The translations under genes were made by a program, and so were the position numbers. This document shows, one piece after another, positions 1 to 64,000 of a stretch of 64,000 bases of DNA. Every line of letters starts with the position of its first letter. The stretch's first letter is position 1. Below the pieces are notes generated by a model, which saw only the letters and a list, made by a program, of their open reading frames with translations, was not told the DNA's origin and did not search any database. The stretch is from Cyanobium sp. Cruz CV13-4-11 (GTDB lineage: Bacteria > Cyanobacteriota > Cyanobacteriia > PCC-6307 > Cyanobiaceae): assembly GCF_024346055.1 (NCBI RefSeq), contig NZ_JAGQCH010000015.1:1-64000 (forward strand), in the 5' to 3' direction.

Positions 1-421
1 GCGACCAGGTGTGCAGAAACGGGTTCAGATCCGCATCCGGATTGAAGTAATCGATCTGCCCCATCAGGAAATTGTTCGACCATCCGAACAGCGCCTTCAG
101 GGCCGCGTTGAAGTAGGGCCCGCTCTCGAAGGGCGGGATCAACGCCGCCACAGCCAGGCTCGTCACAGCCAGGCACGCCAGCAGGTTCGGCAGCAGCCGC
201 CGCAGCCGCCGCAGGTAGAACGTCCCCAACCGCGGCCAGAACGGCTTGCTGGCCTGGCCCAGCAACGAGCCCATCACCACGTAGCCCGAAATCACGAAGA
301 AGATGTCCACGCCCGTGAACCCACCAGGCAGCCAACCCTTGTTCAGGTGGAACACCAGCACCGCCAGCATCGCCGCACCACGCAGCGCATCGATATCCGG
401 CCGGTAGGCAAAGCCGCCCAC
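1..421 (-). CDS. Acyltransferase 3 family membrane protein (OafA/YrhL-like), partial
   Basis: The reverse strand encodes the N-terminal part of an acyltransferase-3 protein and runs off the left window edge. The translation starts near VGGFAYRPDIDALRG, followed by a first membrane helix with VLVFHL, then GGFTGVDIFFVISGYV and RRLRRLLP, and near the edge NPFLHTWS. The RPDIDALRG, VFH and FVISGY motifs are hallmarks of the OafA/YrhL family, which O-acylates lipopolysaccharide, exopolysaccharide or peptidoglycan in the inner membrane. The start is uncertain: GTG at 421 is used, but a TTG at 493 preceded by a G-rich AGGA-containing stretch is in the same frame. The catalytic C-terminal half is outside the window. 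The acceptor cannot be inferred. Confidence 0.8.
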   Translation of the reverse strand, partial: MGGFAYRPDIDALRGAAMLAVLVFHLNKGWLPGGFTGVDIFFVISGYVVMGSLLGQASKPFWPRLGTFYLRRLRRLLPNLLACLAVTSLAVAALIPPFESGPYFNAALKALFGWSNNFLMGQIDYFNPDADLNPFLHTWS

Positions 422-545
422 CTTGCCACCAACCCCGGCCGCCTTGCCGCTCGCCGCCAGGGCGGCTCCGGTGCTCGTGACGGCGGCGACCAATCCTGCC
501 CCCCTGTGTGGAGGGAAATGTACAGACCAGCCGCCGCCGCCGGGT

Positions 546-1451
546 TCAGCTGGCGGTCAGCGCGGCAACCGGGCTTTCCACCAGACCCGCCAGCCACTCC
601 AGCAGGGCCCTGTTCACCTGGTCGGGCACCTCGTCGTGGGGGCAGTGGCCGGCCTCGAGCACCACTTCGGTCGTGCGGGCCGGCGCGTGCCGCTGGAAGC
701 TGGCCCGGCGGCCGGCCGCGTTGATCCAGGGGTCGCGGATGCCCCAGAGGAGCAGCAACGGCGCCGTCAGTCCGGCGAAGAGTTCGTCGAGGGGCTGGCC
801 GCGAGGGATGTCGAAGACGGTGCGGAACACGCCGAAGGCCCCCGGATCCCGCGAAGGCCGCAGGATCGCCTCCACCAGCTCGTCATCGACATTGGTGCGG
901 TCGAGATAGACCTGATTCAGGGTGCGGCGCACCGTGGCGGGGCGGCGCATGTTCTCGAACAGGAGGCGCTGCAGCACAGGGCTGCGCAGCAGGGCCGACC
1001 CGATCGTCTGGCGGGCGATGGCCCCCCACCCCTGGGGTGGCTGCTGCTCGTCGCTGAAGGGGCCGGCGGCGTTCAGCAGCGCCACGCCCGCGGCCCGCTC
1101 GCCCAGGGCGGCGCCGGCAGCCAGGGCGGCAAAGCCGCCGAGGGAGTTCCCCACCAGCACCGTGGGCCGGCCGATCCGCTCCTCCACATAGGCGCAGAGC
1201 TGGTCGCGCCAGAGGGCGCCGCCGTAGGTGAGGCCAGCGGGTTTGGCGCTGCGGCCGAAGCCCAGCAGATCGATGGCATGGACCTCATGGGTGAGGGCCA
1301 GTACGGGGATATTGAAGCGCCAGTGATCGGTGGAGGCGCCGAAGCCGTGCACTAAGAGGACGGCCGGCCCGGTGGGCTGCTGCGGAGCCGCGCGCACGGC
1401 GTGCACCCGATGGCCCAGGAACTGCCAGGGGGTTTCGGGTGACGAAGCCAT
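546..1451 (-). CDS. Alpha/beta hydrolase
   Basis: A 301-residue alpha/beta-hydrolase fold protein beginning MASSPETPWQFLGH. Visible motifs are the oxyanion-hole HGFG (LLVHGFGAST, about residue 33), the nucleophile elbow GNSLGG (about residue 100), a late acid region GIRDPWINAAG, and the catalytic histidine in EAGHCPHDEVP near the C-terminus. This pattern is typical of the cyanobacterial and plastid hydrolase group that includes pheophytinase-like enzymes, but no substrate can be assigned. The ATG at 1451 is preferred over upstream extensions because homology begins right after it. The gene is divergent from the small membrane protein at 1530. Confidence 0.85.
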   Translation of the reverse strand: MASSPETPWQFLGHRVHAVRAAPQQPTGPAVLLVHGFGASTDHWRFNIPVLALTHEVHAIDLLGFGRSAKPAGLTYGGALWRDQLCAYVEERIGRPTVLVGNSLGGFAALAAGAALGERAAGVALLNAAGPFSDEQQPPQGWGAIARQTIGSALLRSPVLQRLLFENMRRPATVRRTLNQVYLDRTNVDDELVEAILRPSRDPGAFGVFRTVFDIPRGQPLDELFAGLTAPLLLLWGIRDPWINAAGRRASFQRHAPARTTEVVLEAGHCPHDEVPDQVNRALLEWLAGLVESPVAALTAS

Positions 1452-1529
1452 GGACGCAGGGGCGTAGCGGTGAAGGACGATGCTAGGAAGCCCGGCCAGC
1501 GTGCGGCCCCGCCCCCTGCGCCTGCCGAG

Positions 1530-1850
1530 ATGTCCGACGCCTTCACCTTCGCCGACCTGAGCCCGTTGCTGCCGGGGGTGGCCCTGTGGGCCCTGGCCCT
1601 TTACCTGCCCCTGAGCGTGCCGCTGGGCCGGCTGGAGCAGGCCCTGGCTGAGGGTTCCCTGGAGGAAGGGCTGCAGCAACTGGTGCTGGTGGGCAGCAGC
1701 CTGCTGCTGGCCCTGGCGGTGGGACTGGTGGCGGAGCTGGTGCTGAGCTGGGCCCTCGGCCCCGGCTGGGCCGGAAGCCTGGGCCTGATCGCCGTGCTGG
1801 GGGGCCTCTCGCTCAGCCTGGCCGCCGGCAGGGACGACCGGCAGCGCTGA
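1530..1850 (+). CDS. Conserved hypothetical small membrane protein
   Basis: A small hydrophobic protein of 106 residues from the ATG at 1530 (MSDAFTFADLSPLLPG); the frame is open back to a GTG at 1470. Two to three hydrophobic segments are visible: GVALWALALYLPLSVPLG, a long leucine/valine-rich stretch around LLLALAVGLVAELVLSWALG, and a C-terminal LGLIAVLGGLSLSLAAG. No catalytic motif is seen. Its last codons and stop lie inside a perfect 26-bp inverted repeat. The function is unknown; it resembles short conserved membrane proteins of picocyanobacteria. Confidence 0.6.
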   Translation: MSDAFTFADLSPLLPGVALWALALYLPLSVPLGRLEQALAEGSLEEGLQQLVLVGSSLLLALAVGLVAELVLSWALGPGWAGSLGLIAVLGGLSLSLAAGRDDRQR

Positions 1851-1877
1851 AGCCGGTCGTCCCTGCCGGCGGCCAGG
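1817..1877. terminator. Perfect 26-bp inverted repeat between convergent genes
   Basis: Left arm 1817-1842 and right arm 1852-1877 are exact reverse complements over 26 bp, with a 9-nt loop (AGCGCTGAA). The left arm is the coding 3' end of the plus-strand gene, whose TGA stop lies in the loop. The right arm ends just before the stop of the minus-strand antiporter gene at 1881. There is no T-tract, so it would act as a very stable bidirectional hairpin (terminator or mRNA 3'-end stabiliser) rather than a classical intrinsic terminator. Confidence 0.75.
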
Positions 1878-1880
1878 GGA

Positions 1881-3230
1881 TCAGGCGGCCTGTTCGGTGG
1901 AGCCCTCGGCGGGGACCTCGACGCCGCTGAGCGCCAGGCGCAGCAACAACGGCGCCAGGAAGGTGGTGCCGATCACCATCAGCAGGATGGCCGCCTCCAG
2001 GGGCGCCGAGAGGATGCCAGCCTGGCTGCCCAGACCCAGGAAGATCAGACCGACCTCGCCGCGGGGCATCATCCCCAGGCCCACCACCAGCCGGTTGGTC
2101 TTCTCCTTGCTGAGGTAGCTCCAACCGGCGGCCACCTTGCCGGCGATGGCGACGGCCAGCAGGAACAGGGCCACCACCAGCCCTTCGCGGTTGGCAGGGT
2201 TGAGGGGATTCATCACCGACAGGTCGAGGGCGCTGCCGATCAACACGAAGAACACCGTGGCGAACAGGGCCACCAGGGGCTTCACCGACTGCTGGATCGC
2301 CTTGGTGTGCTTGGAGGCACTGAGGATCAGGCCGGCGGCAAAGGCCCCCAGGGCCGCCTCGAGGCCGATGGCCTCGGCGACGAAGCAGCACAGGCCCAGC
2401 ACCACGAAACCGGCCACCACCACTTCCCCCGGCGCCTTGAGGCGATCGAGGACCCAGTCGAAGACCGGCGCACCGGTGCGGCTCAGGAACAGGGCCACGG
2501 CCACGAACACCGCCGCCGCCAGCACCAGCTGCAGGATCGGACCGGCGGCGATCACCCCGTCACCGGCCAGGGCCACCACCACCGCCAGGATCACGATGCC
2601 GAAGATGTCGTCGAGCACGGCGGCGCCGATCACGGTCTGGCCTTCCCGGGTCTTGAGGAACTTCAGTTCGCCGAAGACGCTGGCGGTGATGCCGATGCTG
2701 GTGGCGGTCATCGAGGCGCCGGCGAACACCGCCGGGAACAGCGGCACATGGAAGAGGAGGACCAGACCGGCCGTGCCCAGGGCGAAGGGCAGCACCACGC
2801 CGGTGAGGGCCACGGTGGTGGCCTGCTGGCCCACGGCCATCAGCTCGTCGAGTTCGCTTTCCAGGCCCGTGAGAAACAGCAGGGCATAGAGGCCGAGCTT
2901 GGAGGTGGCCTCCAGGGAGGGGAAGCTCTCGGTGTAGATCTCAGCCACCGTCTCGGGGCTGACGCCGGCGCAGGAGCCGACAAGATCGAGCATGACCTGG
3001 TTGATCTCGGCGTGAACGGCCGGCGGCAGGATCAGGTGCAGACCGGTGACGCCGATCACCACACCCGCCACCAGTTCCCCGAGGATCGTGGGCAGCTTGA
3101 GGCGCACCATCAGCTCGGCCAGGGCCCTGGCCGTCAGGAAGATCACCAGGTAGAGCCCCACCTGCAGCAGGGTTTCCACCGTCTCGATCTGGGTGCTGCC
3201 GACCTCGAGCAGCAGGCTGGGCGCGACCAT
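1881..3230 (-). CDS. Cation:proton antiporter (CPA2, NapA/KefB type)
   Basis: A polytopic membrane protein of about 449 residues with the CPA2 Na+(K+)/H+ exchanger fold. Visible landmarks are KLPTILGELVAGVVIG near residue 43 (first core helix), LFLTGLESELDELM, SMTATSIGITASVFGEL, the conserved acidic pair in VLDDIFGIVILAV that forms the ion site, AALGAFAAGLILS, and MMPRGEVGLIFLGLG near the C-terminus. No cytosolic TrkA-N domain follows, so this is a short NapA-like form. ATG 3230 (MVAPSLLLEVGST) is chosen; an in-frame GTG about 50 nt upstream (VTDADALSVFS) is an alternative. Role: sodium/pH homeostasis in plasma or thylakoid membrane. It is divergent from glgP. Confidence 0.85.
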   Translation of the reverse strand: MVAPSLLLEVGSTQIETVETLLQVGLYLVIFLTARALAELMVRLKLPTILGELVAGVVIGVTGLHLILPPAVHAEINQVMLDLVGSCAGVSPETVAEIYTESFPSLEATSKLGLYALLFLTGLESELDELMAVGQQATTVALTGVVLPFALGTAGLVLLFHVPLFPAVFAGASMTATSIGITASVFGELKFLKTREGQTVIGAAVLDDIFGIVILAVVVALAGDGVIAAGPILQLVLAAAVFVAVALFLSRTGAPVFDWVLDRLKAPGEVVVAGFVVLGLCCFVAEAIGLEAALGAFAAGLILSASKHTKAIQQSVKPLVALFATVFFVLIGSALDLSVMNPLNPANREGLVVALFLLAVAIAGKVAAGWSYLSKEKTNRLVVGLGMMPRGEVGLIFLGLGSQAGILSAPLEAAILLMVIGTTFLAPLLLRLALSGVEVPAEGSTEQAA

Positions 3231-3391
3231 GAACGAAATCAGTGGCGAAAAGACGCTAAGGGCGTCAGCGTCGGTCACGTGTTCCGTTGCTGATCTCCCA
3301 ACAGGCCGGGCGGGAGGAATGGCAACCACCGCTACGGTCTGGAAACGCACGGCAAGACCTGTGCCTGAGGGACCACCGCGCGCCGACCGCC

Positions 3392-5953
3392 ATGACCGAC
3401 CTACAACCCCGCAACCTGAGCCTGCCCACACCCGGGTGCTTCGCGGACCCCGATCGCAGCGGCCTGACGGCGACGGATGTGTTCGACGGCATGACCGAAC
3501 ACCTCTTCTACACACTCGGCAAGCTCGCCCCCAGCGCCAGCCGCCACGACCTCTACATGGCGCTCAGTTACGCCGTGCGTGACCGGCTGATGACCCGCTA
3601 CCTGGCGGGCATCGAAGCGATCTCCGCCAATCCCAAGCGGATCGTGGCCTACCTCTCGGCCGAATTTCTGATCGGCCCCCAGCTCGGCAACAACCTGCTG
3701 ATGCTCGGCATCCAGGAGGAAGCCGCCGAAGCCCTCAAGCAGTTCGGCATCAACGACATCGAGGAGATCCTCGACGTGGAGGAGGAGCCGGGCCTGGGCA
3801 ATGGCGGACTGGGCCGCCTGGCCGCCTGCTTCCTCGAATCCCTTGCCTCCCTCGAGATCCCCGCCACCGGCTACGGCATCCGCTACGAATTCGGCATCTT
3901 CGACCAGCTCATCCGCGACGGCTGGCAGGTGGAGATCACCGACAAGTGGCTCAAGGCCGGCTGGCCCTGGGAAATCCCCCACCCCGACCAGGCCTGTTTC
4001 GTGGGCTTCGGCGGCCACACGGAGAGCTACCGCGACCAGAACGGCGCCTACCGGGTGCGCTGGATTCCCGCCGAGCACGCCATCGGCGTCCCCCACGACG
4101 TGCCGGTGCTGGGCTACCGGGTCAACACCTGCGACCGGCTGCGCCTCTGGCGGGCCGATGCCACCGAGTCCTTCGACTTCTATGCCTTCAACAGCGGCGA
4201 CTACTACGGCGCCGTGGAGGAGAAGGTGGGCTCAGAGACCCTCTGCAAGGTGTTGTATCCCAACGACGGCACCGCCAAGGGCCGCCAGCTGCGCCTCAAG
4301 CAGCAGCACTTCTTCGTCAGCTGCTCGCTGCAGGACATGATCCGCAGCCTCGATGCCCGCGGCATTCCCATCCAGGACTTCCCCCAGCACTGGGCCGTCC
4401 AGCTCAACGACACCCACCCCTCGATCGCCGTCGCCGAGCTGATGCGGCTGCTGCTCGACGACAAGCACCTGGAGTGGGACGCCGCCTGGGCCATCACCAC
4501 CGCCTGCCTCTCCTACACCAACCACACCCTGCTGCCCGAGGCCCTCGAGAAGTGGGGCCTCGATCTGTTCGGCTCCCTGTTGCCCCGCCACCTGGAGCTG
4601 ATCTTCGAGATCAACCGCCGCTTCCTCCAGCAAGTGCGACTCAGGTACCCCGGCAACGACGCCGTGCTGCGCCGCCTGTCGATCATCGATGAAGCCGGAG
4701 ACAAGGCCGTGCGCATGGCCCACCTCGCCACCGTCGGCTCCCACCACGTCAACGGCGTCGCCGCCCTGCACAGCGCCCTGGTCAAGCAGGACCTGTTCCC
4801 CGAGTTCGCCGCCCTCTGGCCCGAGAAGTTCACGAACGTCACCAATGGCGTGACACCACGCCGCTGGGTGGCCCTGGCCAACCCCCAGCTTTCGGCCCTG
4901 CTCGATGCCTCGATCGGCAACGGCTGGGTGCGCAACCTCGATGAGCTGCGCCAGCTGGAGCGCTACGCCGACGACAGCGGCTTCCTCGAGAACTGGGGGG
5001 CCACCAAGCTGTCGGTGAAGCGCCACCTCACCAACTACATCCATCGCCACACGGGCGTGCTGGTGGATCCGGCCTCGATGTTCGACGTGCAGGTGAAGCG
5101 CATCCACGAGTACAAGCGCCAGCACCTCAACGCCCTCCAGGTGATCGCCCAGTACCTGCGCATCAAGAACGGACGCGCCGATGGCCTCGCCCCCCGCACC
5201 GTGATCTTCGGCGGCAAGGCCGCCCCGGGCTATGCCATGGCCAAGCTGATCATCCGCTTCATCAACGGCATCGCCGATGTGGTGAACGCCGACCCCGACA
5301 TGGACGGACGCCTGCGCGTCATCTTCCTGGCCGATTACAACGTCAAGCTCGGTGAGCGCGTCTACCCCGCCGCCGACCTCTCCGAGCAGATCTCCACTGC
5401 CGGCCTGGAAGCCTCCGGCACCGGCAACATGAAATTCATGATGAACGGAGCCCTCACCATCGGCACCCTCGATGGGGCGAACGTGGAAATCCGCGAGCAG
5501 GTGGGGGCCGACAACTTCTTCCTCTTCGGCCGCACCACCGAAGGCATCGCCGCCCTCAGACACGAGGGCTACCGGCCCTGGGAGTTGATCGCCTCCACCC
5601 CGGAGCTGCCGGAGGTGCTGCACCTGATCGAAAGCGGCCACTTCAGCAATGGCGACAAAGAGCTGTTCCGGCCGCTGTTGGACAATCTCACGGGGCATGA
5701 CCCGTTCTTCGTGCTGGCCGACTTCGAGGCCTACCTGCAGGCCCAGCAGGCCGTCAGCGACGCCTGGAGCGACCGACCGCGCTGGAACCGGATGTCCCTG
5801 CTGAACACCGCCCGCAGTGGCCTGTTCTCCTCGGATCGCTCAATCCGGGAGTACAGCGAACGGATCTGGCAGACGGAGGAATTTCCCGTGACCATCACCT
5901 GCGAGATCGACGAGTTTCCGGCCAAGGGGCGCAAGCTGCCGGCGGCCCAGTGA
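3392..5953 (+). CDS. glgP: Glycogen/starch phosphorylase
   Basis: An 853-residue glycosyltransferase-35 enzyme that phosphorolyses alpha-1,4-glucan to glucose-1-phosphate using pyridoxal phosphate. Visible are the N-terminal GNGGLGRLAACFLESLA, FSGDYY-like FNSGDYYGAVEEKV, AVQLNDTHPSIAVAEL, the KVLYPNDG loop, DVQVKRIHEYKRQ, and the PLP site EASGTGNMKFMMNG with its lysine, followed by IGTLDGANVEI. Length is normal for the family. The ATG at 3392 (MTDLQPRNLS) is used although the frame is open upstream. It acts in night-time or stress mobilisation of glycogen in the cytosol. The divergent neighbour is the antiporter; the roughly 160-bp spacer should hold both promoters. Confidence 0.97.
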   Translation: MTDLQPRNLSLPTPGCFADPDRSGLTATDVFDGMTEHLFYTLGKLAPSASRHDLYMALSYAVRDRLMTRYLAGIEAISANPKRIVAYLSAEFLIGPQLGNNLLMLGIQEEAAEALKQFGINDIEEILDVEEEPGLGNGGLGRLAACFLESLASLEIPATGYGIRYEFGIFDQLIRDGWQVEITDKWLKAGWPWEIPHPDQACFVGFGGHTESYRDQNGAYRVRWIPAEHAIGVPHDVPVLGYRVNTCDRLRLWRADATESFDFYAFNSGDYYGAVEEKVGSETLCKVLYPNDGTAKGRQLRLKQQHFFVSCSLQDMIRSLDARGIPIQDFPQHWAVQLNDTHPSIAVAELMRLLLDDKHLEWDAAWAITTACLSYTNHTLLPEALEKWGLDLFGSLLPRHLELIFEINRRFLQQVRLRYPGNDAVLRRLSIIDEAGDKAVRMAHLATVGSHHVNGVAALHSALVKQDLFPEFAALWPEKFTNVTNGVTPRRWVALANPQLSALLDASIGNGWVRNLDELRQLERYADDSGFLENWGATKLSVKRHLTNYIHRHTGVLVDPASMFDVQVKRIHEYKRQHLNALQVIAQYLRIKNGRADGLAPRTVIFGGKAAPGYAMAKLIIRFINGIADVVNADPDMDGRLRVIFLADYNVKLGERVYPAADLSEQISTAGLEASGTGNMKFMMNGALTIGTLDGANVEIREQVGADNFFLFGRTTEGIAALRHEGYRPWELIASTPELPEVLHLIESGHFSNGDKELFRPLLDNLTGHDPFFVLADFEAYLQAQQAVSDAWSDRPRWNRMSLLNTARSGLFSSDRSIREYSERIWQTEEFPVTITCEIDEFPAKGRKLPAAQ

Positions 5954-5982
5954 GGGTGGCCTGAAACAGGAGGGGGGGCGGC

Positions 5983-6483
5983 TCAAGCGCCCCGGTGATC
6001 GGGCAGGTCAGGGGTCTGGTGCAGCAGGCGGTTGAGACGCAGGCGGTCGGCGTTGAGGGGGTCGGGCGCCAGTTCACCGGCCACCTCCCGGAAGGTCTGC
6101 TCCACGGGCTCGGGCACCCTCACATCGAAGATGCGCTCCATCAGGGCCTCGATCGAGAACAGGTGGGCGTTGATGTTCTCCAGATCGGCCATGGCCTGCT
6201 GGATGGCGTCGCTTTCGGGCGGGGCCTCGCCACTGGCCTCCTGGAGTCCGGGTTCGGGGGCCACAGGGTTGGGGGGGGCGTCGCCGTCGCCGTGCTGCTT
6301 CTGGAGCTCCTCCAGCACACGGCCGGCCAGGGTTCGGAACGACTGCAGGGCGGCCCAGTTGAGCTCCTGCTGCTGACGGAGACTGGGGTTTTCGCGGATC
6401 AGCCGGTCGTGTTCCCGATAGAACCGCTGGCAATCAGGACATTGGCAGGGCTCTTCTGGCACCGCGTCCCTTCTTTCATTCAA
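5983..6483 (-). CDS. Conserved hypothetical protein with N-terminal CxC-x2-C motif
   Basis: A 166-residue soluble protein, not assigned to a known function. It opens MNERRDAVPEEPCQCPDCQRFY, containing a cysteine cluster (C-x-C-x2-C) that could bind zinc. A glutamine-rich helical stretch follows (RQQQELNWAALQSF), then a proline/glutamate-rich linker and a second helical part with DLENINAHLFSIEALMERIF. It sits 17 bp upstream (in transcription order, downstream) of the small gene at 6501-6818 and may be co-transcribed with it. Similar genes are expected only in picocyanobacteria; this is inference from style, not a search. Confidence 0.6.
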   Translation of the reverse strand: MNERRDAVPEEPCQCPDCQRFYREHDRLIRENPSLRQQQELNWAALQSFRTLAGRVLEELQKQHGDGDAPPNPVAPEPGLQEASGEAPPESDAIQQAMADLENINAHLFSIEALMERIFDVRVPEPVEQTFREVAGELAPDPLNADRLRLNRLLHQTPDLPDHRGA

Positions 6484-6500
6484 CGACCATCATGGCACCG

Positions 6501-6818
6501 TCAGGCCGCCAGGGGGTCCTGATCGGGCCGATCGCCCGCCTCACTGAGCAGCGGCAGGGGAATTTCAATCGAGCTGACCACCTGAATCACATCGCGCAGG
6601 CGCATGGAATCGGCAAACCAGCCCATGGCCTGTTCGACGTCGCAGCGGCGTTCGGCATCGCTGGCCTGCTCCTCATGGGCGTCGGCCAGCAGGGCCAGCC
6701 AGCAAAGGCAGCGGGCCTGCACCACCGAGAGATCCAGTTCATCGGGATGGGCATGGGCGATGGCCTCGCTCTCCTGTTGCACCAGCAGGCGCAGGCGCAG
6801 GTCGTGAAGCTGGGTCAT
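6501..6818 (-). CDS. Conserved hypothetical protein
   Basis: A 105-residue, mostly helical acidic protein (MTQLHDLRLRLLVQQESEAI...). There is no signal peptide or membrane segment. Features that can be seen are an alanine/cysteine-rich helix VVQARCLCWLALLADAHEEQ and a long amphipathic C-terminal part ending DRPDQDPLAA. It is 17 bp from the next minus-strand gene (ending direction toward 6483), which suggests a two-gene transcript. Function unknown. Confidence 0.55.
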   Translation of the reverse strand: MTQLHDLRLRLLVQQESEAIAHAHPDELDLSVVQARCLCWLALLADAHEEQASDAERRCDVEQAMGWFADSMRLRDVIQVVSSIEIPLPLLSEAGDRPDQDPLAA

Positions 6819-6906
6819 CCACTGCTGACGACTGGGGCCACGCTAGCGGGAGCGTCCGCTTTGGGAAGCCCACCAGTGGTAGCGCTCGTTACGGCCAGGC
6901 CAGGGT

Positions 6907-7157
6907 TCAGTTGCCGGCGTAGGCGATGCCGGCCTCCACCTCTGCGATCGCCTGATTCACCAGGGTGATCGCCCGGTCACGGTGGCCACCTTTATTGGGG
7001 CGGCCATCTGCAGGGACGACCGGGCGCTGAACAGCGCATTCAGGGCGTTCTGCATGTTGGGCTGCTGGGCGACGGCGACACCCGAGGCGACGACCGCACC
7101 GGCGAGGAAGGCGGCAGGGACGGCCCGCCAGGGGGAAGGCAGGGGACGGGGAGCCAT
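6907..7157 (-). pseudogene. Small secreted protein of the 'MQNAL...NKGGHR' type, frameshifted
   Basis: The reverse strand starts MAPRPLPSPWRAVPAAFLAG (signal peptide), continues QQPNMQNALNALFSARSSLQMAAP, then loses frame. Reading one base out of phase gives PNKGGHRDRAITLVNQAIAE followed by VEAGIAYAGN and a stop at 6907. The combined translation matches a widespread small periplasmic family (MQNAL.AL..A...L......KGGHR..A..LV..AI.EV..GI). The lesion is at a C/G homopolymer (6997-7000): four bases where five are needed. It is either a real pseudogene or a homopolymer sequencing error. The family's function is unknown. Confidence 0.7.
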
Positions 7158-7555
7158 GGCCTTAAGAAATTCTCAAGAAAAATCTAGGCTGGCCCTGGCC
7201 CGCCGCAAGCCGTCCCTGCCGGGGCTGCGGGGCTGGCGGGAGGTCTACCCACGGGCTCCGGCCCAGGAAATCGTCGCCCTGACCGGCTGAGATCCAGCCC
7301 CCCCTTGCCCTCCTGGCCCGGCAGGGCGCACGCTGCCAGCCCAGGAGACTCCAGTGGGAGCCTGGAGTCCCTGGCCGGATCAGGCCCGCAGACGCTCACC
7401 TGGCCGGGGCCGCGGCAGATCAAAGTGAAGGCTCGATGACAGGCCGCTGAAAGAAGGCTCATTCTTGTGGCATGGTGAAAGCCTTGGCCAAGTTCGCCTC
7501 ACCGAGGCTTGGGCCAACTTTCCCCCAAGCCTCTCCGTACCACCCACCACAAACC
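7158..7555. other. Intergenic stretch without a convincing gene
   Basis: About 400 bases separate two broken genes. The plus strand holds a 44-codon open frame (7156-7290, MALRNSQEKSRLALARRKPS...) that I do not recognise and do not call. Two small hairpins are visible: an 8-bp stem 7347-7354/7362-7369 (GACTCCAG) and a perfect 10-bp inverted repeat 7504-7513/7524-7533 (GAGGCTTGGG) just ahead of the PEP-CTERM-like pseudogene, which could be part of its leader. Nothing else is evident. Confidence 0.4.
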
Positions 7556-8280
7556 ATGTTCCCGACCCATCCCCGTTTCAGACCCTGGATGGCGGCCAAG
7601 GCCGGCCTCTTGGCGGTGACGGCTGCTCTGGCCATCCAATCCGGTGAGTCGACGGCTGCCGAGCCGGCTCCCGGCGACTTCATCGACTGCGCTGTCAGCG
7701 AGATCATCGCCGGCACCTGCTACGGCGGCGACATCACCGTCGGCGACAAGACCCTCACCAACTTCGACTTCAGTGGGATGGTCGTTGATGCGTCCGATCG
7801 GATGCTCTTCACCCAAGTCACTGATTTCGAATATTAGTTCCAGTACAACTTCTTGCCCGTCCAACGCACCAACTCGTCCGGCTTCTTCAGCTACACGGTG
7901 AGTGTCAACCCCATCGGCCTTGCCCAAGGGAATGAGTTCTGGAAGGCCCAGTCCAACATCACGGGCAGCACCTTCACCAACGGCTCCATCTCCACCACGG
8001 TGACCTCCAACCCTGCCATCGCCCCGGCGACTTACGGCAGCCCCCCCTGAGCAACCCGAGCCTGGAAAGCTTCTTCGGCCCTGGCATCACCTCCGCGGTC
8101 TTCACACAGTCCTTCGACGTGGCTGGTGGCCCGAACGCCGCCCTGGTCAACTCGGTTGGCCTCTCGCTGACCCAGCGGCGCTCCGGCAACGAAGTCCCCG
8201 GCCCTCTGCCCATCCTGGGTGCCGGTGTGGCCTTCGGCCTCTCCCGCAAGCTCCGCCAGCGCGTCCGCCAGGCCGCCTGA
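7556..8280 (+). pseudogene. PEP-CTERM-like secreted protein, nonsense mutation plus frameshift
   Basis: From ATG 7556 the translation has a signal peptide (FRPWMAAKAGLLAVTAALAI) and then a beta-rich body. A TAG at 7835-7837 interrupts it after TQVTDFEY, but the same frame continues FQYNFLPVQRTNSSGFFSYT to 8050. There a run of seven C residues (8041-8047) shifts the frame by one. The next frame gives LSNPSLESFFGPGITSA and ends with a sorting tail, VPGPLPILGAGVAFGLSRKL, then basic residues and TGA at 8278-8280. VPGPLPxLGAxxAFxxSRxLRxR is the cyanobacterial variant of the PEP-CTERM signal recognised by exosortase. Two separate lesions suggest a true pseudogene. Confidence 0.75.
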
Positions 8281-8325
8281 TTCTCACCAGGAGTTCTCCC
8301 GCAAGGGAAAACCCTCGTTCCATTC

Positions 8326-8354
8326 GCCTCTCCCTTCCGGGAGAGGCTTTTTTT
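8326..8354 (+). terminator. Intrinsic terminator after the PEP-CTERM-like pseudogene
   Basis: A perfect 9-bp stem GCCTCTCCC / GGGAGAGGC with a TTCC loop is followed directly by seven T residues (8348-8354). It lies 46 bases past the pseudogene stop and is a textbook Rho-independent terminator on the plus strand. Confidence 0.9.
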
Positions 8355-8472
8355 GCCCATTCACAGCGGCCAGCGCCGCAGGCGAGACAGCAAGCTTGGC
8401 AAGGGGTAAGGTTGTGGGGCCGTCCTGGATGATCAGCACTACGAGCCAGATGGCCCGTCGTCTGCAGAAACA

Positions 8473-9218
8473 GTGACAAAGACGGAATCTGCCAGCATCA
8501 GAGGCCAGACCTCCCCCAAGCCAGCCATCACAGCCTCCCGCTGGTTTGCACTCATCGGCTGGATCCTCATCGGTACGACCCTGAGCGGTGTGGTGTTCAC
8601 CTCCCTGCCCGTCAGGCTGATCTGGCCGGAATGGCAGTTGCAGGTGATCAGCGCCATCCTCGCCGGAACGACCTCCCTGCTGCTTGGCAGCCTGCTCGTC
8701 TGCGGGGCGCTCCTGCTGAATCCCCGCAATGCAAAACTTCAACAGCGATCGGACTTTCTGAAGCGGGTATCCGGCTGATTTGCGGTTCTGCTGCTCCTGA
8801 TCATTCCCTTTCAGTTTATGCCGGACACCGTGCCATTGGTGCTGTTCAGGCCACGGAAAAAGAGAGCATCCAGTTGGTCAACAGGATCATCTTGGGTGTC
8901 ACGGCCGCCAATGACGAAGCCGAACTTCGCAGTTTCCTCGCCAGCCTGCCATCACCACCCCGGGTGCCGGCCCGCTTTGACTCTCCTTTCTCCGGGATCA
9001 AGCAGCGGCTGCTCACCAACTTCAACAGTCGCCTGAACGCCGCCAACTACCAGGCAGGCGTGCTGCGTACCCAACGACTGGAGAAGTTCATCGCCAAAGC
9101 CTCCAGGAATTCCGTTCAGGCCTTGCTGATGGCCATCGCTTTCACGGGTATCGCAGAGCAGTTCGGCCCTTTCTTCGGATTCTTCCGGCGCCTCGGCATG
9201 TTTCGCTACAGGGATTAG
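8473..9218 (+). pseudogene. HpsJ-like membrane protein, nonsense mutation plus frameshift
   Basis: From a GTG at 8473 the translation MTKTESASIRGQTSPKPAIT continues through two membrane segments (WFALIGWILIGTTLSGVVFT and ISAILAGTTSLLLGSLLVCG) to a TGA at 8776-8778. The same frame then reads FAVLLLLIIPFQF, a third membrane segment. A one-base shift at a T run (8815-8817) restores the rest: YAGHRAIGAVQATEKESIQL through a soluble part to GMFRYRD and TAG at 9218. The order of N-terminal helices, PFQ.YAG and a LPSPPRVP segment resembles HpsJ-like proteins that accompany cyanobacterial exosortases; that assignment is from memory. Two lesions indicate decay. Confidence 0.65.
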
Positions 9219-9244
9219 CCGTTCCGAGCCGATGCTGCGGAGCA

Positions 9245-9318
<74 letters not shown>

Positions 9319-9428
9319 CCGTGGAGATCGGCCGCGGAACCTCTCTCCCAGTGCGATGGATCATAGGCCTGCGGGCTGGGTCACTGACCGTTCGGCTGAC
9401 GTCCCCCGGGCCGGTAATCTGAATGACA

Positions 9429-9846
9429 GAAAGCAGGCGAGGTGATCGCAATCGGTGTGGTGCGGCCTTCGGGTCTCCGCCGCGGCCGGTTGAGGAAAGT
9501 CCGGGCTCCCCAATGGCCAGGCCTGCTGGGTAACGCCCAGTGCGGGTGACCGTGAGGACAGTGCCACAGAAACACACCGCCGATGGCCCCGTGGGAGGTT
9601 CGCCTCGCCGGGTGCACAGGCAAGGGTGCAAAGGTGCGGTAAGAGCGCACCAGCGGCATCGAGAGGTGCCGGCTTGGTAAACCCCGGCTGGGAGCAAGGC
9701 CCAGGGACAGCGGTTGGCCATCTTCCCCGTCCCGATTCCCATGCGCCGCTCGAGGCCGCCGGTGACGGCGGTCCCAGACAGATGATCACCCCCCCTGGCG
9801 TCTCTGGCGCCAGGGGAGAACAGAACCCGGCTTACGTCCTGCTTTC
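9429..9846 (+). ncRNA. rnpB: RNase P RNA (M1 RNA)
   Basis: The terminal P1 helix is visible: GAAAGCAGG (9429-9437) pairs with CCTGCTTTC (9838-9846). Conserved bacterial type-A core elements follow in order: GGCGAGGTGATCGCA, TTGAGGAAAGTCCGGGCTCC, the ACAGTGCCACAGAAACA segment, GGTAAGAGCGCACC, GAGGTGCCGGCTTGGTAAAC with CCCGGCTGGGAGCAAGG, and near the 3' end GAACAGAACCCGGCTTACG. It matures tRNA 5' ends. Ends are set by P1 pairing and may be off by a few bases. Confidence 0.95.
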
Positions 9847-9861
9847 CCCCCTTGCCCCGCG

Positions 9862-10617
9862 ATGACGCCCCAGCGCCGCCAGCAGCTCCTGGCCTTTCTG
9901 GTGAGTCTCGGCTTCAGCAGCGGCAACGGCCTGCTGCCCCTGGATGCCGCCGCCGCCGACGCCGCCCTGGCCAGCATCGATGAGGCCCTCACCCACAGCT
10001 CCACGGGGCTGCCCCGCCATCACGACCGCCTGGAGTTCCTCGGCGATGCGGTGCTGCGCCTGGCGGCCGCCGAGTTCCTGCGCTCGGCCCACCCGTCCCT
10101 GAGCGTGGGCGACAGCTCAGCCCTGCGGGCCCAGCTGGTGTCCGACCGCTGGCTGAGCGATCTGGCCCGCGCCATCGCCCTCGAGCCAGTGCTGCTGCTG
10201 GGGGCGATGGCCACCGGCGATCGGGCCGGCCGCGCCACCGTGCTGGCCGAATGCTGTGAAGCGTTGGTGGGCGCCATTTACAGCGTGGGCGGCGGGCCCC
10301 AGGGCGGGCTGGTGGCTGTGCAGCACTGGCTGGCCCCCCACTGGCAGGCCAGCGCCGCCGAGCTGCTGGCCGATCCTTTGCGCCACAACTGGAAGTCGGC
10401 GCTGCAGGAATGGAGCCAGGGCCAGGGGCAGGGCCTGCCCTCCTACCACTGCCAGGAGCGCAGCCGGGTGCACGGCGATCCTGAGCGCTTCGAATGCCGC
10501 GTGGAGGTGGCTGGCCTCAGCGGCGAGGGCCGGGGCGGATCGCGCCGGGAGGCGGAGCAGCAGGCCGCCAGGGCAGCCCTGGAGACCTTCGACCTCAGGC
10601 CGACTCCAGGGTGCTGA
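9862..10617 (+). CDS. rnc: Ribonuclease III
   Basis: A 251-residue protein with an N-terminal RNase III domain and a C-terminal double-stranded-RNA-binding domain. The signature RLEFLGDAVLRL lies near residue 54. The second metal-binding segment reads LAECCEALVGAIY, where most relatives have LAD..EAL, so the usual aspartate is a glutamate. From about residue 170, WKSALQEWSQGQGQGLPSY to the REAEQQAARAALE helix forms the dsRBD. It cleaves structured RNA, including rRNA precursors. It follows rnpB by 15 bases and its 3' end overlaps the convergent ndhS by 23 bases. Confidence 0.93.
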   Translation: MTPQRRQQLLAFLVSLGFSSGNGLLPLDAAAADAALASIDEALTHSSTGLPRHHDRLEFLGDAVLRLAAAEFLRSAHPSLSVGDSSALRAQLVSDRWLSDLARAIALEPVLLLGAMATGDRAGRATVLAECCEALVGAIYSVGGGPQGGLVAVQHWLAPHWQASAAELLADPLRHNWKSALQEWSQGQGQGLPSYHCQERSRVHGDPERFECRVEVAGLSGEGRGGSRREAEQQAARAALETFDLRPTPGC

Positions 10618-10774
10618 GGGGCACGGTCACCAGCTTGTCCCAGTTACCGCCTTCGAACAGCACCGCCGCCATCGCCCCGCTGATGCGCTGCACGAAGCCC
10701 TGGTAGCCGTTGTAAATGGAGCGGGGATCGCGCACCACCACGGTGGAACCGGGCAGGATCGGGCTGCTGGCCAT
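10595..10774 (-). CDS. ndhS: NAD(P)H-quinone oxidoreductase subunit S
   Basis: A 59-residue protein, [20 protein letters not shown] onward, with the SH3-like core ending in [28 protein letters not shown] is the recognisable signature of NdhS (formerly DUF3252), the ferredoxin-docking subunit of the cyanobacterial NDH-1 complex in cyclic electron flow. ATG 10774 fits the usual length; the open frame continues upstream. It overlaps the 3' end of rnc tail to tail and is divergent from rimM. Confidence 0.85.
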
Positions 10775-10869
10775 GGCGGAGGCCCCGGGAGGAGCATCAA
10801 GTGGGGCCATTATCGGTGCCGGGAGGCCCTGTTGCGGTGGCGGCGGGCACCGCGAAGGCCCATGACGCG

Positions 10870-11463
10870 ATGATGCGCCGCGAAGCAAGCGCTCTGGCCG
10901 TGGCCGACACCAGCAACGAGGCGCCCGGGGCCGATCCGGGGGAGCTGATGGCCGTGGGCCGGTTCGTGGCGGCCCAGGGCATGGGCGGTGAGGCGCGCCT
11001 GCTGCCCCTCAGCGACTTCCCCGAACGTTTCACCAGGCCAGGCTTGCGCTGGCTGCAGGCCCCCAAGGGCGCACCGCGGCCGGTGCGGCTGCTGGCCGGC
11101 CGGCCCCTGCCGGGCAAGAACCTGTTCGTGCTGCGCCTGGAAGGCGTCAGCGACCGCACCGCCGCCGAAGCCCTGGTGGACCAGCACCTGCTGGTGCCCG
11201 CCAACGACCGTCCCAGCCTGGAGCCGGGGGAATTCCACCTGCTCGATCTGGTGGGGCTCCAGGTGCGGCTGCTGGAGGAGCCGCAGGCGTCCCTCGGCAC
11301 CGTGACCGACCTGATCCATGCCGGCAACGATCTGCTGGAGGTGGAGCTCGCGGCGGGGGGCCGGCGGTTGCTGATTCCCTTCGTGGAGGCGATCGTGCCG
11401 GAGGTGAACCTGGCGGAGGGCTGGATCGGCCTCACGCCGCCCCCCGGCCTGCTCGACCTCTGA
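10870..11463 (+). CDS. rimM: Ribosome maturation factor RimM
   Basis: A 197-residue protein from the double ATG at 10870; the frame is open to a GTG at 10801. After a non-conserved leader comes the RimM N-domain ([19 protein letters not shown]), then [20 protein letters not shown], and a PRC-barrel C-domain with [30 protein letters not shown] and [15 protein letters not shown]. It assists 16S rRNA processing and 30S head assembly together with ribosomal protein S19. Confidence 0.93.
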
Positions 11464-11554
11464 ATCGGCCGCGGCTGCACAGGAACGCTGACGGCCGGGA
11501 CCACCTCAGGTTGAATGGGCCCGATCGATGGTCCTGCGGGACAACGCGGCATCC

Positions 11555-13009
11555 ATGGCCTCCCCCTCCCTGGTTCCGGTGATCCTCTGCGGCGGCACCG
11601 GCACCCGCCTCTGGCCCCTGTCCCGGGCCAGCTACCCCAAGCAGTACTGGCCCCTGGCCGGCACCACGGAGGAAACCCTCCTGCAGCAGACCCACCAGCG
11701 GCTGCAGGGCCTGCCCGACCTGGCACCGCCGTTGCTGATCTGCAACGAGGACCATCGCTTCATCGTGGCCGAACAGATGCGCCAGATCGGCGTGGAGCCG
11801 GCGGCGATCCTGCTGGAGCCGGTGGGGCGCAACACCGCCCCGGCGGTGGCGGTGGCGGCCCTGCAGGCCACGGCCCGCGGTGACGACCCGCTGCTGTTGA
11901 TCCTGGCCGCCGATCACGTGATCCGCCGCGCCGACGACTTCCGCGCCACCGTGGCCGCCGGCATGGCGGCAGCGGCCGACGGCCGGCTGGTCAGCTTCGG
12001 CATCGTGCCCACCAGCGCCGAAACGGGCTACGGCTACATCGAAGCCGCCGGACCCATGGCCGCCGCCACGCCCGTGCCGATCGCCCGCTTCGTGGAGAAG
12101 CCGGACAAAGCCACCGCCGAGGCCTTCCTCGCCACCGGCCGCTTCACCTGGAACAGCGGCATGTTCCTGTTCCGGGCCAGCACGATCCTGGCGGAGCTGG
12201 AGCGCTTCGCCCCCGAGGTGGTGAGCGCCTGCCGCATCGCCCTGGAGCAGGACAGCGCCGACCTGGAGTTCCTGCGGCTGGAGCGGGAGGCCTTCGCCAA
12301 CGGCCCCAGCATCGCCATCGACGTGGCGGTGATGGAGAAGACCGAGCGGGGCGTGGTGCTGCCGCTTGATGCCGACTGGAGCGACGTGGGCAGCTGGGCG
12401 GCCCTCTGGGAAACCTCCCAGCAGGACCATGAGGGCAACGTGCTGCGGGGCCGGGTGATCAGCGAGGGCAGCCACAACTGCTATCTGCGCAGCGAACACC
12501 GCCTGGTGGTGGGGCTGGGCTTGGAGGATCTGGTGGTGGTCGAAACCGACGACGTGGTGCTCGTCGCCCACCGCGACCGGGCCCAGGAGGTGAAGGGCAT
12601 CGTCGGCCGGCTGGAGCGGGATGGCGCCCCCGAGAGCCGCGCCCACCGACGCATCTACCGCCCCTGGGGCCACTACGACGGCGTGGTGGAAGGGGAGCGC
12701 TGGCAGGTCAAGAAGATCTCGGTGAAACCCGGCGCCAGCCTCTCCCTGCAGATGCACCACCACCGGGCCGAGCACTGGGTGGTGGTGCGGGGCACGGCCG
12801 TGGTGGAGAAGGACGGCGTCGAGGAGCTGGTGGGCGAGAACCAAAGCACCTACATCCCCCTCGGCGCCCGCCACCGCCTCACCAACCCCGGCAAGATCCC
12901 CATGGAGCTGATCGAGGTGCAGAGCGGCCCCTACCTGGGCGAGGACGACATCGTCCGCTTCGACGACCGTTACGGCCGCAGCGACGCCCCAGCCCCTGTC
13001 CCGGGCTGA
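11555..13009 (+). CDS. manC: Mannose-1-phosphate guanylyltransferase / mannose-6-phosphate isomerase
   Basis: A bifunctional type-II enzyme of about 484 residues (open frame from 11528). The N-terminal nucleotidyltransferase shows VILCGGTGTRLWPLSRASYP, FVEKPDKATAEAFL, WNSGMFLFRA and LDADWSDVGSW. The C-terminal cupin carries RPWGHYDGVVEGERWQVKK, LSLQMHHHRAEHWVVV and IPLGARHRLTNPGKIPMELI, the metal-binding His-rich motif. It makes GDP-mannose for surface glycans. The start at 11555 fits the family N-terminus. The 3' end is embedded in a complex set of inverted repeats. Confidence 0.93.
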   Translation: MASPSLVPVILCGGTGTRLWPLSRASYPKQYWPLAGTTEETLLQQTHQRLQGLPDLAPPLLICNEDHRFIVAEQMRQIGVEPAAILLEPVGRNTAPAVAVAALQATARGDDPLLLILAADHVIRRADDFRATVAAGMAAAADGRLVSFGIVPTSAETGYGYIEAAGPMAAATPVPIARFVEKPDKATAEAFLATGRFTWNSGMFLFRASTILAELERFAPEVVSACRIALEQDSADLEFLRLEREAFANGPSIAIDVAVMEKTERGVVLPLDADWSDVGSWAALWETSQQDHEGNVLRGRVISEGSHNCYLRSEHRLVVGLGLEDLVVVETDDVVLVAHRDRAQEVKGIVGRLERDGAPESRAHRRIYRPWGHYDGVVEGERWQVKKISVKPGASLSLQMHHHRAEHWVVVRGTAVVEKDGVEELVGENQSTYIPLGARHRLTNPGKIPMELIEVQSGPYLGEDDIVRFDDRYGRSDAPAPVPG

Positions 13010-13024
13010 GGGCGTCGCTGCGGC
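12975..13024 (+). repeat. 15-bp inverted repeat enclosing the manC stop
   Basis: GCCGCAGCGACGCCC at 12975-12989 is exactly complementary to 13010-13024, leaving a 20-nt loop that includes the manC TGA. This stem competes with the larger structure starting at 13001, because bases 13010-13017 belong to both. Two mutually exclusive folds are therefore possible at the manC mRNA 3' end. Confidence 0.6.
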
Positions 13025-13076
13025 GGCGAGCCCGCTCCGCGGGCAACGCCGCCTACGGCCGACGCCCTCAGCCCGG
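13001..13076 (+). repeat. Compound inverted repeat with palindromic core, manC side
   Basis: A perfect 17-bp outer inverted repeat (13001-13017 with 13060-13076) encloses a core with its own stem, GCCCGC TCC GCGGGC (13030-13044). The left arm includes the last manC codons and the TGA stop. The core CTGCGGCGGCGAGCCCGCT followed by CCGCGGGCAACGCC is closely related to the reverse complement of the core of the neighbouring repeat at 13145-13237. It probably acts as a terminator or mRNA stabiliser; a mobile REP/MITE-like origin is possible. Confidence 0.7.
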
Positions 13077-13144
13077 CAGGAGCTGGGCGAAGCAGGGCAA
13101 AGGGAGTAGAGGCCACCGCCGGCTCTCGGAGCCACTCCCCCACG

Positions 13145-13233
13145 GTGAGGGTGTCGGGCCTGTGACCCCCGAAGGTGGGCGTTGCCCGCGTCAGCGGGCG
13201 CGGCCACCGCAGGGCGTCACAGGCCCGACACCC

Positions 13234-13237
<4 letters not shown>
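13145..13237 (-). repeat. Compound inverted repeat with palindromic core, glmS side
   Basis: A perfect 22-bp outer inverted repeat (13145-13166 with 13216-13237) encloses a core with the stem GCCCGC GTCA GCGGGC. The right arm includes the glmS stop (13234-13236). In glmS sense the core reads CTGCGGTGGCCGCGCCCGCT then GACGCGGGCAACGCC, sharing most positions with the manC-side core. There is no T-tract. Confidence 0.7.
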
Positions 13238-15135
<1,898 letters not shown>

Positions 15136-15206
15136 AGAAGAAGTAATCCGGCGGGAAACGGGGGACGGGGACCAGGGACCGGGGGCCAGGGCCACGGGCC
15201 GAGACC

Positions 15207-15234
15207 AAAAAAAAGCCCGGCGCTGGCGCCGGGC
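15207..15234 (-). terminator. Intrinsic terminator of psaC
   Basis: On the reverse strand, the 9-bp stem GCCCGGCGC / GCGCCGGGC with a 2-nt loop is followed by eight U residues (A run 15207-15214 on the plus strand). It lies 35 bases past the psaC stop and separates psaC from glmS. Confidence 0.93.
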
Positions 15235-15268
15235 AAGAGCTTATGGGAGGGCAGCGGAACGGCCGGGG

Positions 15269-15592
<324 letters not shown>

Positions 15593-15663
15593 TCACCCTT
15601 GTTCATACGGCGAAAGGCCCCGACCGGGGCGACACGTAGGATGCTGCCTCCCTCACAGCAGCC

Positions 15664-15906
15664 ATGTCCCAGGAAGCGATCTTCGAGAAAGTCCGGTCGA
15701 TCGTTGCCGAACAGCTCAGCGTGGAGGCTGACGAGGTCAAGCCGGAATCCAACTTCCAGAACGACCTGGGTGCTGATTCCCTCGACACCGTTGAGCTGGT
15801 GATGGCCCTGGAGGAAGCCTTCGACATCGAGATCCCCGACGAGTCGGCCGAAGGGATCACCACGGTGGGCGACGCCGTCAAATACATCCAAGAAAAGCAG
15901 GCCTGA
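15664..15906 (+). CDS. acpP: Acyl carrier protein
   Basis: An 80-residue acidic protein with the phosphopantetheine site [16 protein letters not shown] (serine near residue 39) and the C-terminal helix [13 protein letters not shown]. It carries growing acyl chains in type II fatty-acid synthesis. It is divergent from psaC and 7 bases upstream of fabF, so the two are probably co-transcribed. Confidence 0.97.
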
Positions 15907-15913
15907 GGCGTCC

Positions 15914-17161
15914 ATGGTGGATGGTCTCCGCCGCGTCGTCGTCACCGGCCTGGGCGCGGTCACACCGATCGGCAACAACGTCGCGGATTACTGGGAGGGG
16001 CTGATCAGCGGCCGAAATGGGGTGGCACCGATCACCCTCTTCGATGCCTCCCGTCATGCCTGCCGCTTCGCCGCCGAAGTCAAGGACTTCGACACAGCGG
16101 GCTGGCTGGAGCCAAAGGAAGCGAAGCGCTGGGATCGCTTCTGCCAGTTCGGCGTGGTCGCGGCCAAGCAGGCGGTGGCCGATGCCGGCCTCAGCATCGA
16201 CGACAGCAATGCCCCGCGAGTCGGCGTGGCGATCGGCTCCGGCGTGGGCGGGCTGCTGATGATGGAAACCCAGGCCCACGTGCTGGCCGACCGGGGTCCC
16301 GACCGGGTCAGCCCGTTCTGCGTGCCGATGATGATTCCCAACATGGCCACCGGGCTGGCGGCCATCGCCATCGGTGCCAGGGGGCCCAGCAGCGCCGTGG
16401 CCACCGCCTGCGCCGCCGGCTCCAACGCCATCGGCGACGCCTTCCGGCTGATCCAGATGGGCCTGGCGGACGCCATGGTCTGCGGCGGGGCCGAATCCGC
16501 GATCACCCCCCTGGGGGTGGCCGGCTTCGCCAGTGCCCGGGCCCTCTCCTTCCGCAACGATGACCCCGCCACGGCCAGCCGACCCTTCGACGCCGAGCGC
16601 AACGGCTTCGTGATCGGCGAGGGGGCAGGGGTGCTGGTGCTAGAGAGCCTCGAGCACGCCACGGCCAGGGGCGCGCGGGTGCTGGGCGAGATCGTCGGCT
16701 ACGGCATGACCTGCGACGCCTACCACTACACGCTTCCCTCCCCCGGAGGGGTAGGGGCGGCGGAGGCCATCCGGCTGGCCCTGGCCGATGCCCGACTGGA
16801 GCCGGAGGCGGTGGATTATGTCAACGCCCACGGCACCAGCACCCAGGCCAACGACAGCAACGAGACCGCCGCCATCAAGTCGGCCCTCGGGGCCCACGCC
16901 ATGACCATCCCGGTCAGTTCCACCAAGTCGATGACCGGCCACCTGCTGGGCGGCAGCGGCGGCATCGAGGCGATCGCCTCGGTGCTGGCGGTGGCCCACA
17001 ACCTGGTACCGCCTACGATCAACTACAGCACGCCCGATCCTGCCTGCGATCTGGATGTGGTGCCCAACCAGGCCCGGGAACACAACGTCAACGTTGTGCT
17101 CTCCAACTCCTTCGGATTCGGCGGCCACAACGTCTGCCTCGCCTTCCGCCGGATGCCCTGA
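15914..17161 (+). CDS. fabF: 3-oxoacyl-[acyl-carrier-protein] synthase II
   Basis: A 415-residue beta-ketoacyl-ACP synthase. Landmarks are RRVVVTGLGAVTPIGNNV, the nucleophilic Cys in ATACAAGSNAIGDAF near residue 165, the first catalytic His in NAHGTSTQANDSNET, and the second in SMTGHLLGGSGGIE, followed by SNSFGFGGHN. It elongates acyl-ACP. It sits just after acpP. Confidence 0.97.
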   Translation: MVDGLRRVVVTGLGAVTPIGNNVADYWEGLISGRNGVAPITLFDASRHACRFAAEVKDFDTAGWLEPKEAKRWDRFCQFGVVAAKQAVADAGLSIDDSNAPRVGVAIGSGVGGLLMMETQAHVLADRGPDRVSPFCVPMMIPNMATGLAAIAIGARGPSSAVATACAAGSNAIGDAFRLIQMGLADAMVCGGAESAITPLGVAGFASARALSFRNDDPATASRPFDAERNGFVIGEGAGVLVLESLEHATARGARVLGEIVGYGMTCDAYHYTLPSPGGVGAAEAIRLALADARLEPEAVDYVNAHGTSTQANDSNETAAIKSALGAHAMTIPVSSTKSMTGHLLGGSGGIEAIASVLAVAHNLVPPTINYSTPDPACDLDVVPNQAREHNVNVVLSNSFGFGGHNVCLAFRRMP

Positions 17162-17236
17162 TCACCCGACGCGCCAGCGCATCGGGCCTCCCATCCCAGG
17201 AACACCTCCCTCCTCCCTGCACTCCCCCGTCAAGCC

Positions 17237-19255
17237 ATGGTCGCCGCCCCCTCCACCCAGGTCGATAGCCACGTAGAGACGCTCTGCATCAACAGCATCC
17301 GCTTCCTGGCGGTCGATGCGATCAACAAGTCCAACTCGGGCCACCCCGGCCTGCCGATGGGCTGCGCCCCGATGGCCTTCTCCCTCTGGGACAAGGTGCT
17401 GCGCCACAACCCGAAAAATCCGCAGTGGTTCAACCGCGACCGCTTCGTACTCTCGGCCGGCCACGGCTGCATGCTGCTCTACGCGCTGCTGCACCTCACC
17501 GGCTACGACAGCGTCACCCTGGAGGACCTCAAGCAGTTCCGCCAGTGGGGCTCCCGCACCCCCGGCCACCCCGAAACCTTTGAAACCCCCGGCGTGGAGG
17601 TCACCACCGGCCCCCTAGGCCAGGGCATCTCCAACGCCGTGGGCCTGGCGATCGCCGAAGCCCACCTGGCGGCGAAGTTCAACAGGCCCGACGCCAAGAT
17701 CGTCGACCATTACACCTATGTCCTGATGGGTGACGGCTGCAACCAGGAGGGCGTCTCCGGCGAAGCCGCCTCCCTGGCCGGCCACCTGGGTCTGGGCAAG
17801 CTGATCGCCCTCTACGACGACAACCACATCACCATCGACGGCAACACCGCCGTGTCCTTCACCGAGGACGTGATGAAGCGCTACGAGGCCTACGGCTGGC
17901 ATGTGCAGCACGTCGAGGATGGCAACACCGACGTGGCCGCCATCACCCGGGCGATCGAGGCGGCCAAGGCGGTCACCGACCGTCCCAGCCTGATCAAGGT
18001 CACCACCACGATCGGCTACGGCTCCCCCAATAAGGCCAACACCGCCGGCGTGCACGGCGCCGCCCTGGGTGCCGAGGAGGCCGAGCTCACCCGCCAGCAG
18101 CTGGAGTGGAGCTTCGGGGCCTTCGAGGTGCCCGAACCCGCCTACGAGCACTGGCGCGAAGCGATTCAGCGCGGTGCCGCCACCGAAGCCTCCTGGAACG
18201 AGAGCCTGGCCGCCTACCGCAGCCGCTACCCCGCTGAGGCCGCCGAGTTCGAGCGGCTGCTGCGCGGTGAGCTGCCCGAGGGCTGGGATGCCTCGCTGCC
18301 GGTGTTCACCCCCGAGGACAAGGGCCTGGCCACCCGCCAGCACTCCTACAACGCCCTCAACGCCTTCGGCCCCAGCCTGCCCGAACTGATCGGCGGCTCC
18401 GCCGACCTCACCCACTCCAACCTCACCGACATCAAGGGCGAGGCCAGCTTCCAGAAGGGCCACGAAGCCAACCGCTACCTGCACTTCGGTGTGCGTGAGC
18501 ACGCCATGGCGGCGATCCTCAACGGCATCGCGTACCACAACAGCGGCCTGATCCCCTACGGCGGCACCTTCCTGGTGTTCGCCGGCTACATGATCGGCGC
18601 CATGCGGCTGTCGGCCCTTTCCGAGCTGGGCGTGATCTACGTGCTCACCCACGATTCGATCGGCCTAGGCGAAGACGGCCCTACCCACCAGCCCGTGGAA
18701 ACCCTCGCCAACCTGCGCGCCATCCCCAACCTGCTGGTGATGCGCCCCGGCGACGGCAACGAGACGGTGGGGGCCTACAAGGTCGCCGTCACCAACCGCA
18801 AACGCCCCACAGTGCTGGCCCTCAGCCGCCAGGCCATGGTCAACCAGGCCAACTCCGCCGCCGACAAGGTGGCCAAGGGCGGCTACATCCTCAACGACTG
18901 CGACGGCACCCCGGATCTGATCCTGATCGGCAGCGGCACCGAACTCGACCTCTGCGTCAAGGCCGCCACCCAGCTCAGCGCTGAAGCCAAAGCCGTGCGG
19001 GTGGTGTCAATGCCCTGTGTCGAGCTGTTCGAGGAACAGGACGCCGCCTACCGCGAGTCGGTGCTTCCCGCGGCCGTTCGCAAGCGGGTGGTGGTGGAAG
19101 CCTCCAGCTCCTTCGGCTGGCACAAGTACACCGGCTTCGACGGCGCCACCGTCTCGATCGATAGCTTCGGTGCCTCAGCCCCCGGCAACGTCTGCCTGGA
19201 GAAGTTCGGCTTCACCGTAGACAACGTGGTGGCCACCGCGAAAGCGCTGGGCTGA
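17237..19255 (+). CDS. tkt: Transketolase
   Basis: A 672-residue thiamine-diphosphate enzyme of the Calvin cycle and pentose-phosphate pathway. Visible are the N-terminal [33 protein letters not shown], the TPP/Mg motif [20 protein letters not shown], the pyrimidine-domain segment [37 protein letters not shown], and the C-terminal domain ending [10 protein letters not shown]. Length is normal. A terminator follows at 19296. Confidence 0.98.
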
Positions 19256-19295
19256 TCCGATCTCTCCAGCCAGGAGCTGGGGTGATCCCTTCCGA

Positions 19296-19322
19296 AGCCG
19301 GGCCGTCAGGGTCCGGCTTTTT
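19296..19322 (+). terminator. Intrinsic terminator of tkt
   Basis: AGCCGG (19296-19301) pairs with CCGGCT (19313-19318), with further partial pairing in the loop, followed by TTTTT C. It lies about 40 bases past the tkt stop. Confidence 0.8.
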
Positions 19323-19350
19323 CATGGAGCATCGTGACTTCGCCGGCGGT

Positions 19351-20310
19351 TCAGCTCTGACGGGTGGGCACGTTGAGGCGACTGCGCTCCACCACCAGGG
19401 GCAGACGCAGGGTGCGCTGGTTGATGAAGCCGATGTATTCGCCCAGGATGCCGAGGGCAAACATCATGGCGCCGGCGAAGAACAGCGCCGTGACCGACAG
19501 CATGGCCACACCGAACTGGAAGCTTTGCCAGAAGATCAGCTTGCTGACCATCACCACGAACGACAGCAGGATCGAGAGGGCCCCAAGTGACAGGCCGGCG
19601 GTGGTGATCAGCCGCATCGGCTTGCGGGAAGAGGTGACGATGCCAAGCACGCCGAAATCAACCAGGAAGGAAAGGGAGGCCGAACTGCTGCCCCCCTTGC
19701 GATCGGCGCTCACATAGGGAATCGTTGACCACTTGAAGCCGATGGCGCACACCAAACCCTTGATGAAGGGATAGGAATCGATCGACTGCCGCAGCGCCAG
19801 AATCACGGAGCGGTCGTAGATGCCGAAGCCGGTGGTATCGCGCACCATCGGATAATCAGACAGCCAGGACAGGGTGGCGTAGTAGATCTTCTTGCAGAGA
19901 AACAGGATCGGGCTTTCATGGCTCGAGCGCCGCACAGCAAAAATCACCTGGTTGTCGCCCTTCTTCCAGGCCGTGATCAGATCGGCCACCAACTCGGGGG
20001 GATCCTGCAGGTCCGACATCAGAAACACATTGGCATCGGCGTCAGGGACCAGCAGGGCATTGGCGGAGGAGCGCACAAAGCCGAAGTTCGAGACATTGCG
20101 AATCAGGCCAACCCGTGAATCACTTGCTGCCAATGCCTCGATCAGTGCGACCGTGTGGTCGGTGGAGCAGTTATCGGCAAAAACAATCGAGAAGACGTCG
20201 TCCGGAAACTGCTCTAGAGCCTTGGCAAGCCTAACATAGAGCGCTTCAATGTTGGACGACTCGTTGTAACATGGGATGCAAATGGCGATATGATGTGTCA
20301 ATGTCGTCAT
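19351..20310 (-). CDS. Family 2 glycosyltransferase (GtrB/DPM1-like)
   Basis: A protein of about 319 residues with an N-terminal GT-A fold (IAICIPCYNESSNIEALYVR, FADNCSTDHTVALIEAL, VFLMSDLQDPPELV with a DXD-like acidic motif) and two C-terminal membrane helices (LITTAGLSLGALSILLSFVV and ALFFAGAMMFALGILGEYIG). This layout is that of GtrB/dolichol-phosphate-mannose-synthase-like enzymes, which transfer a sugar from a nucleotide donor to undecaprenyl phosphate. ATG 20310 (MTTLTHHIAI) is preferred. It is divergent from the SMR-like gene, a probable partner. Base composition looks lower in GC than the surroundings, consistent with a horizontally acquired surface-glycan island. Confidence 0.88.
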   Translation of the reverse strand: MTTLTHHIAICIPCYNESSNIEALYVRLAKALEQFPDDVFSIVFADNCSTDHTVALIEALAASDSRVGLIRNVSNFGFVRSSANALLVPDADANVFLMSDLQDPPELVADLITAWKKGDNQVIFAVRRSSHESPILFLCKKIYYATLSWLSDYPMVRDTTGFGIYDRSVILALRQSIDSYPFIKGLVCAIGFKWSTIPYVSADRKGGSSSASLSFLVDFGVLGIVTSSRKPMRLITTAGLSLGALSILLSFVVMVSKLIFWQSFQFGVAMLSVTALFFAGAMMFALGILGEYIGFINQRTLRLPLVVERSRLNVPTRQS

Positions 20311-20325
20311 AGGGCCCATAAGACA

Positions 20326-20667
20326 ATGTTGACAAAAAGCATGCTGCAGGCAGTGTATCTTTCGGCTGCCGTTCTTGCGGCATGCCTGGGCCAATTCATC
20401 TTGCGGATCCGTCCTCCGGCCGAAGGCGTCCGCACCGGTGCGCTCTACCTGGCAGCCTCGCTTGTTTGCTATGGCGCTTCCTTCGGCATCACGGCCCTGG
20501 TGTTGCCCGGGGTCGACCGGAAACTGGCCGTGCTGGTGCTAAGCCTGCAATATCCGCTGCTGTATGTGTTCTTCTCTCTGAAGGATGCGGCCGTCCTGCA
20601 GCCGGCAAGCGTGATGGCGATCACCTTGGGCTATGCGATCGTTGCCGTGGGCATGTTCGGGCGTTAG
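20326..20667 (+). CDS. SMR/EamA-like four-helix membrane protein, putative lipid-linked sugar flippase
   Basis: A 113-residue protein with four predicted membrane helices: MLQAVYLSAAVLAACLGQFI, GALYLAASLVCYGASFGITA, LAVLVLSLQYPLLYVFFSL and ASVMAITLGYAIVAVGMF. Size and topology match small-multidrug-resistance or ArnE/ArnF-like proteins. Next to a divergent GtrB-like transferase, a role in flipping undecaprenyl-phosphate-linked sugars is a reasonable inference, not proven. It is the only plus-strand gene of the island, and its stop overlaps the convergent gene at 20664 by 4 bases. Confidence 0.65.
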   Translation: MLTKSMLQAVYLSAAVLAACLGQFILRIRPPAEGVRTGALYLAASLVCYGASFGITALVLPGVDRKLAVLVLSLQYPLLYVFFSLKDAAVLQPASVMAITLGYAIVAVGMFGR

Positions 20668-22085
20668 GAACGTTCAGCGCAGAGGCGGTCGATCTGTTGC
20701 TGTTTCAGCTCAAAGTTCCAGGTTGGTCCGCCATAGATCTGGATCGGCATCGGATCCTGCCGCCTGCATTGCTCGCTGAGCTGTTGCCCATAGTCCAGGA
20801 GGCGGATCTGGCGATCGGGCGTCAGCTCAAGGACGGGCCTGGGTACAACGTTGTTGTGATAGAGGACCACCGTGAGCACCAGCCAGGTGGCCAGGGCCCG
20901 GCCCGGAAGACTGCGACGGCTGCGGGGATCCTGCATCAGCAGCACGAACGCGATCAGCAGCACTGACAGGAACAGGACGGTGTTCCAGTAAAAGAAACGC
21001 CCGCCGGCATCCTCGATCACCACCAGTTTCAGGTCAACGCCGCGGCGGGTGGCCACCAGCAGGCTGGAGAAGGAGAGCACCAGGGTGGAAAAGATCGCCA
21101 GATAGAGCAGGCCCGGCTGCCCCATGCGCCGAGCCACCACCCGCAGCGCCAGCAGCACCAGGGCCAAGGCCACCAATACGGCCAGCAGCTGCACGGGATC
21201 GGGCAGATTCCGGAAAAACCACCACGGCTTGTACCCACCCAGCAGAGGGCTGATCTGGTGAACCGTAAACCAGTCGAGCAGCAGGGCCGGGCGGGAGAGC
21301 AACTCCTTCAGCGCCGCGGCCGTCGACAGGGGATAGGCGGTCTGCAGCTGGGAAAAGTAGATCTGCAGGAACGACAGCAGCACCGGCAGGCTCAGCCACA
21401 GGGGCCGGATCGGCAGACGGCGGCGACGCAGGCCATAGAAGATCAGCAGCGGAATCGTGTAAATGGCCAGAAAGGGGCCGGTGAAAGCCGCCACCAGTCC
21501 ATAGAGCAGCAGCAAAGCCTTGAGAAGTGGAGCTCTGAAGACCTCCGGTCGCCCGCTCCCCTGCTGCGCCACCACGCCAAAGGCGATCAGGATGAAGCCG
21601 AGCGGAAAGAAGATGTAGGCGTTGGGGAGATTCAGATAGGTCTCACCGGCGTAGGGGTAATAGACGTAGGGGATGTAGGCCACCCGCATCAGCCGGCCGA
21701 ATACGCCCGCACCGATCAGGGCCTCGACGCTGACCAGGGGCAGCAGGTAAGAGACCCAGGCCAGCAGCAAAAAGAAGCGCGGATAGTCCAACGGCGAGAG
21801 CAGGTTCACGGCCGTGAGCGCCGTGATCCGCTGCAATAGATGGCTGTAGCCGGCATACAGCTGCAGCAGCGATCCGGCGCCCTGGTCGATGGCCTGCTGC
21901 AGGAAGATCGAGCCATCCTCCGCATAGAGGGTGGGCATCAGGGAGATGGATGGGCGCCGCAGGTGATAGCCGAGGGCGCAGAGGCCGATCAGGGCGGCGG
22001 AAACGAGAAAACCGTGGACCCGGGGAGGTAGCCGCTGCTCGGCTGCCTGGCGGAACTGCTGGATATGCTGGAGGAGGGTGGTCAT
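20664..22085 (-). CDS. Polytopic membrane protein, possibly a GT-C-type glycosyltransferase
   Basis: A 473-residue integral membrane protein with roughly ten hydrophobic helices and a C-terminal soluble tail (EQCRRQDPMPIQIYGGPTWN). An early loop reads MPTLYAEDGSIFLQQA; the AEDG motif after the first helix is common in GT-C-like membrane proteins of surface-polysaccharide clusters. No confident family can be given. The ATG at 22085 (MTTLLQHIQQFRQ) is chosen. It lies 21 bases downstream of the TyvE-like gene on the same strand, so it likely uses the island's activated sugars. Confidence 0.6.
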   Translation of the reverse strand: MTTLLQHIQQFRQAAEQRLPPRVHGFLVSAALIGLCALGYHLRRPSISLMPTLYAEDGSIFLQQAIDQGAGSLLQLYAGYSHLLQRITALTAVNLLSPLDYPRFFLLLAWVSYLLPLVSVEALIGAGVFGRLMRVAYIPYVYYPYAGETYLNLPNAYIFFPLGFILIAFGVVAQQGSGRPEVFRAPLLKALLLLYGLVAAFTGPFLAIYTIPLLIFYGLRRRRLPIRPLWLSLPVLLSFLQIYFSQLQTAYPLSTAAALKELLSRPALLLDWFTVHQISPLLGGYKPWWFFRNLPDPVQLLAVLVALALVLLALRVVARRMGQPGLLYLAIFSTLVLSFSSLLVATRRGVDLKLVVIEDAGGRFFYWNTVLFLSVLLIAFVLLMQDPRSRRSLPGRALATWLVLTVVLYHNNVVPRPVLELTPDRQIRLLDYGQQLSEQCRRQDPMPIQIYGGPTWNFELKQQQIDRLCAERS

Positions 22086-22106
22086 GGGTGCGCGCAACGG
22101 CGTCGC

Positions 22107-23165
22107 TCAGCCCGCCATCAGCTGGGTGTCGGTCCAAGCGAGCATGCGGCTGACGCCGTCGCGGCAGGAGATGGCCGGCGACCAGCCCAGCAGGCGCTGG
22201 GCCTTGGCAATGTCGGCGATGAAGCAGTCCTGGTCGCTGGCGCGGCGGGGGGTGGGGTCATACACCAGTGGTGGAATGGCCAGTAGCTCGGCGAGCAGGG
22301 CGAACAGCTCCAAGAGGCTGAGGGAGTTGGCGGCGCCGCCACCGATGTTGAAGATCTCGCCGGTCATCTGCTGGCGGTGGTTGTAGGCGGCCCGGTAGAG
22401 GCGGATCAGGTCGTCGGCGTGGAGCACGTCTCGCACCTGCTTGCCGGTGCCGGCGATGGTGAAGGGCTCGGGGGGCACGCCCGCCAGATGGGCACGCTTC
22501 TGCTCGATCGCCTTCTGGCAGAACCAGCCCACCCAGCCCTGGTCGAAGGAGGCGAACTGGCGGCCGCCGAAGATCGAAGAGTGGCGGAACACCACCGTTT
22601 TGAGGCCGTACACCCGGGCCCAGTCGCGCACGTACTGGTCGGCGGCGCCCTTGGAGCAGCCGTAGGGGGTGGAGAAATCGAGGCCGAGGGCTTCGTCGAG
22701 CCCTTCGGGGTGGTCGCTCAGGCGATAGCGGGTGGCGGTCTCCTCGTAGCGGAGCCCCTCCAGATCGCCGTAGACCTTGTTGGTGCTGCTGTAGGCGATC
22801 AGGGCCTCCGGGGAGAGGGCCCGGGCGGCCTCGAGCACGGCGAAGGTGCCGAGCACGTTGGTCTGCAGGTCGCGGGCGGGATCGGTCAGGGAGGTGGTCA
22901 TCGCCACCTGGCCGCCCACATGGCAGATGTAATCGAAGGGGGCGTGGCGGCGGAACACGGCCAGCACGGCCTCGGCCTCGGCCAGATCGGCCTGGATGAA
23001 GTGGAAGCGCCCGGGGGCGGCCTGGGACTCCAGCCAGGCCAGGTTGGCCGCCGAACCACGCCGGAACAGGGCATCGACCACGATCACCTCAGCGCCCTCC
23101 TGCAGGTAGGAGGCGGCCAGGTTGGAGCCGAGAAAGCCGCAACCGCCGGTGATCAGGACCTTCAT
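22107..23165 (-). CDS. tyvE: CDP-paratose 2-epimerase (TyvE/RfbE-like)
   Basis: A 352-residue extended short-chain dehydrogenase. The Rossmann start MKVLITGGCGFLGSNLAASY, the CHVGGQVAMTTSLTDP segment, SSTNKVYGDLEGLRYEET, STPYGCSKGAADQYVRDWAR (YxxxK catalytic pair), VVFRHSSIFGGRQFASFDQG and GKQVRDVLHADDLIRLY all match Salmonella-type CDP-tyvelose epimerase closely, as I remember it. It inverts C-2 of CDP-paratose to give CDP-tyvelose. It lies 5 bases after the preceding gene in the operon. Specificity for paratose rather than another CDP sugar is inferred. Confidence 0.88.
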   Translation of the reverse strand: MKVLITGGCGFLGSNLAASYLQEGAEVIVVDALFRRGSAANLAWLESQAAPGRFHFIQADLAEAEAVLAVFRRHAPFDYICHVGGQVAMTTSLTDPARDLQTNVLGTFAVLEAARALSPEALIAYSSTNKVYGDLEGLRYEETATRYRLSDHPEGLDEALGLDFSTPYGCSKGAADQYVRDWARVYGLKTVVFRHSSIFGGRQFASFDQGWVGWFCQKAIEQKRAHLAGVPPEPFTIAGTGKQVRDVLHADDLIRLYRAAYNHRQQMTGEIFNIGGGAANSLSLLELFALLAELLAIPPLVYDPTPRRASDQDCFIADIAKAQRLLGWSPAISCRDGVSRMLAWTDTQLMAG

Positions 23166-23170
23166 CGGAT

Positions 23171-24037
23171 TCAGGTAAGGGGTGGGGCCGGAATCCGCAG
23201 CCCGCTCAGGTCGGGCACATACCGTTCGATCTGATCGGGGCGGTCCGGAAGGCTGGCGGGCAGCAATCTACCGGTCGCACCCAGGCGTCCCCATTCCGCC
23301 TCCGCGAAGGCCAGCAGGCTGGTGGCGGTCCCCGAGCCGATGTTGACCACCAGGGGGCGACCCGGGGCCACATCAGGGCGCTCACAGGCCTCCAGCAGGT
23401 GGGTGGCCAACTCGGCCACGGGGATGAAATCGCTGACCTGGCGGCCGGAGGTCATGGGGAAATCCTCTCCGGCAAGAGCCGCCCGGCGCAGAGACGGCCA
23501 GAAGTTGCCTTCGAACTGGCCCTCCCCATAGGCCGAGAAGATGCGGCCGTAGAAGAGCTCCAGGCCCTGGGCGATGGCGAAGGCCCGCAGCAGCTGGAAG
23601 GCCGCCGCCTTGCTGGCGCCGTAGGGGCTCAGGGGCTCCAGGGGGGCGTCCGGAGGGATCGCCTCGTAGCGGCGGGCGGCGTTGCCGTACTCGTGGCTGC
23701 TGCCGGCCACGACACAACGGCCCACCCCCGCCGCCGCCGCCAGTTCCAGCAGCCGCAGACTGCAGGCCACGTTGGCCTGCACCAGCTCGCTCCAGCTGGC
23801 GGGCTTGGGGCTCACCCCGGCCGAGGCCAGGTGCAGCACGACCTCGACGCCTGCCAGATCCCCAGCAGTGAGGCTGGCGAGGTCGCCCTCGCACCACTGG
23901 GGCTGGCGCGACAGGGGGATCACCGGGGCCGAGGAGGGGCTGCGCCGCAGGGCCATCACCTGGTGGCCCGCTGCCAGGGCCGCCGCCAGCACGTGGGAGC
24001 CGATGAAACCGGTGCCGCCGGTGAGGAACAGCCGCAT
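23171..24037 (-). CDS. NAD-dependent epimerase/reductase, candidate CDP-paratose (or abequose) synthase
   Basis: A 288-residue SDR protein starting MRLFLTGGTGFIGSHVLAAA, with VVLHLASAGVSPKPASWSEL, a Ser/Tyr/Lys triad region VVAGSSHEYGNAARRYEAIP and SPYGASKAAAFQLLRAFAIA, then GRIFSAYGEGQFEGNFWPSL. It sits between RfbH and TyvE genes, the place where the 4-ketoreductase RfbS/Prt occurs in tyvelose clusters. The context supports reduction of CDP-4-keto-3,6-dideoxyglucose, but sequence alone does not prove it. Its start codon overlaps the rfbH stop (TGATG). Confidence 0.8.
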   Translation of the reverse strand: MRLFLTGGTGFIGSHVLAAALAAGHQVMALRRSPSSAPVIPLSRQPQWCEGDLASLTAGDLAGVEVVLHLASAGVSPKPASWSELVQANVACSLRLLELAAAAGVGRCVVAGSSHEYGNAARRYEAIPPDAPLEPLSPYGASKAAAFQLLRAFAIAQGLELFYGRIFSAYGEGQFEGNFWPSLRRAALAGEDFPMTSGRQVSDFIPVAELATHLLEACERPDVAPGRPLVVNIGSGTATSLLAFAEAEWGRLGATGRLLPASLPDRPDQIERYVPDLSGLRIPAPPLT

Positions 24038-25527
24038 CAGGCCTTGCAGAACTTCCGGATCACATCGATCTCCTTGGCCAGCATCGGGCCCGTGAGGCCC
24101 GGGTAAGTGCCCAGAAACAGGGTGTCGACCATGATCGCGTCGGCGCCGGCCAGATCGCCCACCACCCGCAGGGCGTCGGGGCGATCGGCGCGCAGCTGCA
24201 CGAAGGCCGGCTGGCGCATCAGGTTGCCGCCGAACAGCATGCGGTTGCCGATGCCGTGGGCATCGAGCTTCCGGGCCAGGTCGGTGCGCCGGAAGGGGGC
24301 GTCGGGCTTGACCGAAACCTTGAAGCCGAACCAGGAGCAGTCGGTGCGGCAGCCGCTGGCATCCCAGGAGAAGCCGGACGCCGGATCCCAGCCGGTGGCA
24401 TGGGTGGGCAGGGAGAACTCCAGCACGTGCTCGGTGGCCACCAGGCCTTCGCGCAGGGTCTGCCAGTTGCGCTTGCGGGCCTCGATGAACTCCGGCAGGC
24501 GGCGCAGCTGCACCCGGCCGATGGCGGCCTGGGGATCGAGGGGTTTGAGGTTGAAGCCGAGGTGGCTGTAGATGTACTTGTGGTCGTAGCCGGCGGGCAG
24601 TTCGCCCAGCTGCCAGTCGAAGCGCTTGCCGCAGGTGTCGTCCTTGCCGGAGGGGCACCAGCAGTCGCGGCCCCAGTCGCGGAAGCTCTCGGCCACCACC
24701 TTCAGCTTCTGGTCGCGCACGATGTTCACCGCGCCGCCCTCGCCCATGGTGAGGTGGTGGGGCGGGTAGAAGCTCTGGGTGCTGAGGTCGCCCCAGGTGC
24801 CGGTCCAGCGGATGACGCGGTCGAGGCCCTCATCGAGTCCGGGGCTGTTGGTGCTGAAGCCGAGGGATTCGGCCAGCTCCCGGGGCATGGAATAGGAGCA
24901 CCCCAATGCGTCGCAGTTGTCCTCCACCAGGTAGAGGTCGTGGGCGCGGCAGAAGCGCAGCACGGCCGCCAGGTCGAAGGGGTTGCCCAGGGCGTGGGCC
25001 ATCATCACGGCCTTGGTGACGCCGGGTGTGAAGGCGGCTTCCAACTGGTCGCAGCGGGCGTTGCCGGTGACCGGATCGGCGTCGATGAACACCGGCACCG
25101 CACCCACCTGCAGGATCGGCGCCACGGTGGTGGGGAAGCCGGCCGCCACGGTGATCACCTCGTCGCCGGGGCGCAGGCGTCGCTCGGCGGGCAGTCGGTG
25201 GGAGGTGAGGGCCGAGATCGCCACCAGATTCGCGGAGGAGCCCGAATTCACCAGCAGGCTGTGGCGCACCCCCAGGAAGGCCGCCAGCTCGCTCTCCATC
25301 GCCGCCCCCTCGCTGCCGAGGGTGAGCCAGAAGTCGAGGGTGGTGCCCACGGCCGCCTCGACTTCGTCTTCGGTAAAGACGCGGCCGGCATAGGGGATGG
25401 TCTGGCCGTCGGCATGGGGGGTGCGATCCGGGTCGTCGCCTGGGCGGTAGGCGGCGTGGGCCCGGCGGGCGTAGTCGCGGGTGAGCCGGAGGATCTCCTG
25501 CTTGAGCTGGTCGAGGTCGGCGGTCAT
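24037..25527 (-). CDS. rfbH: CDP-6-deoxy-D-xylo-4-hexulose-3-dehydrase (E1)
   Basis: A 496-residue member of the PLP aminotransferase fold. The characteristic dehydrase change is visible: SFYPPHHLTMGEGGAVN has His where aminotransferases have the Schiff-base Lys. The 2Fe-2S segment DWGRDCWCPSGKDDTCGKRF supplies Cys ligands. Other landmarks are LLVNSGSSANLVAISALTS, VEDNCDALGCSY and YSHLGFNLKPLDPQAAIGRV. It removes the C-3 hydroxyl of CDP-4-keto-6-deoxyglucose and needs a reductase partner (RfbI/DdhD), which is absent nearby. Start and stop overlap the neighbours, indicating translational coupling. Confidence 0.95.
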   Translation of the reverse strand: MTADLDQLKQEILRLTRDYARRAHAAYRPGDDPDRTPHADGQTIPYAGRVFTEDEVEAAVGTTLDFWLTLGSEGAAMESELAAFLGVRHSLLVNSGSSANLVAISALTSHRLPAERRLRPGDEVITVAAGFPTTVAPILQVGAVPVFIDADPVTGNARCDQLEAAFTPGVTKAVMMAHALGNPFDLAAVLRFCRAHDLYLVEDNCDALGCSYSMPRELAESLGFSTNSPGLDEGLDRVIRWTGTWGDLSTQSFYPPHHLTMGEGGAVNIVRDQKLKVVAESFRDWGRDCWCPSGKDDTCGKRFDWQLGELPAGYDHKYIYSHLGFNLKPLDPQAAIGRVQLRRLPEFIEARKRNWQTLREGLVATEHVLEFSLPTHATGWDPASGFSWDASGCRTDCSWFGFKVSVKPDAPFRRTDLARKLDAHGIGNRMLFGGNLMRQPAFVQLRADRPDALRVVGDLAGADAIMVDTLFLGTYPGLTGPMLAKEIDVIRKFCKA

Positions 25528-26657
25528 GGGGTGGATCGGCCCGGCGGGAGAGAAGCGAGATAGTCGGTGAGGTCGTCGAGGCAGCAGGACACGGGGTCGT
25601 CGCCGGCTTCGATCACGCGGCGGTACCACTGAAGCGTGCGGGCGGTGGTGGTGGCGAAATCCCAGCGGGGCGACCAGCCGAGGCGGTGGTGGGCCTTGTC
25701 CACCACCAAGTTCAACAGACCCGCCTCGTGGGGGGCGGTGGGGTCAGAGGCGTCGATCCAGGTACCGGGCCAATGATGCAGGGCCTGCTCCACCAGCTCC
25801 TGCACGGGGCGGTTGGCCTCCAGCTGGGGCCCGAAGTTGAAGGCTTCGGCCATCGAGCGCCCATCGGACGGCTCAGCGAGGGCTTCGGCCAGGGCCAGGT
25901 AGCCGCCGAGGGGTTCGAGCACGTGCTGCCAGGGGCGGGTGGCGGCGGGGTTGCGCAGGGTGATGGGCTCCCCGGCGCGCAGGCAGCGGACGGTGTCGGG
26001 AATGATGCGGTCGGCGGCCCAGTCGCCACCGCCGATGACGTTGCCGGCCCGGGCGCTGGCCAGGCGCAGGTGGGGCGACTGGTGGGGCAGGGTGCCGCAG
26101 TAGCTGGCGCGCCAGGAGCTGATGGCCAGCTCGGCGGCGGCCTTGCTGCTGCTGTAGGGGTCGTGGCCGCCGAGGGGGTCGTTCTCCCGGTAGCCGTAGA
26201 GCCATTCGTTGTTGCGGTACACCTTGTCGGTGGTGATCAGCACCGCGGCGCAGGGATGGGCCAGGGGGCGCAGGGCCTCCATGAGATGGATGGTGCCCAG
26301 CACATTGGTGTCCCAGGTGAGCACCGGCTCGGCGTAGCTGCGCCGCACCAGGGGCTGGGCCGCCAGGTGCAGCACCACCTCCGGCTGCACGGCGGCCACC
26401 AGTTCGGTGAGGGCGGCCGGATCGCGCAGATCGCCCACGTGGTGATCGAGGCGGCTGGCCAGGCCGAGCTGATCGAACAGGGAAGGCTCGGTGTCGGGCG
26501 CCAGGGCAAAGCCGGACACCCTGGCCCCCAGCTCGCAGAGCCAGAGGGCCAGCCAGCTGCCCTTGAAGCCGGTGTGGCCGGTGAGCAGCACCCGCTTGCC
26601 CTGCCAGAAGGCGGGATCGGGCTGCTGCCAGGCCCGCCTGGGGGAGGTGCTGGCCAT
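25524..26657 (-). CDS. rfbG: CDP-glucose 4,6-dehydratase
   Basis: A 377-residue SDR. Visible are RVLLTGHTGFKGSWLALWL, HLAAQPLVRRSYAEPVLTWD, LITTDKVYRNNEWLYGYREN, GGHDPYSSSKAAAELAISSW (YxxxK), RAGNVIGGGDWAADRIIPD and RPWQHVLEPLGGYL. These are specific signatures of RfbG. It converts CDP-glucose to CDP-4-keto-6-deoxyglucose. It lies 2 bases from rfbF and overlaps rfbH by 4 bases. Confidence 0.95.
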   Translation of the reverse strand: MASTSPRRAWQQPDPAFWQGKRVLLTGHTGFKGSWLALWLCELGARVSGFALAPDTEPSLFDQLGLASRLDHHVGDLRDPAALTELVAAVQPEVVLHLAAQPLVRRSYAEPVLTWDTNVLGTIHLMEALRPLAHPCAAVLITTDKVYRNNEWLYGYRENDPLGGHDPYSSSKAAAELAISSWRASYCGTLPHQSPHLRLASARAGNVIGGGDWAADRIIPDTVRCLRAGEPITLRNPAATRPWQHVLEPLGGYLALAEALAEPSDGRSMAEAFNFGPQLEANRPVQELVEQALHHWPGTWIDASDPTAPHEAGLLNLVVDKAHHRLGWSPRWDFATTTARTLQWYRRVIEAGDDPVSCCLDDLTDYLASLPPGRSTP

Positions 26658-26659
26658 GG

Positions 26660-27433
26660 TCAGCTCCAGATCTTCCAGGGGGCGCGCCCCTGCTGCCAGA
26701 GGTCTTCGAGCCGCTGGCGGTCGCGCAGGGTGTCTATCGGCTGCCAGAAGCCGCGGTGCTTGAAGGAGTTCAGTTGGCCCTGGGTGGCGAGGGCCTTGAG
26801 GGGCGCCTGCTCCCAGATGCAGTCGTCGCCGTCGACCAGGTCGATCACGGGGGGCTCGAGCACGAAGAAGCCACCGTTGATCCAGGCGTTGTCGCCGTCG
26901 GGCTTCTCCTCGAAATCGGTCACCACATCCCCGTCCAGGTGCAGGGCGCCGTAGCGGCCGGGGGGCTGGACGGCGGTGAGGGTGGCCTGCAGGCCCTCGC
27001 GGCGGTGGTGGGCGATCAGGGCGGTGATGTCCACGTCAGCGACGCCATCGCCGTAGGTGAAGCAGAAGGACTCGTCGTCGGGGAGGTAGCTGCGCACCCG
27101 GGCCAGACGGCCGCCGGTGAGGGTGGTGTCGCCGGTGTCGACCAGGGTGATCTTCCAGGGTTCCGCCTTCTGGCGGTGCACTTCCATGTGGTTGAGATCC
27201 ATATGGAAGGTGACATCACTGGTGTGCAGGAAATAGTTGGCGAAGTACTCCTTGATCACATAGCCCTTATAGCCACAGCAGATGATGAAATCGTTGATGC
27301 CGTGGTGGCTGTAGATCTTGAGGATGTGCCACAGGATCGGCTTGCCGCCGATCTCCACCATCGGCTTGGGCCGCAGGTGGGTCTCCTCCGCCAGTCGGGT
27401 GCCCAGTCCACCGGCCAGGATGACGGCTTTCAT
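26660..27433 (-). CDS. rfbF: Glucose-1-phosphate cytidylyltransferase
   Basis: A 257-residue nucleotidyltransferase starting [20 protein letters not shown], then [66 protein letters not shown] and [16 protein letters not shown]. These identify RfbF rather than RfbA or GalU. It makes CDP-glucose, the entry to CDP-dideoxyhexoses. It is the first gene of the minus-strand operon; the promoter should lie in 27434-27620. Confidence 0.95.
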
Positions 27434-27626
27434 CAGCAAGCAAAGGGCCAGGCAGGCGGCGGCAACTTAGCAAAGGCGCCGCAGAGCACCGGCCCGCCCA
27501 GGCCAACAAAACACGACAGTGTCCAAAGCCCCCAGGCAACGCCGGAAGCCACTGGCGAGCATGAAACCCCTTTCCACCACTGGCCTGTGGCCGCCCGAAG
27601 CAAGAAGCTGACACTGACGGAGGGGG

Positions 27627-28068
27627 TTGGCCCAGGCGCTCCTGGGACAGCCGGCACTGACGGAGGCCGATCTGCTGGCCTTCGCGCGCACGGTGAATGG
27701 GGGAGCGTTCAAGGATCCGCCCCCGCCGAAGCCCCCCACAGCCACCGAGGTCAAGAACAAGGTGCTGGCCCACTTCCCCTGCAAGTCCGTCACCCAGCTG
27801 CGCAAGGACAAGAACTTCCAGCTCTCGATGACGGGCGAAGAGGTGGCGCTGAAGACCAAGGACGACTGGCTGGTGCTCTACCGGCGCTTCATCGGCATTC
27901 CGGCCAACGAGCGGAACCGGGAGGACGGACCCACCGTGATCAACGGCAGCGACGTGTGCAGCACTTCCGGCCCTGGGTGGTGTTCGGCCTCGACCCGAAG
28001 ACCGCCACAGCCAATGAGGTGCGCGAGGCGTTCCGAAGGCTGATCCAGGTACATCACCCCGACCTGCA
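27627..28068 (+). pseudogene. J-domain-like protein, frameshifted and 3'-truncated
   Basis: The first frame reads LLGQPALTEADLLAFARTVN, then ATEVKNKVLAHFPCKSVTQL, KTKDDWLVLYRRFIGIPANE and REDGPTVINGSDV. At about 27957 one base is missing; the next frame gives QHFRPWVVFGLDPKTATANE then VREAFRRLIQVHHPD. The HPD tripeptide and preceding helix are J-domain features seen in a small conserved picocyanobacterial protein family. After HHPD the sequence no longer looks related, and no good start codon is present (TTG at 27627). A 12-bp direct repeat CACTGACGGAGG (27612, 27655) lies at its 5' edge. Confidence 0.6.
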
Positions 28069-28215
28069 TCTGATTGGTGGGTTTGAGGTTCATTCAGTCA
28101 CCGCACTCTATTCATGGCCCCTTCTGTCTGCATGGCAGTCATCTGTAGCCATTTAACGCTTGCCATCAGGTTGCGGCTCAGGTGTATGGCATTGTTAGCC
28201 GATTTCCAGCCTGCA

Positions 28216-28346
28216 TCACAGATCACCTGGTTCGAGGCCTGTGTGCTTAGCGATTCGAGACAGCATCCTGGGGCCAAGCTCCTCGCCATCATGGAATGCA
28301 ATGCTGCCAATACTTTCCTGGCCCTGGCTGACGGCCAATTACCCAT
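28216..28346 (-). pseudogene. hicA: HicA toxin gene with internal deletion
   Basis: From ATG 28346 the reverse strand reads MGNWPSARARKVLAAL, a normal HicA N-terminus. After a tandem GCATTGCATT (28295-28304), a different frame gives AFHDGEELGPRMLSRIAKHT and GLEPGDL with TGA at 28216-28218, the typical HicA C-terminus. About 25-30 residues are missing in between, including the expected GSH segment with the catalytic histidine, and the reading frame is broken. The toxin must be inactive. The start lies inside hicB. Confidence 0.75.
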
Positions 28347-28552
28347 GCAGAGAGTGGAAGCGAAAACCGGATGTTGACTGGCTCGGATTCACCATTTTCA
28401 AGCCGATCAGCGATAACACGAAGGGCTAGGACTTCAGCCTTTGCCATTGCATCAGCAGAGCAGCTCCCGTAGGCAAGGACTCCAGGCAGCTCCGGCACCT
28501 CCGCGATCCATCGACCGTCGACTTCTTGTTCGCACTCCAAAGTGAAATTCAT
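28289..28552 (-). CDS. hicB: HicB-family antitoxin
   Basis: An 87-residue protein starting MNFTLECEQEVDGRWIAEVP, with ELPGVLAYGSCSADAMAKAE and VLALRVIADRLENGE: the one-sheet HicB RNase-H-like fold. The last residues (VIGRQPGPGKYWQHCIP) are read from inside the overlapping hicA start region, and the natural C-terminus may have been changed by the deletion in hicA. With the toxin gone it may be an orphan. The surrounding 28.1-28.8 kb is lower in GC than the rest, suggesting transfer. Confidence 0.75.
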   Translation of the reverse strand: MNFTLECEQEVDGRWIAEVPELPGVLAYGSCSADAMAKAEVLALRVIADRLENGESEPVNIRFSLPLSAWVIGRQPGPGKYWQHCIP

Positions 28553-28806
28553 GCTGAGCTCCCTATTGATGTCACCTTAGCAATATTCCATACCAGAACG
28601 CATCTTGTTCCTCCGCTCAGTTCGGCGCCCTTCCCAGAGATTCAGCCAACGATGATGGATAGATCGTGCGCAGCCACGCTCTATCCGAAGTTGAACAAGC
28701 CGGCAACTCTGGACGACACTCCATCAAGGAACCCCAACTCCAGCCGTGGTTAACGGGTCCGTGAACCACTTGTGCCCTCAACTACAACAGAGCGCAATGC
28801 TGTGAT
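28553..28806. other. Low-GC intergenic debris
   Basis: About 250 bases of visibly AT-richer sequence upstream of hicB. No gene with recognisable features is seen on either strand; short open frames present look accidental. It presumably holds the former hicBA promoter. Confidence 0.35.
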
Positions 28807-29922
28807 TCAAGCGGGATGCTCCAGCGGCAGCCCCTGCGCCTTCCAGGCCCGCAGGCCGCCGCGCAGGTTGGCCACCCGGGTCAGCCCTTTCTTCTGCAGC
28901 TGTTGGGTGGCCAGGGCGGAGCGGCTGCCGGAGTGGCAAAGCACCACCGTGGGCCGATCCGTGGGGATCTCGTCGGCTCGTGTCGGCAACTCGGGCAGGG
29001 GAATCAACAGGCTGCCCAGGATGCGACCGTCCGGACCCTGCACCTCCGCTTCGGAGCGCACGTCCACCAGCGTCAGGGCCTCGCGGTGGTCGGCCACCCA
29101 GTCGGCCGTCAGTTCCGGCAGACCGGCATAGCTGCGCTCGATCGGTGCCCAGTCGTCCGCTTCCTCCAGGCCATTGTCAGCGGGCCGGCCGGAGCGCAGG
29201 TTGGCCGGCAGGGCGACGGCGATCCGGTTGGGGTGGGGGAGATGCAGGTTCTCCATGGAGCCCACGAAGTCGCGCTCGTCGGCCTCGCCTCCGAGCCGGG
29301 CGTTGTAGGCCTTCTCCTCGGCCACCGAACTCACCGCGCGGCCGCTGTAGTCGTGGGCCGGGTAGAGCAGGCAGTGGTCGGGCAGGGAGAGGAGCTGCTC
29401 GGTGATCGAGTGGTAGAGGGTGGCGACATCCCCCTGCTGAAAGTCGCAGCGGCCGCAGCCCCGCACCAGCAGGGCATCACCCGTGAAGGCCACGCTGTGG
29501 TCATCGAGCACCACGCTGAGGCAACCGTCGGTGTGGCCGGGTGTGGCACGCACCTCCAGATGGCGGCCGCCGAAACTCACGCGATCACCGTGGCGCAGGG
29601 GCAGGGTTACGTTCTCGGCCCCGGCGACGGCGGCCAGGGCGATGGTGCAGCCGGTGGCCCGGTGCAGTCGCCAGCTGCCGGTCACGTGGTCGGCATGCAC
29701 GTGAGTGTCGAGGCTGGCGACCAGCTGGATGCCCAGCTCCCGGATCAGGGAGAGATCACGGGGGTGCTGCTCGTACACCGAATCGATCAGCACCCCCTGC
29801 CGGGAGGCCACATCCGCCAGCAGGTAGGTGAAGGTGCTGGTCTCGGCGTCGAACAGCTGCCGCAGCAGCAGCGGAGCACCGCCGGCGGCGGCAGCCAGGG
29901 CGAAGGGAGCGTTGGAAGCCAT
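28807..29922 (-). CDS. Persulfide dioxygenase (ETHE1-like MBL fold) fused to rhodanese
   Basis: A 371-residue fusion. The metallo-beta-lactamase domain shows LDTHVHADHVTGSWRLHRA (HxHxDH), GHTDGCLSVVLDD, FTGDALLVRGCGRCDFQQGD and LLYPAHDYSGRAVSSVAEEK. The last 100 residues form a rhodanese domain: ALTLVDVRSEAEVQGPDGRI and the active-site loop VVLCHSGSRSALATQQL with its cysteine. Such fusions oxidise glutathione persulfide to sulfite and process thiosulfate. No other clear sulfide-oxidation gene is adjacent. The cytosolic location is inferred from the absence of a signal peptide. Confidence 0.9.
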   Translation of the reverse strand: MASNAPFALAAAAGGAPLLLRQLFDAETSTFTYLLADVASRQGVLIDSVYEQHPRDLSLIRELGIQLVASLDTHVHADHVTGSWRLHRATGCTIALAAVAGAENVTLPLRHGDRVSFGGRHLEVRATPGHTDGCLSVVLDDHSVAFTGDALLVRGCGRCDFQQGDVATLYHSITEQLLSLPDHCLLYPAHDYSGRAVSSVAEEKAYNARLGGEADERDFVGSMENLHLPHPNRIAVALPANLRSGRPADNGLEEADDWAPIERSYAGLPELTADWVADHREALTLVDVRSEAEVQGPDGRILGSLLIPLPELPTRADEIPTDRPTVVLCHSGSRSALATQQLQKKGLTRVANLRGGLRAWKAQGLPLEHPA

Positions 29923-29935
29923 CGCGTCTGGGGCG

Positions 29936-30028
29936 TCAGCCCTTCAGCTTGGGGCGGCCTTCCGCCAGCACGCCCTGCAGGTAGGCGCCCACGAACATCT
30001 CGGCCAGGCCGATCAGCATCGGCTTCAC
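29936..30028 (-). CDS. Very short open frame, possible gene remnant
   Basis: A GTG at 30028 opens a 30-codon frame (VKPMLIGLAEMFVGAYLQGV... ending RPKLKG). Upstream an in-frame stop follows within a few codons. The composition (hydrophobic helix then basic tail) looks like the C-terminus of a larger protein rather than noise. I do not recognise the family. It lies in the gap between thiC and the persulfide dioxygenase gene. Confidence 0.25.
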   Translation of the reverse strand: MKPMLIGLAEMFVGAYLQGVLAEGRPKLKG

Positions 30029-30107
30029 CTCATGGGATCAGGCCAAGCCAATCGATTCGGTCACCGACGAGAGTTGGACCATCAACACATCGGTGTGGAC
30101 GGGCAAC

Positions 30108-31502
<1,395 letters not shown>

Positions 31503-31555
31503 CTACGGCAAAGGGCGGGGGCGCTGCCAGAGACTGGTTTCACAGGCCTGTTCCA

Positions 31556-31650
31556 CTTCCCTGCGCCGGCATGACCCGGATCAGGTTCGGAGGGTGTGAT
31601 CTCAGCCCTGGGCGGAGCGATCGGTGGATCCTGCGCCGGGCACCCCTAGT
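31556..31650 (-). promoter_or_regulatory. TPP (THI-box) riboswitch
   Basis: On the reverse strand the conserved elements occur in order: AGGGGTGCC at the 5' end, CCAGGGCTGAGATCACACCC (the CTGAGA pyrimidine-binding loop), and GAACCTGATCCGGGTCATGC with CGGCGCAGGGAAG at the 3' side. It sits in the thiC leader. By family precedent it binds thiamine pyrophosphate and lowers thiC expression; no obvious T-rich terminator follows, so translational control is more likely. Confidence 0.95.
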
Positions 31651-31700
31651 GACGCTCGAAAGCTAGCAAGGCTGAACGGGGGTAGGGCTGCATACCAGGG

Positions 31701-31737
31701 AATCCTGGTTCTGTACAGCCTGTACAGAACCAGGATT
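31701..31737. repeat. Perfect 17-bp-arm palindrome with two CTGTACAG octamers
   Basis: AATCCTGGTTCTGTACA (31701-31717), a GCC spacer, then its exact reverse complement (31721-31737). The centre contains two copies of the self-complementary octamer CTGTACAG (31711-31718 and 31720-31727), offset by 9 bp. It is AT-richer than its surroundings. It lies 50 bp upstream of the riboswitch and 35 bp past the stop of the HEAT-repeat gene, so it could be an operator for thiC or a 3' hairpin of the upstream gene. No T-tract follows. Confidence 0.7.
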
Positions 31738-31772
31738 CAGCGCACCACACCCTGCCCAGGGCAGACGAACCG

Positions 31773-32372
31773 TCAGGCCTGCAGCCCATCGAGGGCCACG
31801 GCCGTCACCCGGTGGTCGCCATCGCCCAGCAGCTCCGCCAGGGCCTCGCGGGCCTCGGCCGCCTCCGGCCCGCGACCATCGCGCACCAGGCGACCCAGGA
31901 TCTCGGCCCCACCGGCCCGCACCGTGCCGTCGCCATCAGCGATGGCCAGCCGCGCCAGCTCCAGCAGCCAGGCCGCCGGCATCTCCGCCTGCTCGGCCAG
32001 GGCCGAGAGGATGCTGCAGCGCACCAGCCACTGGTCGTCGGCCACGAAGGCGTCCCGCAACTGGGGCCAGGCCCGCTCCACGCCGAAGCTGGCCAGGGCG
32101 TTGGCGGCCTCGGCGCGCACATTGGCGTCCTCGTCCTGCCGCACGGCCTGCTCCAGGGCCGCCCAGCCCAGCTCGCTGCGCTTCACCCCCAGGCCGGCGC
32201 AGGCCAGCGAGCGGATCACGAAGGTGGTCTGCTCCAGCCCCAGCAGCAGCAACGGGATCGCCGCCTCCGCCTCCACCGCCCGCAACCCAGCCAAGGCGGG
32301 CATCGCCCGGCTGGGATCGCCCGAAGCGATCGCCTGCCGCGCCGCTTCCAGATCGGGGGTGGATGCACTCAC
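31773..32372 (-). CDS. HEAT-repeat protein
   Basis: A 199-residue all-helical protein built of HEAT repeats: AIPLLLLGLEQTTFVIRSLA, ALEQAVRQDEDANVRAEAAN, LRDAFVADDQWLVRCSILSA and RLAIADGDGTVRAGGAEILG each show the paired-helix pattern with an (V/A)R turn. Cyanobacterial relatives include NblB and phycobilin-lyase-like proteins, but this one lacks features that would prove a lyase role. Probably a scaffold or binding protein. It is downstream of the small DUF3188-like gene on the same strand. Confidence 0.75.
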   Translation of the reverse strand: MSASTPDLEAARQAIASGDPSRAMPALAGLRAVEAEAAIPLLLLGLEQTTFVIRSLACAGLGVKRSELGWAALEQAVRQDEDANVRAEAANALASFGVERAWPQLRDAFVADDQWLVRCSILSALAEQAEMPAAWLLELARLAIADGDGTVRAGGAEILGRLVRDGRGPEAAEAREALAELLGDGDHRVTAVALDGLQA

Positions 32373-32413
32373 GGGGATCAGGGCGGGGATCCTTCACCTT
32401 GGCGCAGTGCGCT

Positions 32414-32641
32414 TCAGGCCTGTGGCCCCTGGCGCAGCGCCCGCAGCAACTCGGCCCGGCGGCGGCGGCGGCGCAGGGCGCTGGTGCCCAGCAGCCCGCA
32501 GCCGATCACCAGGGCGGGAATCGCCGGCAGCCGGTCGGCCCCCTGGCGGGTGAGCAGCACCAGCAGGGCCAGCAGGATCAGCAGCGGCGCGGAGAGCGCC
32601 AGCAGGGCGGCCAGGACGCGAGGGGTCCGACGGACGTTCAA
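32414..32641 (-). CDS. Small two-helix membrane protein (DUF3188-like)
   Basis: Translation from a TTG at 32641, overlapping the stop of the amidohydrolase gene, gives 75 residues: LNVRRTPRVLAALLALSAPL then a leucine-rich first helix, DRLPAIPALVIGCGLLGTSA as the second helix, and an arginine-rich tail (RRRRRRAELLRAL). Size, two helices and basic tail fit the cyanobacterial DUF3188 family as I recall it. The frame continues upstream, so other starts are possible, but the hydrophobic core starts here. Confidence 0.6.
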   Translation of the reverse strand: MNVRRTPRVLAALLALSAPLLILLALLVLLTRQGADRLPAIPALVIGCGLLGTSALRRRRRRAELLRALRQGPQA

Positions 32642-33858
32642 ACCGGCTGCTCCATCCAACGCAGCAGGCTGAGGGCCAGCACCTTGATGCCCACCTCCAG
32701 GCAGCCCTCGTCCGGATCGAAGCTGTTGCTGTGCAAGGGAGTGCAGCCACCGGGCCCGGCCACGCCCAGGCGAAACATCGTGCCGCGGGTGTTGGCCAGC
32801 AGTTCTGCGAAGTCCTCGGCCCCCAGGGACGGCTGCTCCAGCCACTGCACCCGGGAGCGGCCCAGCAGGGCCACGGCCGTGTCCGCCACCAGCTGGGTGA
32901 GCTCCGGATCGTTGTGCACCGGCGGCGAGATGCAGCGGTAGTGCACCCGCGCTTCGCCGCCATGGCCGCGGCAGAGGGCATGGACGGTGTCCTCAATCCA
33001 GCCCGGCAGCTGGGCATGCACCTCCAGATCCAGGCAGCGCACCGTGCCCAGCAGCCGCACATGGTCGGCGATGACGTTGAAGGCCTTGCCGCCTTCGATC
33101 AGCCCGAAGCTGACCACCACCGGATGCAGCGGATCGAGCCGGCGGCTGATCGCCTCCTGCAGGCCGCTCACCACCCGGGCGGCGATCCAGATCGCATCGG
33201 TGCTCTGGTGCGGCCGGGCGCCATGGCCCCCTTCGCCCAGCACCTCCACCTCCAGTTCCCCCGCCGCGGCCGTGAGGCTGCCACTGCGCACCCCCACGGT
33301 TCCCACCTCCAGGCTGGGGAACACGTGCACCCCGAACAGGGCCTGGACATCGTCCATCGCCCCGTCGGCGCGCATCCAGGCCGCCCCTTCGGCCGTCTCC
33401 TCCGCCGGCTGGAACAGCAACCGCACCCGGGCCGTGAGCCGGTCGGCCACGCTGGCCAGCAGCCGCGCCACCCCCAGGCCCACGGTGGTGTGGATGTCGT
33501 GGCCGCAGGCGTGCATCAGGCCCTGGCGGCTGGAGGCATAGGCCAGCTGGGTGCGTTCCTCGATCGGCAAGGCGTCCATGTCGGCCCGCAGGGCCACCAG
33601 GGGCGCCCCCAACGGCCCCAGTTCGGCCACCACGCCGGTGCGCCCCACCCCTTCGCGCACCTCCCAGCCCCAGCGCCGCAGCTCACCGGCCACCAGGGCG
33701 GCGGTCTGCTGCTCGTGGCCGCTCAGCTCGGGATGGCGGTGGATGTGGCGCCGCAGCTGGATCAGTTCCGGCAACGCCGCCTGCAGGGTCACGTCCATCC
33801 CCAGCGCCTCCCAGGTGGCATCAGCCGGGGCCATGGGGGAAAAGGACAACGGGGTCAT
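32638..33858 (-). CDS. M20-family amidohydrolase (N-acyl amino acid hydrolase)
   Basis: A 406-residue metallopeptidase-family enzyme. Motifs: LIQLRRHIHRHPELSGHE, VALRADMDALPIEE, GLMHACGHDIHTTVGLGVAR (metal-binding CGHD-H), LLFQPAEETAEGAAWM, EGGHGARPHQSTDAIWIA (dimerisation domain) and LGAEDFAELLANTRGTMF with HSNSF near the end. It is of the hippurate hydrolase/IAA-amino-acid hydrolase type; the natural substrate is unknown. Start ATG 33858 (MTPLSFSPMAP). The TPR gene lies 13 bases upstream, so co-transcription is likely. Confidence 0.9.
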   Translation of the reverse strand: MTPLSFSPMAPADATWEALGMDVTLQAALPELIQLRRHIHRHPELSGHEQQTAALVAGELRRWGWEVREGVGRTGVVAELGPLGAPLVALRADMDALPIEERTQLAYASSRQGLMHACGHDIHTTVGLGVARLLASVADRLTARVRLLFQPAEETAEGAAWMRADGAMDDVQALFGVHVFPSLEVGTVGVRSGSLTAAAGELEVEVLGEGGHGARPHQSTDAIWIAARVVSGLQEAISRRLDPLHPVVVSFGLIEGGKAFNVIADHVRLLGTVRCLDLEVHAQLPGWIEDTVHALCRGHGGEARVHYRCISPPVHNDPELTQLVADTAVALLGRSRVQWLEQPSLGAEDFAELLANTRGTMFRLGVAGPGGCTPLHSNSFDPDEGCLEVGIKVLALSLLRWMEQPV

Positions 33859-33871
33859 GGGCGGGTGCGTT

Positions 33872-34684
33872 TCAGGGGGCCAGGGCCAGGAACTGGGCCA
33901 GAGCCTGCACGGGAACGGGCGGCCAGCGCCGTATCTGCAGCAGCCATTCTTTCTGCCGGTAGCGGGGATCGAGGCCGGAGGCCGCGGCCCAGTGGCTCTC
34001 CGCCTCCCCCCGGGCGCCCTGTTGCCAGAGCAGCGCCGTGAGGCCAGCGCGGGCATCGGCGAACAGGGGATAGCGGCGGATCAGGCCGCGCAGCTGCTTC
34101 TCCGCCGCCGTGGTGTCCCCCAGCTGGAAGGCGGCCAGGGCGGCGCTGGAGCGGGCCATGGCGAAGCCAGGCCGGGCGGCGGCCGCCGCCTCGAAGCATT
34201 GGCGGGCTGCCGGCCAGTCGTCCTGGGAGCCGTCCACATTGCCCAGGTTGTAGAGGGCGGAGGCATCCTCCGGATCCCGCTCCAGGATCCAGCGGTAATC
34301 GGCGGCGGCCGCCGGCCACAGGCCCAGGGCCTCCTCGGCGGTGCCGCGGTTGAGATGGGGGTCGGCGCTGGCGGGCTCCAGCGCTATGGCTTGGTCCTGG
34401 TCGGCGATCGCCGCCAACGGATCCCCCAGGGCGAGCTGCACGTTGCCCCGGTTGCTCCAGGCCGAGGCATCGTTGGGCGCCAGTTCCACCACCTGGTCCC
34501 ACAGGGGCAGGGCCTCGCCGAACCGCCCCTCGCGGCTGGCGGCCAGGGCCCGATCGAACAGCACCGGCAACGACGATGACGAGGCCTGTCCGCCGGAATC
34601 GGCCCGCACCGCCGGCGCCCAGGCCAGGAACCCGGCCAGCAGCAAGGCCAGCACAGACAGAACCGCGGCCGTTCGGTGCTTCAC
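33872..34684 (-). CDS. Secreted TPR-repeat protein
   Basis: A 270-residue protein with an N-terminal signal peptide ([20 protein letters not shown] then VRADSGG) and at least four tetratricopeptide repeats: [80 protein letters not shown]. Likely periplasmic or lumenal scaffold for protein contacts. Its start overlaps the end of ruvB by 4 bases. Function unknown. Confidence 0.8.
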
Positions 34685-35802
34685 GCCGCCACCGCCTCAG
34701 GACCATCGAGGTGGGCACGGCCGGCGTCGGTGACGATCCGCCCCCGGGGCGTGCGCTGCAGGAATCCCAGTTGAAGGAGGTAGGGCTCCACCACCGCTTC
34801 GAGGGTGGCGGGATCCTCCCCCAGCCCCGCCGCCAGGGTGTCGAGCCCCACCGGCCCACCGCCGTAGGCCTCCAGCATCAGGCGCAGCAGGCGACGGTCG
34901 CTGGCATCCAGGCCGCGGCCGTCCACCCGGTGCAGGGAAAGGGCCTCCTCCACCAGTGCCGCATCGATCTGGCCGTGCCCCCCCACCGCCGCCACGTCCC
35001 GCACCCGTCGCAGCAAGCGGTTGGCGATGCGGGGCGTGCCCCGGCAACGGCGGGCCACCTCCTGGGCAGCGCAGGCCCGCAGGGGCAGCTGCAGCAGGCC
35101 CGCGGCCCGCACCACGATCGCCTCGAGGTCGCCCTGGCCATAGAACTCCAGCCGCTGGATCAGGCCGAAGCGATCCCGCAGCGGCGAACTCAGCGAACCG
35201 GCGCGGGTGGTGGCCCCCACCAGGGTGAAGGGGGCCACGTCCAGGCTGCGGGTGCGGGCGGTGGTGCCCTTACCCACGGTGAGATCGAGGCGGAAGTCTT
35301 CCATGGCCGGGTAGAGGATCTCCTCGGCCACCCGGTTGAGGCGGTGAATCTCATCGATGAACAGCACCTCGCGGGGCTGCAGGTTCACCAGCAGACCGAC
35401 GATGTCGCGGGGACGCTCCAGGGCCGGGGCGCTGGTGATGCGGCAGCGCACCCCCAGCTCCTCGGCCAGCACCAGGGCCATGGTGGTCTTGCCGAGGCCG
35501 GGGGGGCCGTAGAGCAGTACGTGGTCAAGGGCCTCCTGGCGGCGGCGGGTGGCCTCCACGGCGATGCCCAGCACCTGCTTCAGCTCACTCTGGCCGATGT
35601 AATCCGCCAGGCGCCGGGGCCGCAGCCCGTCCTCCCGCACCACCGGTTCCTCCTCGGGCCTGGCCGTGGGATCGACGAGGCGATTGCTGGGATCGGAGCG
35701 GCGATCGGGGCCGGGATCGGCGGGGCCGGCATCTGGCCGACCGTGGCGGCGCCGGCCGGCGGGACCGGACGGATCCGCTCCTCCCGAAGAAATGATCGCC
35801 AT
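34681..35802 (-). CDS. ruvB: Holliday junction branch migration helicase RuvB
   Basis: A 373-residue AAA+ ATPase with a longer N-terminal leader than E. coli. Visible: [20 protein letters not shown], Walker [21 protein letters not shown], Walker [32 protein letters not shown] (sensor 1) and the winged-helix part [20 protein letters not shown]. It drives branch migration with RuvA. It is first in a chain ruvB-TPR-amidohydrolase-small membrane protein. Confidence 0.97.
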
Positions 35803-35968
35803 GAGTGGAGGGTACCGGTCCTGGACCCCGGATGGTGAAGCGAGAGACCTTCAGAAGATCAACCAGAAGATCAACGCCGCCTGTCGACGGCCATCAAAAT
35901 GATGACGCGAAGAGAAGAATCACTCCACGACAAGACCAGTAAGGTGAGCCCCTTCGCAGACCAGGTTC

Positions 35969-37246
35969 ATGAATCCCGGCATGGCCTCCAACAAGGGAGA
36001 GACGTCGCTGGGAGATGCGCCCAGGGAAGAGCATGGCTACCCCCTGATCCTGGTGGCCCTGCTGGTGGCTTCGCTGATCATCTCGGCCGCCTTCCTGCTG
36101 CGCGACAGCGGCGTGGTGCCCGGCCATCCGATGGACCAGAGCTTCGCATCAGCCGCCGATCTTTCAATCCGCCACACAGGCGGCCACTGGACCTTTCAAT
36201 ACCCCTCCCTGCAGAGCTCGGGTGGCATCACCTCCACCCTGATAGCCGGTGTCTACAAGCTGATCATTCCCACCTCGAAGGCCACCCTCAACTGGCACAT
36301 CCGGATCCTGGCGATGGTGATGTACCTGGGCAGTAGCTGGTGGCTGGTGCGCAGCCTGGTGGCCTCAGCATCGGGGCGGATTCTGGCCTACCTGGTGATC
36401 TGCATCTCCGGGTTCCAGTTCCTCCAGCCCTCCAGTGATCTCTTCGCCGGCGCCTTCTTCAGCCTGGCCCTGATCGGGCTCCGGCGGGGCTGGCCGCCGG
36501 TCCTGACGGCCCTGCTGCTGGCCGTCTTCGGCCTCACCAAGGTGGAGATGATCGCCGCGGCCGTGGTGATCGCGGTGCTGTGGGGGATCCGGGAGCATCA
36601 CCTGGGCCGCCGCCACCCGGCCCAGCTGACCTGGTTCACCTGTGGCTGGCTGCTGCTGTTTCTGGCCCCGGGCCTGCTGCTCCAGGGGGCCAGCCCAGCG
36701 GGGGCCGACAGGAGCATGCTGGCGTTCATCACCGCCTACACGGATTTCTTCAGTAGGCACCAGTTCGGAGGCTTCCACGGCACCATCGACATCGCCACGA
36801 TGAAGAGCGTGAGGGAAACCCAGTTCCCGGGAGCGAAAAACCTGTTGGACATCATCACCCGGTACCCCGGTCTGTATGCCGACTTCCTCGGCATGTCCAC
36901 GGCACGCAGCCTGCCCAACCTGATTCACGCGGGAAAGCTGATGCTGATTCCGCTGGGGCTGGTGATCGTTCAGAACCAGCGACTCTCCAGCTTGCGTCCC
37001 TATCTGTTCATCCTTCTGGCCGCCAGCGCCTTCACGCTCATCCCCGCCTGGCTGATCATCTTCGTTAAGATCCGCTATGTGGCCAAGCTGTTTCCGGCCA
37101 TCGTGGCCATCGCCGTGGGGGGCTGCATCGAGCTGAGCGCCACCAACAGGCTCGCCACCCGGATCCTCTGGGCCTGTGGCCTCGGCACCTTGCTCTGGGA
37201 GGCGTGGTTCCTGCAGGACATGTGGCAGTACTCCCATTTCAGGTGA
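35969..37246 (+). CDS. Polytopic membrane protein of unknown function
   Basis: A 425-residue protein with about ten hydrophobic segments (for example YPLILVALLVASLIISAAFL, ILAYLVICISGFQFLQPSSD, MIAAAVVIAVLWGIREHH, LFILLAASAFTLIPAWLIIF). Loop features resemble the GT-C/mannosyltransferase-like architecture but no DXD-type motif is clear, so I give no function. It sits between ruvB and smpB, which are usually adjacent in picocyanobacteria as far as I recall, so it may be an insertion. Start ATG 35969; MASNKGETS (35981) is possible. Confidence 0.6.
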   Translation: MNPGMASNKGETSLGDAPREEHGYPLILVALLVASLIISAAFLLRDSGVVPGHPMDQSFASAADLSIRHTGGHWTFQYPSLQSSGGITSTLIAGVYKLIIPTSKATLNWHIRILAMVMYLGSSWWLVRSLVASASGRILAYLVICISGFQFLQPSSDLFAGAFFSLALIGLRRGWPPVLTALLLAVFGLTKVEMIAAAVVIAVLWGIREHHLGRRHPAQLTWFTCGWLLLFLAPGLLLQGASPAGADRSMLAFITAYTDFFSRHQFGGFHGTIDIATMKSVRETQFPGAKNLLDIITRYPGLYADFLGMSTARSLPNLIHAGKLMLIPLGLVIVQNQRLSSLRPYLFILLAASAFTLIPAWLIIFVKIRYVAKLFPAIVAIAVGGCIELSATNRLATRILWACGLGTLLWEAWFLQDMWQYSHFR

Positions 37247-37323
37247 GAGAACCCCTCGCGAGCGCACCACTGCCGTCCTCGCCCGAGCGGTAGCCTCCAA
37301 GGTTCGATGGGCGAACGGATCCG

Positions 37324-37824
37324 ATGGCGAAGGGGCCCGGCAGGAAGGGCGGTGGTGCCAAGAGCGCCGATCCGGCCAACCGGCTGCTGGCTGACAACCG
37401 TCTGGCCAGACACCAGTACGAGATTCTCGAAAGCCTCGAGACCGGCATCGAACTGCTCGGCACCGAGGTGAAGTCGATCCGGGCCGGCCAGGTGAACCTG
37501 CGCGACGGCTTCTGCCTGATCCGCAACGGCGAGATGCAGCTCCACAACGTCCACATCTCTCCCCACAGCCACGCCGGCAAGTTCTTCAACCACGAGCCGC
37601 TGCGGGTGCGCAAGCTGCTGGCCCATCGGCGCGAGATCGACAAGCTGCGCGTCTCCCTCGACCAGAAGGGCCTCACCCTGATCCCGCTCAACCTGCACCT
37701 GAAGGGCTCCTGGATCAAGATCACCATCGGCCTGGGCAAGGGCCGCAAGCTGCACGACAAGCGCCAGGACGAAAAGAACAAGCAGATCGCCAAGGAGACA
37801 CGGGCCGCCGTCGCCCGGCTCTGA
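37324..37824 (+). CDS. smpB: SsrA-binding protein
   Basis: A 166-residue basic protein: [74 protein letters not shown], and a C-terminal lysine/arginine tail after [20 protein letters not shown]. This matches SmpB, which brings tmRNA to stalled ribosomes. The tmRNA gene is not in the window. Confidence 0.97.
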
Positions 37825-37833
37825 GAAGCGGCC

Positions 37834-39915
37834 TCAGGGGTTGGCGGGTTCCACCGGCGGTGGCGGTGTGGGGGCCGCTGGGCTGGCAGGCGTCTGGGCG
37901 GCGCCAGGTGTGGGCGGTGCCGGCACGGGCGGCGTTTCGGGGTTCTCCTCAGGGGCGGGTGGGGCGTCCGGGGCCGGTGGGGGCGTTGGGGCCGGCGGAT
38001 CGGCCCGCAGCGACAACCGGATCAGGGCCGGGGCGACGCCGTCGTTGGTGAGCAGCAGCTGCACCGGCGAGCCTTTCTGGGAGCCCAGGGTCACCACCCG
38101 CAGCGGCCCCCTGGCCTCCAGCGGGGTGCCCTCAGCGGAGAAGACGCTCATCTGCAGCAGGGGGGAGCCGTTGACCCCAAGGGCCAGGCCATGGCCGGCG
38201 GGGAGCCGGATCGGGAACAACCGGGCGCCGCTGGCGGGCACTTCGGCACTCAGGACCTGGGTGGCGCCGGAGGTGGCCTCGATCGGCTCGATCCTGAGGT
38301 TCTCCAGGGTCAGGTCAGCGGCGGCGTACCAGATCTGGCGGAAGGGCTCCGGCGGCATCGCCTGGGAGGCGCGGCTCGGCAGCAGGTTCTGCACACTCGC
38401 CGACACCAGCTCCCGCAGCACCGCCGGACTCAGGCCCTGGCGCACGAAACCGGCCTGGCGCGCCTCCCAGTCGCTGGCGCTGAAGTTGCCCAGGCGCCGG
38501 CGCAAGGGCAGGGGCAGCTGCTCCACCCTGGCCAGCCATTCCTCGGCCAGTTCGTTCCAGACCCGCCGCAGCGGGGCGTCCTCGAGGGTGTCGGAGGGAA
38601 GCCGGCCGTTGCGTTCCGGGTACTGGGCCAGCAGGGCCGCATCCACCAGGCTCAGGAACCAGGCCCGGTCGACCTGCATGGCCCGCAGGCGGTTGAGCAG
38701 CTGCTGGCGCTGATCCACCTCCGAGGGGGGCAGGCTGCTGGGAAGTTCGGGCACCCCGCCGGGGGGCGGTGTGGCCACCTTGCCGCGGCTCAGCCACCAC
38801 CAGCCCAGCGCTGTGCCGACCACGGCAGACAGCACCAGGGCGATCAGCACCGGCCAGAAGCCCCCCTCAGCCGCCTCCTCCCGTTCCTCGTGGCGGCGCC
38901 GCAGGCTGTCGGTGGCGGCCACGGCGGTGGGCGGCGGCGGTGGGACCGCCATGCGGAGAGGCAGCTGGGGCTCCACCCGGGGCGATTCGGGCGGGCGTGG
39001 GGCCTCGGCGGCGGCGACCGGCGGCGGTGGCGGGGCCGGCGCCGCTGCGGGCACCAGGATCACGGTGCGATCAGCCCGGGGCACCGGGCCCGTGCTGTCG
39101 GGCATCGCCAGGGACTGGAACGCCACCAGGGCCTGCCCGGCCGAAGCGAAACGCTCGTCGGGATGGCGGCTCAGCAGGCGCTGCAGCTGGTGCCGCAGCT
39201 CCGGCTCGGCCTCCAGGGCCGCCGGCCAGCGCCACTGCATCGTGGTCGGGTCGAGCAGGCCCTCCGGGGCATCACCGCTCAGCAGCACCAGGGCCACCAC
39301 CCCAAGGGCGTGCAGATCCATCCAGGGCTGGGCGGGCTCGCCCCTGGCCAGTTCCGGCGGGGCGTAGCCGGGCGTGGCGCCCAGCAGCCGTTCCCCGGCG
39401 CTACCGCCGGGGCTGCCCCGCACCAGGCCGAAATCGAGGGGCACCGGAAGGCCGTCGCTGTCGCGGCGCAGCAGGTTGGCGGGACTCAGATCTCCATGCA
39501 GCAGGTCCTGGCTGTGCAGGGCGGCGAGCACCGGCAGCAGCTGGCGCAGCAGCAGCAGCACCTCCCCCGCCCCGAACACCAGCTGACGCTCCGAGCGCAG
39601 GTCCAGCAACTGCTGGTAGGTACGGCCCGCCTGCCACTCCCGCACCAGCCAGAGCTGGTCGTCGGCCTCGATCACGGCGCCGATGCGGGGCACCTGGGGA
39701 TGGAGCACCCCCTGCAGCCGCGACCAGAGGTCCCGGGCCCGGGCCTGGTCCTGCTCCGGTCCGATGCGGCGCAGGGCCACGGGCGCGTCGGCGGCCAGCT
39801 GGTCGCTGGCCAGCCACAACGCCCCCTGGGGCCCGGCGTTCTCCGTGCCGATACAGCGCTCCAGCCGGTAACGGCCGCCGATCACCTGACCCTGGGCTGC
39901 AGCTGCCGATGTCAT
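37834..39915 (-). CDS. Serine/threonine protein kinase-like protein with altered catalytic motifs
   Basis: A 693-residue protein from ATG 39915. Residues 15-270 form a Hanks-type kinase domain, but the glycine loop is degraded (GTENAGPQGALWLA), the VAIK lysine is Arg (VALRRIGPE), and HRD reads HGD in LLHGDLSPANLLRRD. The catalytic Asp and Asn and DFG (PLDFGLVRG) remain, as does GATPGYAPPELARG. A proline-rich linker precedes one membrane helix (FWPVLIALVLSAVVGTALGW), then an extracytoplasmic region and a proline-rich tail. It may be a weak kinase or pseudokinase receptor. It overlaps the cysteine synthase gene by 4 bases. Confidence 0.85.
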   Translation of the reverse strand: MTSAAAAQGQVIGGRYRLERCIGTENAGPQGALWLASDQLAADAPVALRRIGPEQDQARARDLWSRLQGVLHPQVPRIGAVIEADDQLWLVREWQAGRTYQQLLDLRSERQLVFGAGEVLLLLRQLLPVLAALHSQDLLHGDLSPANLLRRDSDGLPVPLDFGLVRGSPGGSAGERLLGATPGYAPPELARGEPAQPWMDLHALGVVALVLLSGDAPEGLLDPTTMQWRWPAALEAEPELRHQLQRLLSRHPDERFASAGQALVAFQSLAMPDSTGPVPRADRTVILVPAAAPAPPPPPVAAAEAPRPPESPRVEPQLPLRMAVPPPPPTAVAATDSLRRRHEEREEAAEGGFWPVLIALVLSAVVGTALGWWWLSRGKVATPPPGGVPELPSSLPPSEVDQRQQLLNRLRAMQVDRAWFLSLVDAALLAQYPERNGRLPSDTLEDAPLRRVWNELAEEWLARVEQLPLPLRRRLGNFSASDWEARQAGFVRQGLSPAVLRELVSASVQNLLPSRASQAMPPEPFRQIWYAAADLTLENLRIEPIEATSGATQVLSAEVPASGARLFPIRLPAGHGLALGVNGSPLLQMSVFSAEGTPLEARGPLRVVTLGSQKGSPVQLLLTNDGVAPALIRLSLRADPPAPTPPPAPDAPPAPEENPETPPVPAPPTPGAAQTPASPAAPTPPPPVEPANP

Positions 39916-40919
39916 GGAATCAGGGCTGCTCCGGTGCGCTCGGGTTGCTCCAGGCCGCGGCCCGCGAGCCAATCATGGTCGTAGAGGCGGGAGCGGTAGC
40001 GATCACCGCTGTCGCAGAGCACGGTAACGATGCGATGGCCGGGGCCCAGCCGCCGGGCCGTTTCCACCGCCGCCGCCACGTTGATGCCCACTGAGCCCCC
40101 CATGAACAGACCCTCCTGCCACAGCAGCCCGTAGATCGTGCGCAGGGCCATGGGGTCATCGATCCTGACGGCATCGTCGATCGGAGCCCCCGCCAGGTTG
40201 GCGGTGACGCGGCTGTTGCCGATGCCTTCGGTGATCGAATTCCCCTCGCTTTTCAAGCTGCCGTCGGTGGCCCAGCTGTAGAGGGCGCTGCCGCAGGGGT
40301 CGGCCAGGACGCAGCGGATCGACGGATCCTGCTCCTTGAGATACAGGGCCACCCCCGCATAGGTGCCGCCGGTGCCGGTGGCGGCCACCCAGGCATCCAG
40401 CCGACCGCCGGTCTGCTGCCAGATCTCCGGGCCGGTGCTGCCGTAGTGGGCGCGCCGATTGGCGAGATTGTCGAACTGGTTGGCCCAGAGGGCCCCGGGC
40501 GTCTCCTCGGCAATGCGGCCGGAGAGGCGCACGTAGTTGGCCGGGTCGCTGTAGGGCACCGCCGGCACCGTGCGCACCTCGGCGCCAAGGCTGCGCAGCA
40601 GGCCGATCTTCTCCGCCGACTGGGTTTCGGGGATGACGATCAGGCAGCGGTAGCCGCGGGCATTGCAGAGGTGGGTCAGGCCGATGCCGGTGTTGCCGGC
40701 GGTGCCTTCCACCACCGTGCCCCCAGGCTGCAGCTGGCCACTGGCCTCCGCCTCCTGGAGGATGCCCAGGGCGGCCCGGTCCTTCACCGACCCGCCGGGG
40801 TTCATGAACTCCGCCTTGCCGAGGATCTCGCAGCCGGTGAGGGCGCTGAGGGCATGGAGCCGGATCAGCGGCGTCCGGCCCACCGCGCCACTGAAACCTT
40901 CGCTGATTCCCGTCGTCAT
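39912..40919 (-). CDS. Cysteine synthase A-like enzyme
   Basis: A 335-residue fold-type II PLP enzyme: VGRTPLIRLHALSALTGCEI, FMNPGGSVKDRAALGIL (PLP lysine in SVKDR), EGTAGNTGIGLTHLCNARGY (substrate loop), ATGTGGTYAGVALYLKE (phosphate-binding loop), GSVGINVAAAVETARRLG and VTVLCDSGDRYRSRLY. It condenses O-acetylserine with sulfide. The open frame extends to 40958; 40919 (MTTGISEGFSGAVGRTP) matches family N-termini. The kinase-like gene follows it with a 4-base overlap, an unusual pairing. Confidence 0.9.
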   Translation of the reverse strand: MTTGISEGFSGAVGRTPLIRLHALSALTGCEILGKAEFMNPGGSVKDRAALGILQEAEASGQLQPGGTVVEGTAGNTGIGLTHLCNARGYRCLIVIPETQSAEKIGLLRSLGAEVRTVPAVPYSDPANYVRLSGRIAEETPGALWANQFDNLANRRAHYGSTGPEIWQQTGGRLDAWVAATGTGGTYAGVALYLKEQDPSIRCVLADPCGSALYSWATDGSLKSEGNSITEGIGNSRVTANLAGAPIDDAVRIDDPMALRTIYGLLWQEGLFMGGSVGINVAAAVETARRLGPGHRIVTVLCDSGDRYRSRLYDHDWLAGRGLEQPERTGAALIP

Positions 40920-41018
40920 GCCATCGCTGTGGGCTCCCATGCGGCTGGCCTTCTCCATGGCTGCGTGGGCGGATCGTAGGGAACATCCCTAAGGTCGGCC
41001 CCAGAGAAGGTCAGGTCC

Positions 41019-42257
41019 ATGGGCTCCAGGGCACACTCCCCGGCGGACAGCACCAGGCTCCTGCAACGGCTCCAGGCGGTCCGGCAACACAGTGAACGCC
41101 TGATCCAGGGTCTGGAACCAGAGGACCTCTGCCTGCAGGGCATGGCCGATGCCAGCCCGGCCAAGTGGCACCTGGGCCACACCACCTGGTTCTTCGAGAC
41201 CTTCCTGCTGGACCCCCACCTGAGCGGCCATGAAACGCCCGATCGCCGCTGGGGCCATCTGTTCAACTCCTATTACGAGGCGATCGGCAGCCGCCACCCC
41301 CGCCCCCAGCGGGGTCTGCTCACCCGCCCGGCCATCGGCGAGGTGCTGGCCTGGCGCCGGCGCGTCGACGCCGGGCTGGAAACGCTGCTGCTGGAGCTGG
41401 ATCGCCAGCCCGCCGAGACGGCCGCCCCCCTGCTGGAGCTGGTGGAACTGGGGCTGCAGCACGAGCAGCAGCACCAGGAGCTGCTGCTGATGGATCTGCT
41501 CGACGGCTTCAGCCGCAACCCGCTCGAGCCCGCCTACGGCCAGGAGCCCCCTGGGGCAGAGGCTTCTGAGGTCGCCGGCGGCTGGCGCTCCCACCCCGGC
41601 GGCCTGGTGGCGATCGGCCATGAAGGCGGCGGTTTCCATTTCGACAACGAAGCCCCCCGCCACCGGCAGTGGCTGGAGCCGTTCCTGGTGGCCGAAACGC
41701 TGGTCAGCAACCACGACTACGCCGCCTTCATCACCGACGGGGGCTACCGGCGGCCGGAGCTGTGGATGAGCGAGGGCTGGGCGGTGGTGCAGGAGCGTGG
41801 CTGGTGCGCCCCGCGCTACTGGCGCGGGGAGTGGGAATTCGGCCTGGCGGGCCGCCGGCCACGCCACCCCCAGGCGCCGGTGCGGCACCTGAGCTGGTTC
41901 GAGGCCGATGCCTACGCCCGCTGGAGCGGCGGCCGGCTGCCCAGCGAGGCCGAATGGGAGCTGGTGGTGGCGCAGGCCGCCCAGCCCGGCGGCCGCCCCC
42001 TGCCCCAGGCCTTCGCGGCCCTCTGGCAGTGGACCGCCAGCCCCTACCGTCCCTACCCCGGCTTCCACCCCCCCGCCGGTGCGGTAGGGGAATACAACGG
42101 CAAGTTCATGACCTCCCAGTTCGTGCTCCGGGGCAGCAGCTTCCTCACCCCGGCGGGCCACGCCCGAGCCACCTACCGCAACTTCTTTGCCCCCCACTGC
42201 CGCTGGATGGCCGCCGGCCTGCGCCTGGCCCGTGACGGAGCCAACGAGTCATGCTGA
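41019..42257 (+). CDS. egtB: Ergothioneine biosynthesis protein EgtB (hercynine oxygenase-type)
   Basis: A 412-residue protein. The N-terminal DinB-like domain carries the iron ligands KWHLGHTTWFFETF (His near residue 51) and LQHEQQHQELLLMDLL (two His near 148 and 152). The C-terminal formylglycine-generating-enzyme-like domain shows WQWTASPYRPYPGF and FVLRGSSFLTPAGHARATYR with RNFFAPHCRW. EgtB couples hercynine with a thiol donor using O2. It overlaps egtD by 7 bases. The thiol donor (gamma-glutamylcysteine, glutathione or cysteine) is not evident. Confidence 0.93.
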   Translation: MGSRAHSPADSTRLLQRLQAVRQHSERLIQGLEPEDLCLQGMADASPAKWHLGHTTWFFETFLLDPHLSGHETPDRRWGHLFNSYYEAIGSRHPRPQRGLLTRPAIGEVLAWRRRVDAGLETLLLELDRQPAETAAPLLELVELGLQHEQQHQELLLMDLLDGFSRNPLEPAYGQEPPGAEASEVAGGWRSHPGGLVAIGHEGGGFHFDNEAPRHRQWLEPFLVAETLVSNHDYAAFITDGGYRRPELWMSEGWAVVQERGWCAPRYWRGEWEFGLAGRRPRHPQAPVRHLSWFEADAYARWSGGRLPSEAEWELVVAQAAQPGGRPLPQAFAALWQWTASPYRPYPGFHPPAGAVGEYNGKFMTSQFVLRGSSFLTPAGHARATYRNFFAPHCRWMAAGLRLARDGANESC

Positions 42258-43222
42258 TCGACCTCCATCCCGAGCCGGCCGACATGGCCCGGCTGGTGAT
42301 CGAGGGCATGGGCCGCCAGCCGAAGCAGTTACCGGCCTGGTTGCTCTACGACGCCGAGGGGTCGCGCCTGTTCGAGGCGATCTGCGAGCAGCCGGAGTAC
42401 GGCCTCACCCGCACTGAAACGGCCCTGCTGGAGGCACGGGCGGCCGAGCTGGCCGCCGCCCTCGGGCCCGGGGTGGTGGTGGAGTTCGGGGCCGGCAGCG
42501 CCCGCAAGGTGAGCCCGCTGCTGGGCGCCCTGCAGCCGGCGGCCTACGTGGCCCTCGACATCAGCGCCGACCACCTGGCGCCCGCCTGCCGGGCCCTGCA
42601 GCGCCGCCACCCCGACCTGCCTGTGCTGGGCATCTGCTGCGACTACAGCCTCCTGGAACAGCTGCCGGGTCACCCCGCCCTGGAGGGCCATGGGCGGCTG
42701 GGTTTCTACCCGGGCAGTTCGATCGGTAACTTCGATCCCGCCGGCGCCCAGGCACTGCTGCGCCAGTTCCGCCGGCTGCTGGGGGCCGGCAGCCGCGTGC
42801 TGATCGGCATCGACCAGCCCAAGGCGGTGCAGCGGCTGGAGGCGGCCTACAACGATGCGGCCGGCTGGTCGGAAGCCTTTGCCCGCAACCTGCTCACCCG
42901 GCTCAACCGCGATCTGGACGGCGACTTCCAGGCGACCGACTTCCAGTACCGGGCCTGGTGGGACGCCGATCAGGGCCGCATCGCCATGGCCCTGGTGAGC
43001 CAGCGGGACCTGGAGGTGCGGCTGGCGGACCGCTGCTGGCCGTTCGCGGCCGGTGAGCCGCTGATCACGGAGTACAGCTACAAGTACAGCCCCGAGGCCT
43101 TCCTCGCCCTGGCGGCCTCGGCCGGCTGGCGGGGGGCAGGCCGCTGGAGCGACCCGGCCGGCGATTTCGCCCTGCATCTGCTGGTGCAGGCAGACTCGGA
43201 ACAGCACCGGAGTGATCGATGA
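42251..43222 (+). CDS. egtD: L-histidine N-alpha-methyltransferase EgtD
   Basis: A 323-residue SAM-dependent methyltransferase: LLYDAEGSRLFEAICEQPEY with YGLTRTETALLEARAAELAA, the SAM motif VVEFGAGSARKVSPLLGAL, AYVALDISADHL, FYPGSSIGNFDPAGAQALL, LNRDLDGDFQATDFQYRAWW and ITEYSYKYSPEAF. It trimethylates histidine to hercynine. It is translationally coupled to egtB and to the downstream small gene. Confidence 0.95.
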   Translation: MLIDLHPEPADMARLVIEGMGRQPKQLPAWLLYDAEGSRLFEAICEQPEYGLTRTETALLEARAAELAAALGPGVVVEFGAGSARKVSPLLGALQPAAYVALDISADHLAPACRALQRRHPDLPVLGICCDYSLLEQLPGHPALEGHGRLGFYPGSSIGNFDPAGAQALLRQFRRLLGAGSRVLIGIDQPKAVQRLEAAYNDAAGWSEAFARNLLTRLNRDLDGDFQATDFQYRAWWDADQGRIAMALVSQRDLEVRLADRCWPFAAGEPLITEYSYKYSPEAFLALAASAGWRGAGRWSDPAGDFALHLLVQADSEQHRSDR

Positions 43223-43455
43223 GCAGGGAGGAGCAGCGCCAGTCCATGCGCGGGGTGCGTGAAGGGCTGATCGAGGAACTCGAGGGCCTGTACCGCAAGG
43301 CCTTCGACCGCATCGGCGAGCAGGACCTGGGCGAAGGGGCCATCGCCCGGCTCACCCAGCTGCTGCTGCGCTCCCGCGAGGCGGCCATCACCCCCCTGCA
43401 GGAAGAGATCGAAGCGCCCCTGATCACCCGCGCCCCCGGCGAACCCCTGCCATGA
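43219..43455 (+). CDS. Hercynine-cluster small protein
   Basis: A 78-residue charged helical protein (MSREEQRQSMRGVREGLIEE, then GLYRKAFDRIGEQDLGEGAI). Its start overlaps the egtD stop and its stop overlaps the next gene, so it is part of the egtBD operon. Picocyanobacterial genomes carry a comparable small gene next to egtBD, named hercynine metabolism small protein in public annotation as I recall. Mechanistic role unknown. Confidence 0.7.
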   Translation: MSREEQRQSMRGVREGLIEELEGLYRKAFDRIGEQDLGEGAIARLTQLLLRSREAAITPLQEEIEAPLITRAPGEPLP

Positions 43456-43934
43456 GCAGCTGGCTGGAGGAACTGGAGGCGCGGCTGGATCAGCAGCTGG
43501 AGAGCTTCCTGCGCACCAATCCCCAGCAGGAAGAGCTGCTGCGGGGCCAGGCCGCCCGCGACCGCCAGCGGCAGTTGCTGGCCGAACGGGTCCGCCTGCG
43601 GCAGCAGGCCGAGGAGCAGCGGCAGCAGCTGCTGAAGCTGGCCGAGGAGATCCGCCAGTGGCAGGGGCGGATCGGCCGGGCCCGGAGCGCCGGGGCCGGG
43701 GAGCTGGCCGGCCGCGCCGAAGCCCATGTGGCGGGCCTGATGGACCAGGGCCGCCAACGCTGGCAGGCCCTCACCGACCTGGGCCAGCGCTTCACCAGCG
43801 TCGAGCAGGAGCTGGCCGAGCTCGCCAGCCAGCGCAGCTCCGGCCCCGCCGCCACCCCCGACCTGGAGGCCGACTGGGCCCGGTTCGAGGCCCAGCAGGA
43901 GCTGCAGGAGCTGAAGCGGCGCAGCCAGCGCTGA
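43452..43934 (+). CDS. Hercynine-cluster coiled-coil protein
   Basis: A 160-residue glutamine/glutamate/arginine-rich protein predicted to be one long coiled coil (WLEELEARLDQQLESFL, RQRQLLAERVRLRQQAEEQR). A central GAGELAGRAEAHVAGLMDQG breaks the heptads. It overlaps the preceding small gene by 4 bases. Same operon as egtB-egtD; a structural or complex-forming role is conceivable but not shown. Confidence 0.7.
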   Translation: MSSWLEELEARLDQQLESFLRTNPQQEELLRGQAARDRQRQLLAERVRLRQQAEEQRQQLLKLAEEIRQWQGRIGRARSAGAGELAGRAEAHVAGLMDQGRQRWQALTDLGQRFTSVEQELAELASQRSSGPAATPDLEADWARFEAQQELQELKRRSQR

Positions 43935-43947
43935 GCCACCCCACCCC

Positions 43948-44748
43948 ATGGGATTTCTGCTCTCCAAACTGCTGCCCCTCGGCCTCTACCCCCTCGGCCT
44001 GGCCCTGCTGCTGCAGATCGCGGGCCTGGCCAACCGCCAGCGCCGCTTCGGTCCGGTCCTCTCCAGTGTGGGGATCGTGCTGCTCTGGCTGGCGGCCACG
44101 CCCCTGCTGAGCCGCCAGCTGGTGTGGGGGCTGGAGGAACGGGCCGCCCGGCTGACGCCGTCGCCGATCCCCCGGGCCGACGCGGTGCTGGTGCTGGGGG
44201 GAGGGCTGCGGCCCGCCCTGCCGCCACGCCAGGGGGTGGAAGTGAACGAGGCCGGCGACCGGCTGCTGCGCGCCGTGGCCCTGATGCGCGAGGGCAAGGC
44301 CCCCTGGCTGCTGGTGACCGGCGGCAGGGTCACCTTCATGGCCAACGATCCGGCCGCTGGCGAGGCCCGGCTGGCCAAGGCCCTGGCCACCAGCCTGGGG
44401 GTGGCGGCCGATCGGATCGTCACCAGTGAAGAGGGGCGCAACACGGCGGAAGAGACCGCCGCCCTGGTGCGGGTGGCCCGCCAGCGGGGCTGGAGCTCCC
44501 TGCTGCTGGTCACCAGCGCCACCCACCTGCCCCGCTCGCTGGCCACCCTGCGCCGGGCAGCACCCGAGTTCCGGATCATCCCGGTGGCCTGCGACTTCCA
44601 GCTGGCCGACCGAAGATCCTTCGGCACCCCCACCCTGGCCGGCAGCCTGATGGGTCTGCTGCCCAGCGCCGAGGCACTGGTGCTGACCACCTCCGCCATG
44701 CGGGAGCATCTGGGCCTGCTCGCCTACCGCTGGCGGGGCTGGATCTGA
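43948..44748 (+). CDS. YdcF/ElyC/SanA family membrane protein (DUF218)
   Basis: A 266-residue protein with two N-terminal helices (LGLYPLGLALLLQIAGLA and VLSSVGIVLLWLAATPLLS) and a periplasmic DUF218 domain: ADAVLVLGGGLRPALP, NEAGDRLLRAVALMREGKAP, LLVTGGRVTF, SEEGRNTAEETAALVRVARQ and LLVTSATHLPRSLATLRRA. ElyC/SanA proteins affect envelope integrity and lipid-carrier use in other bacteria. It follows the egt genes by 13 bases and is possibly co-transcribed. Confidence 0.88.
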   Translation: MGFLLSKLLPLGLYPLGLALLLQIAGLANRQRRFGPVLSSVGIVLLWLAATPLLSRQLVWGLEERAARLTPSPIPRADAVLVLGGGLRPALPPRQGVEVNEAGDRLLRAVALMREGKAPWLLVTGGRVTFMANDPAAGEARLAKALATSLGVAADRIVTSEEGRNTAEETAALVRVARQRGWSSLLLVTSATHLPRSLATLRRAAPEFRIIPVACDFQLADRRSFGTPTLAGSLMGLLPSAEALVLTTSAMREHLGLLAYRWRGWI

Positions 44749-44776
44749 GCCGCCGCTGCCACGGCCCGTTGGAGCT

Positions 44777-45040
44777 CTACTTCTTGGGCACCGGGGGCAC
44801 CAGGCTCACCCCTTCGGGCGGCGGAGTGGGGTCGGGATCGGCGATCAGCATGTGCTGCAGCACGATCTCCGGACGTTCACTGTCCCGCCAGCGGATGCGA
44901 TAGGCGGGCATCTTGGTCCCCCGGCTGGTGGTCTGCTCCACGGGCTCCATGACCCAGCCACGACGCGATCGCCCCTGGGGATTGCGCTTCACCACAGCAT
45001 CGGCGTGTTGAAAGCGAAAACCGACGCGCTCACCACTCAT
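44777..45040 (-). CDS. Conserved hypothetical protein (picocyanobacterial)
   Basis: An 87-residue protein: MSGERVGFRFQHADAVVKRN, GRSRRGWVMEPVEQTTSRGT, YRIRWRDSERPEIVLQHMLI and a proline-rich tail. The GWVMEPVE...YRIRW part resembles a small SH3/KOW-like barrel. Similar short proteins are familiar from Synechococcus and Prochlorococcus. It precedes lysS in position but transcription runs from lysS toward it, 37 bases apart. Function unknown. Confidence 0.65.
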   Translation of the reverse strand: MSGERVGFRFQHADAVVKRNPQGRSRRGWVMEPVEQTTSRGTKMPAYRIRWRDSERPEIVLQHMLIADPDPTPPPEGVSLVPPVPKK

Positions 45041-45077
45041 ACCAGAGCCCCGAGGGGGAAAAGGCCTACTGGGGCCA

Positions 45078-46598
45078 TTATCCCACTGCGTCGGTTCCGG
45101 CCTTGTCGCGGGCCTCCGGGCGCAGCAGGGGGAAGGCGATCACATCACGGATCGAGGGGCTGTCGGTGAGCAGCATCGCCAGCCGGTCGATGCCGATGCC
45201 GAGGCCGCCGGTGGGGGGCATGCCCACCTCCAGGGCGTGCAGGAAGTCCTCATCCACCGTCTGGGCTTCCGGATCGCCCGCCTGGCGGCGCAGCTGCTGC
45301 AGCTCCAGCCTGGCCCGCTGATCCAGCGGATCGATCAGCTCGCTGAAGGCGTTGGCCGTCTCCCGCCCGACGATGAACAGCTCGAAGCGCTCCACCAGCC
45401 CCGGCTTGCTGCGATGGGCCCGGGCCAGGGGCGAGTTCTCCACCGGGTAATCCATCACGAAGGTGGGCTGCACCAGGGTGGTCTCCACCGCCTGCTCGAA
45501 GGCCTCCACCAGCAGCCGGCCCATACTGTCGGCCGCCTCGGGGACCGCCAGGCCGGCGGCCTCCATGGCCGCGGCCGCCTGGGAGCGCTCGCTGAAGCTG
45601 TGGAAATCCAGGCCAGTCGCCTGCTCCACCAGCTCGTGCATGGTGACCCGGCGCCAGGGCGGGGTGAGATCGATCGCCGTGCCCTGGTAAGTGACCCGGG
45701 TGTCCCCACAGACCTCCAGACAGGCCGCGGCCAGCAGCTGCTCGGTGAGGTCCATCATCGTGTGGTAGTCGGCGAAGGCCTGGTAGATCTCCACCGACGT
45801 GAATTCGGGGTTGTGCCGGGTGCTGATCCCCTCGTTGCGGAAGATGCGGCCGAGCTCGTAGACCCGCTCGAAGCCCCCCACCACCAGCCGCTTGAGGTGC
45901 AGCTCGGTGGCGATGCGCAGGGTGAGGGGCAGGTCGAGGGCGTTGTGGTGGGTGGCGAAGGGGCGGGCGTCGGCACCACCCGCTTCGGTCTGCAGGACGG
46001 GCGTTTCAATCTCAAGGAAGCCGCGATCGTCGAGCCAGCGGCGCATGGCGCTCACCAGCCGCGCCCGCCGCCGGAAGGTCTCACGGGTGTGGGGCGAGAC
46101 GATCAGATCGAGGTAGCGCTGGCGGTAGCGCTTCTCCACATCCGCCAGGCCGTGCCACTTGTCGGGCAGGGGCTGGAGCGCCTTGGTGAGCATCACCCAG
46201 TCGGTCACCTTGACCGAGAGTTCGCCCCGATCGGTGCGGCGCAGGCTGCCGTGCACGCCGATCCAGTCGCCGCCATCCACCAGGGAAGTGATCTGGGCGA
46301 AGCCTTCGGGCTCCTCCGGGTGGGCCGCCAGCAGGGTGGCCTTCTCGATGAACAGCTGGATCGGGCCGGATTCGTCGGCGATGGTGAAGAAGGCCAGCTT
46401 GCCCATCACCCGCCGGGTCATCACCCGGCCGGCAATCGCCACCACCTCCGCCCGCTCTTCGCCATTGGGCAGGTCGGCATGGGCCTGCTGCAGCTCGGCG
46501 GTGCGGTGGCTGGGGGCGAAGCCGAGCGCATAGGGGGCCCGACCGAGGGACTCCAGGGTGCGGGCTTTCTCCAGACGGGTCTCACGCAGATCCGACAA
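45078..46598 (-). CDS. lysS: Lysyl-tRNA synthetase (class II)
   Basis: A 506-residue enzyme. The N-terminal OB-fold includes [20 protein letters not shown]. The catalytic core shows motif 2 in [20 protein letters not shown] and [34 protein letters not shown], and motif 3 [20 protein letters not shown]. It charges tRNA-Lys. It is the last gene of the likely transcript mreBCD-SBP-rpaB-lysS. Confidence 0.97.
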
Positions 46599-46641
46599 GG
46601 CAGGCAGGGCGATGGAGAAGGGTCGCAGCCATCCTGCAGGA

Positions 46642-47502
46642 TCAGCCTGCGGCAGCCAGGGTGGCCTCGCCCATCCGCTGGGAGGCGTAGCCCGTGCCCC
46701 GCACCGTGAGGATCAGCTCGGGGTTGCGGGGATCGGGCTCGAGCTTGCCGCGCAGTCGGGCCACGTAGACATCCACCACGCGCAGGTCGGCGGCCCGGCG
46801 GGGGGGATAGCCCCAGAGCTGCTCGAGGATCTCAGCCCGCGGCACCACCCGGCCCGGCTCCCGGAACAGCAGCTCCAGCAGGCTGAATTCGGTATAGGTG
46901 AGGGCGATGCGCTGCCCCCCCCGGGTCACCTGACGGCGGTTGGTGTCGACCACCAGATCGCCCACCCGCAGCACACCGGAGCCGGTGGGCAGCTCCCGCG
47001 GTTCGCTGGTGGCCGCCCCCCGGCCCATGCGCCGCAGGATCGTGGAGATGCGAGCTTCGAGTTCCTTGGGGCTGAAGGGCTTGGGCAGGTAGTCGTCGGC
47101 CCCCAGATCCAGGCCCGCCACCCGCTCGGCGATGGCATCGAGGGCGGAAAGAAAGATGATCGGCACGCAGGATTCGGCCCGCAGGCGCCGGCAGACAGCA
47201 AAGCCGTCCAGCTTGGGCAGCATCACATCGAGCACGACCAGGTCGGGCTGCTCCTTGTGGAAGAGCGCCAGGGCCTCCTCGCCGTCCTCGGCACAGAGCA
47301 CGCGGTAGCCCGACAGCTGGAGACGCATCTGCAGCACGCGGCGCACTGCTGCTTCGTCATCGACGACCAGCAGGGTGGCAATTGGCTGGGAGGGCTGCTG
47401 GTCGGAAGGGAGCGTGGACGAGGGTTGCTGGGAGGGGGACCCACCGCCGCCGGATGCCTCCAGATCAGCACCATCGGTGAAGGAGGATGCAACCGTGGGC
47501 AT
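46642..47502 (-). CDS. rpaB: OmpR-family response regulator, RpaB-like
   Basis: A 286-residue regulator. After a low-complexity leader comes a receiver domain ([40 protein letters not shown] with phosphoacceptor Asp, [37 protein letters not shown]), then a winged-helix domain ([53 protein letters not shown]). The receiver, Lys in KPFSP and neighbour lysS fit RpaB, the essential high-light/redox regulator of cyanobacteria. RpaA or another OmpR-type is less likely. Confidence 0.82.
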
Positions 47503-47648
47503 GGGCAACGCTCCGGTCCGCTCGGATGAAGAATCGCAACCATAACGCGACGTCGTCTGGGACGGCGAGCACGGAATCGGCTCCGGCACTGGGGTTCTGA
47601 GCCAAAGGCAACATTTCTTCAGAATGCCTGTGCCGCCGGCCGCTCCCC

Positions 47649-48965
47649 TCAGGGCCAGCGGGCCTCGGCATAGCGGTTCCACTGCAACGCGGCTTCGGCC
47701 AGGGCTTCGTCGCTGCCGAGCTGCCCCAACATGGCGCGCTGCAGCTGGGTGTAAAGGATCGCCTGCAGCCGCTTCACCCCCGGGGTGGCCGGCACCAGCA
47801 CCCTGGCTTGGGCCAGGGTCTCGATCGAAAGCAGCCGGGCGTTGTGCACCAGGCGTTCCTGGCCATCACCTGGAACCGCCCCCCGCAGCTTCCGCTCCAG
47901 GCTCGCCAGCGCTCCCCTGGAGGAGGGCAGCACCCGGGCCTCCTCAGCGAAGGCCAGCTGGTTGGCCGCATCGCTCAGGAACAGGGCGAAGCTCACCGCC
48001 TCAGGGGCCATGGCGCTCTGGCGGGGCACCACCAAGTTCATCACCGCCACGTTGGCCTCCCCGTTGGCTCCGGTCAGGGGCGGGAAGGGGGCGGAGGTGG
48101 CGGCGATGCCGGGGGCGTTGGTCTGGAGGTTGCGCAGAAAATCGGGGCCACTGGCCACCTGGGCCAGATCCCCGGCCTGGAACAGCTCAATGGCCCGTCG
48201 GTATCCCTGGCTGACCACCTCCCGCGGCAGCAGCCCGCGGCGGTAGAGGTCGCTCCAGAAGGCGAAGGCCCGCCGGCCGGCCGGACTCTTGAAGGCCGCC
48301 CGCTGGCGGTCGTTGAGCAGTTGCACCCCCATCTGCACCAGGGCCTCCATCAGTTCACCGGAGTCGTCGGGGACGACGGTGACGAACAGGGCGTAACGAC
48401 CGGTGCGGCGCCGGACGGCTTCGGCGTAGGCCGGCACCTCCTCCCAGCGGCGGGGCGGGGCGGTGAGGCCGGCCCGCTGCAGCAAGCGGCGGTTGGCGAT
48501 CGTCACCCGGGCCGTCAGGTACCAGGGAATGCCGAACTGCTCGCCCTGCTGCTGGCCCGAGGTCCAGATGCCGGCCAGGTAGCGATCGGCGGCGTCGGGG
48601 GGGAGCAGGGGGGTGAGATTCCGCAGCCCCCCCTTGCTGGCCAGGTTGGCGGCGAAGTTGGGGTTGAGGTTGACCAGGTCGGGGGCGGTGCGGGCGAACA
48701 CCGCCGCCAGCAGCTTGCGTTCCACCGAGCCCCAGGGCACGTCGGTCCAGCGCACGGTCACGCCGGGGTGGACCTGCTCCCAGGCCGCGATCACCCGCCG
48801 CATGTAGGTGTTGAAGCGGGGCGCCAGATCCAGGGTCCAGACGTTCAGCACCTTGCCCTCCCTGGGTCTGGGCCCCCGGGCGCAGGCTCCGGCGCCCAGG
48901 GCGAGGGCGACGGGGGCGGCCAGCAGCCGCAGGGCCTGGCGTCGTGGCAGGGATCTGGGCATCAC
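47649..48965 (-). CDS. Extracellular solute-binding lipoprotein of an ABC sugar transporter
   Basis: A 438-residue family-1 binding protein. The N-terminus has a twin-arginine-like RRQALRLLAAPVALALGAGA followed by Cys, a probable lipobox. The body shows VLNVWTLDLAPRFNTYMRRV, WTDVPWGSVERKLLAAVFAR, PDLVNLNPNFAANLASKGGL, GIPWYLTARVTIANRRLL and WEEVPAYAEAVRRRTGR, as in maltose/glucosylglycerol-type proteins. No permease or ATPase gene is nearby. It starts one base after the mreD stop, so it belongs to the mre transcript. Confidence 0.88.
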   Translation of the reverse strand: MMPRSLPRRQALRLLAAPVALALGAGACARGPRPREGKVLNVWTLDLAPRFNTYMRRVIAAWEQVHPGVTVRWTDVPWGSVERKLLAAVFARTAPDLVNLNPNFAANLASKGGLRNLTPLLPPDAADRYLAGIWTSGQQQGEQFGIPWYLTARVTIANRRLLQRAGLTAPPRRWEEVPAYAEAVRRRTGRYALFVTVVPDDSGELMEALVQMGVQLLNDRQRAAFKSPAGRRAFAFWSDLYRRGLLPREVVSQGYRRAIELFQAGDLAQVASGPDFLRNLQTNAPGIAATSAPFPPLTGANGEANVAVMNLVVPRQSAMAPEAVSFALFLSDAANQLAFAEEARVLPSSRGALASLERKLRGAVPGDGQERLVHNARLLSIETLAQARVLVPATPGVKRLQAILYTQLQRAMLGQLGSDEALAEAALQWNRYAEARWP

Positions 48966-49577
48966 TCAGCGCCGCCAGCCGGAGCCCACCTGGCGCCAGA
49001 GCAGCAGCTGCAGGGAACAGAGCATCGGGGCGAGCAGGGCCGTGATCAGGGTCTGGGCGAGCAGGACCCGCAGGCCGGGACCTGCCAGATCATCCCAGCG
49101 CCACCCCGGCAGGGCCAACAGGGCGGGGTTCAGCCCCTGACCCTCCAGGCGGCGGCCCAGCTCCGGTCCCGCCAGCTGGATCGCCTCCCGGGTGCCCACC
49201 CAGTCCTGGACCCCCCACTGCAGGATCAGGGTGAGGCCGAGCAGGGCCGTGCCCAGCAACGCCAGCAGACCGAGGCTGAAACTGCGCTGGATCGGCGGTG
49301 CCCGGCGTCCCATCCGCCCCCACCACCAGCCCAGCAGCAGCAGGGCGGGCGCCTGGGTGACACCGCCGGGGTACACCGCATCCAGCAGCAGCCCCAGGGC
49401 GAGGCCGGCGCAGGCCCCGGAGAAGGGGCCGTCGCTCAGCGCCCAGGGCAACAGCCACAGCACCGCCCAGCAGGGGCCGACGCCGTCGAGGCTGAGCCAG
49501 CCCGGCGAGGCCAGGACGAGCAACGGCACCAGCAGGGCCGAGGCGGCGAGCAGGGGCTGCCGGATGAGCAGGTCCAT
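48966..49577 (-). CDS. mreD: Rod shape-determining protein MreD
   Basis: A 203-residue hydrophobic protein with about five to six helices (LLIRQPLLAASALLVPLLVL, AVLWLLPWALSDGPFSGACA, LALGLLLDAVYPGGVTQAPA, LGLLALLGTALLGLTLILQW). The GLALGLLLDAVYPGG segment resembles the conserved MreD G..x.G...D motif. Position directly after mreC confirms it. It belongs to the elongasome in the plasma membrane. Confidence 0.85.
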   Translation of the reverse strand: MDLLIRQPLLAASALLVPLLVLASPGWLSLDGVGPCWAVLWLLPWALSDGPFSGACAGLALGLLLDAVYPGGVTQAPALLLLGWWWGRMGRRAPPIQRSFSLGLLALLGTALLGLTLILQWGVQDWVGTREAIQLAGPELGRRLEGQGLNPALLALPGWRWDDLAGPGLRVLLAQTLITALLAPMLCSLQLLLWRQVGSGWRR

Positions 49578-50317
49578 CAGCGCACCTGCACCTGCACCCA
49601 GTCGAGGGCCGACACCGGCGCAATCAGCTGAACCACCGCCTCCGGTGCAGGGTCGGCATTGGCATCCATGGTCTGGATCACCCCCACCGGCAGGTTCGGC
49701 GGCACCAGGGTGCTGGCGGGCGATGTCACCACCACATCACCGGGGCGGGCCTGGGGATCCTTCTCCAGGAAACGCAGCAGGGGCCGGGCGGAGCCGATGC
49801 CGGTGAGCAGGCCGTGGTGCTGGGTGCGCCCCACCCACACCCCGACCCGGCTGCGGGGGTCGGTGAGCAGGGTGACGCTGGCGGTGCTGGGGGTGACGCT
49901 GCCCACCAGGCCGACCAGACCACCCGGACCGAGCACCGCCTGTCCGGCGCGGATGCCGCTGAGGGCCCCCTGGCCGAGCAGCAACTGGCGCCACCAGCCC
50001 GAGCCATCACGGGAGATCACCGGAGCGGTGACCCGGTTGGGATTCTGCTTCTGCAGCTCCAGGAGGCTTCGCAGCCGTTGGTTGTCCTGCTCCAGCTGGG
50101 CCAGGCGGGTCCCATCCTCCACCCGCCGGGCTGACTGCAGCCATTCGGCCTGGGCCGTCCCGGGCCAGAAGGGTCGGCTCAGGAGCGCATAGGCATCAGA
50201 GAGAACCGCCCCCTTGCTGAGGCGCACGGCCACGAGGGCCAGCAGCACCAGCAGCCAGGGGGTGATCCGTCGCAGGGACGAGCCTTGGACGAAACGCAGC
50301 CAGCTCCATGCCGGCAT
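49577..50317 (-). CDS. mreC: Rod shape-determining protein MreC
   Basis: A 246-residue protein with one N-terminal membrane helix (RITPWLLVLLALVAVRLSKG), a coiled coil (LAQLEQDNQRLRSLLELQKQ), and a beta-rich periplasmic domain (VISRDGSGWWRQLLLGQGAL, GLVGLVGSVTPSTASVTLLT, RVGVWVGRTQHHGLLTGIGS). It organises the elongation machinery around MreB. It is 5 bases from mreB and overlaps mreD by one base. Confidence 0.93.
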   Translation of the reverse strand: MPAWSWLRFVQGSSLRRITPWLLVLLALVAVRLSKGAVLSDAYALLSRPFWPGTAQAEWLQSARRVEDGTRLAQLEQDNQRLRSLLELQKQNPNRVTAPVISRDGSGWWRQLLLGQGALSGIRAGQAVLGPGGLVGLVGSVTPSTASVTLLTDPRSRVGVWVGRTQHHGLLTGIGSARPLLRFLEKDPQARPGDVVVTSPASTLVPPNLPVGVIQTMDANADPAPEAVVQLIAPVSALDWVQVQVR

Positions 50318-50322
50318 GGGGA

Positions 50323-51375
50323 TCAGGCCGTCTGACGGAGAAATTCGGGGGTGTCAAGCACCCGCTCCAGCCGGCTGTAGTCCTCCAGGACCATGCCGCA
50401 GCCGTTGACCACGCAGAGCAGGGGGTCTTCGGCCACGTGGGTGAGGATGCCGGTTTCGTGGCTGATCAGGTCGCAGATGCCCCGCACCAGGGCACCGCCG
50501 CCGGCCAGCATGATGCCCCGGTCGACGATGTCGGCGGCCAGCTCGGGAGGGGTGCGCTCCAGGGTGCGCTTGACCGCCTCGACGATCACATTGAGCGGCT
50601 CCGCCATGGCTTCACGGATGTCTCCGGCGCGGATGTTGATCGTGCGCGGCAGGCCGGAGAGCAGGTGCAGACCGCGCACGTCCATGGAGGTCTCGTCGTG
50701 GCCGTCGTCGGGGAACGCCGAGCCGATGCGGATCTTGATGTCCTCGGCGGTGCGCTCCCCCACCACCAGGTTGTGCACCTTCTTGAGGTAGACGCTGATG
50801 GCGTCGCTCAGCTCGTCACCCGCCACCCGCACCGACTCGCTCAGCACGGTGCCGCCCAGGCTGAGCACGGCCACCTCGGTGGTGCCGCCGCCGATGTCGA
50901 CGATCATGGTGCCCACCGGATCGGTGACCGGCAGGCCAGCGCCGATGGCGGCCGCCACCGGCTCATCGATCAGGTGCACCTGCCGGGCCCCGGCGAGGCC
51001 AGCCTGGTGCACGGCCCGGCGCTCGACGCCGGTGACACCGCTGGGGATGCCGATCACCAGGCGGGGGGCGATCACGCCGCGGCCTTCGTTGCCCTTCTGG
51101 ATGAAGCTTTTGATCATCTGCTCAGCGGCATCGAAGTCGGCGATGACGCCGTCGCGCAGGGGCCGGATCGCGCGGATGTTGCCGGGGGTGCGGCCCAGCA
51201 TCAGCTTGGCCTCCTCCCCCACCGCCAGGGGGGTGCCGCGCTCCAGGTCGATCGCCACCACGGACGGCTCCTGCAGCACGATCCCCTTGCCCGAGACGTA
51301 CATCAGTGTGTTGGCCGTCCCCAGATCGATGCCGATATCGCGGGAGAACTGGAAACGGCGGAAAAACACGGGCAA
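50323..51375 (-). CDS. mreB: Rod shape-determining protein MreB (actin homologue)
   Basis: A 350-residue actin-fold protein: phosphate-1 loop DIGIDLGTANTLMYVSGKGI, IRPLRDGVIADFDAAEQMIK, RLVIGIPSGVTGVERRAV, VAAAIGAGLPVTDPVGTMIV, DIGGGTTEVAVLSLGGTVLS (phosphate-2 loop) and GIMLAGGGALVRGICDLISH. First gene of the mreBCD block and divergent from ssb. Confidence 0.97.
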   Translation of the reverse strand: MPVFFRRFQFSRDIGIDLGTANTLMYVSGKGIVLQEPSVVAIDLERGTPLAVGEEAKLMLGRTPGNIRAIRPLRDGVIADFDAAEQMIKSFIQKGNEGRGVIAPRLVIGIPSGVTGVERRAVHQAGLAGARQVHLIDEPVAAAIGAGLPVTDPVGTMIVDIGGGTTEVAVLSLGGTVLSESVRVAGDELSDAISVYLKKVHNLVVGERTAEDIKIRIGSAFPDDGHDETSMDVRGLHLLSGLPRTINIRAGDIREAMAEPLNVIVEAVKRTLERTPPELAADIVDRGIMLAGGGALVRGICDLISHETGILTHVAEDPLLCVVNGCGMVLEDYSRLERVLDTPEFLRQTA

Positions 51376-51528
51376 GGCCTCTGGCAGCGGTGAATCATAG
51401 GTGGGGCCATCCCGGCGGACCGGTCAAGCCGCTGTGGGTGTGACAACCGGGACGAAGGGTGGAACGGAAAGGGAGAGGCCCCCGATCGGGGTGCCCCATC
51501 ATTGATCCACTCGTTCCAGGAGCACGCC

Positions 51529-51924
51529 ATGGGCGTCAATTCCATCACCCTCGTCGGCCGGGCCGGCCGCGACCCGGAGGTCCGTTACTTCGAATCCGGC
51601 AGCATGGTCGCCAACCTCACCCTGGCGGTGAACCGCCGCAGCCGCGACGACGAGCCCGACTGGTTCAACCTGGAAATCTGGGGCAAGCAGGCCCAGGTGG
51701 CCGCCGACTACGTCCGCAAGGGTGCCCTGATCGGCATCATCGGTTCCTTCAAGCTCGACCGCTGGACGGACAGGGCCAGTGGCGAGGAGCGCAGCAAGCC
51801 CGTAATCCGGGTCGATCGGCTGGAGCTGCTCGGCAGCAAGCGGGACGCCGAAGGAGGCGGTGGCGGCAGCTTCGGCGGTGGTTTCGGCGGCGGCGAACCC
51901 AGCGAGGAGGAAGTGCCGTTCTGA
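51529..51924 (+). CDS. ssb: Single-stranded DNA-binding protein
   Basis: A 131-residue protein from ATG 51529 preceded by CAGGAG. The OB-fold shows MGVNSITLVGRAGRDPEVRY, SMVANLTLAVNRRSRDDEPD, WFNLEIWGKQAQVAADYVRK and GALIGIIGSFKLDRWTDRAS. A short glycine-rich linker leads to the acidic protein-interaction tail EEEVPF. It is shorter than E. coli SSB, as usual in cyanobacteria. Confidence 0.96.
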   Translation: MGVNSITLVGRAGRDPEVRYFESGSMVANLTLAVNRRSRDDEPDWFNLEIWGKQAQVAADYVRKGALIGIIGSFKLDRWTDRASGEERSKPVIRVDRLELLGSKRDAEGGGGGSFGGGFGGGEPSEEEVPF

Positions 51925-51999
51925 GCCTGCGGGCACGGATTTGGCCCTGGGGGCTTGTGCCAGTGACTCAGCCGGGTTATCAAGCGTCCGAAGCCAGAG

Positions 52000-52025
52000 A
52001 AGGCGCCCCCCGGGGCGCCTTTTTT
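52000..52025 (+). terminator. Intrinsic terminator of ssb
   Basis: Stem AAGGCGCCCC / GGGGCGCCTT (10 bp, 2-nt loop) is followed by a run of T residues (52020-52025). It is 75 bases past the ssb stop and directly abuts the end of the convergent dedA gene. Confidence 0.93.
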
Positions 52026-52029
52026 ACTG

Positions 52030-52686
52030 TCAGGGGCGGTTCCGGCTCTGCTTCCAGATGCGCAGCCCCAGCCAAACGGCCCCGGCCAGCACCGCCAGCA
52101 CGAGCAGAACCTTCACCACCTTGGCGGCGGGCGCGATCCAGAGCTCGACCTTGGTGTAGCTCTCCCCCAGGGCCAGGCCCGCCAGCGTCAGCAGCAGGGT
52201 CCAGATCAGGCTGCCGGCGGTGGTCCAGAGCAGAAAGGGCGTCAGAGGCATCATTTCAATGCCGGCGGGCACCGAGATGAGGGTGCGAATGCCGGGCACC
52301 AGCCGGCCCCAGAACACCAGGGCCGTGCCGTGGCGGCTGAACCAGCGGCGGCTGCGGTGCAGTTCCTGGGGACTGATGCCGATCCAGCGTCCGTGGCGCT
52401 CGAGCCAGTGCTCGATGCGCTCCTCGTTCACCAACCGGCCGATGCCGTACCAGGGAAGGGCGCCGAGAACGGTGCCCAGCAGGCCCGCCAGCACCACCGG
52501 AATCAGGGAGAGCTTGCCCTGCTGCACATAAAACCCCCCGAGCGGCATGATCAGCTCGGAGGGAATCGGGGGGAACAGGTTCTCCAGAAACATGGCCGCG
52601 AAGATCGCGCCATAGCCCGTTGCAGGGTTGGCCTCCACCGCCGACCCGATCATCTCGGGCAGCTTCTGGACCAGTTCGATCGCCAT
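52030..52686 (-). CDS. DedA family membrane protein
   Basis: A 218-residue protein: GYGAIFAAMFLENLFPPIPS, ELIMPLGGFYVQQGKLSLIP, VLAGLLGTVLGALPWYGIGR, FSRHGTALVFWGRLVPGIRT, LISVPAGIEMMPLTPFLLWT and a C-terminal helix before a basic tail. The E..FPPIPSE and G.R.(V)PG(I)R motifs are DedA hallmarks. DedA proteins (for example UptA and related) recycle lipid carriers or support envelope homeostasis. Start ATG 52686. Confidence 0.92.
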   Translation of the reverse strand: MAIELVQKLPEMIGSAVEANPATGYGAIFAAMFLENLFPPIPSELIMPLGGFYVQQGKLSLIPVVLAGLLGTVLGALPWYGIGRLVNEERIEHWLERHGRWIGISPQELHRSRRWFSRHGTALVFWGRLVPGIRTLISVPAGIEMMPLTPFLLWTTAGSLIWTLLLTLAGLALGESYTKVELWIAPAAKVVKVLLVLAVLAGAVWLGLRIWKQSRNRP

Positions 52687-52720
52687 CGGGCCAGCCGGAT
52701 CAGAGGCGCCAGTCTTCCAC

Positions 52721-52755
52721 GACGGCCCGGACACTGCCAGCAGTGCCGGGCCGTC
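52721..52755 (-). terminator. Long hairpin after ahcY
   Basis: GACGGCCCGG (52721-52730) pairs with CCGGGCCGTC (52746-52755), and the interior CACTG/CAGTG extends the stem past a single bulged A. The stem totals 15 bp. No T-run follows, so it is a likely 3' stabiliser or weak terminator for ahcY, which ends at 52761. Confidence 0.65.
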
Positions 52756-52760
52756 GCCGC

Positions 52761-54203
<1,443 letters not shown>

Positions 54204-54294
54204 GAAGGGAAAGCTCCCTGACGGGAGGACGAAACAATGGAAATATCTGCAGAGACGCCGAGGCTTCGGGCTCGCTGGCAGGCAATCTACAAGG

Positions 54295-54813
54295 GTGGAA
54301 ACGAATGACGCGATCGAGGTGTGCCATCTGGCGGACCCCTCCGCCACCGACGCCCTGGGGCGGCGGCTGGCCTCGCAGCTGATCGCCGCTGGTGCCGGTG
54401 ACGGCGCCCTGCTGCTGCTGCGGGGGGACCTGGGCACGGGCAAGACGTCGCTCGTGCAGGGACTGGCCGCCGCCCTGGGCATCGCCGAACCGATCAGCAG
54501 CCCCACCTTCGCCCTGGCCCAGCACTACGACACCGACGCCGGTCCCGACGCGGGCGCCGCGGCCCTCGTGCACCTGGATCTCTACCGGCTGGAGCAAGCT
54601 GCCGCGGCCGATGAACTGTTCGCCCAGGAGGAGGAGGAGGCCCGCCGCATCGGCGCCGTGATGGCGGTGGAGTGGCCCGAGCGGCTCAGCTTCCAGCCGG
54701 AGGGGGCCTGGGAGGTGGCTTTGAGCCACCTGGAGGATGGCGAGGGCCGTCTGGCCCGGATCACGCCGCCGGGCTTCACGCCGCCCCGATCCTGGCCTGC
54801 AGCGCCGCGATGA
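54295..54813 (+). CDS. tsaE: tRNA threonylcarbamoyladenosine biosynthesis ATPase TsaE
   Basis: A 172-residue P-loop protein starting at GTG 54295 ([20 protein letters not shown]). Walker A is [19 protein letters not shown], followed by [37 protein letters not shown] and [13 protein letters not shown]. TsaE works with TsaB and TsaD in t6A37 tRNA modification. Its last 38 bases overlap the convergent mutY gene. Confidence 0.93.
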
Positions 54814-55897
54814 TGCGGGCATTGGCGGCCGGAAAGGGGTAGCTGGCGAGCTCCTGGGGCGCCACCCAGCGCACCTGCTGGGAGGCCAGCGGCTGCGGGT
54901 CCCCCTCCAGCCAGCGGCAGAGATGGACCACAATGCGCAGCCGCTTGTGGCTGTAGGCGTGCTCCAGGGTGATCAGCTGCTCCCCCACCGTCACCTCGAT
55001 GGCCAGCTCCTCGCGCAGCTCCCGCTGAATCGTCGCTTCGATCGCTTCGCCCGGCTCCTGCTTGCCCCCCGGAAACTCCCACAGGCCGCCCAGCAGGCCC
55101 TCCTGGAGCCGCTGATCGATCAGAACCCTCCCCTCGCCGTCCCGCACCACCCCCACCCCGATCACCTGGAACGGGATGGGGGGGGTGGTGTCCTTCACGG
55201 GGAAGCGGCCGGGGTCGCCGGCAGCGTAGGCAGCGCAGCTGCCGCGCCAGGGGCAGACGCCGCAACAGGGCTGGCGGGGGGTGCAGAGGCTGGCGCCCAG
55301 GTCCATCAGGGCCTGGTTGAAGGCGCGGGGCCGGTGGGGGTCGAGGACGGTTTCGCTCAGCCGCCAGAAGTGGGCCAGCTGCCGCTTCGGTGGTCCCGGA
55401 TGGGCGATCAGCCGGGCCAGCACCCGCTGGACGTTGCCATCGAGGATCGGATGGGCCAGATCGAAGGCAGTGGAGAGGATGCTGCCGGCGGTGCTGCGGC
55501 CGATGCCGGGCAGGGCCATCCAGCCGTCCAGGGTGCGCGGCCAGGGATCGCCACCCGCCGCGACCAGTCGCTGCGCCCCGCCGTGCAGGCGGCGGGCGCG
55601 GGCGTAGTAACCCAGGCCCTGCCAGAGCATCAGAACGTCGTGCTCGCTGGCGGCGGCGAGGGTTCTGAGGTCGGGGAAGGCGGCCATCCAACGGTGCCAG
55701 TAGGGCAGCACCACGGCCAGCTGGGTCTGCTGCAGCATCACCTCGGCGACCCACACGCCAAAGGGGTCGAGGGACTCACCGGGCCCGGGGCGGGAACCAT
55801 CCGGATGCCGCTTCCAGGGGACGTCGTGGCGGCCGTGGCTCTGCCACCACGTGAGCAGGGTCTCCCGAAGCGGCTCGAGGAGGCGCGGAGCCAGCAC
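54776..55897 (-). CDS. mutY: A/G-specific adenine glycosylase
   Basis: A 373-residue repair enzyme: WWQSHGRHDVPWKRHPDGS, FGVWVAEVMLQQTQLAVVLP, WQGLGYYARARRLHGGAQRL, the helix-hairpin-helix LPGIGRSTAGSILSTAFD (catalytic Asp nearby), and 4Fe-4S ligands in CTPRQPCCGVCPWRGSC. From about residue 235 a NUDIX-type 8-oxoG domain follows (GGLWEFPGGKQEPGEAIEAT, IQRELREELAIEV). It removes adenine opposite 8-oxoguanine. Confidence 0.95.
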   Translation of the reverse strand: MLAPRLLEPLRETLLTWWQSHGRHDVPWKRHPDGSRPGPGESLDPFGVWVAEVMLQQTQLAVVLPYWHRWMAAFPDLRTLAAASEHDVLMLWQGLGYYARARRLHGGAQRLVAAGGDPWPRTLDGWMALPGIGRSTAGSILSTAFDLAHPILDGNVQRVLARLIAHPGPPKRQLAHFWRLSETVLDPHRPRAFNQALMDLGASLCTPRQPCCGVCPWRGSCAAYAAGDPGRFPVKDTTPPIPFQVIGVGVVRDGEGRVLIDQRLQEGLLGGLWEFPGGKQEPGEAIEATIQRELREELAIEVTVGEQLITLEHAYSHKRLRIVVHLCRWLEGDPQPLASQQVRWVAPQELASYPFPAANARIIAALQARIGAA

Positions 55898-55905
55898 GGC
55901 GCGCC

Positions 55906-56625
55906 CTACACGAATCCCCCCGGCCGGGGCCGGGTGCTTGACAGGGACACATTGCCCTGGACGGCCCGCTGGACGGACACAGGCGCCGGGGACGGCCGGG
56001 GCGGCGGCTGGGGCACGGCCACCACGTTGAAGGCGATCGACCAGCGTTCCCCTTCACCGCGGAAGGGGGGCACCGAGTGGGGCTGCCAGGCCGGGAACAC
56101 GTAGAAATCTCCGGGCACCGGCAGCACGTAGTGGGCCATGCCGGTGCGGAAGCTCTGGATGTGCCATTCCTCCGGGCCATGGAAACAGAGCTGGCCGTCG
56201 AAGCGCTCCGCATTGATCTGGGGGGGCACCTGCAGGAACAGCACGCCGGAGAAACTGCCACCGTGGGTGTGGGTGGGGTTGTAGTCGCCGGCGCGCTGGG
56301 CATTGAGCCAGAGGTCGATCATCTGCAGGCCATACCTGCCCGGCGTCCAGGGACCCCGGCCCTGGGGGGGCTGCTGGTCGATCACATGACGGATCCAGCG
56401 CTCACAGGCCGGCAGGATCACCGAGCGGCAAAGCTCGGCAGCGGCGGGATGGTCGGGCCCCAGCTCCCGCTGCTGGGCCAGCTGCCCAGCCAGCTTCACC
56501 GACGCATCCGGACTGCGTTCGGGCTGGGCCAGCACGGCGCGGGCCATGGCCAGGAGATCGGCGAGCTGGGCCGGGGGTAACTGGCCCTGCAGCAGGTAGC
56601 GGGGAAAGAGGCTGACCACCTCCAT
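55906..56625 (-). CDS. Putative 2-oxoglutarate/Fe(II) oxygenase family protein (TIGR02466-like)
   Basis: About 239 residues from ATG 56625 (MEVVSLFPRYLLQGQLPPAQ). The C-terminal half carries a double-stranded beta-helix pattern: LWLNAQRAGDYNPTHTHGGS, FSGVLFLQVPP, VFPAWQPHSVPPFRGEGERW and SIAFNVVAV. His in NPTHTH and in WQPHSV plus Arg in GERWSIAFN fit Fe and 2-oxoglutarate ligands. The family is common in cyanobacteria and cyanophages; substrate unknown. It lies 8 bases upstream of mutY and is likely co-transcribed. Confidence 0.8.
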   Translation of the reverse strand: MEVVSLFPRYLLQGQLPPAQLADLLAMARAVLAQPERSPDASVKLAGQLAQQRELGPDHPAAAELCRSVILPACERWIRHVIDQQPPQGRGPWTPGRYGLQMIDLWLNAQRAGDYNPTHTHGGSFSGVLFLQVPPQINAERFDGQLCFHGPEEWHIQSFRTGMAHYVLPVPGDFYVFPAWQPHSVPPFRGEGERWSIAFNVVAVPQPPPRPSPAPVSVQRAVQGNVSLSSTRPRPGGFV

Positions 56626-56701
56626 CGTTAGCTCTTCCGGGGGCGGGCCGGCCATGGAAGCGGAGGGGGCGTGCAGGCCCTAAGCCTCGCAAACGGCGGG
56701 A

Positions 56702-57751
56702 TCAGATTGCCACGTAGGCCTCGACGGCGTCGCTGAGGCGGCGCAGGCCGGCCAGGCCGTCGCGCTCCAGGTTGCGCACCCGGTCGCGGCTGATGCCCAG
56801 GATGCGGCCGATGCCGGTGAGGCTCATCGGCTCCTCGCCGTCGATGCCGTAGCGCATCTTCAGCACGCGGCCCTGCAGATCCGGCAGTTGATCGAGCAGG
56901 GCCCGCAGGTCCCCCTTGAGGCACTCACCATCCACCAGCTCAGACGGCAGCAAGTCGTCACCGGCCAGCAGATCCAGCAGTTCGGTGTCCTCGCCATCGC
57001 CCACCTTTGTTTCGAGGCTCACCGGCTGGCGGGCGCGGCAGAGCAGATCCTTCACTTCCTCTTCGGGCAGTTCCACCGCCACCGCCAGCTCGCTCAGGGT
57101 GGGGGTGCGGCCCAGCTCCTGGCTCAGCTCCCGCTGGCCCTTCTTGAGCTTGTTGAGCGTTTCGGTGATGTGGATCGGCAGCCGGATCGTGCGGCTCTTC
57201 TCGGCGATCGCCCGGGTGATGCCCTGGCGAATCCACCAGTAGGCGTAGGTGGAGAACTTGTAACCGCGGGTGGGGTCGAACTTCTCGACGCCCCGCACCA
57301 GGCCGATCGTGCCCTCCTGGATCAGGTCGAGCAGCTCCATGTTCCGCTTGGTGTACTTCTTGGCCACGCTCACCACCAGGCGCAGGTTGGCCGCCACCAT
57401 CCGCTCCTTGGCGCGGCGGCCGGCGTGCAGGCGCTTACGCAGCACCTCGGGCTGCAGGCCCACCGCCACCGCCAGTTCCTGCTGGCTCGGATCGCTGCCG
57501 CCGGAGCGCATCTTCAGCTCTTCTCGCATCTCCTCGAGGGCCATCAGCTCCTGCACCTGCCGGCCCAGGGTGATCTCCTGCTCATGGCTCAGCAGCGGCA
57601 CCCGGCCGATGTCCCGCAGGTAGGAGCGGACCAGATCGCCATCCACCGGGGGCATGGAACGGGTCGGGACGGCGCGGACGGCCGACTGGACAGTGACGGG
57701 ACGGACAACGTCGGAGGTCGAGGGCTGGGCAGCGGCGAAGGCGACGACCAT
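56702..57751 (-). CDS. Group 2 RNA polymerase sigma-70 factor
   Basis: A 349-residue sigma factor without region 1.1. Region 1.2 is [20 protein letters not shown], region 2 [20 protein letters not shown] with [20 protein letters not shown] (2.3/2.4), region 3 [20 protein letters not shown], and region 4.2 [20 protein letters not shown]. This is the cyanobacterial SigB/C/D/E class of non-essential primary-like sigmas; the exact letter cannot be assigned. Its leader has an AT-rich stretch (57755-57790) that probably holds the promoter. Confidence 0.93.
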
Positions 57752-57828
57752 GGAACCGATCCATAACTATCTGTAAAGCGTAACATCACGAAGTGTGAAC
57801 TCCTCTCAGAAAGCACCGATCCGCCGGA

Positions 57829-59205
57829 TCACCCCATTCCCAGCCTTGGCAGCAGCAGCTGGGCGGTCTTGAGGTAGATGAAAACGCCGGCCACATCCGT
57901 GGCCGTGGTGATGAACGGGGCCGACATCAGGGCCGGATCCAGGCCGAGGCGGTCGAACAGCAGGGGCAGGGCCGCGCCCGCAGTCGCGGCCAGGGTGGTG
58001 ATCGCCACCAGGCTGATGCCGGCCGAGGTCGCCACCAGGGCACTGCCCCCCATGGTCCAGGCCCAGGGCACCACCACCACCGCCAGCAGACCGCCCAGCA
58101 GCGCCCCGGCGACCAGCTCCCGGCCGATGGTGCGCCAGGGCCCCAGGGATTGGAGCCGCTGGGTGCTCAGGCCCCGGATGACCACGGTGGAGCTCTGGGC
58201 CCCGACGTTGCCACCGGTGCCGATCAGCAGTGGGATGAAGGCCGCCAGCAGCACCACCTGCTTCAGCACCAGCTGCTCGGAGGCGATCACGGCCGAGGTC
58301 CCGGTGTTCGCCACCAGCAGCACCAGCAGCCACACCACCCGGCGACGGGCCACGGTGAACAGGTTGCTGCGGAAGTAGTCGTCCTCGTCGCCGGCCTGCA
58401 CGGCGCCGGCGGCGTAGAGGTCGCGGGTGGCCTCCTGCTGGATGACGTCGATGACGTCGTCGACGGTGACGATCCCCACCAGCCGCTGCTCCCGGTCCAC
58501 CACGGGCACCGCCAGGAAGTCGTAGCGCTGGATCACCCGGGCCACCTCCTCCTGGTCAGTGTCGGTGGCGACGCTCATCACCTCGCGCGTCATCACATCC
58601 CCCAGCCGGTCCTCCGGATCCGCCGTCACCAGATCCCGCAGCGAGAGCATGCCGCTGAGGTGGCGCGAGGCGTCGGTCACATAAAGGCTGTAAATCGTCT
58701 CCGTGTCGCGGGCGCGGCGGCGGACGATGTCGAGGGCCTGCTGGGCGCTGTGGAATTCCTTGAGGTCGATGAACTCGGTTGTCATCAGGCGGCCGGCGGT
58801 TTCGGCCTCGTAGCCCAGCATCTGGGCCGTGACCCGACGTTCCGCCGGAGAGAGCTCCGCCAGCAGCCGCCGCACCACCTTGGCCGGCAGTTCATCGAAG
58901 AGGCGCACCCGGTCGTCCGGGGACATCTCCTCCACCAGTTCCAGCACCTCACCGGAGCGCAGCCGCTCCAGCAGGCTCTGCTGCACCGAACCATCGAGGT
59001 ATTCGTAGACCTCAATCGCCTCGTTCTTGGGCAGCAGCCGGAAGGCGAGAGCCTGCAGCGTGCGCGGCAGGGTGCCGATCGCCTCGGCGGAATCCACCGC
59101 CTGCACTGGCTGCAGCAGCAGTTTGGCGCCGTCGTAATTGCCCGCCTGCAGCAGCCCCTCCAACTGGCGGGCCACCACCTCGGCGACGGCGGAGGCCTCA
59201 GCCAT
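57829..59205 (-). CDS. mgtE: Magnesium transporter MgtE
   Basis: A 458-residue protein with the MgtE plan. The N-domain carries LVEEMSPDDRVRLFDELPAK, then MLGYEAETAGRLMTTEFIDL; paired CBS domains follow (VMTREVMSVATDTDQEEVAR, VVDREQRLVGIVTVDDVIDV), then five helices (VVLLAAFIPLLIGTGGNVGA, STVVIRGL, APFITTATDVAGVFIYLKTA with the pore Asp). Mg2+ gates the CBS sensor in the family. ATG 59205 is used, with 59217 possible. It is divergent from the glutathione peroxidase gene. Confidence 0.95.
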   Translation of the reverse strand: MAEASAVAEVVARQLEGLLQAGNYDGAKLLLQPVQAVDSAEAIGTLPRTLQALAFRLLPKNEAIEVYEYLDGSVQQSLLERLRSGEVLELVEEMSPDDRVRLFDELPAKVVRRLLAELSPAERRVTAQMLGYEAETAGRLMTTEFIDLKEFHSAQQALDIVRRRARDTETIYSLYVTDASRHLSGMLSLRDLVTADPEDRLGDVMTREVMSVATDTDQEEVARVIQRYDFLAVPVVDREQRLVGIVTVDDVIDVIQQEATRDLYAAGAVQAGDEDDYFRSNLFTVARRRVVWLLVLLVANTGTSAVIASEQLVLKQVVLLAAFIPLLIGTGGNVGAQSSTVVIRGLSTQRLQSLGPWRTIGRELVAGALLGGLLAVVVVPWAWTMGGSALVATSAGISLVAITTLAATAGAALPLLFDRLGLDPALMSAPFITTATDVAGVFIYLKTAQLLLPRLGMG

Positions 59206-59284
59206 CGCTCCTCGCATGCCGGTGGATACGAGTGTATGGGCTGAGCCGCTAGGGTCCGCGGCGAACATCCCTCCCCAGGAACCG

Positions 59285-59764
59285 ATGGCCGTGAACGTGA
59301 GCGACGTGGTGGTGCGCACCGCCGCCGGCGAGGAGCGCCGGCTCGGCGCCTGGGCCGGCCAGGTGCTGCTGATCGTCAATGTGGCCAGCCGCTGCGGCTT
59401 CACCCGCCAGTACACCGGCCTGCAGGCCGTGCAGGACCGCTTCGGCCCCCAGGGGTTCGCCGTGCTCGGCTTCCCCTGCAACGACTTTGGCGCCCAGGAG
59501 CCGGGGACCCTCGACGAGATCCAGCAGTTCTGCTCCACCACCTACGGCGTGGGCTTCGAACTGTTCGACAAGGTGCATGCCACCGGCTCCAAGACAGCGC
59601 CCTACGACACCCTCACCCAGGCCGAACCCGCCGGCGATGTGGCCTGGAACTTCGAGAAGTTCCTGATCGGCAAGGACGGCTCCGTGGTGGCCCGCTTCAA
59701 GAGCGCCGTGGAACCGGACGGGGCCGAGCTGGTGGCTGCGATCGAGAAAGCGCTGGCCGCCTAA
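59285..59764 (+). CDS. Glutathione peroxidase (Cys type)
   Basis: A 159-residue peroxidase: LIVNVASRCGFTRQYTGLQA with the peroxidatic Cys in place of Sec, LGFPCNDFGAQEPGTLDEIQ, and WNFEKFLIGKDGSVVARFKS with catalytic Trp and Asn. In cyanobacteria such enzymes often use thioredoxin or NADPH-linked donors and reduce lipid hydroperoxides. It lies 80 bases from the mgtE start, sharing a divergent promoter region. Confidence 0.95.
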   Translation: MAVNVSDVVVRTAAGEERRLGAWAGQVLLIVNVASRCGFTRQYTGLQAVQDRFGPQGFAVLGFPCNDFGAQEPGTLDEIQQFCSTTYGVGFELFDKVHATGSKTAPYDTLTQAEPAGDVAWNFEKFLIGKDGSVVARFKSAVEPDGAELVAAIEKALAA

Positions 59765-59800
59765 GCGTCCAGCGCCTGGCCCCGAAGCGCCGGCGGCAGC

Positions 59801-60135
59801 TCAGCCCGCCAGCCAGCCGCGGCTGGCCCGCCCGGCTGCCGTGGAGGCCTCCACCTGGAGCCAGCGGCGGCCGCCGGGCTCCATCCACTCGCGCAGGACC
59901 CGCAGCGGGGCCCCGGCTTCCGGACGCGCCAGCACGGGCGCCTGGCAGCGGGGGGCGCAGTGGAGCCCGAGGCTGCCGTTGCTGAGCAGGGGCTCGGCCT
60001 GGCGCTCGCGACGACGGACTTCCGGCAAGCGCCGGTCGCCGCCGCCGGCGGGCAGGGCCGCCGGGGCCAGCAGGGCGAACCCGAGCAGGGCGGCCCAGCG
60101 CCAGGCCGGCACCGGCATCGGATGGCGTGGGGACA

Positions 60136-60136
<1 letters not shown>
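59801..60136 (-). CDS. Secreted small SH3-like protein
   Basis: A 111-residue protein starting at ATG 60136, which overlaps the gyrB stop (TGATG). It has a signal peptide (WRWAALLGFALLAPAALPAG) and a C-terminal part LHCAPRCQAPVLARPEAGAP then LRVLREWMEPGGRRWLQVEA that looks like a bacterial SH3 repeat. Two cysteines could form a disulfide. Function unknown. Coupling to gyrB may be only transcriptional convenience. Confidence 0.6.
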
Positions 60137-62094
<1,958 letters not shown>

Positions 62095-62346
62095 TCAGAA
62101 AAGATCTCCCCAGGGGGCTGACAAGGGCGGCGAATCCCAGGGGCGGTGGGGCGGCGATGGGGCGAAGCGGCTCCCAAAGGACGCTGCGCAAGGGTCAATC
62201 TACCACCGCCGCCCCGGAGAGCCCCAGAGACGCCTCTGGGAATCGATTTGCGCCAGGGGTGCAATCACCCCACGATCCCACCTCCGGCAGGATGGCCCGA
62301 TCCCCCTGTCGCGCCCGGCCTGCGGCCGCCGCTCCCGACCCCCGTG

Positions 62347-63279
62347 GTGTCCCTCCCCGGCGCCGATCTCCCCCTGGTGATCGCCCTGCTCGGCCCGACG
62401 GCCAGCGGCAAGACCGCCCTGGCGATCGAGCTGGCCGAGGCCCTCGATCTGGCCGTGCTGTCGGTGGACTCCCGCCAGATGTACCGCCATATGGATGTGG
62501 GCACGGCCAAGCCCAGCCCCGAGCAGCGGGCCCGGGTGCGCCACGAACTGCTGGATCTGAGCGACCCCGATCAGCCGCTCACCCTGCAGGAGTTCACGGC
62601 CCTGGCGGGGGCCGCGATCGCGGCGGAACACCGGCGCCGGGGCGTGGCCCTGCTGGTGGGGGGCAGCGGGCTCTATCTCAAGGCACTGCTGGTGGGTCTG
62701 CGGCCGCCGGCGGTGCCGCCCCAGCCGGCCCTGCGGGCCCAGTTCACCGCCCTGGGTCAGCCGGTGTGCCACCAGCTGCTGCGCCAGGCGGATCCGGCGG
62801 CGGCCGGTCGCATCGCCGCGGCGGATGCGGTCCGCACCATCCGGGCCCTGGAGGTGCTCTATGCCACCGGGCGGCCCCTCTCGGCCCAGCAGGGCCAGTG
62901 CCCTCCCCCCTGGCGGGTGCTGGAGCTGGGCCTGGATCCGGCCGACCTGCACCAGCGCATCGGGCGCCGCACGGCCGCCCTCTACAACGGCGGACTGGTG
63001 GAGGAAACGGCCCAGCTGATCGATCGCTTCGGCGCCGACTGCCCGTTGCTGAGCACGATCGGCTATGGGGAAGCGGCGCAGCTGCTGCGGGGCGAACTGG
63101 AGCGGGACGCCGCCATCGCCCTGACGGACCGGCGGACCCGGCAGTACGCCAAACGGCAGCGCACCTGGTTCCGGCGCCAGCACCAGCCCCTCTGGCTGAC
63201 GGATGCCGCCACGGGCGGGGCTTCGGAGGCCGATGTGCTTCAACAGGCCATGGGGGCGGCCATGGGCGGTTTAGGGTGA
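62347..63279 (+). CDS. miaA: tRNA dimethylallyltransferase
   Basis: A 310-residue P-loop enzyme from GTG 62347 (alternative GTG 62344): [75 protein letters not shown], and near the end [20 protein letters not shown] with [17 protein letters not shown]. It adds dimethylallyl to A37 of tRNAs reading UNN codons. The order gyrB-miaA-infC is a familiar picocyanobacterial arrangement. Confidence 0.95.
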
Positions 63280-63299
63280 ACAGCTAACCGCCCCTGTGA

Positions 63300-63881
63300 A
63301 TGCCTCCCCGTCCCCGTTTTGATCGCCGTGCTCCCGTGCGGGAGCTGCCCAACATCAACGACCGCATCAGCTACCCCAACCTTCGTGTGGTGGATGCGGA
63401 CGGCAGTCAACTGGGAGTCATCACCCGAGAGGCGGCCCTCGAGGTTGCCCGCGACCGCGAACTGGATCTGGTTCTGGTGAGCGAGAAGGCCGATCCGCCG
63501 GTCTGCCGGATCATGGATTACGGCAAGTACAAGTTCGAGCAGGAGAAAAAGGCCAAGGAGGCCAAGAAGAAATCGCACCAGACCGAGGTCAAGGAGGTGA
63601 AGATGCGCTACAAGATCGACTCGCACGACTACCAGGTGCGCATCGGTCAGGCGGTGCGCTTCCTCAAATCCGGCGACAAGGTGAAATGCACGGTGATCTT
63701 TCGGGGCCGCGAGATCCAGCACACGGCCCTGGCCGAGCAGCTGCTGTATCGCATGGCCAAGGACCTCGAAGAAAACGCCGAGATCCAGCAGCCCCCCAAG
63801 CGGGAAGGACGCAACATGATCATGTTCCTGAGCCCGCGCAAGCAGGCGGCCGGCAAGACCGCCGCCGCCGCCGCCGGCTGA
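63300..63881 (+). CDS. infC: Translation initiation factor IF-3
   Basis: A 193-residue protein: [60 protein letters not shown], then the lysine-rich linker [20 protein letters not shown] and the C-domain [40 protein letters not shown]. It keeps 30S free and proofreads initiator tRNA. ATG 63300 fits the usual start. It lies 20 bases after miaA. Confidence 0.97.
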
Positions 63882-63889
63882 GCCCGCCC

Positions 63890-64000
63890 TCAGGCCGAGC
63901 CCCGGCCCCCTTGCGCCCCAAGCACCTGCTCGAAGCTGTCGAGCAGTAACGACCAGCCTGCCGCCGCCGCCTCGGGGCGATGGTCGGGCCGGGCCGCACA
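63890..64000 (-). CDS. C-terminal end of an unidentified minus-strand gene
   Basis: The reverse strand from the right window edge reads CAARPDHRPEAAAAGWSLLL then DSFEQVLGAQGGRGSA and a TGA at 63890-63892. The frame is open to the edge and the amphipathic helix with a tail looks like a protein C-terminus convergent with infC. The family cannot be recognised from 36 residues. Confidence 0.35.
   Translation of the reverse strand, partial: CAARPDHRPEAAAAGWSLLLDSFEQVLGAQGGRGSA

Follow-up and report, generated by a model that had tools for sequence, protein, structure and literature searches.

The window, the 64,000-nt stretch of a Cyanobium contig that was analysed (68.7% GC), carries two convergent genes, a manC-like gene on the plus strand and a glmS-like gene on the minus strand, and each of them ends in a compound hairpin (Table 1). 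The coordinates of glmS are those of its longest open reading frame; we take its true start to be, probably, the internal methionine of MCGIV. In both hairpins a pair of perfect arms encloses a core, and one arm takes in the TGA stop codon of its host. The positions and lengths of the arms are exactly those that the initial annotation had claimed, and the sequences likewise agree with its description of a common core that lies in opposite orientation at the two sites, each time in the sense of its own gene. Read in gene sense, the two hairpins share a core of roughly 40 nt that follows the form CTGCGG..GG...GCCCGC...GCGGGCAACGCC..CCT(A/T)CGG. The further claim that the arms are gene-specific is correct only in part, as both read TGAGGG(C/T)GTCG from the stop codon onward.

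Table 1. Features of the manC–glmS region, the second hairpin in the window, and the third copy in the genome
Feature	Position	Strand	Description
Coreless snap-back hairpin	1817..1877	+	26-bp perfect arms, stop codon in 9-nt loop
manC-like gene	11528..13009	+	nucleotidyl transferase and mannose-6-phosphate isomerase C-terminal domain; PF00483, PF01050
Overlapping 15-bp perfect inverted repeat	12975..13024	+	arms 12975-12989/13010-13024
manC compound hairpin	13001..13076	+	17-bp perfect arms 13001-13017/13060-13076, 42-nt spacer
TGA stop of manC	13007-13009	+	within 5′ arm of manC hairpin
manC core	13018..13059	+	conserved palindrome with mismatched internal loops
glmS compound hairpin	13145..13237	-	22-bp perfect arms 13216-13237/13145-13166, 49-nt spacer
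glmS core	13167..13215	-	same kind as manC core, opposite strand
TGA stop of glmS	13234-13236	-	within arm of glmS hairpin
glmS-like gene	13234..15195	-	longest ORF; SIS and GATase domains (Pfam)
Third copy in the genome	C4:84217-84287		3′ end of dps-type ferritin gene

The manC hairpin folds with −76.5 kcal/mol (z = −7.0) and the glmS hairpin with −96.7 kcal/mol (z = −8.0), values equalled by 0 of 200 dinucleotide shuffles in each case. No other perfect arms of at least 17 bp around a spacer of 30–70 nt were found in 787,510 sampled bases of the same genome (about 23%). At manC, the end of the 5′ arm and the start of the core together form an inverted copy of the upstream manC codons, the 15-bp repeat of Table 1, which is missing from the initial annotation; this repeat constitutes an alternative hairpin that uses the last manC codons and is mutually exclusive with the manC hairpin. 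Between the two large hairpins, at 13120–13144, lies a small hairpin (GGCTC..GAGCC, with CTCCCCC), and similar letters are present in several relatives.

Searched with a covariance model built on 18 copies, the genome shows three strong sites, at manC, at glmS, and at a dps-type gene that is followed by what we take to be pyrG from its N terminus, read by eye. A second, broader model, built from the hits of the first so that its training sequences match by construction, agrees. The initial annotation, which described the core as used twice, was thus right for the window and one copy short for the genome. Within the genus, the model matches 16 of 42 genomes, and the element is therefore dispensable; G003, scored as a miss in this count, has both hairpins cut by contig ends. 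Among 400 genomes of the family, 35 have hits with the first model and 46 with the second (E of 1e-4 or better), with 1–5 copies each. An exact core pattern occurs on 15 contigs of the species-genome collection, 12 of them cyanobacterial (Cyanobium, Synechococcus, Microcystis elabens, Aphanothece saxicola, and one MAG); the remaining three, from Bailinhaonella, Xanthomonas, and Micromonospora, are probably chance matches. The hairpins are a low-copy family of Cyanobium-type picocyanobacteria. Other identities were considered and set aside: an exact 12-mer has six hits in the genome, three of them in such hairpins, which speaks against a broad genome-wide repeat; viral contigs gave 0 hits to the one exact core pattern searched, which for that single pattern speaks against a phage origin; and Rfam covariance models gave 12 weak matches over 12900–13350, none at the gathering score, so that no known RNA family was recognised.

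The initial annotation had named as refuting it a core absent elsewhere, or copies unrelated to gene 3′ ends and lacking inverted arms, and against this test the observation mostly held. After removal of two duplicates from 89 rows, 69 of the 87 distinct copies adjoin a recognised gene end (dps 21, glmS 17, manC 12, ndhF 10, atpG 4, and five others), and 18 could not be assigned. Gene names rest on C-terminal motifs; a Pfam scan of a single example per gene returned the expected domains for manC, glmS, ndhF, serS, ABC, and atpG and a ferritin domain for dps; two of the 69 ends belong to a gene that replaces manC in G006 and G008 and has no Pfam domain above the cut-off. The label ATP-grasp, which is our own, has no Pfam support for this gene. 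The core is in gene sense in 66 of the 69 copies, and TGA is the stop codon in 66 of the 69. In 49 cases the folded hairpin takes in all or part of the stop codon, which in 15 others lies at most 10 nt upstream and in 5 is farther away; hairpin starts were taken from the fold and sometimes run a few bases past the perfect arm, so that the number of overlaps is raised. The fold-based set omits reverse-strand matches of the same hairpin and the weak hits G014:C17:25369 and G060:C14:18311. Several of the 18 unassigned copies are a second, opposite-facing copy between genes of the same direction, for example downstream of ndhF in G110, and these do not fit a simple 3′-end rule. L147, L153, L154, L224, and L226 are second copies that face inward within one intergenic region, in some cases with flanking genes of the same direction, and each inward-facing pair in the family scan runs plus then minus. 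Contigs end in or beside the hairpins in G003 (C43, C55) and G060 (C16, C17), and 3′-end hairpins of this kind may be under-represented in draft genomes.

In the core, AA(C) follows a hairpin tip of the form GCnnGC..GCnnGC; there is a stem of 6–7 bp, usually separated from the arms by a mismatched 3-by-3 internal loop. The tip varies with compensation (GCCCGC, GCCAGC, GCTCGC, GCGCGC, GCACGC). For 30 of the 36 own-genus copies, the nearest core is at the same locus in another genome, and for only 1 of 36 is it at another locus of the same genome, which argues that cores are mostly inherited by locus. Judged from these distances, the present cores are mostly inherited in place and copying between loci must be old. 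At some time the core must have spread between loci, because the loci have unpaired core letters in common, and chance convergence on those letters is unlikely. The internal loops stay mismatched in many copies, so that any copying of the arms would have to begin outside them, once the fork is on the second arm; in the dps hairpin of G062 (L160) the internal loop is itself paired, as if a copy had once run inward. Arms can outlast the core. In the glmS hairpin of G023 (L031) the core is mostly lost with the arms kept paired, in the manC hairpin of G025 (L085) it is partly deleted with the arms still paired, and 3 of 10 core-less glmS ends (G020, G029, G035) have another long hairpin. The retained arms of G023 and these other hairpins suggest that what persists may be the hairpin and not the core.

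Changes in the arms were compared at glmS over the first 19 arm positions of 14 same-genus hairpins (91 genome pairs), a set that omits G003, whose contig ends in the hairpin, G008, which has no glmS hairpin, and other core-less genomes. Both-sided differences number 357 and one-sided differences 136, and 294 of the 357 are transversions. Three genome pairs are separated by a single arm change, which is a double transversion between the present genome (G000) and G023 and between G062 and G061, and is one-sided between G062 and G025. In glmS coding sequence, G018 and G023 are closer (3.4%) than any other pair; their arms show six both-sided differences and one one-sided difference. On the glmS coding tree, where any change of a pair counts as one event, there are 29 double transversions and 5 double transitions (29 of 34 both-sided events are transversions) along with 12 changes from a Watson–Crick to a non-Watson–Crick pair (1 G-U, 2 A-C, 9 other); several double changes recur on different branches, and recombination between strains or tree error may inflate the double-change count.

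Larger rearrangements are seen as well. When the dps hairpin of G004 is reverse-complemented, that of G008 agrees with it at 74 of 75 positions (56 when both are read in the same direction), and the flanks are unflipped; the direction found in G004 is common to G018, G006, G023, and G002. In a second case, within a single genus, G184 and G227 are flipped relative to G201. G006 and G008 carry, at the manC locus, the other gene mentioned above, whose end matches the 3′ arm, and G018 combines a manC-type 5′ arm with the 3′ arm seen with that other gene, so that its arms pair only near the core. Where the manC hairpin in the window has GGGCGTCGCTGCGG, the sequence in G003, a close relative, and in several other relatives is GGGCGCCGGCCTGCGG; the window form makes the perfect 15-bp inverted copy of the upstream codons, and the arm sequence of the relatives differs.

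The most telling case is a new arm, which can be followed at the coreless hairpin at 1817–1877. Its 5′ arm comprises the last codons of the open reading frame at 1470–1850, and this is followed by a perfect 26-bp inverted copy. The comparison covered 14 of 20 loci (the present genome and 13 relatives); matches were obtained in 39 of 42 genomes, many of them short and elsewhere. The 26-bp arm is absent from all 13 of the relatives examined, in which the best arm is 8 bp or less, and G012, which of the relatives matches best here, lacks the hairpin although its coding end is almost identical. Set beside G012, the new stretch is bounded by common sequence, AGCCGG before it and GGGGATCAGG after it, as expected if a replication fork jumped and came back.

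The explanation that we consider probable is that the hairpins are inherited in place, that their arms are written and kept by template switching during replication, and that the hairpin in the transcript serves as a 3′-end barrier. An old conserved core would lie just after or over the stop codon, and the nascent strand, once past the core, would fold back on its own first arm, or cross to the other strand, and copy it before returning to its template. Template switching, which we infer to be the agent of the paired changes, flips, and new arm described above, would in this way write gene-specific arms as inverted copies of the local DNA, repair one-sided mutations into both-sided ones, and sometimes flip the spacer in place, and the transcript hairpin would set or protect the mRNA end. 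Selection on the RNA is probably at work too. Published signs of template switching are arm homogenisation and spacer inversion (PMC8604942; PMC8794818), and the hallmarks observed here are a new reverse-complement arm, both-sided changes without pairing intermediates, and spacer inversion in place. The initial annotation had suggested a template-copied element that builds a snap-back from the local 3′ end, and this has good support in the both-arm transversions, the in-place flips, the G018 arms that fit two genes, and the lineage-specific 26-bp snap-back. Against the explanation count the one-sided G062/G025 change, the possible inflation of the tree count, the mismatched internal loops of many cores, the 18 copies with no assigned gene end, the dispensability of the element within the genus, and the long perfect hairpins that occur here inside long open reading frames as well; one-sided differences exist beside the both-sided ones.

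Selection on RNA alone favours G-U intermediates and transition-type changes. Mismatched pairs in the arms were counted in two ways. In a strict count, which required two Watson–Crick pairs on each side of the mismatch, own-genus arms contain 4 G-U, 7 A-C, and 10 other mismatches against 676 Watson–Crick pairs; G-U is rare and not favoured within them. Arms of other genera contain 6 G-U, 2 A-C, and 3 other against 501. An unfiltered count over the folds of 64 hairpins gives 61 G-U, 14 A-C, and 40 other one-by-one mismatches against 1207 Watson–Crick pairs and is tilted toward G-U, as the folding program adds G-U at helix ends and A-C is scored only between pairs. Eight tRNAs of the same genome, a small control, have 156 Watson–Crick and 20 G-U among 176 pairs and 0 other. 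A count restricted to hairpins with at least 13 Watson–Crick arm pairs (719 Watson–Crick, 1 G-U, 3 other, 42 hairpins) was dropped as biased to perfect arms.

These counts bear on ordinary compensatory evolution, in which strong 3′ hairpins are maintained by selection at the RNA level and the two sides mutate in turn with no special copying. The excess of G-U over A-C in the unfiltered count and in the other genera fits RNA-level selection, runs against template switching, and would leave room for selection on RNA; the placement at stop codons and in gene sense, and two lower-GC relatives (L217, L218) in which the core lies in hairpins followed by a T-run, point the same way. We nevertheless regard this account as unlikely, since transversions, for which no G-U intermediate exists, make up most of the double changes, two of the three single-change arm pairs consist of one double transversion, and in-place flips and an arm of 26 bp born in one lineage lie outside the model. 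In rRNA, 61% of instantaneous double changes are given as of transition type (PMC8794818), compared with 5 of 34 here.

Recombination between the inverted arms, or cutting and rejoining of a cruciform, would also give spacer flips without polymerase template switching. It cannot create a new arm such as that at 1817–1877 or the 15-bp copy at manC, and arms of 13–26 bp are short for homologous recombination; we think it quite unlikely. A REP-type palindrome, moved by a RAYT transposase into pre-existing terminator palindromes, is a very improbable source. GTAG REPs (Di Nocera et al. 2013, PMC3733652) are described as short palindromes, mostly downstream of genes, with a tetranucleotide at one foot, and as lying inside larger palindromes in other bacteria; the antisense core has GNAG (GTAG, GAAG, GGAG, or GCAG) at the foot of its stem, here within a mismatched internal loop inside longer arms, and inward-facing pairs occur in several intergenic regions. 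The palindromes around REPs have a consensus in the account given there, whereas the arms here are local. Unlike GTAG REPs, the present family has few copies per genome, orthologous positions, gene-specific arms, and no transposase association: the Y1_Tnp transposase (PF01797) is absent from the present genome and, across 400 family genomes, is found in 3 of 35 and 4 of 46 element genomes against 33 of 400 overall, frequencies expected without association, on which a mobile REP/RAYT element was rejected. With three copies in the genome and the nearest core at the same locus in 30 of 36 cases, the mobility considered in the initial annotation is not supported for the present. An assembly or amplification artefact (a snap-back chimera) is next to inconceivable, since many independent genomes share the manC, glmS, and dps architecture and show paired changes specific to their lineages, in some cases (G023, G199, G108) on a single contig, even though the 1817–1877 hairpin is found in one genome only and the contigs of G003 and G060 that end in or beside hairpins indicate that the structures may disturb assembly.

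A role of the hairpins at the 3′ end of the transcript is predicted from their position, their sense bias, and their recurrence at glmS, dps, manC, ndhF, and atpG. As in intrinsic (Rho-independent) terminators, a GC-rich hairpin is present right after the stop codon or at the gene end in both window copies; unlike such terminators, the window copies have long stems that overlap the stop codon and no U-tract, with 1 T in the 8 nt downstream of each, which leaves the terminator of the initial annotation putative. Among 88 hairpins, a clear T-run after the fold (6 of 8) is found only in L217 and L218, from lower-GC genomes, and T-runs are folded into the stem in L104 and L213. Arm length and T-tract show no trade-off (rho 0.04); GC content has a weak correlation with arm length (0.29) and a negative one with T count (−0.24). 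Because the window copies have no U-tract and T-runs are confined to L217 and L218, a hairpin predicted to stabilise or set the end is likelier than a canonical terminator. REP hairpins of E. coli stabilise transcript ends. Cyanobacteria are described as being without Rho and as having non-canonical 3′ ends (PMC13289151); in Synechococcus elongatus, intrinsic termination is apparent for only 22% of transcription units, and stabilising structures are described as mostly missing, yet 75 of 163 defined ends without a U-tract are structured (PMC13289151). An earlier map of the same species reports hairpins at transcript ends and a large role for Rho-independent termination (PMC3219970).

Two published systems are close to the process proposed here. 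The template-switch RNA hairpins of Monttinen and Loytynoja (2022, PMC8794818) share reverse-complement copying, perfect stems made in one event, both-sided changes, and loop inversions; they concern microRNA and rRNA genes, and the word "terminator" is absent from that text, whereas the present hairpins lie at mRNA 3′ ends, include stop codons, and have a conserved core. The inverted-repeat study of Abraham and Hazkani-Covo (2021, PMC8604942) likewise describes arm homogenisation and spacer inversion, and it refers to data from bacteria that show a bias of template switching toward transversions; its own system is yeast coding DNA with short spacers, where transitions exceed transversions, and here a whole 75-nt dps hairpin, including its core, has flipped. 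In the literature on cyanobacterial repeats, terminators, and template switching, no title or abstract seen among the matches listed describes this hairpin family, most subscription papers lying outside the scope of that search.

By what means long RNA stems remain perfect as their sequence changes has long been asked, and template switching has been proposed from comparisons of rRNA and microRNA, with part of the evidence called circumstantial by the authors (PMC8794818). Stems of 13–26 bp with lineage-specific birth, flips, a chimera, and paired transversions at known positions, in related bacteria that are partly cultured, make the idea directly testable. They also bear on 3′-end formation in Rho-less cyanobacteria, for which a 2026 study of one species could account for no more than a minority of ends. 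A more far-reaching and doubtful, if possible, extension is that the core is a palindrome-writing seed that makes the replication fork fold back wherever it sits. Were this so, the end of a host gene would be turned into a perfect hairpin with the stop codon inside, an arm would be rewritten to fit the new gene after a gene swap, and Rho-less cyanobacteria would owe the renewal of their 3′-end hairpins to mutation bias and not to selection on individual base pairs.

Elsewhere in the window, a 39-bp palindrome at 31700–31738 (19-bp arms, 1-nt centre) is AT-richer than its surroundings and lies near open reading frames that we take, from labels assigned by eye, to be thiC-like and HEAT-repeat-like.
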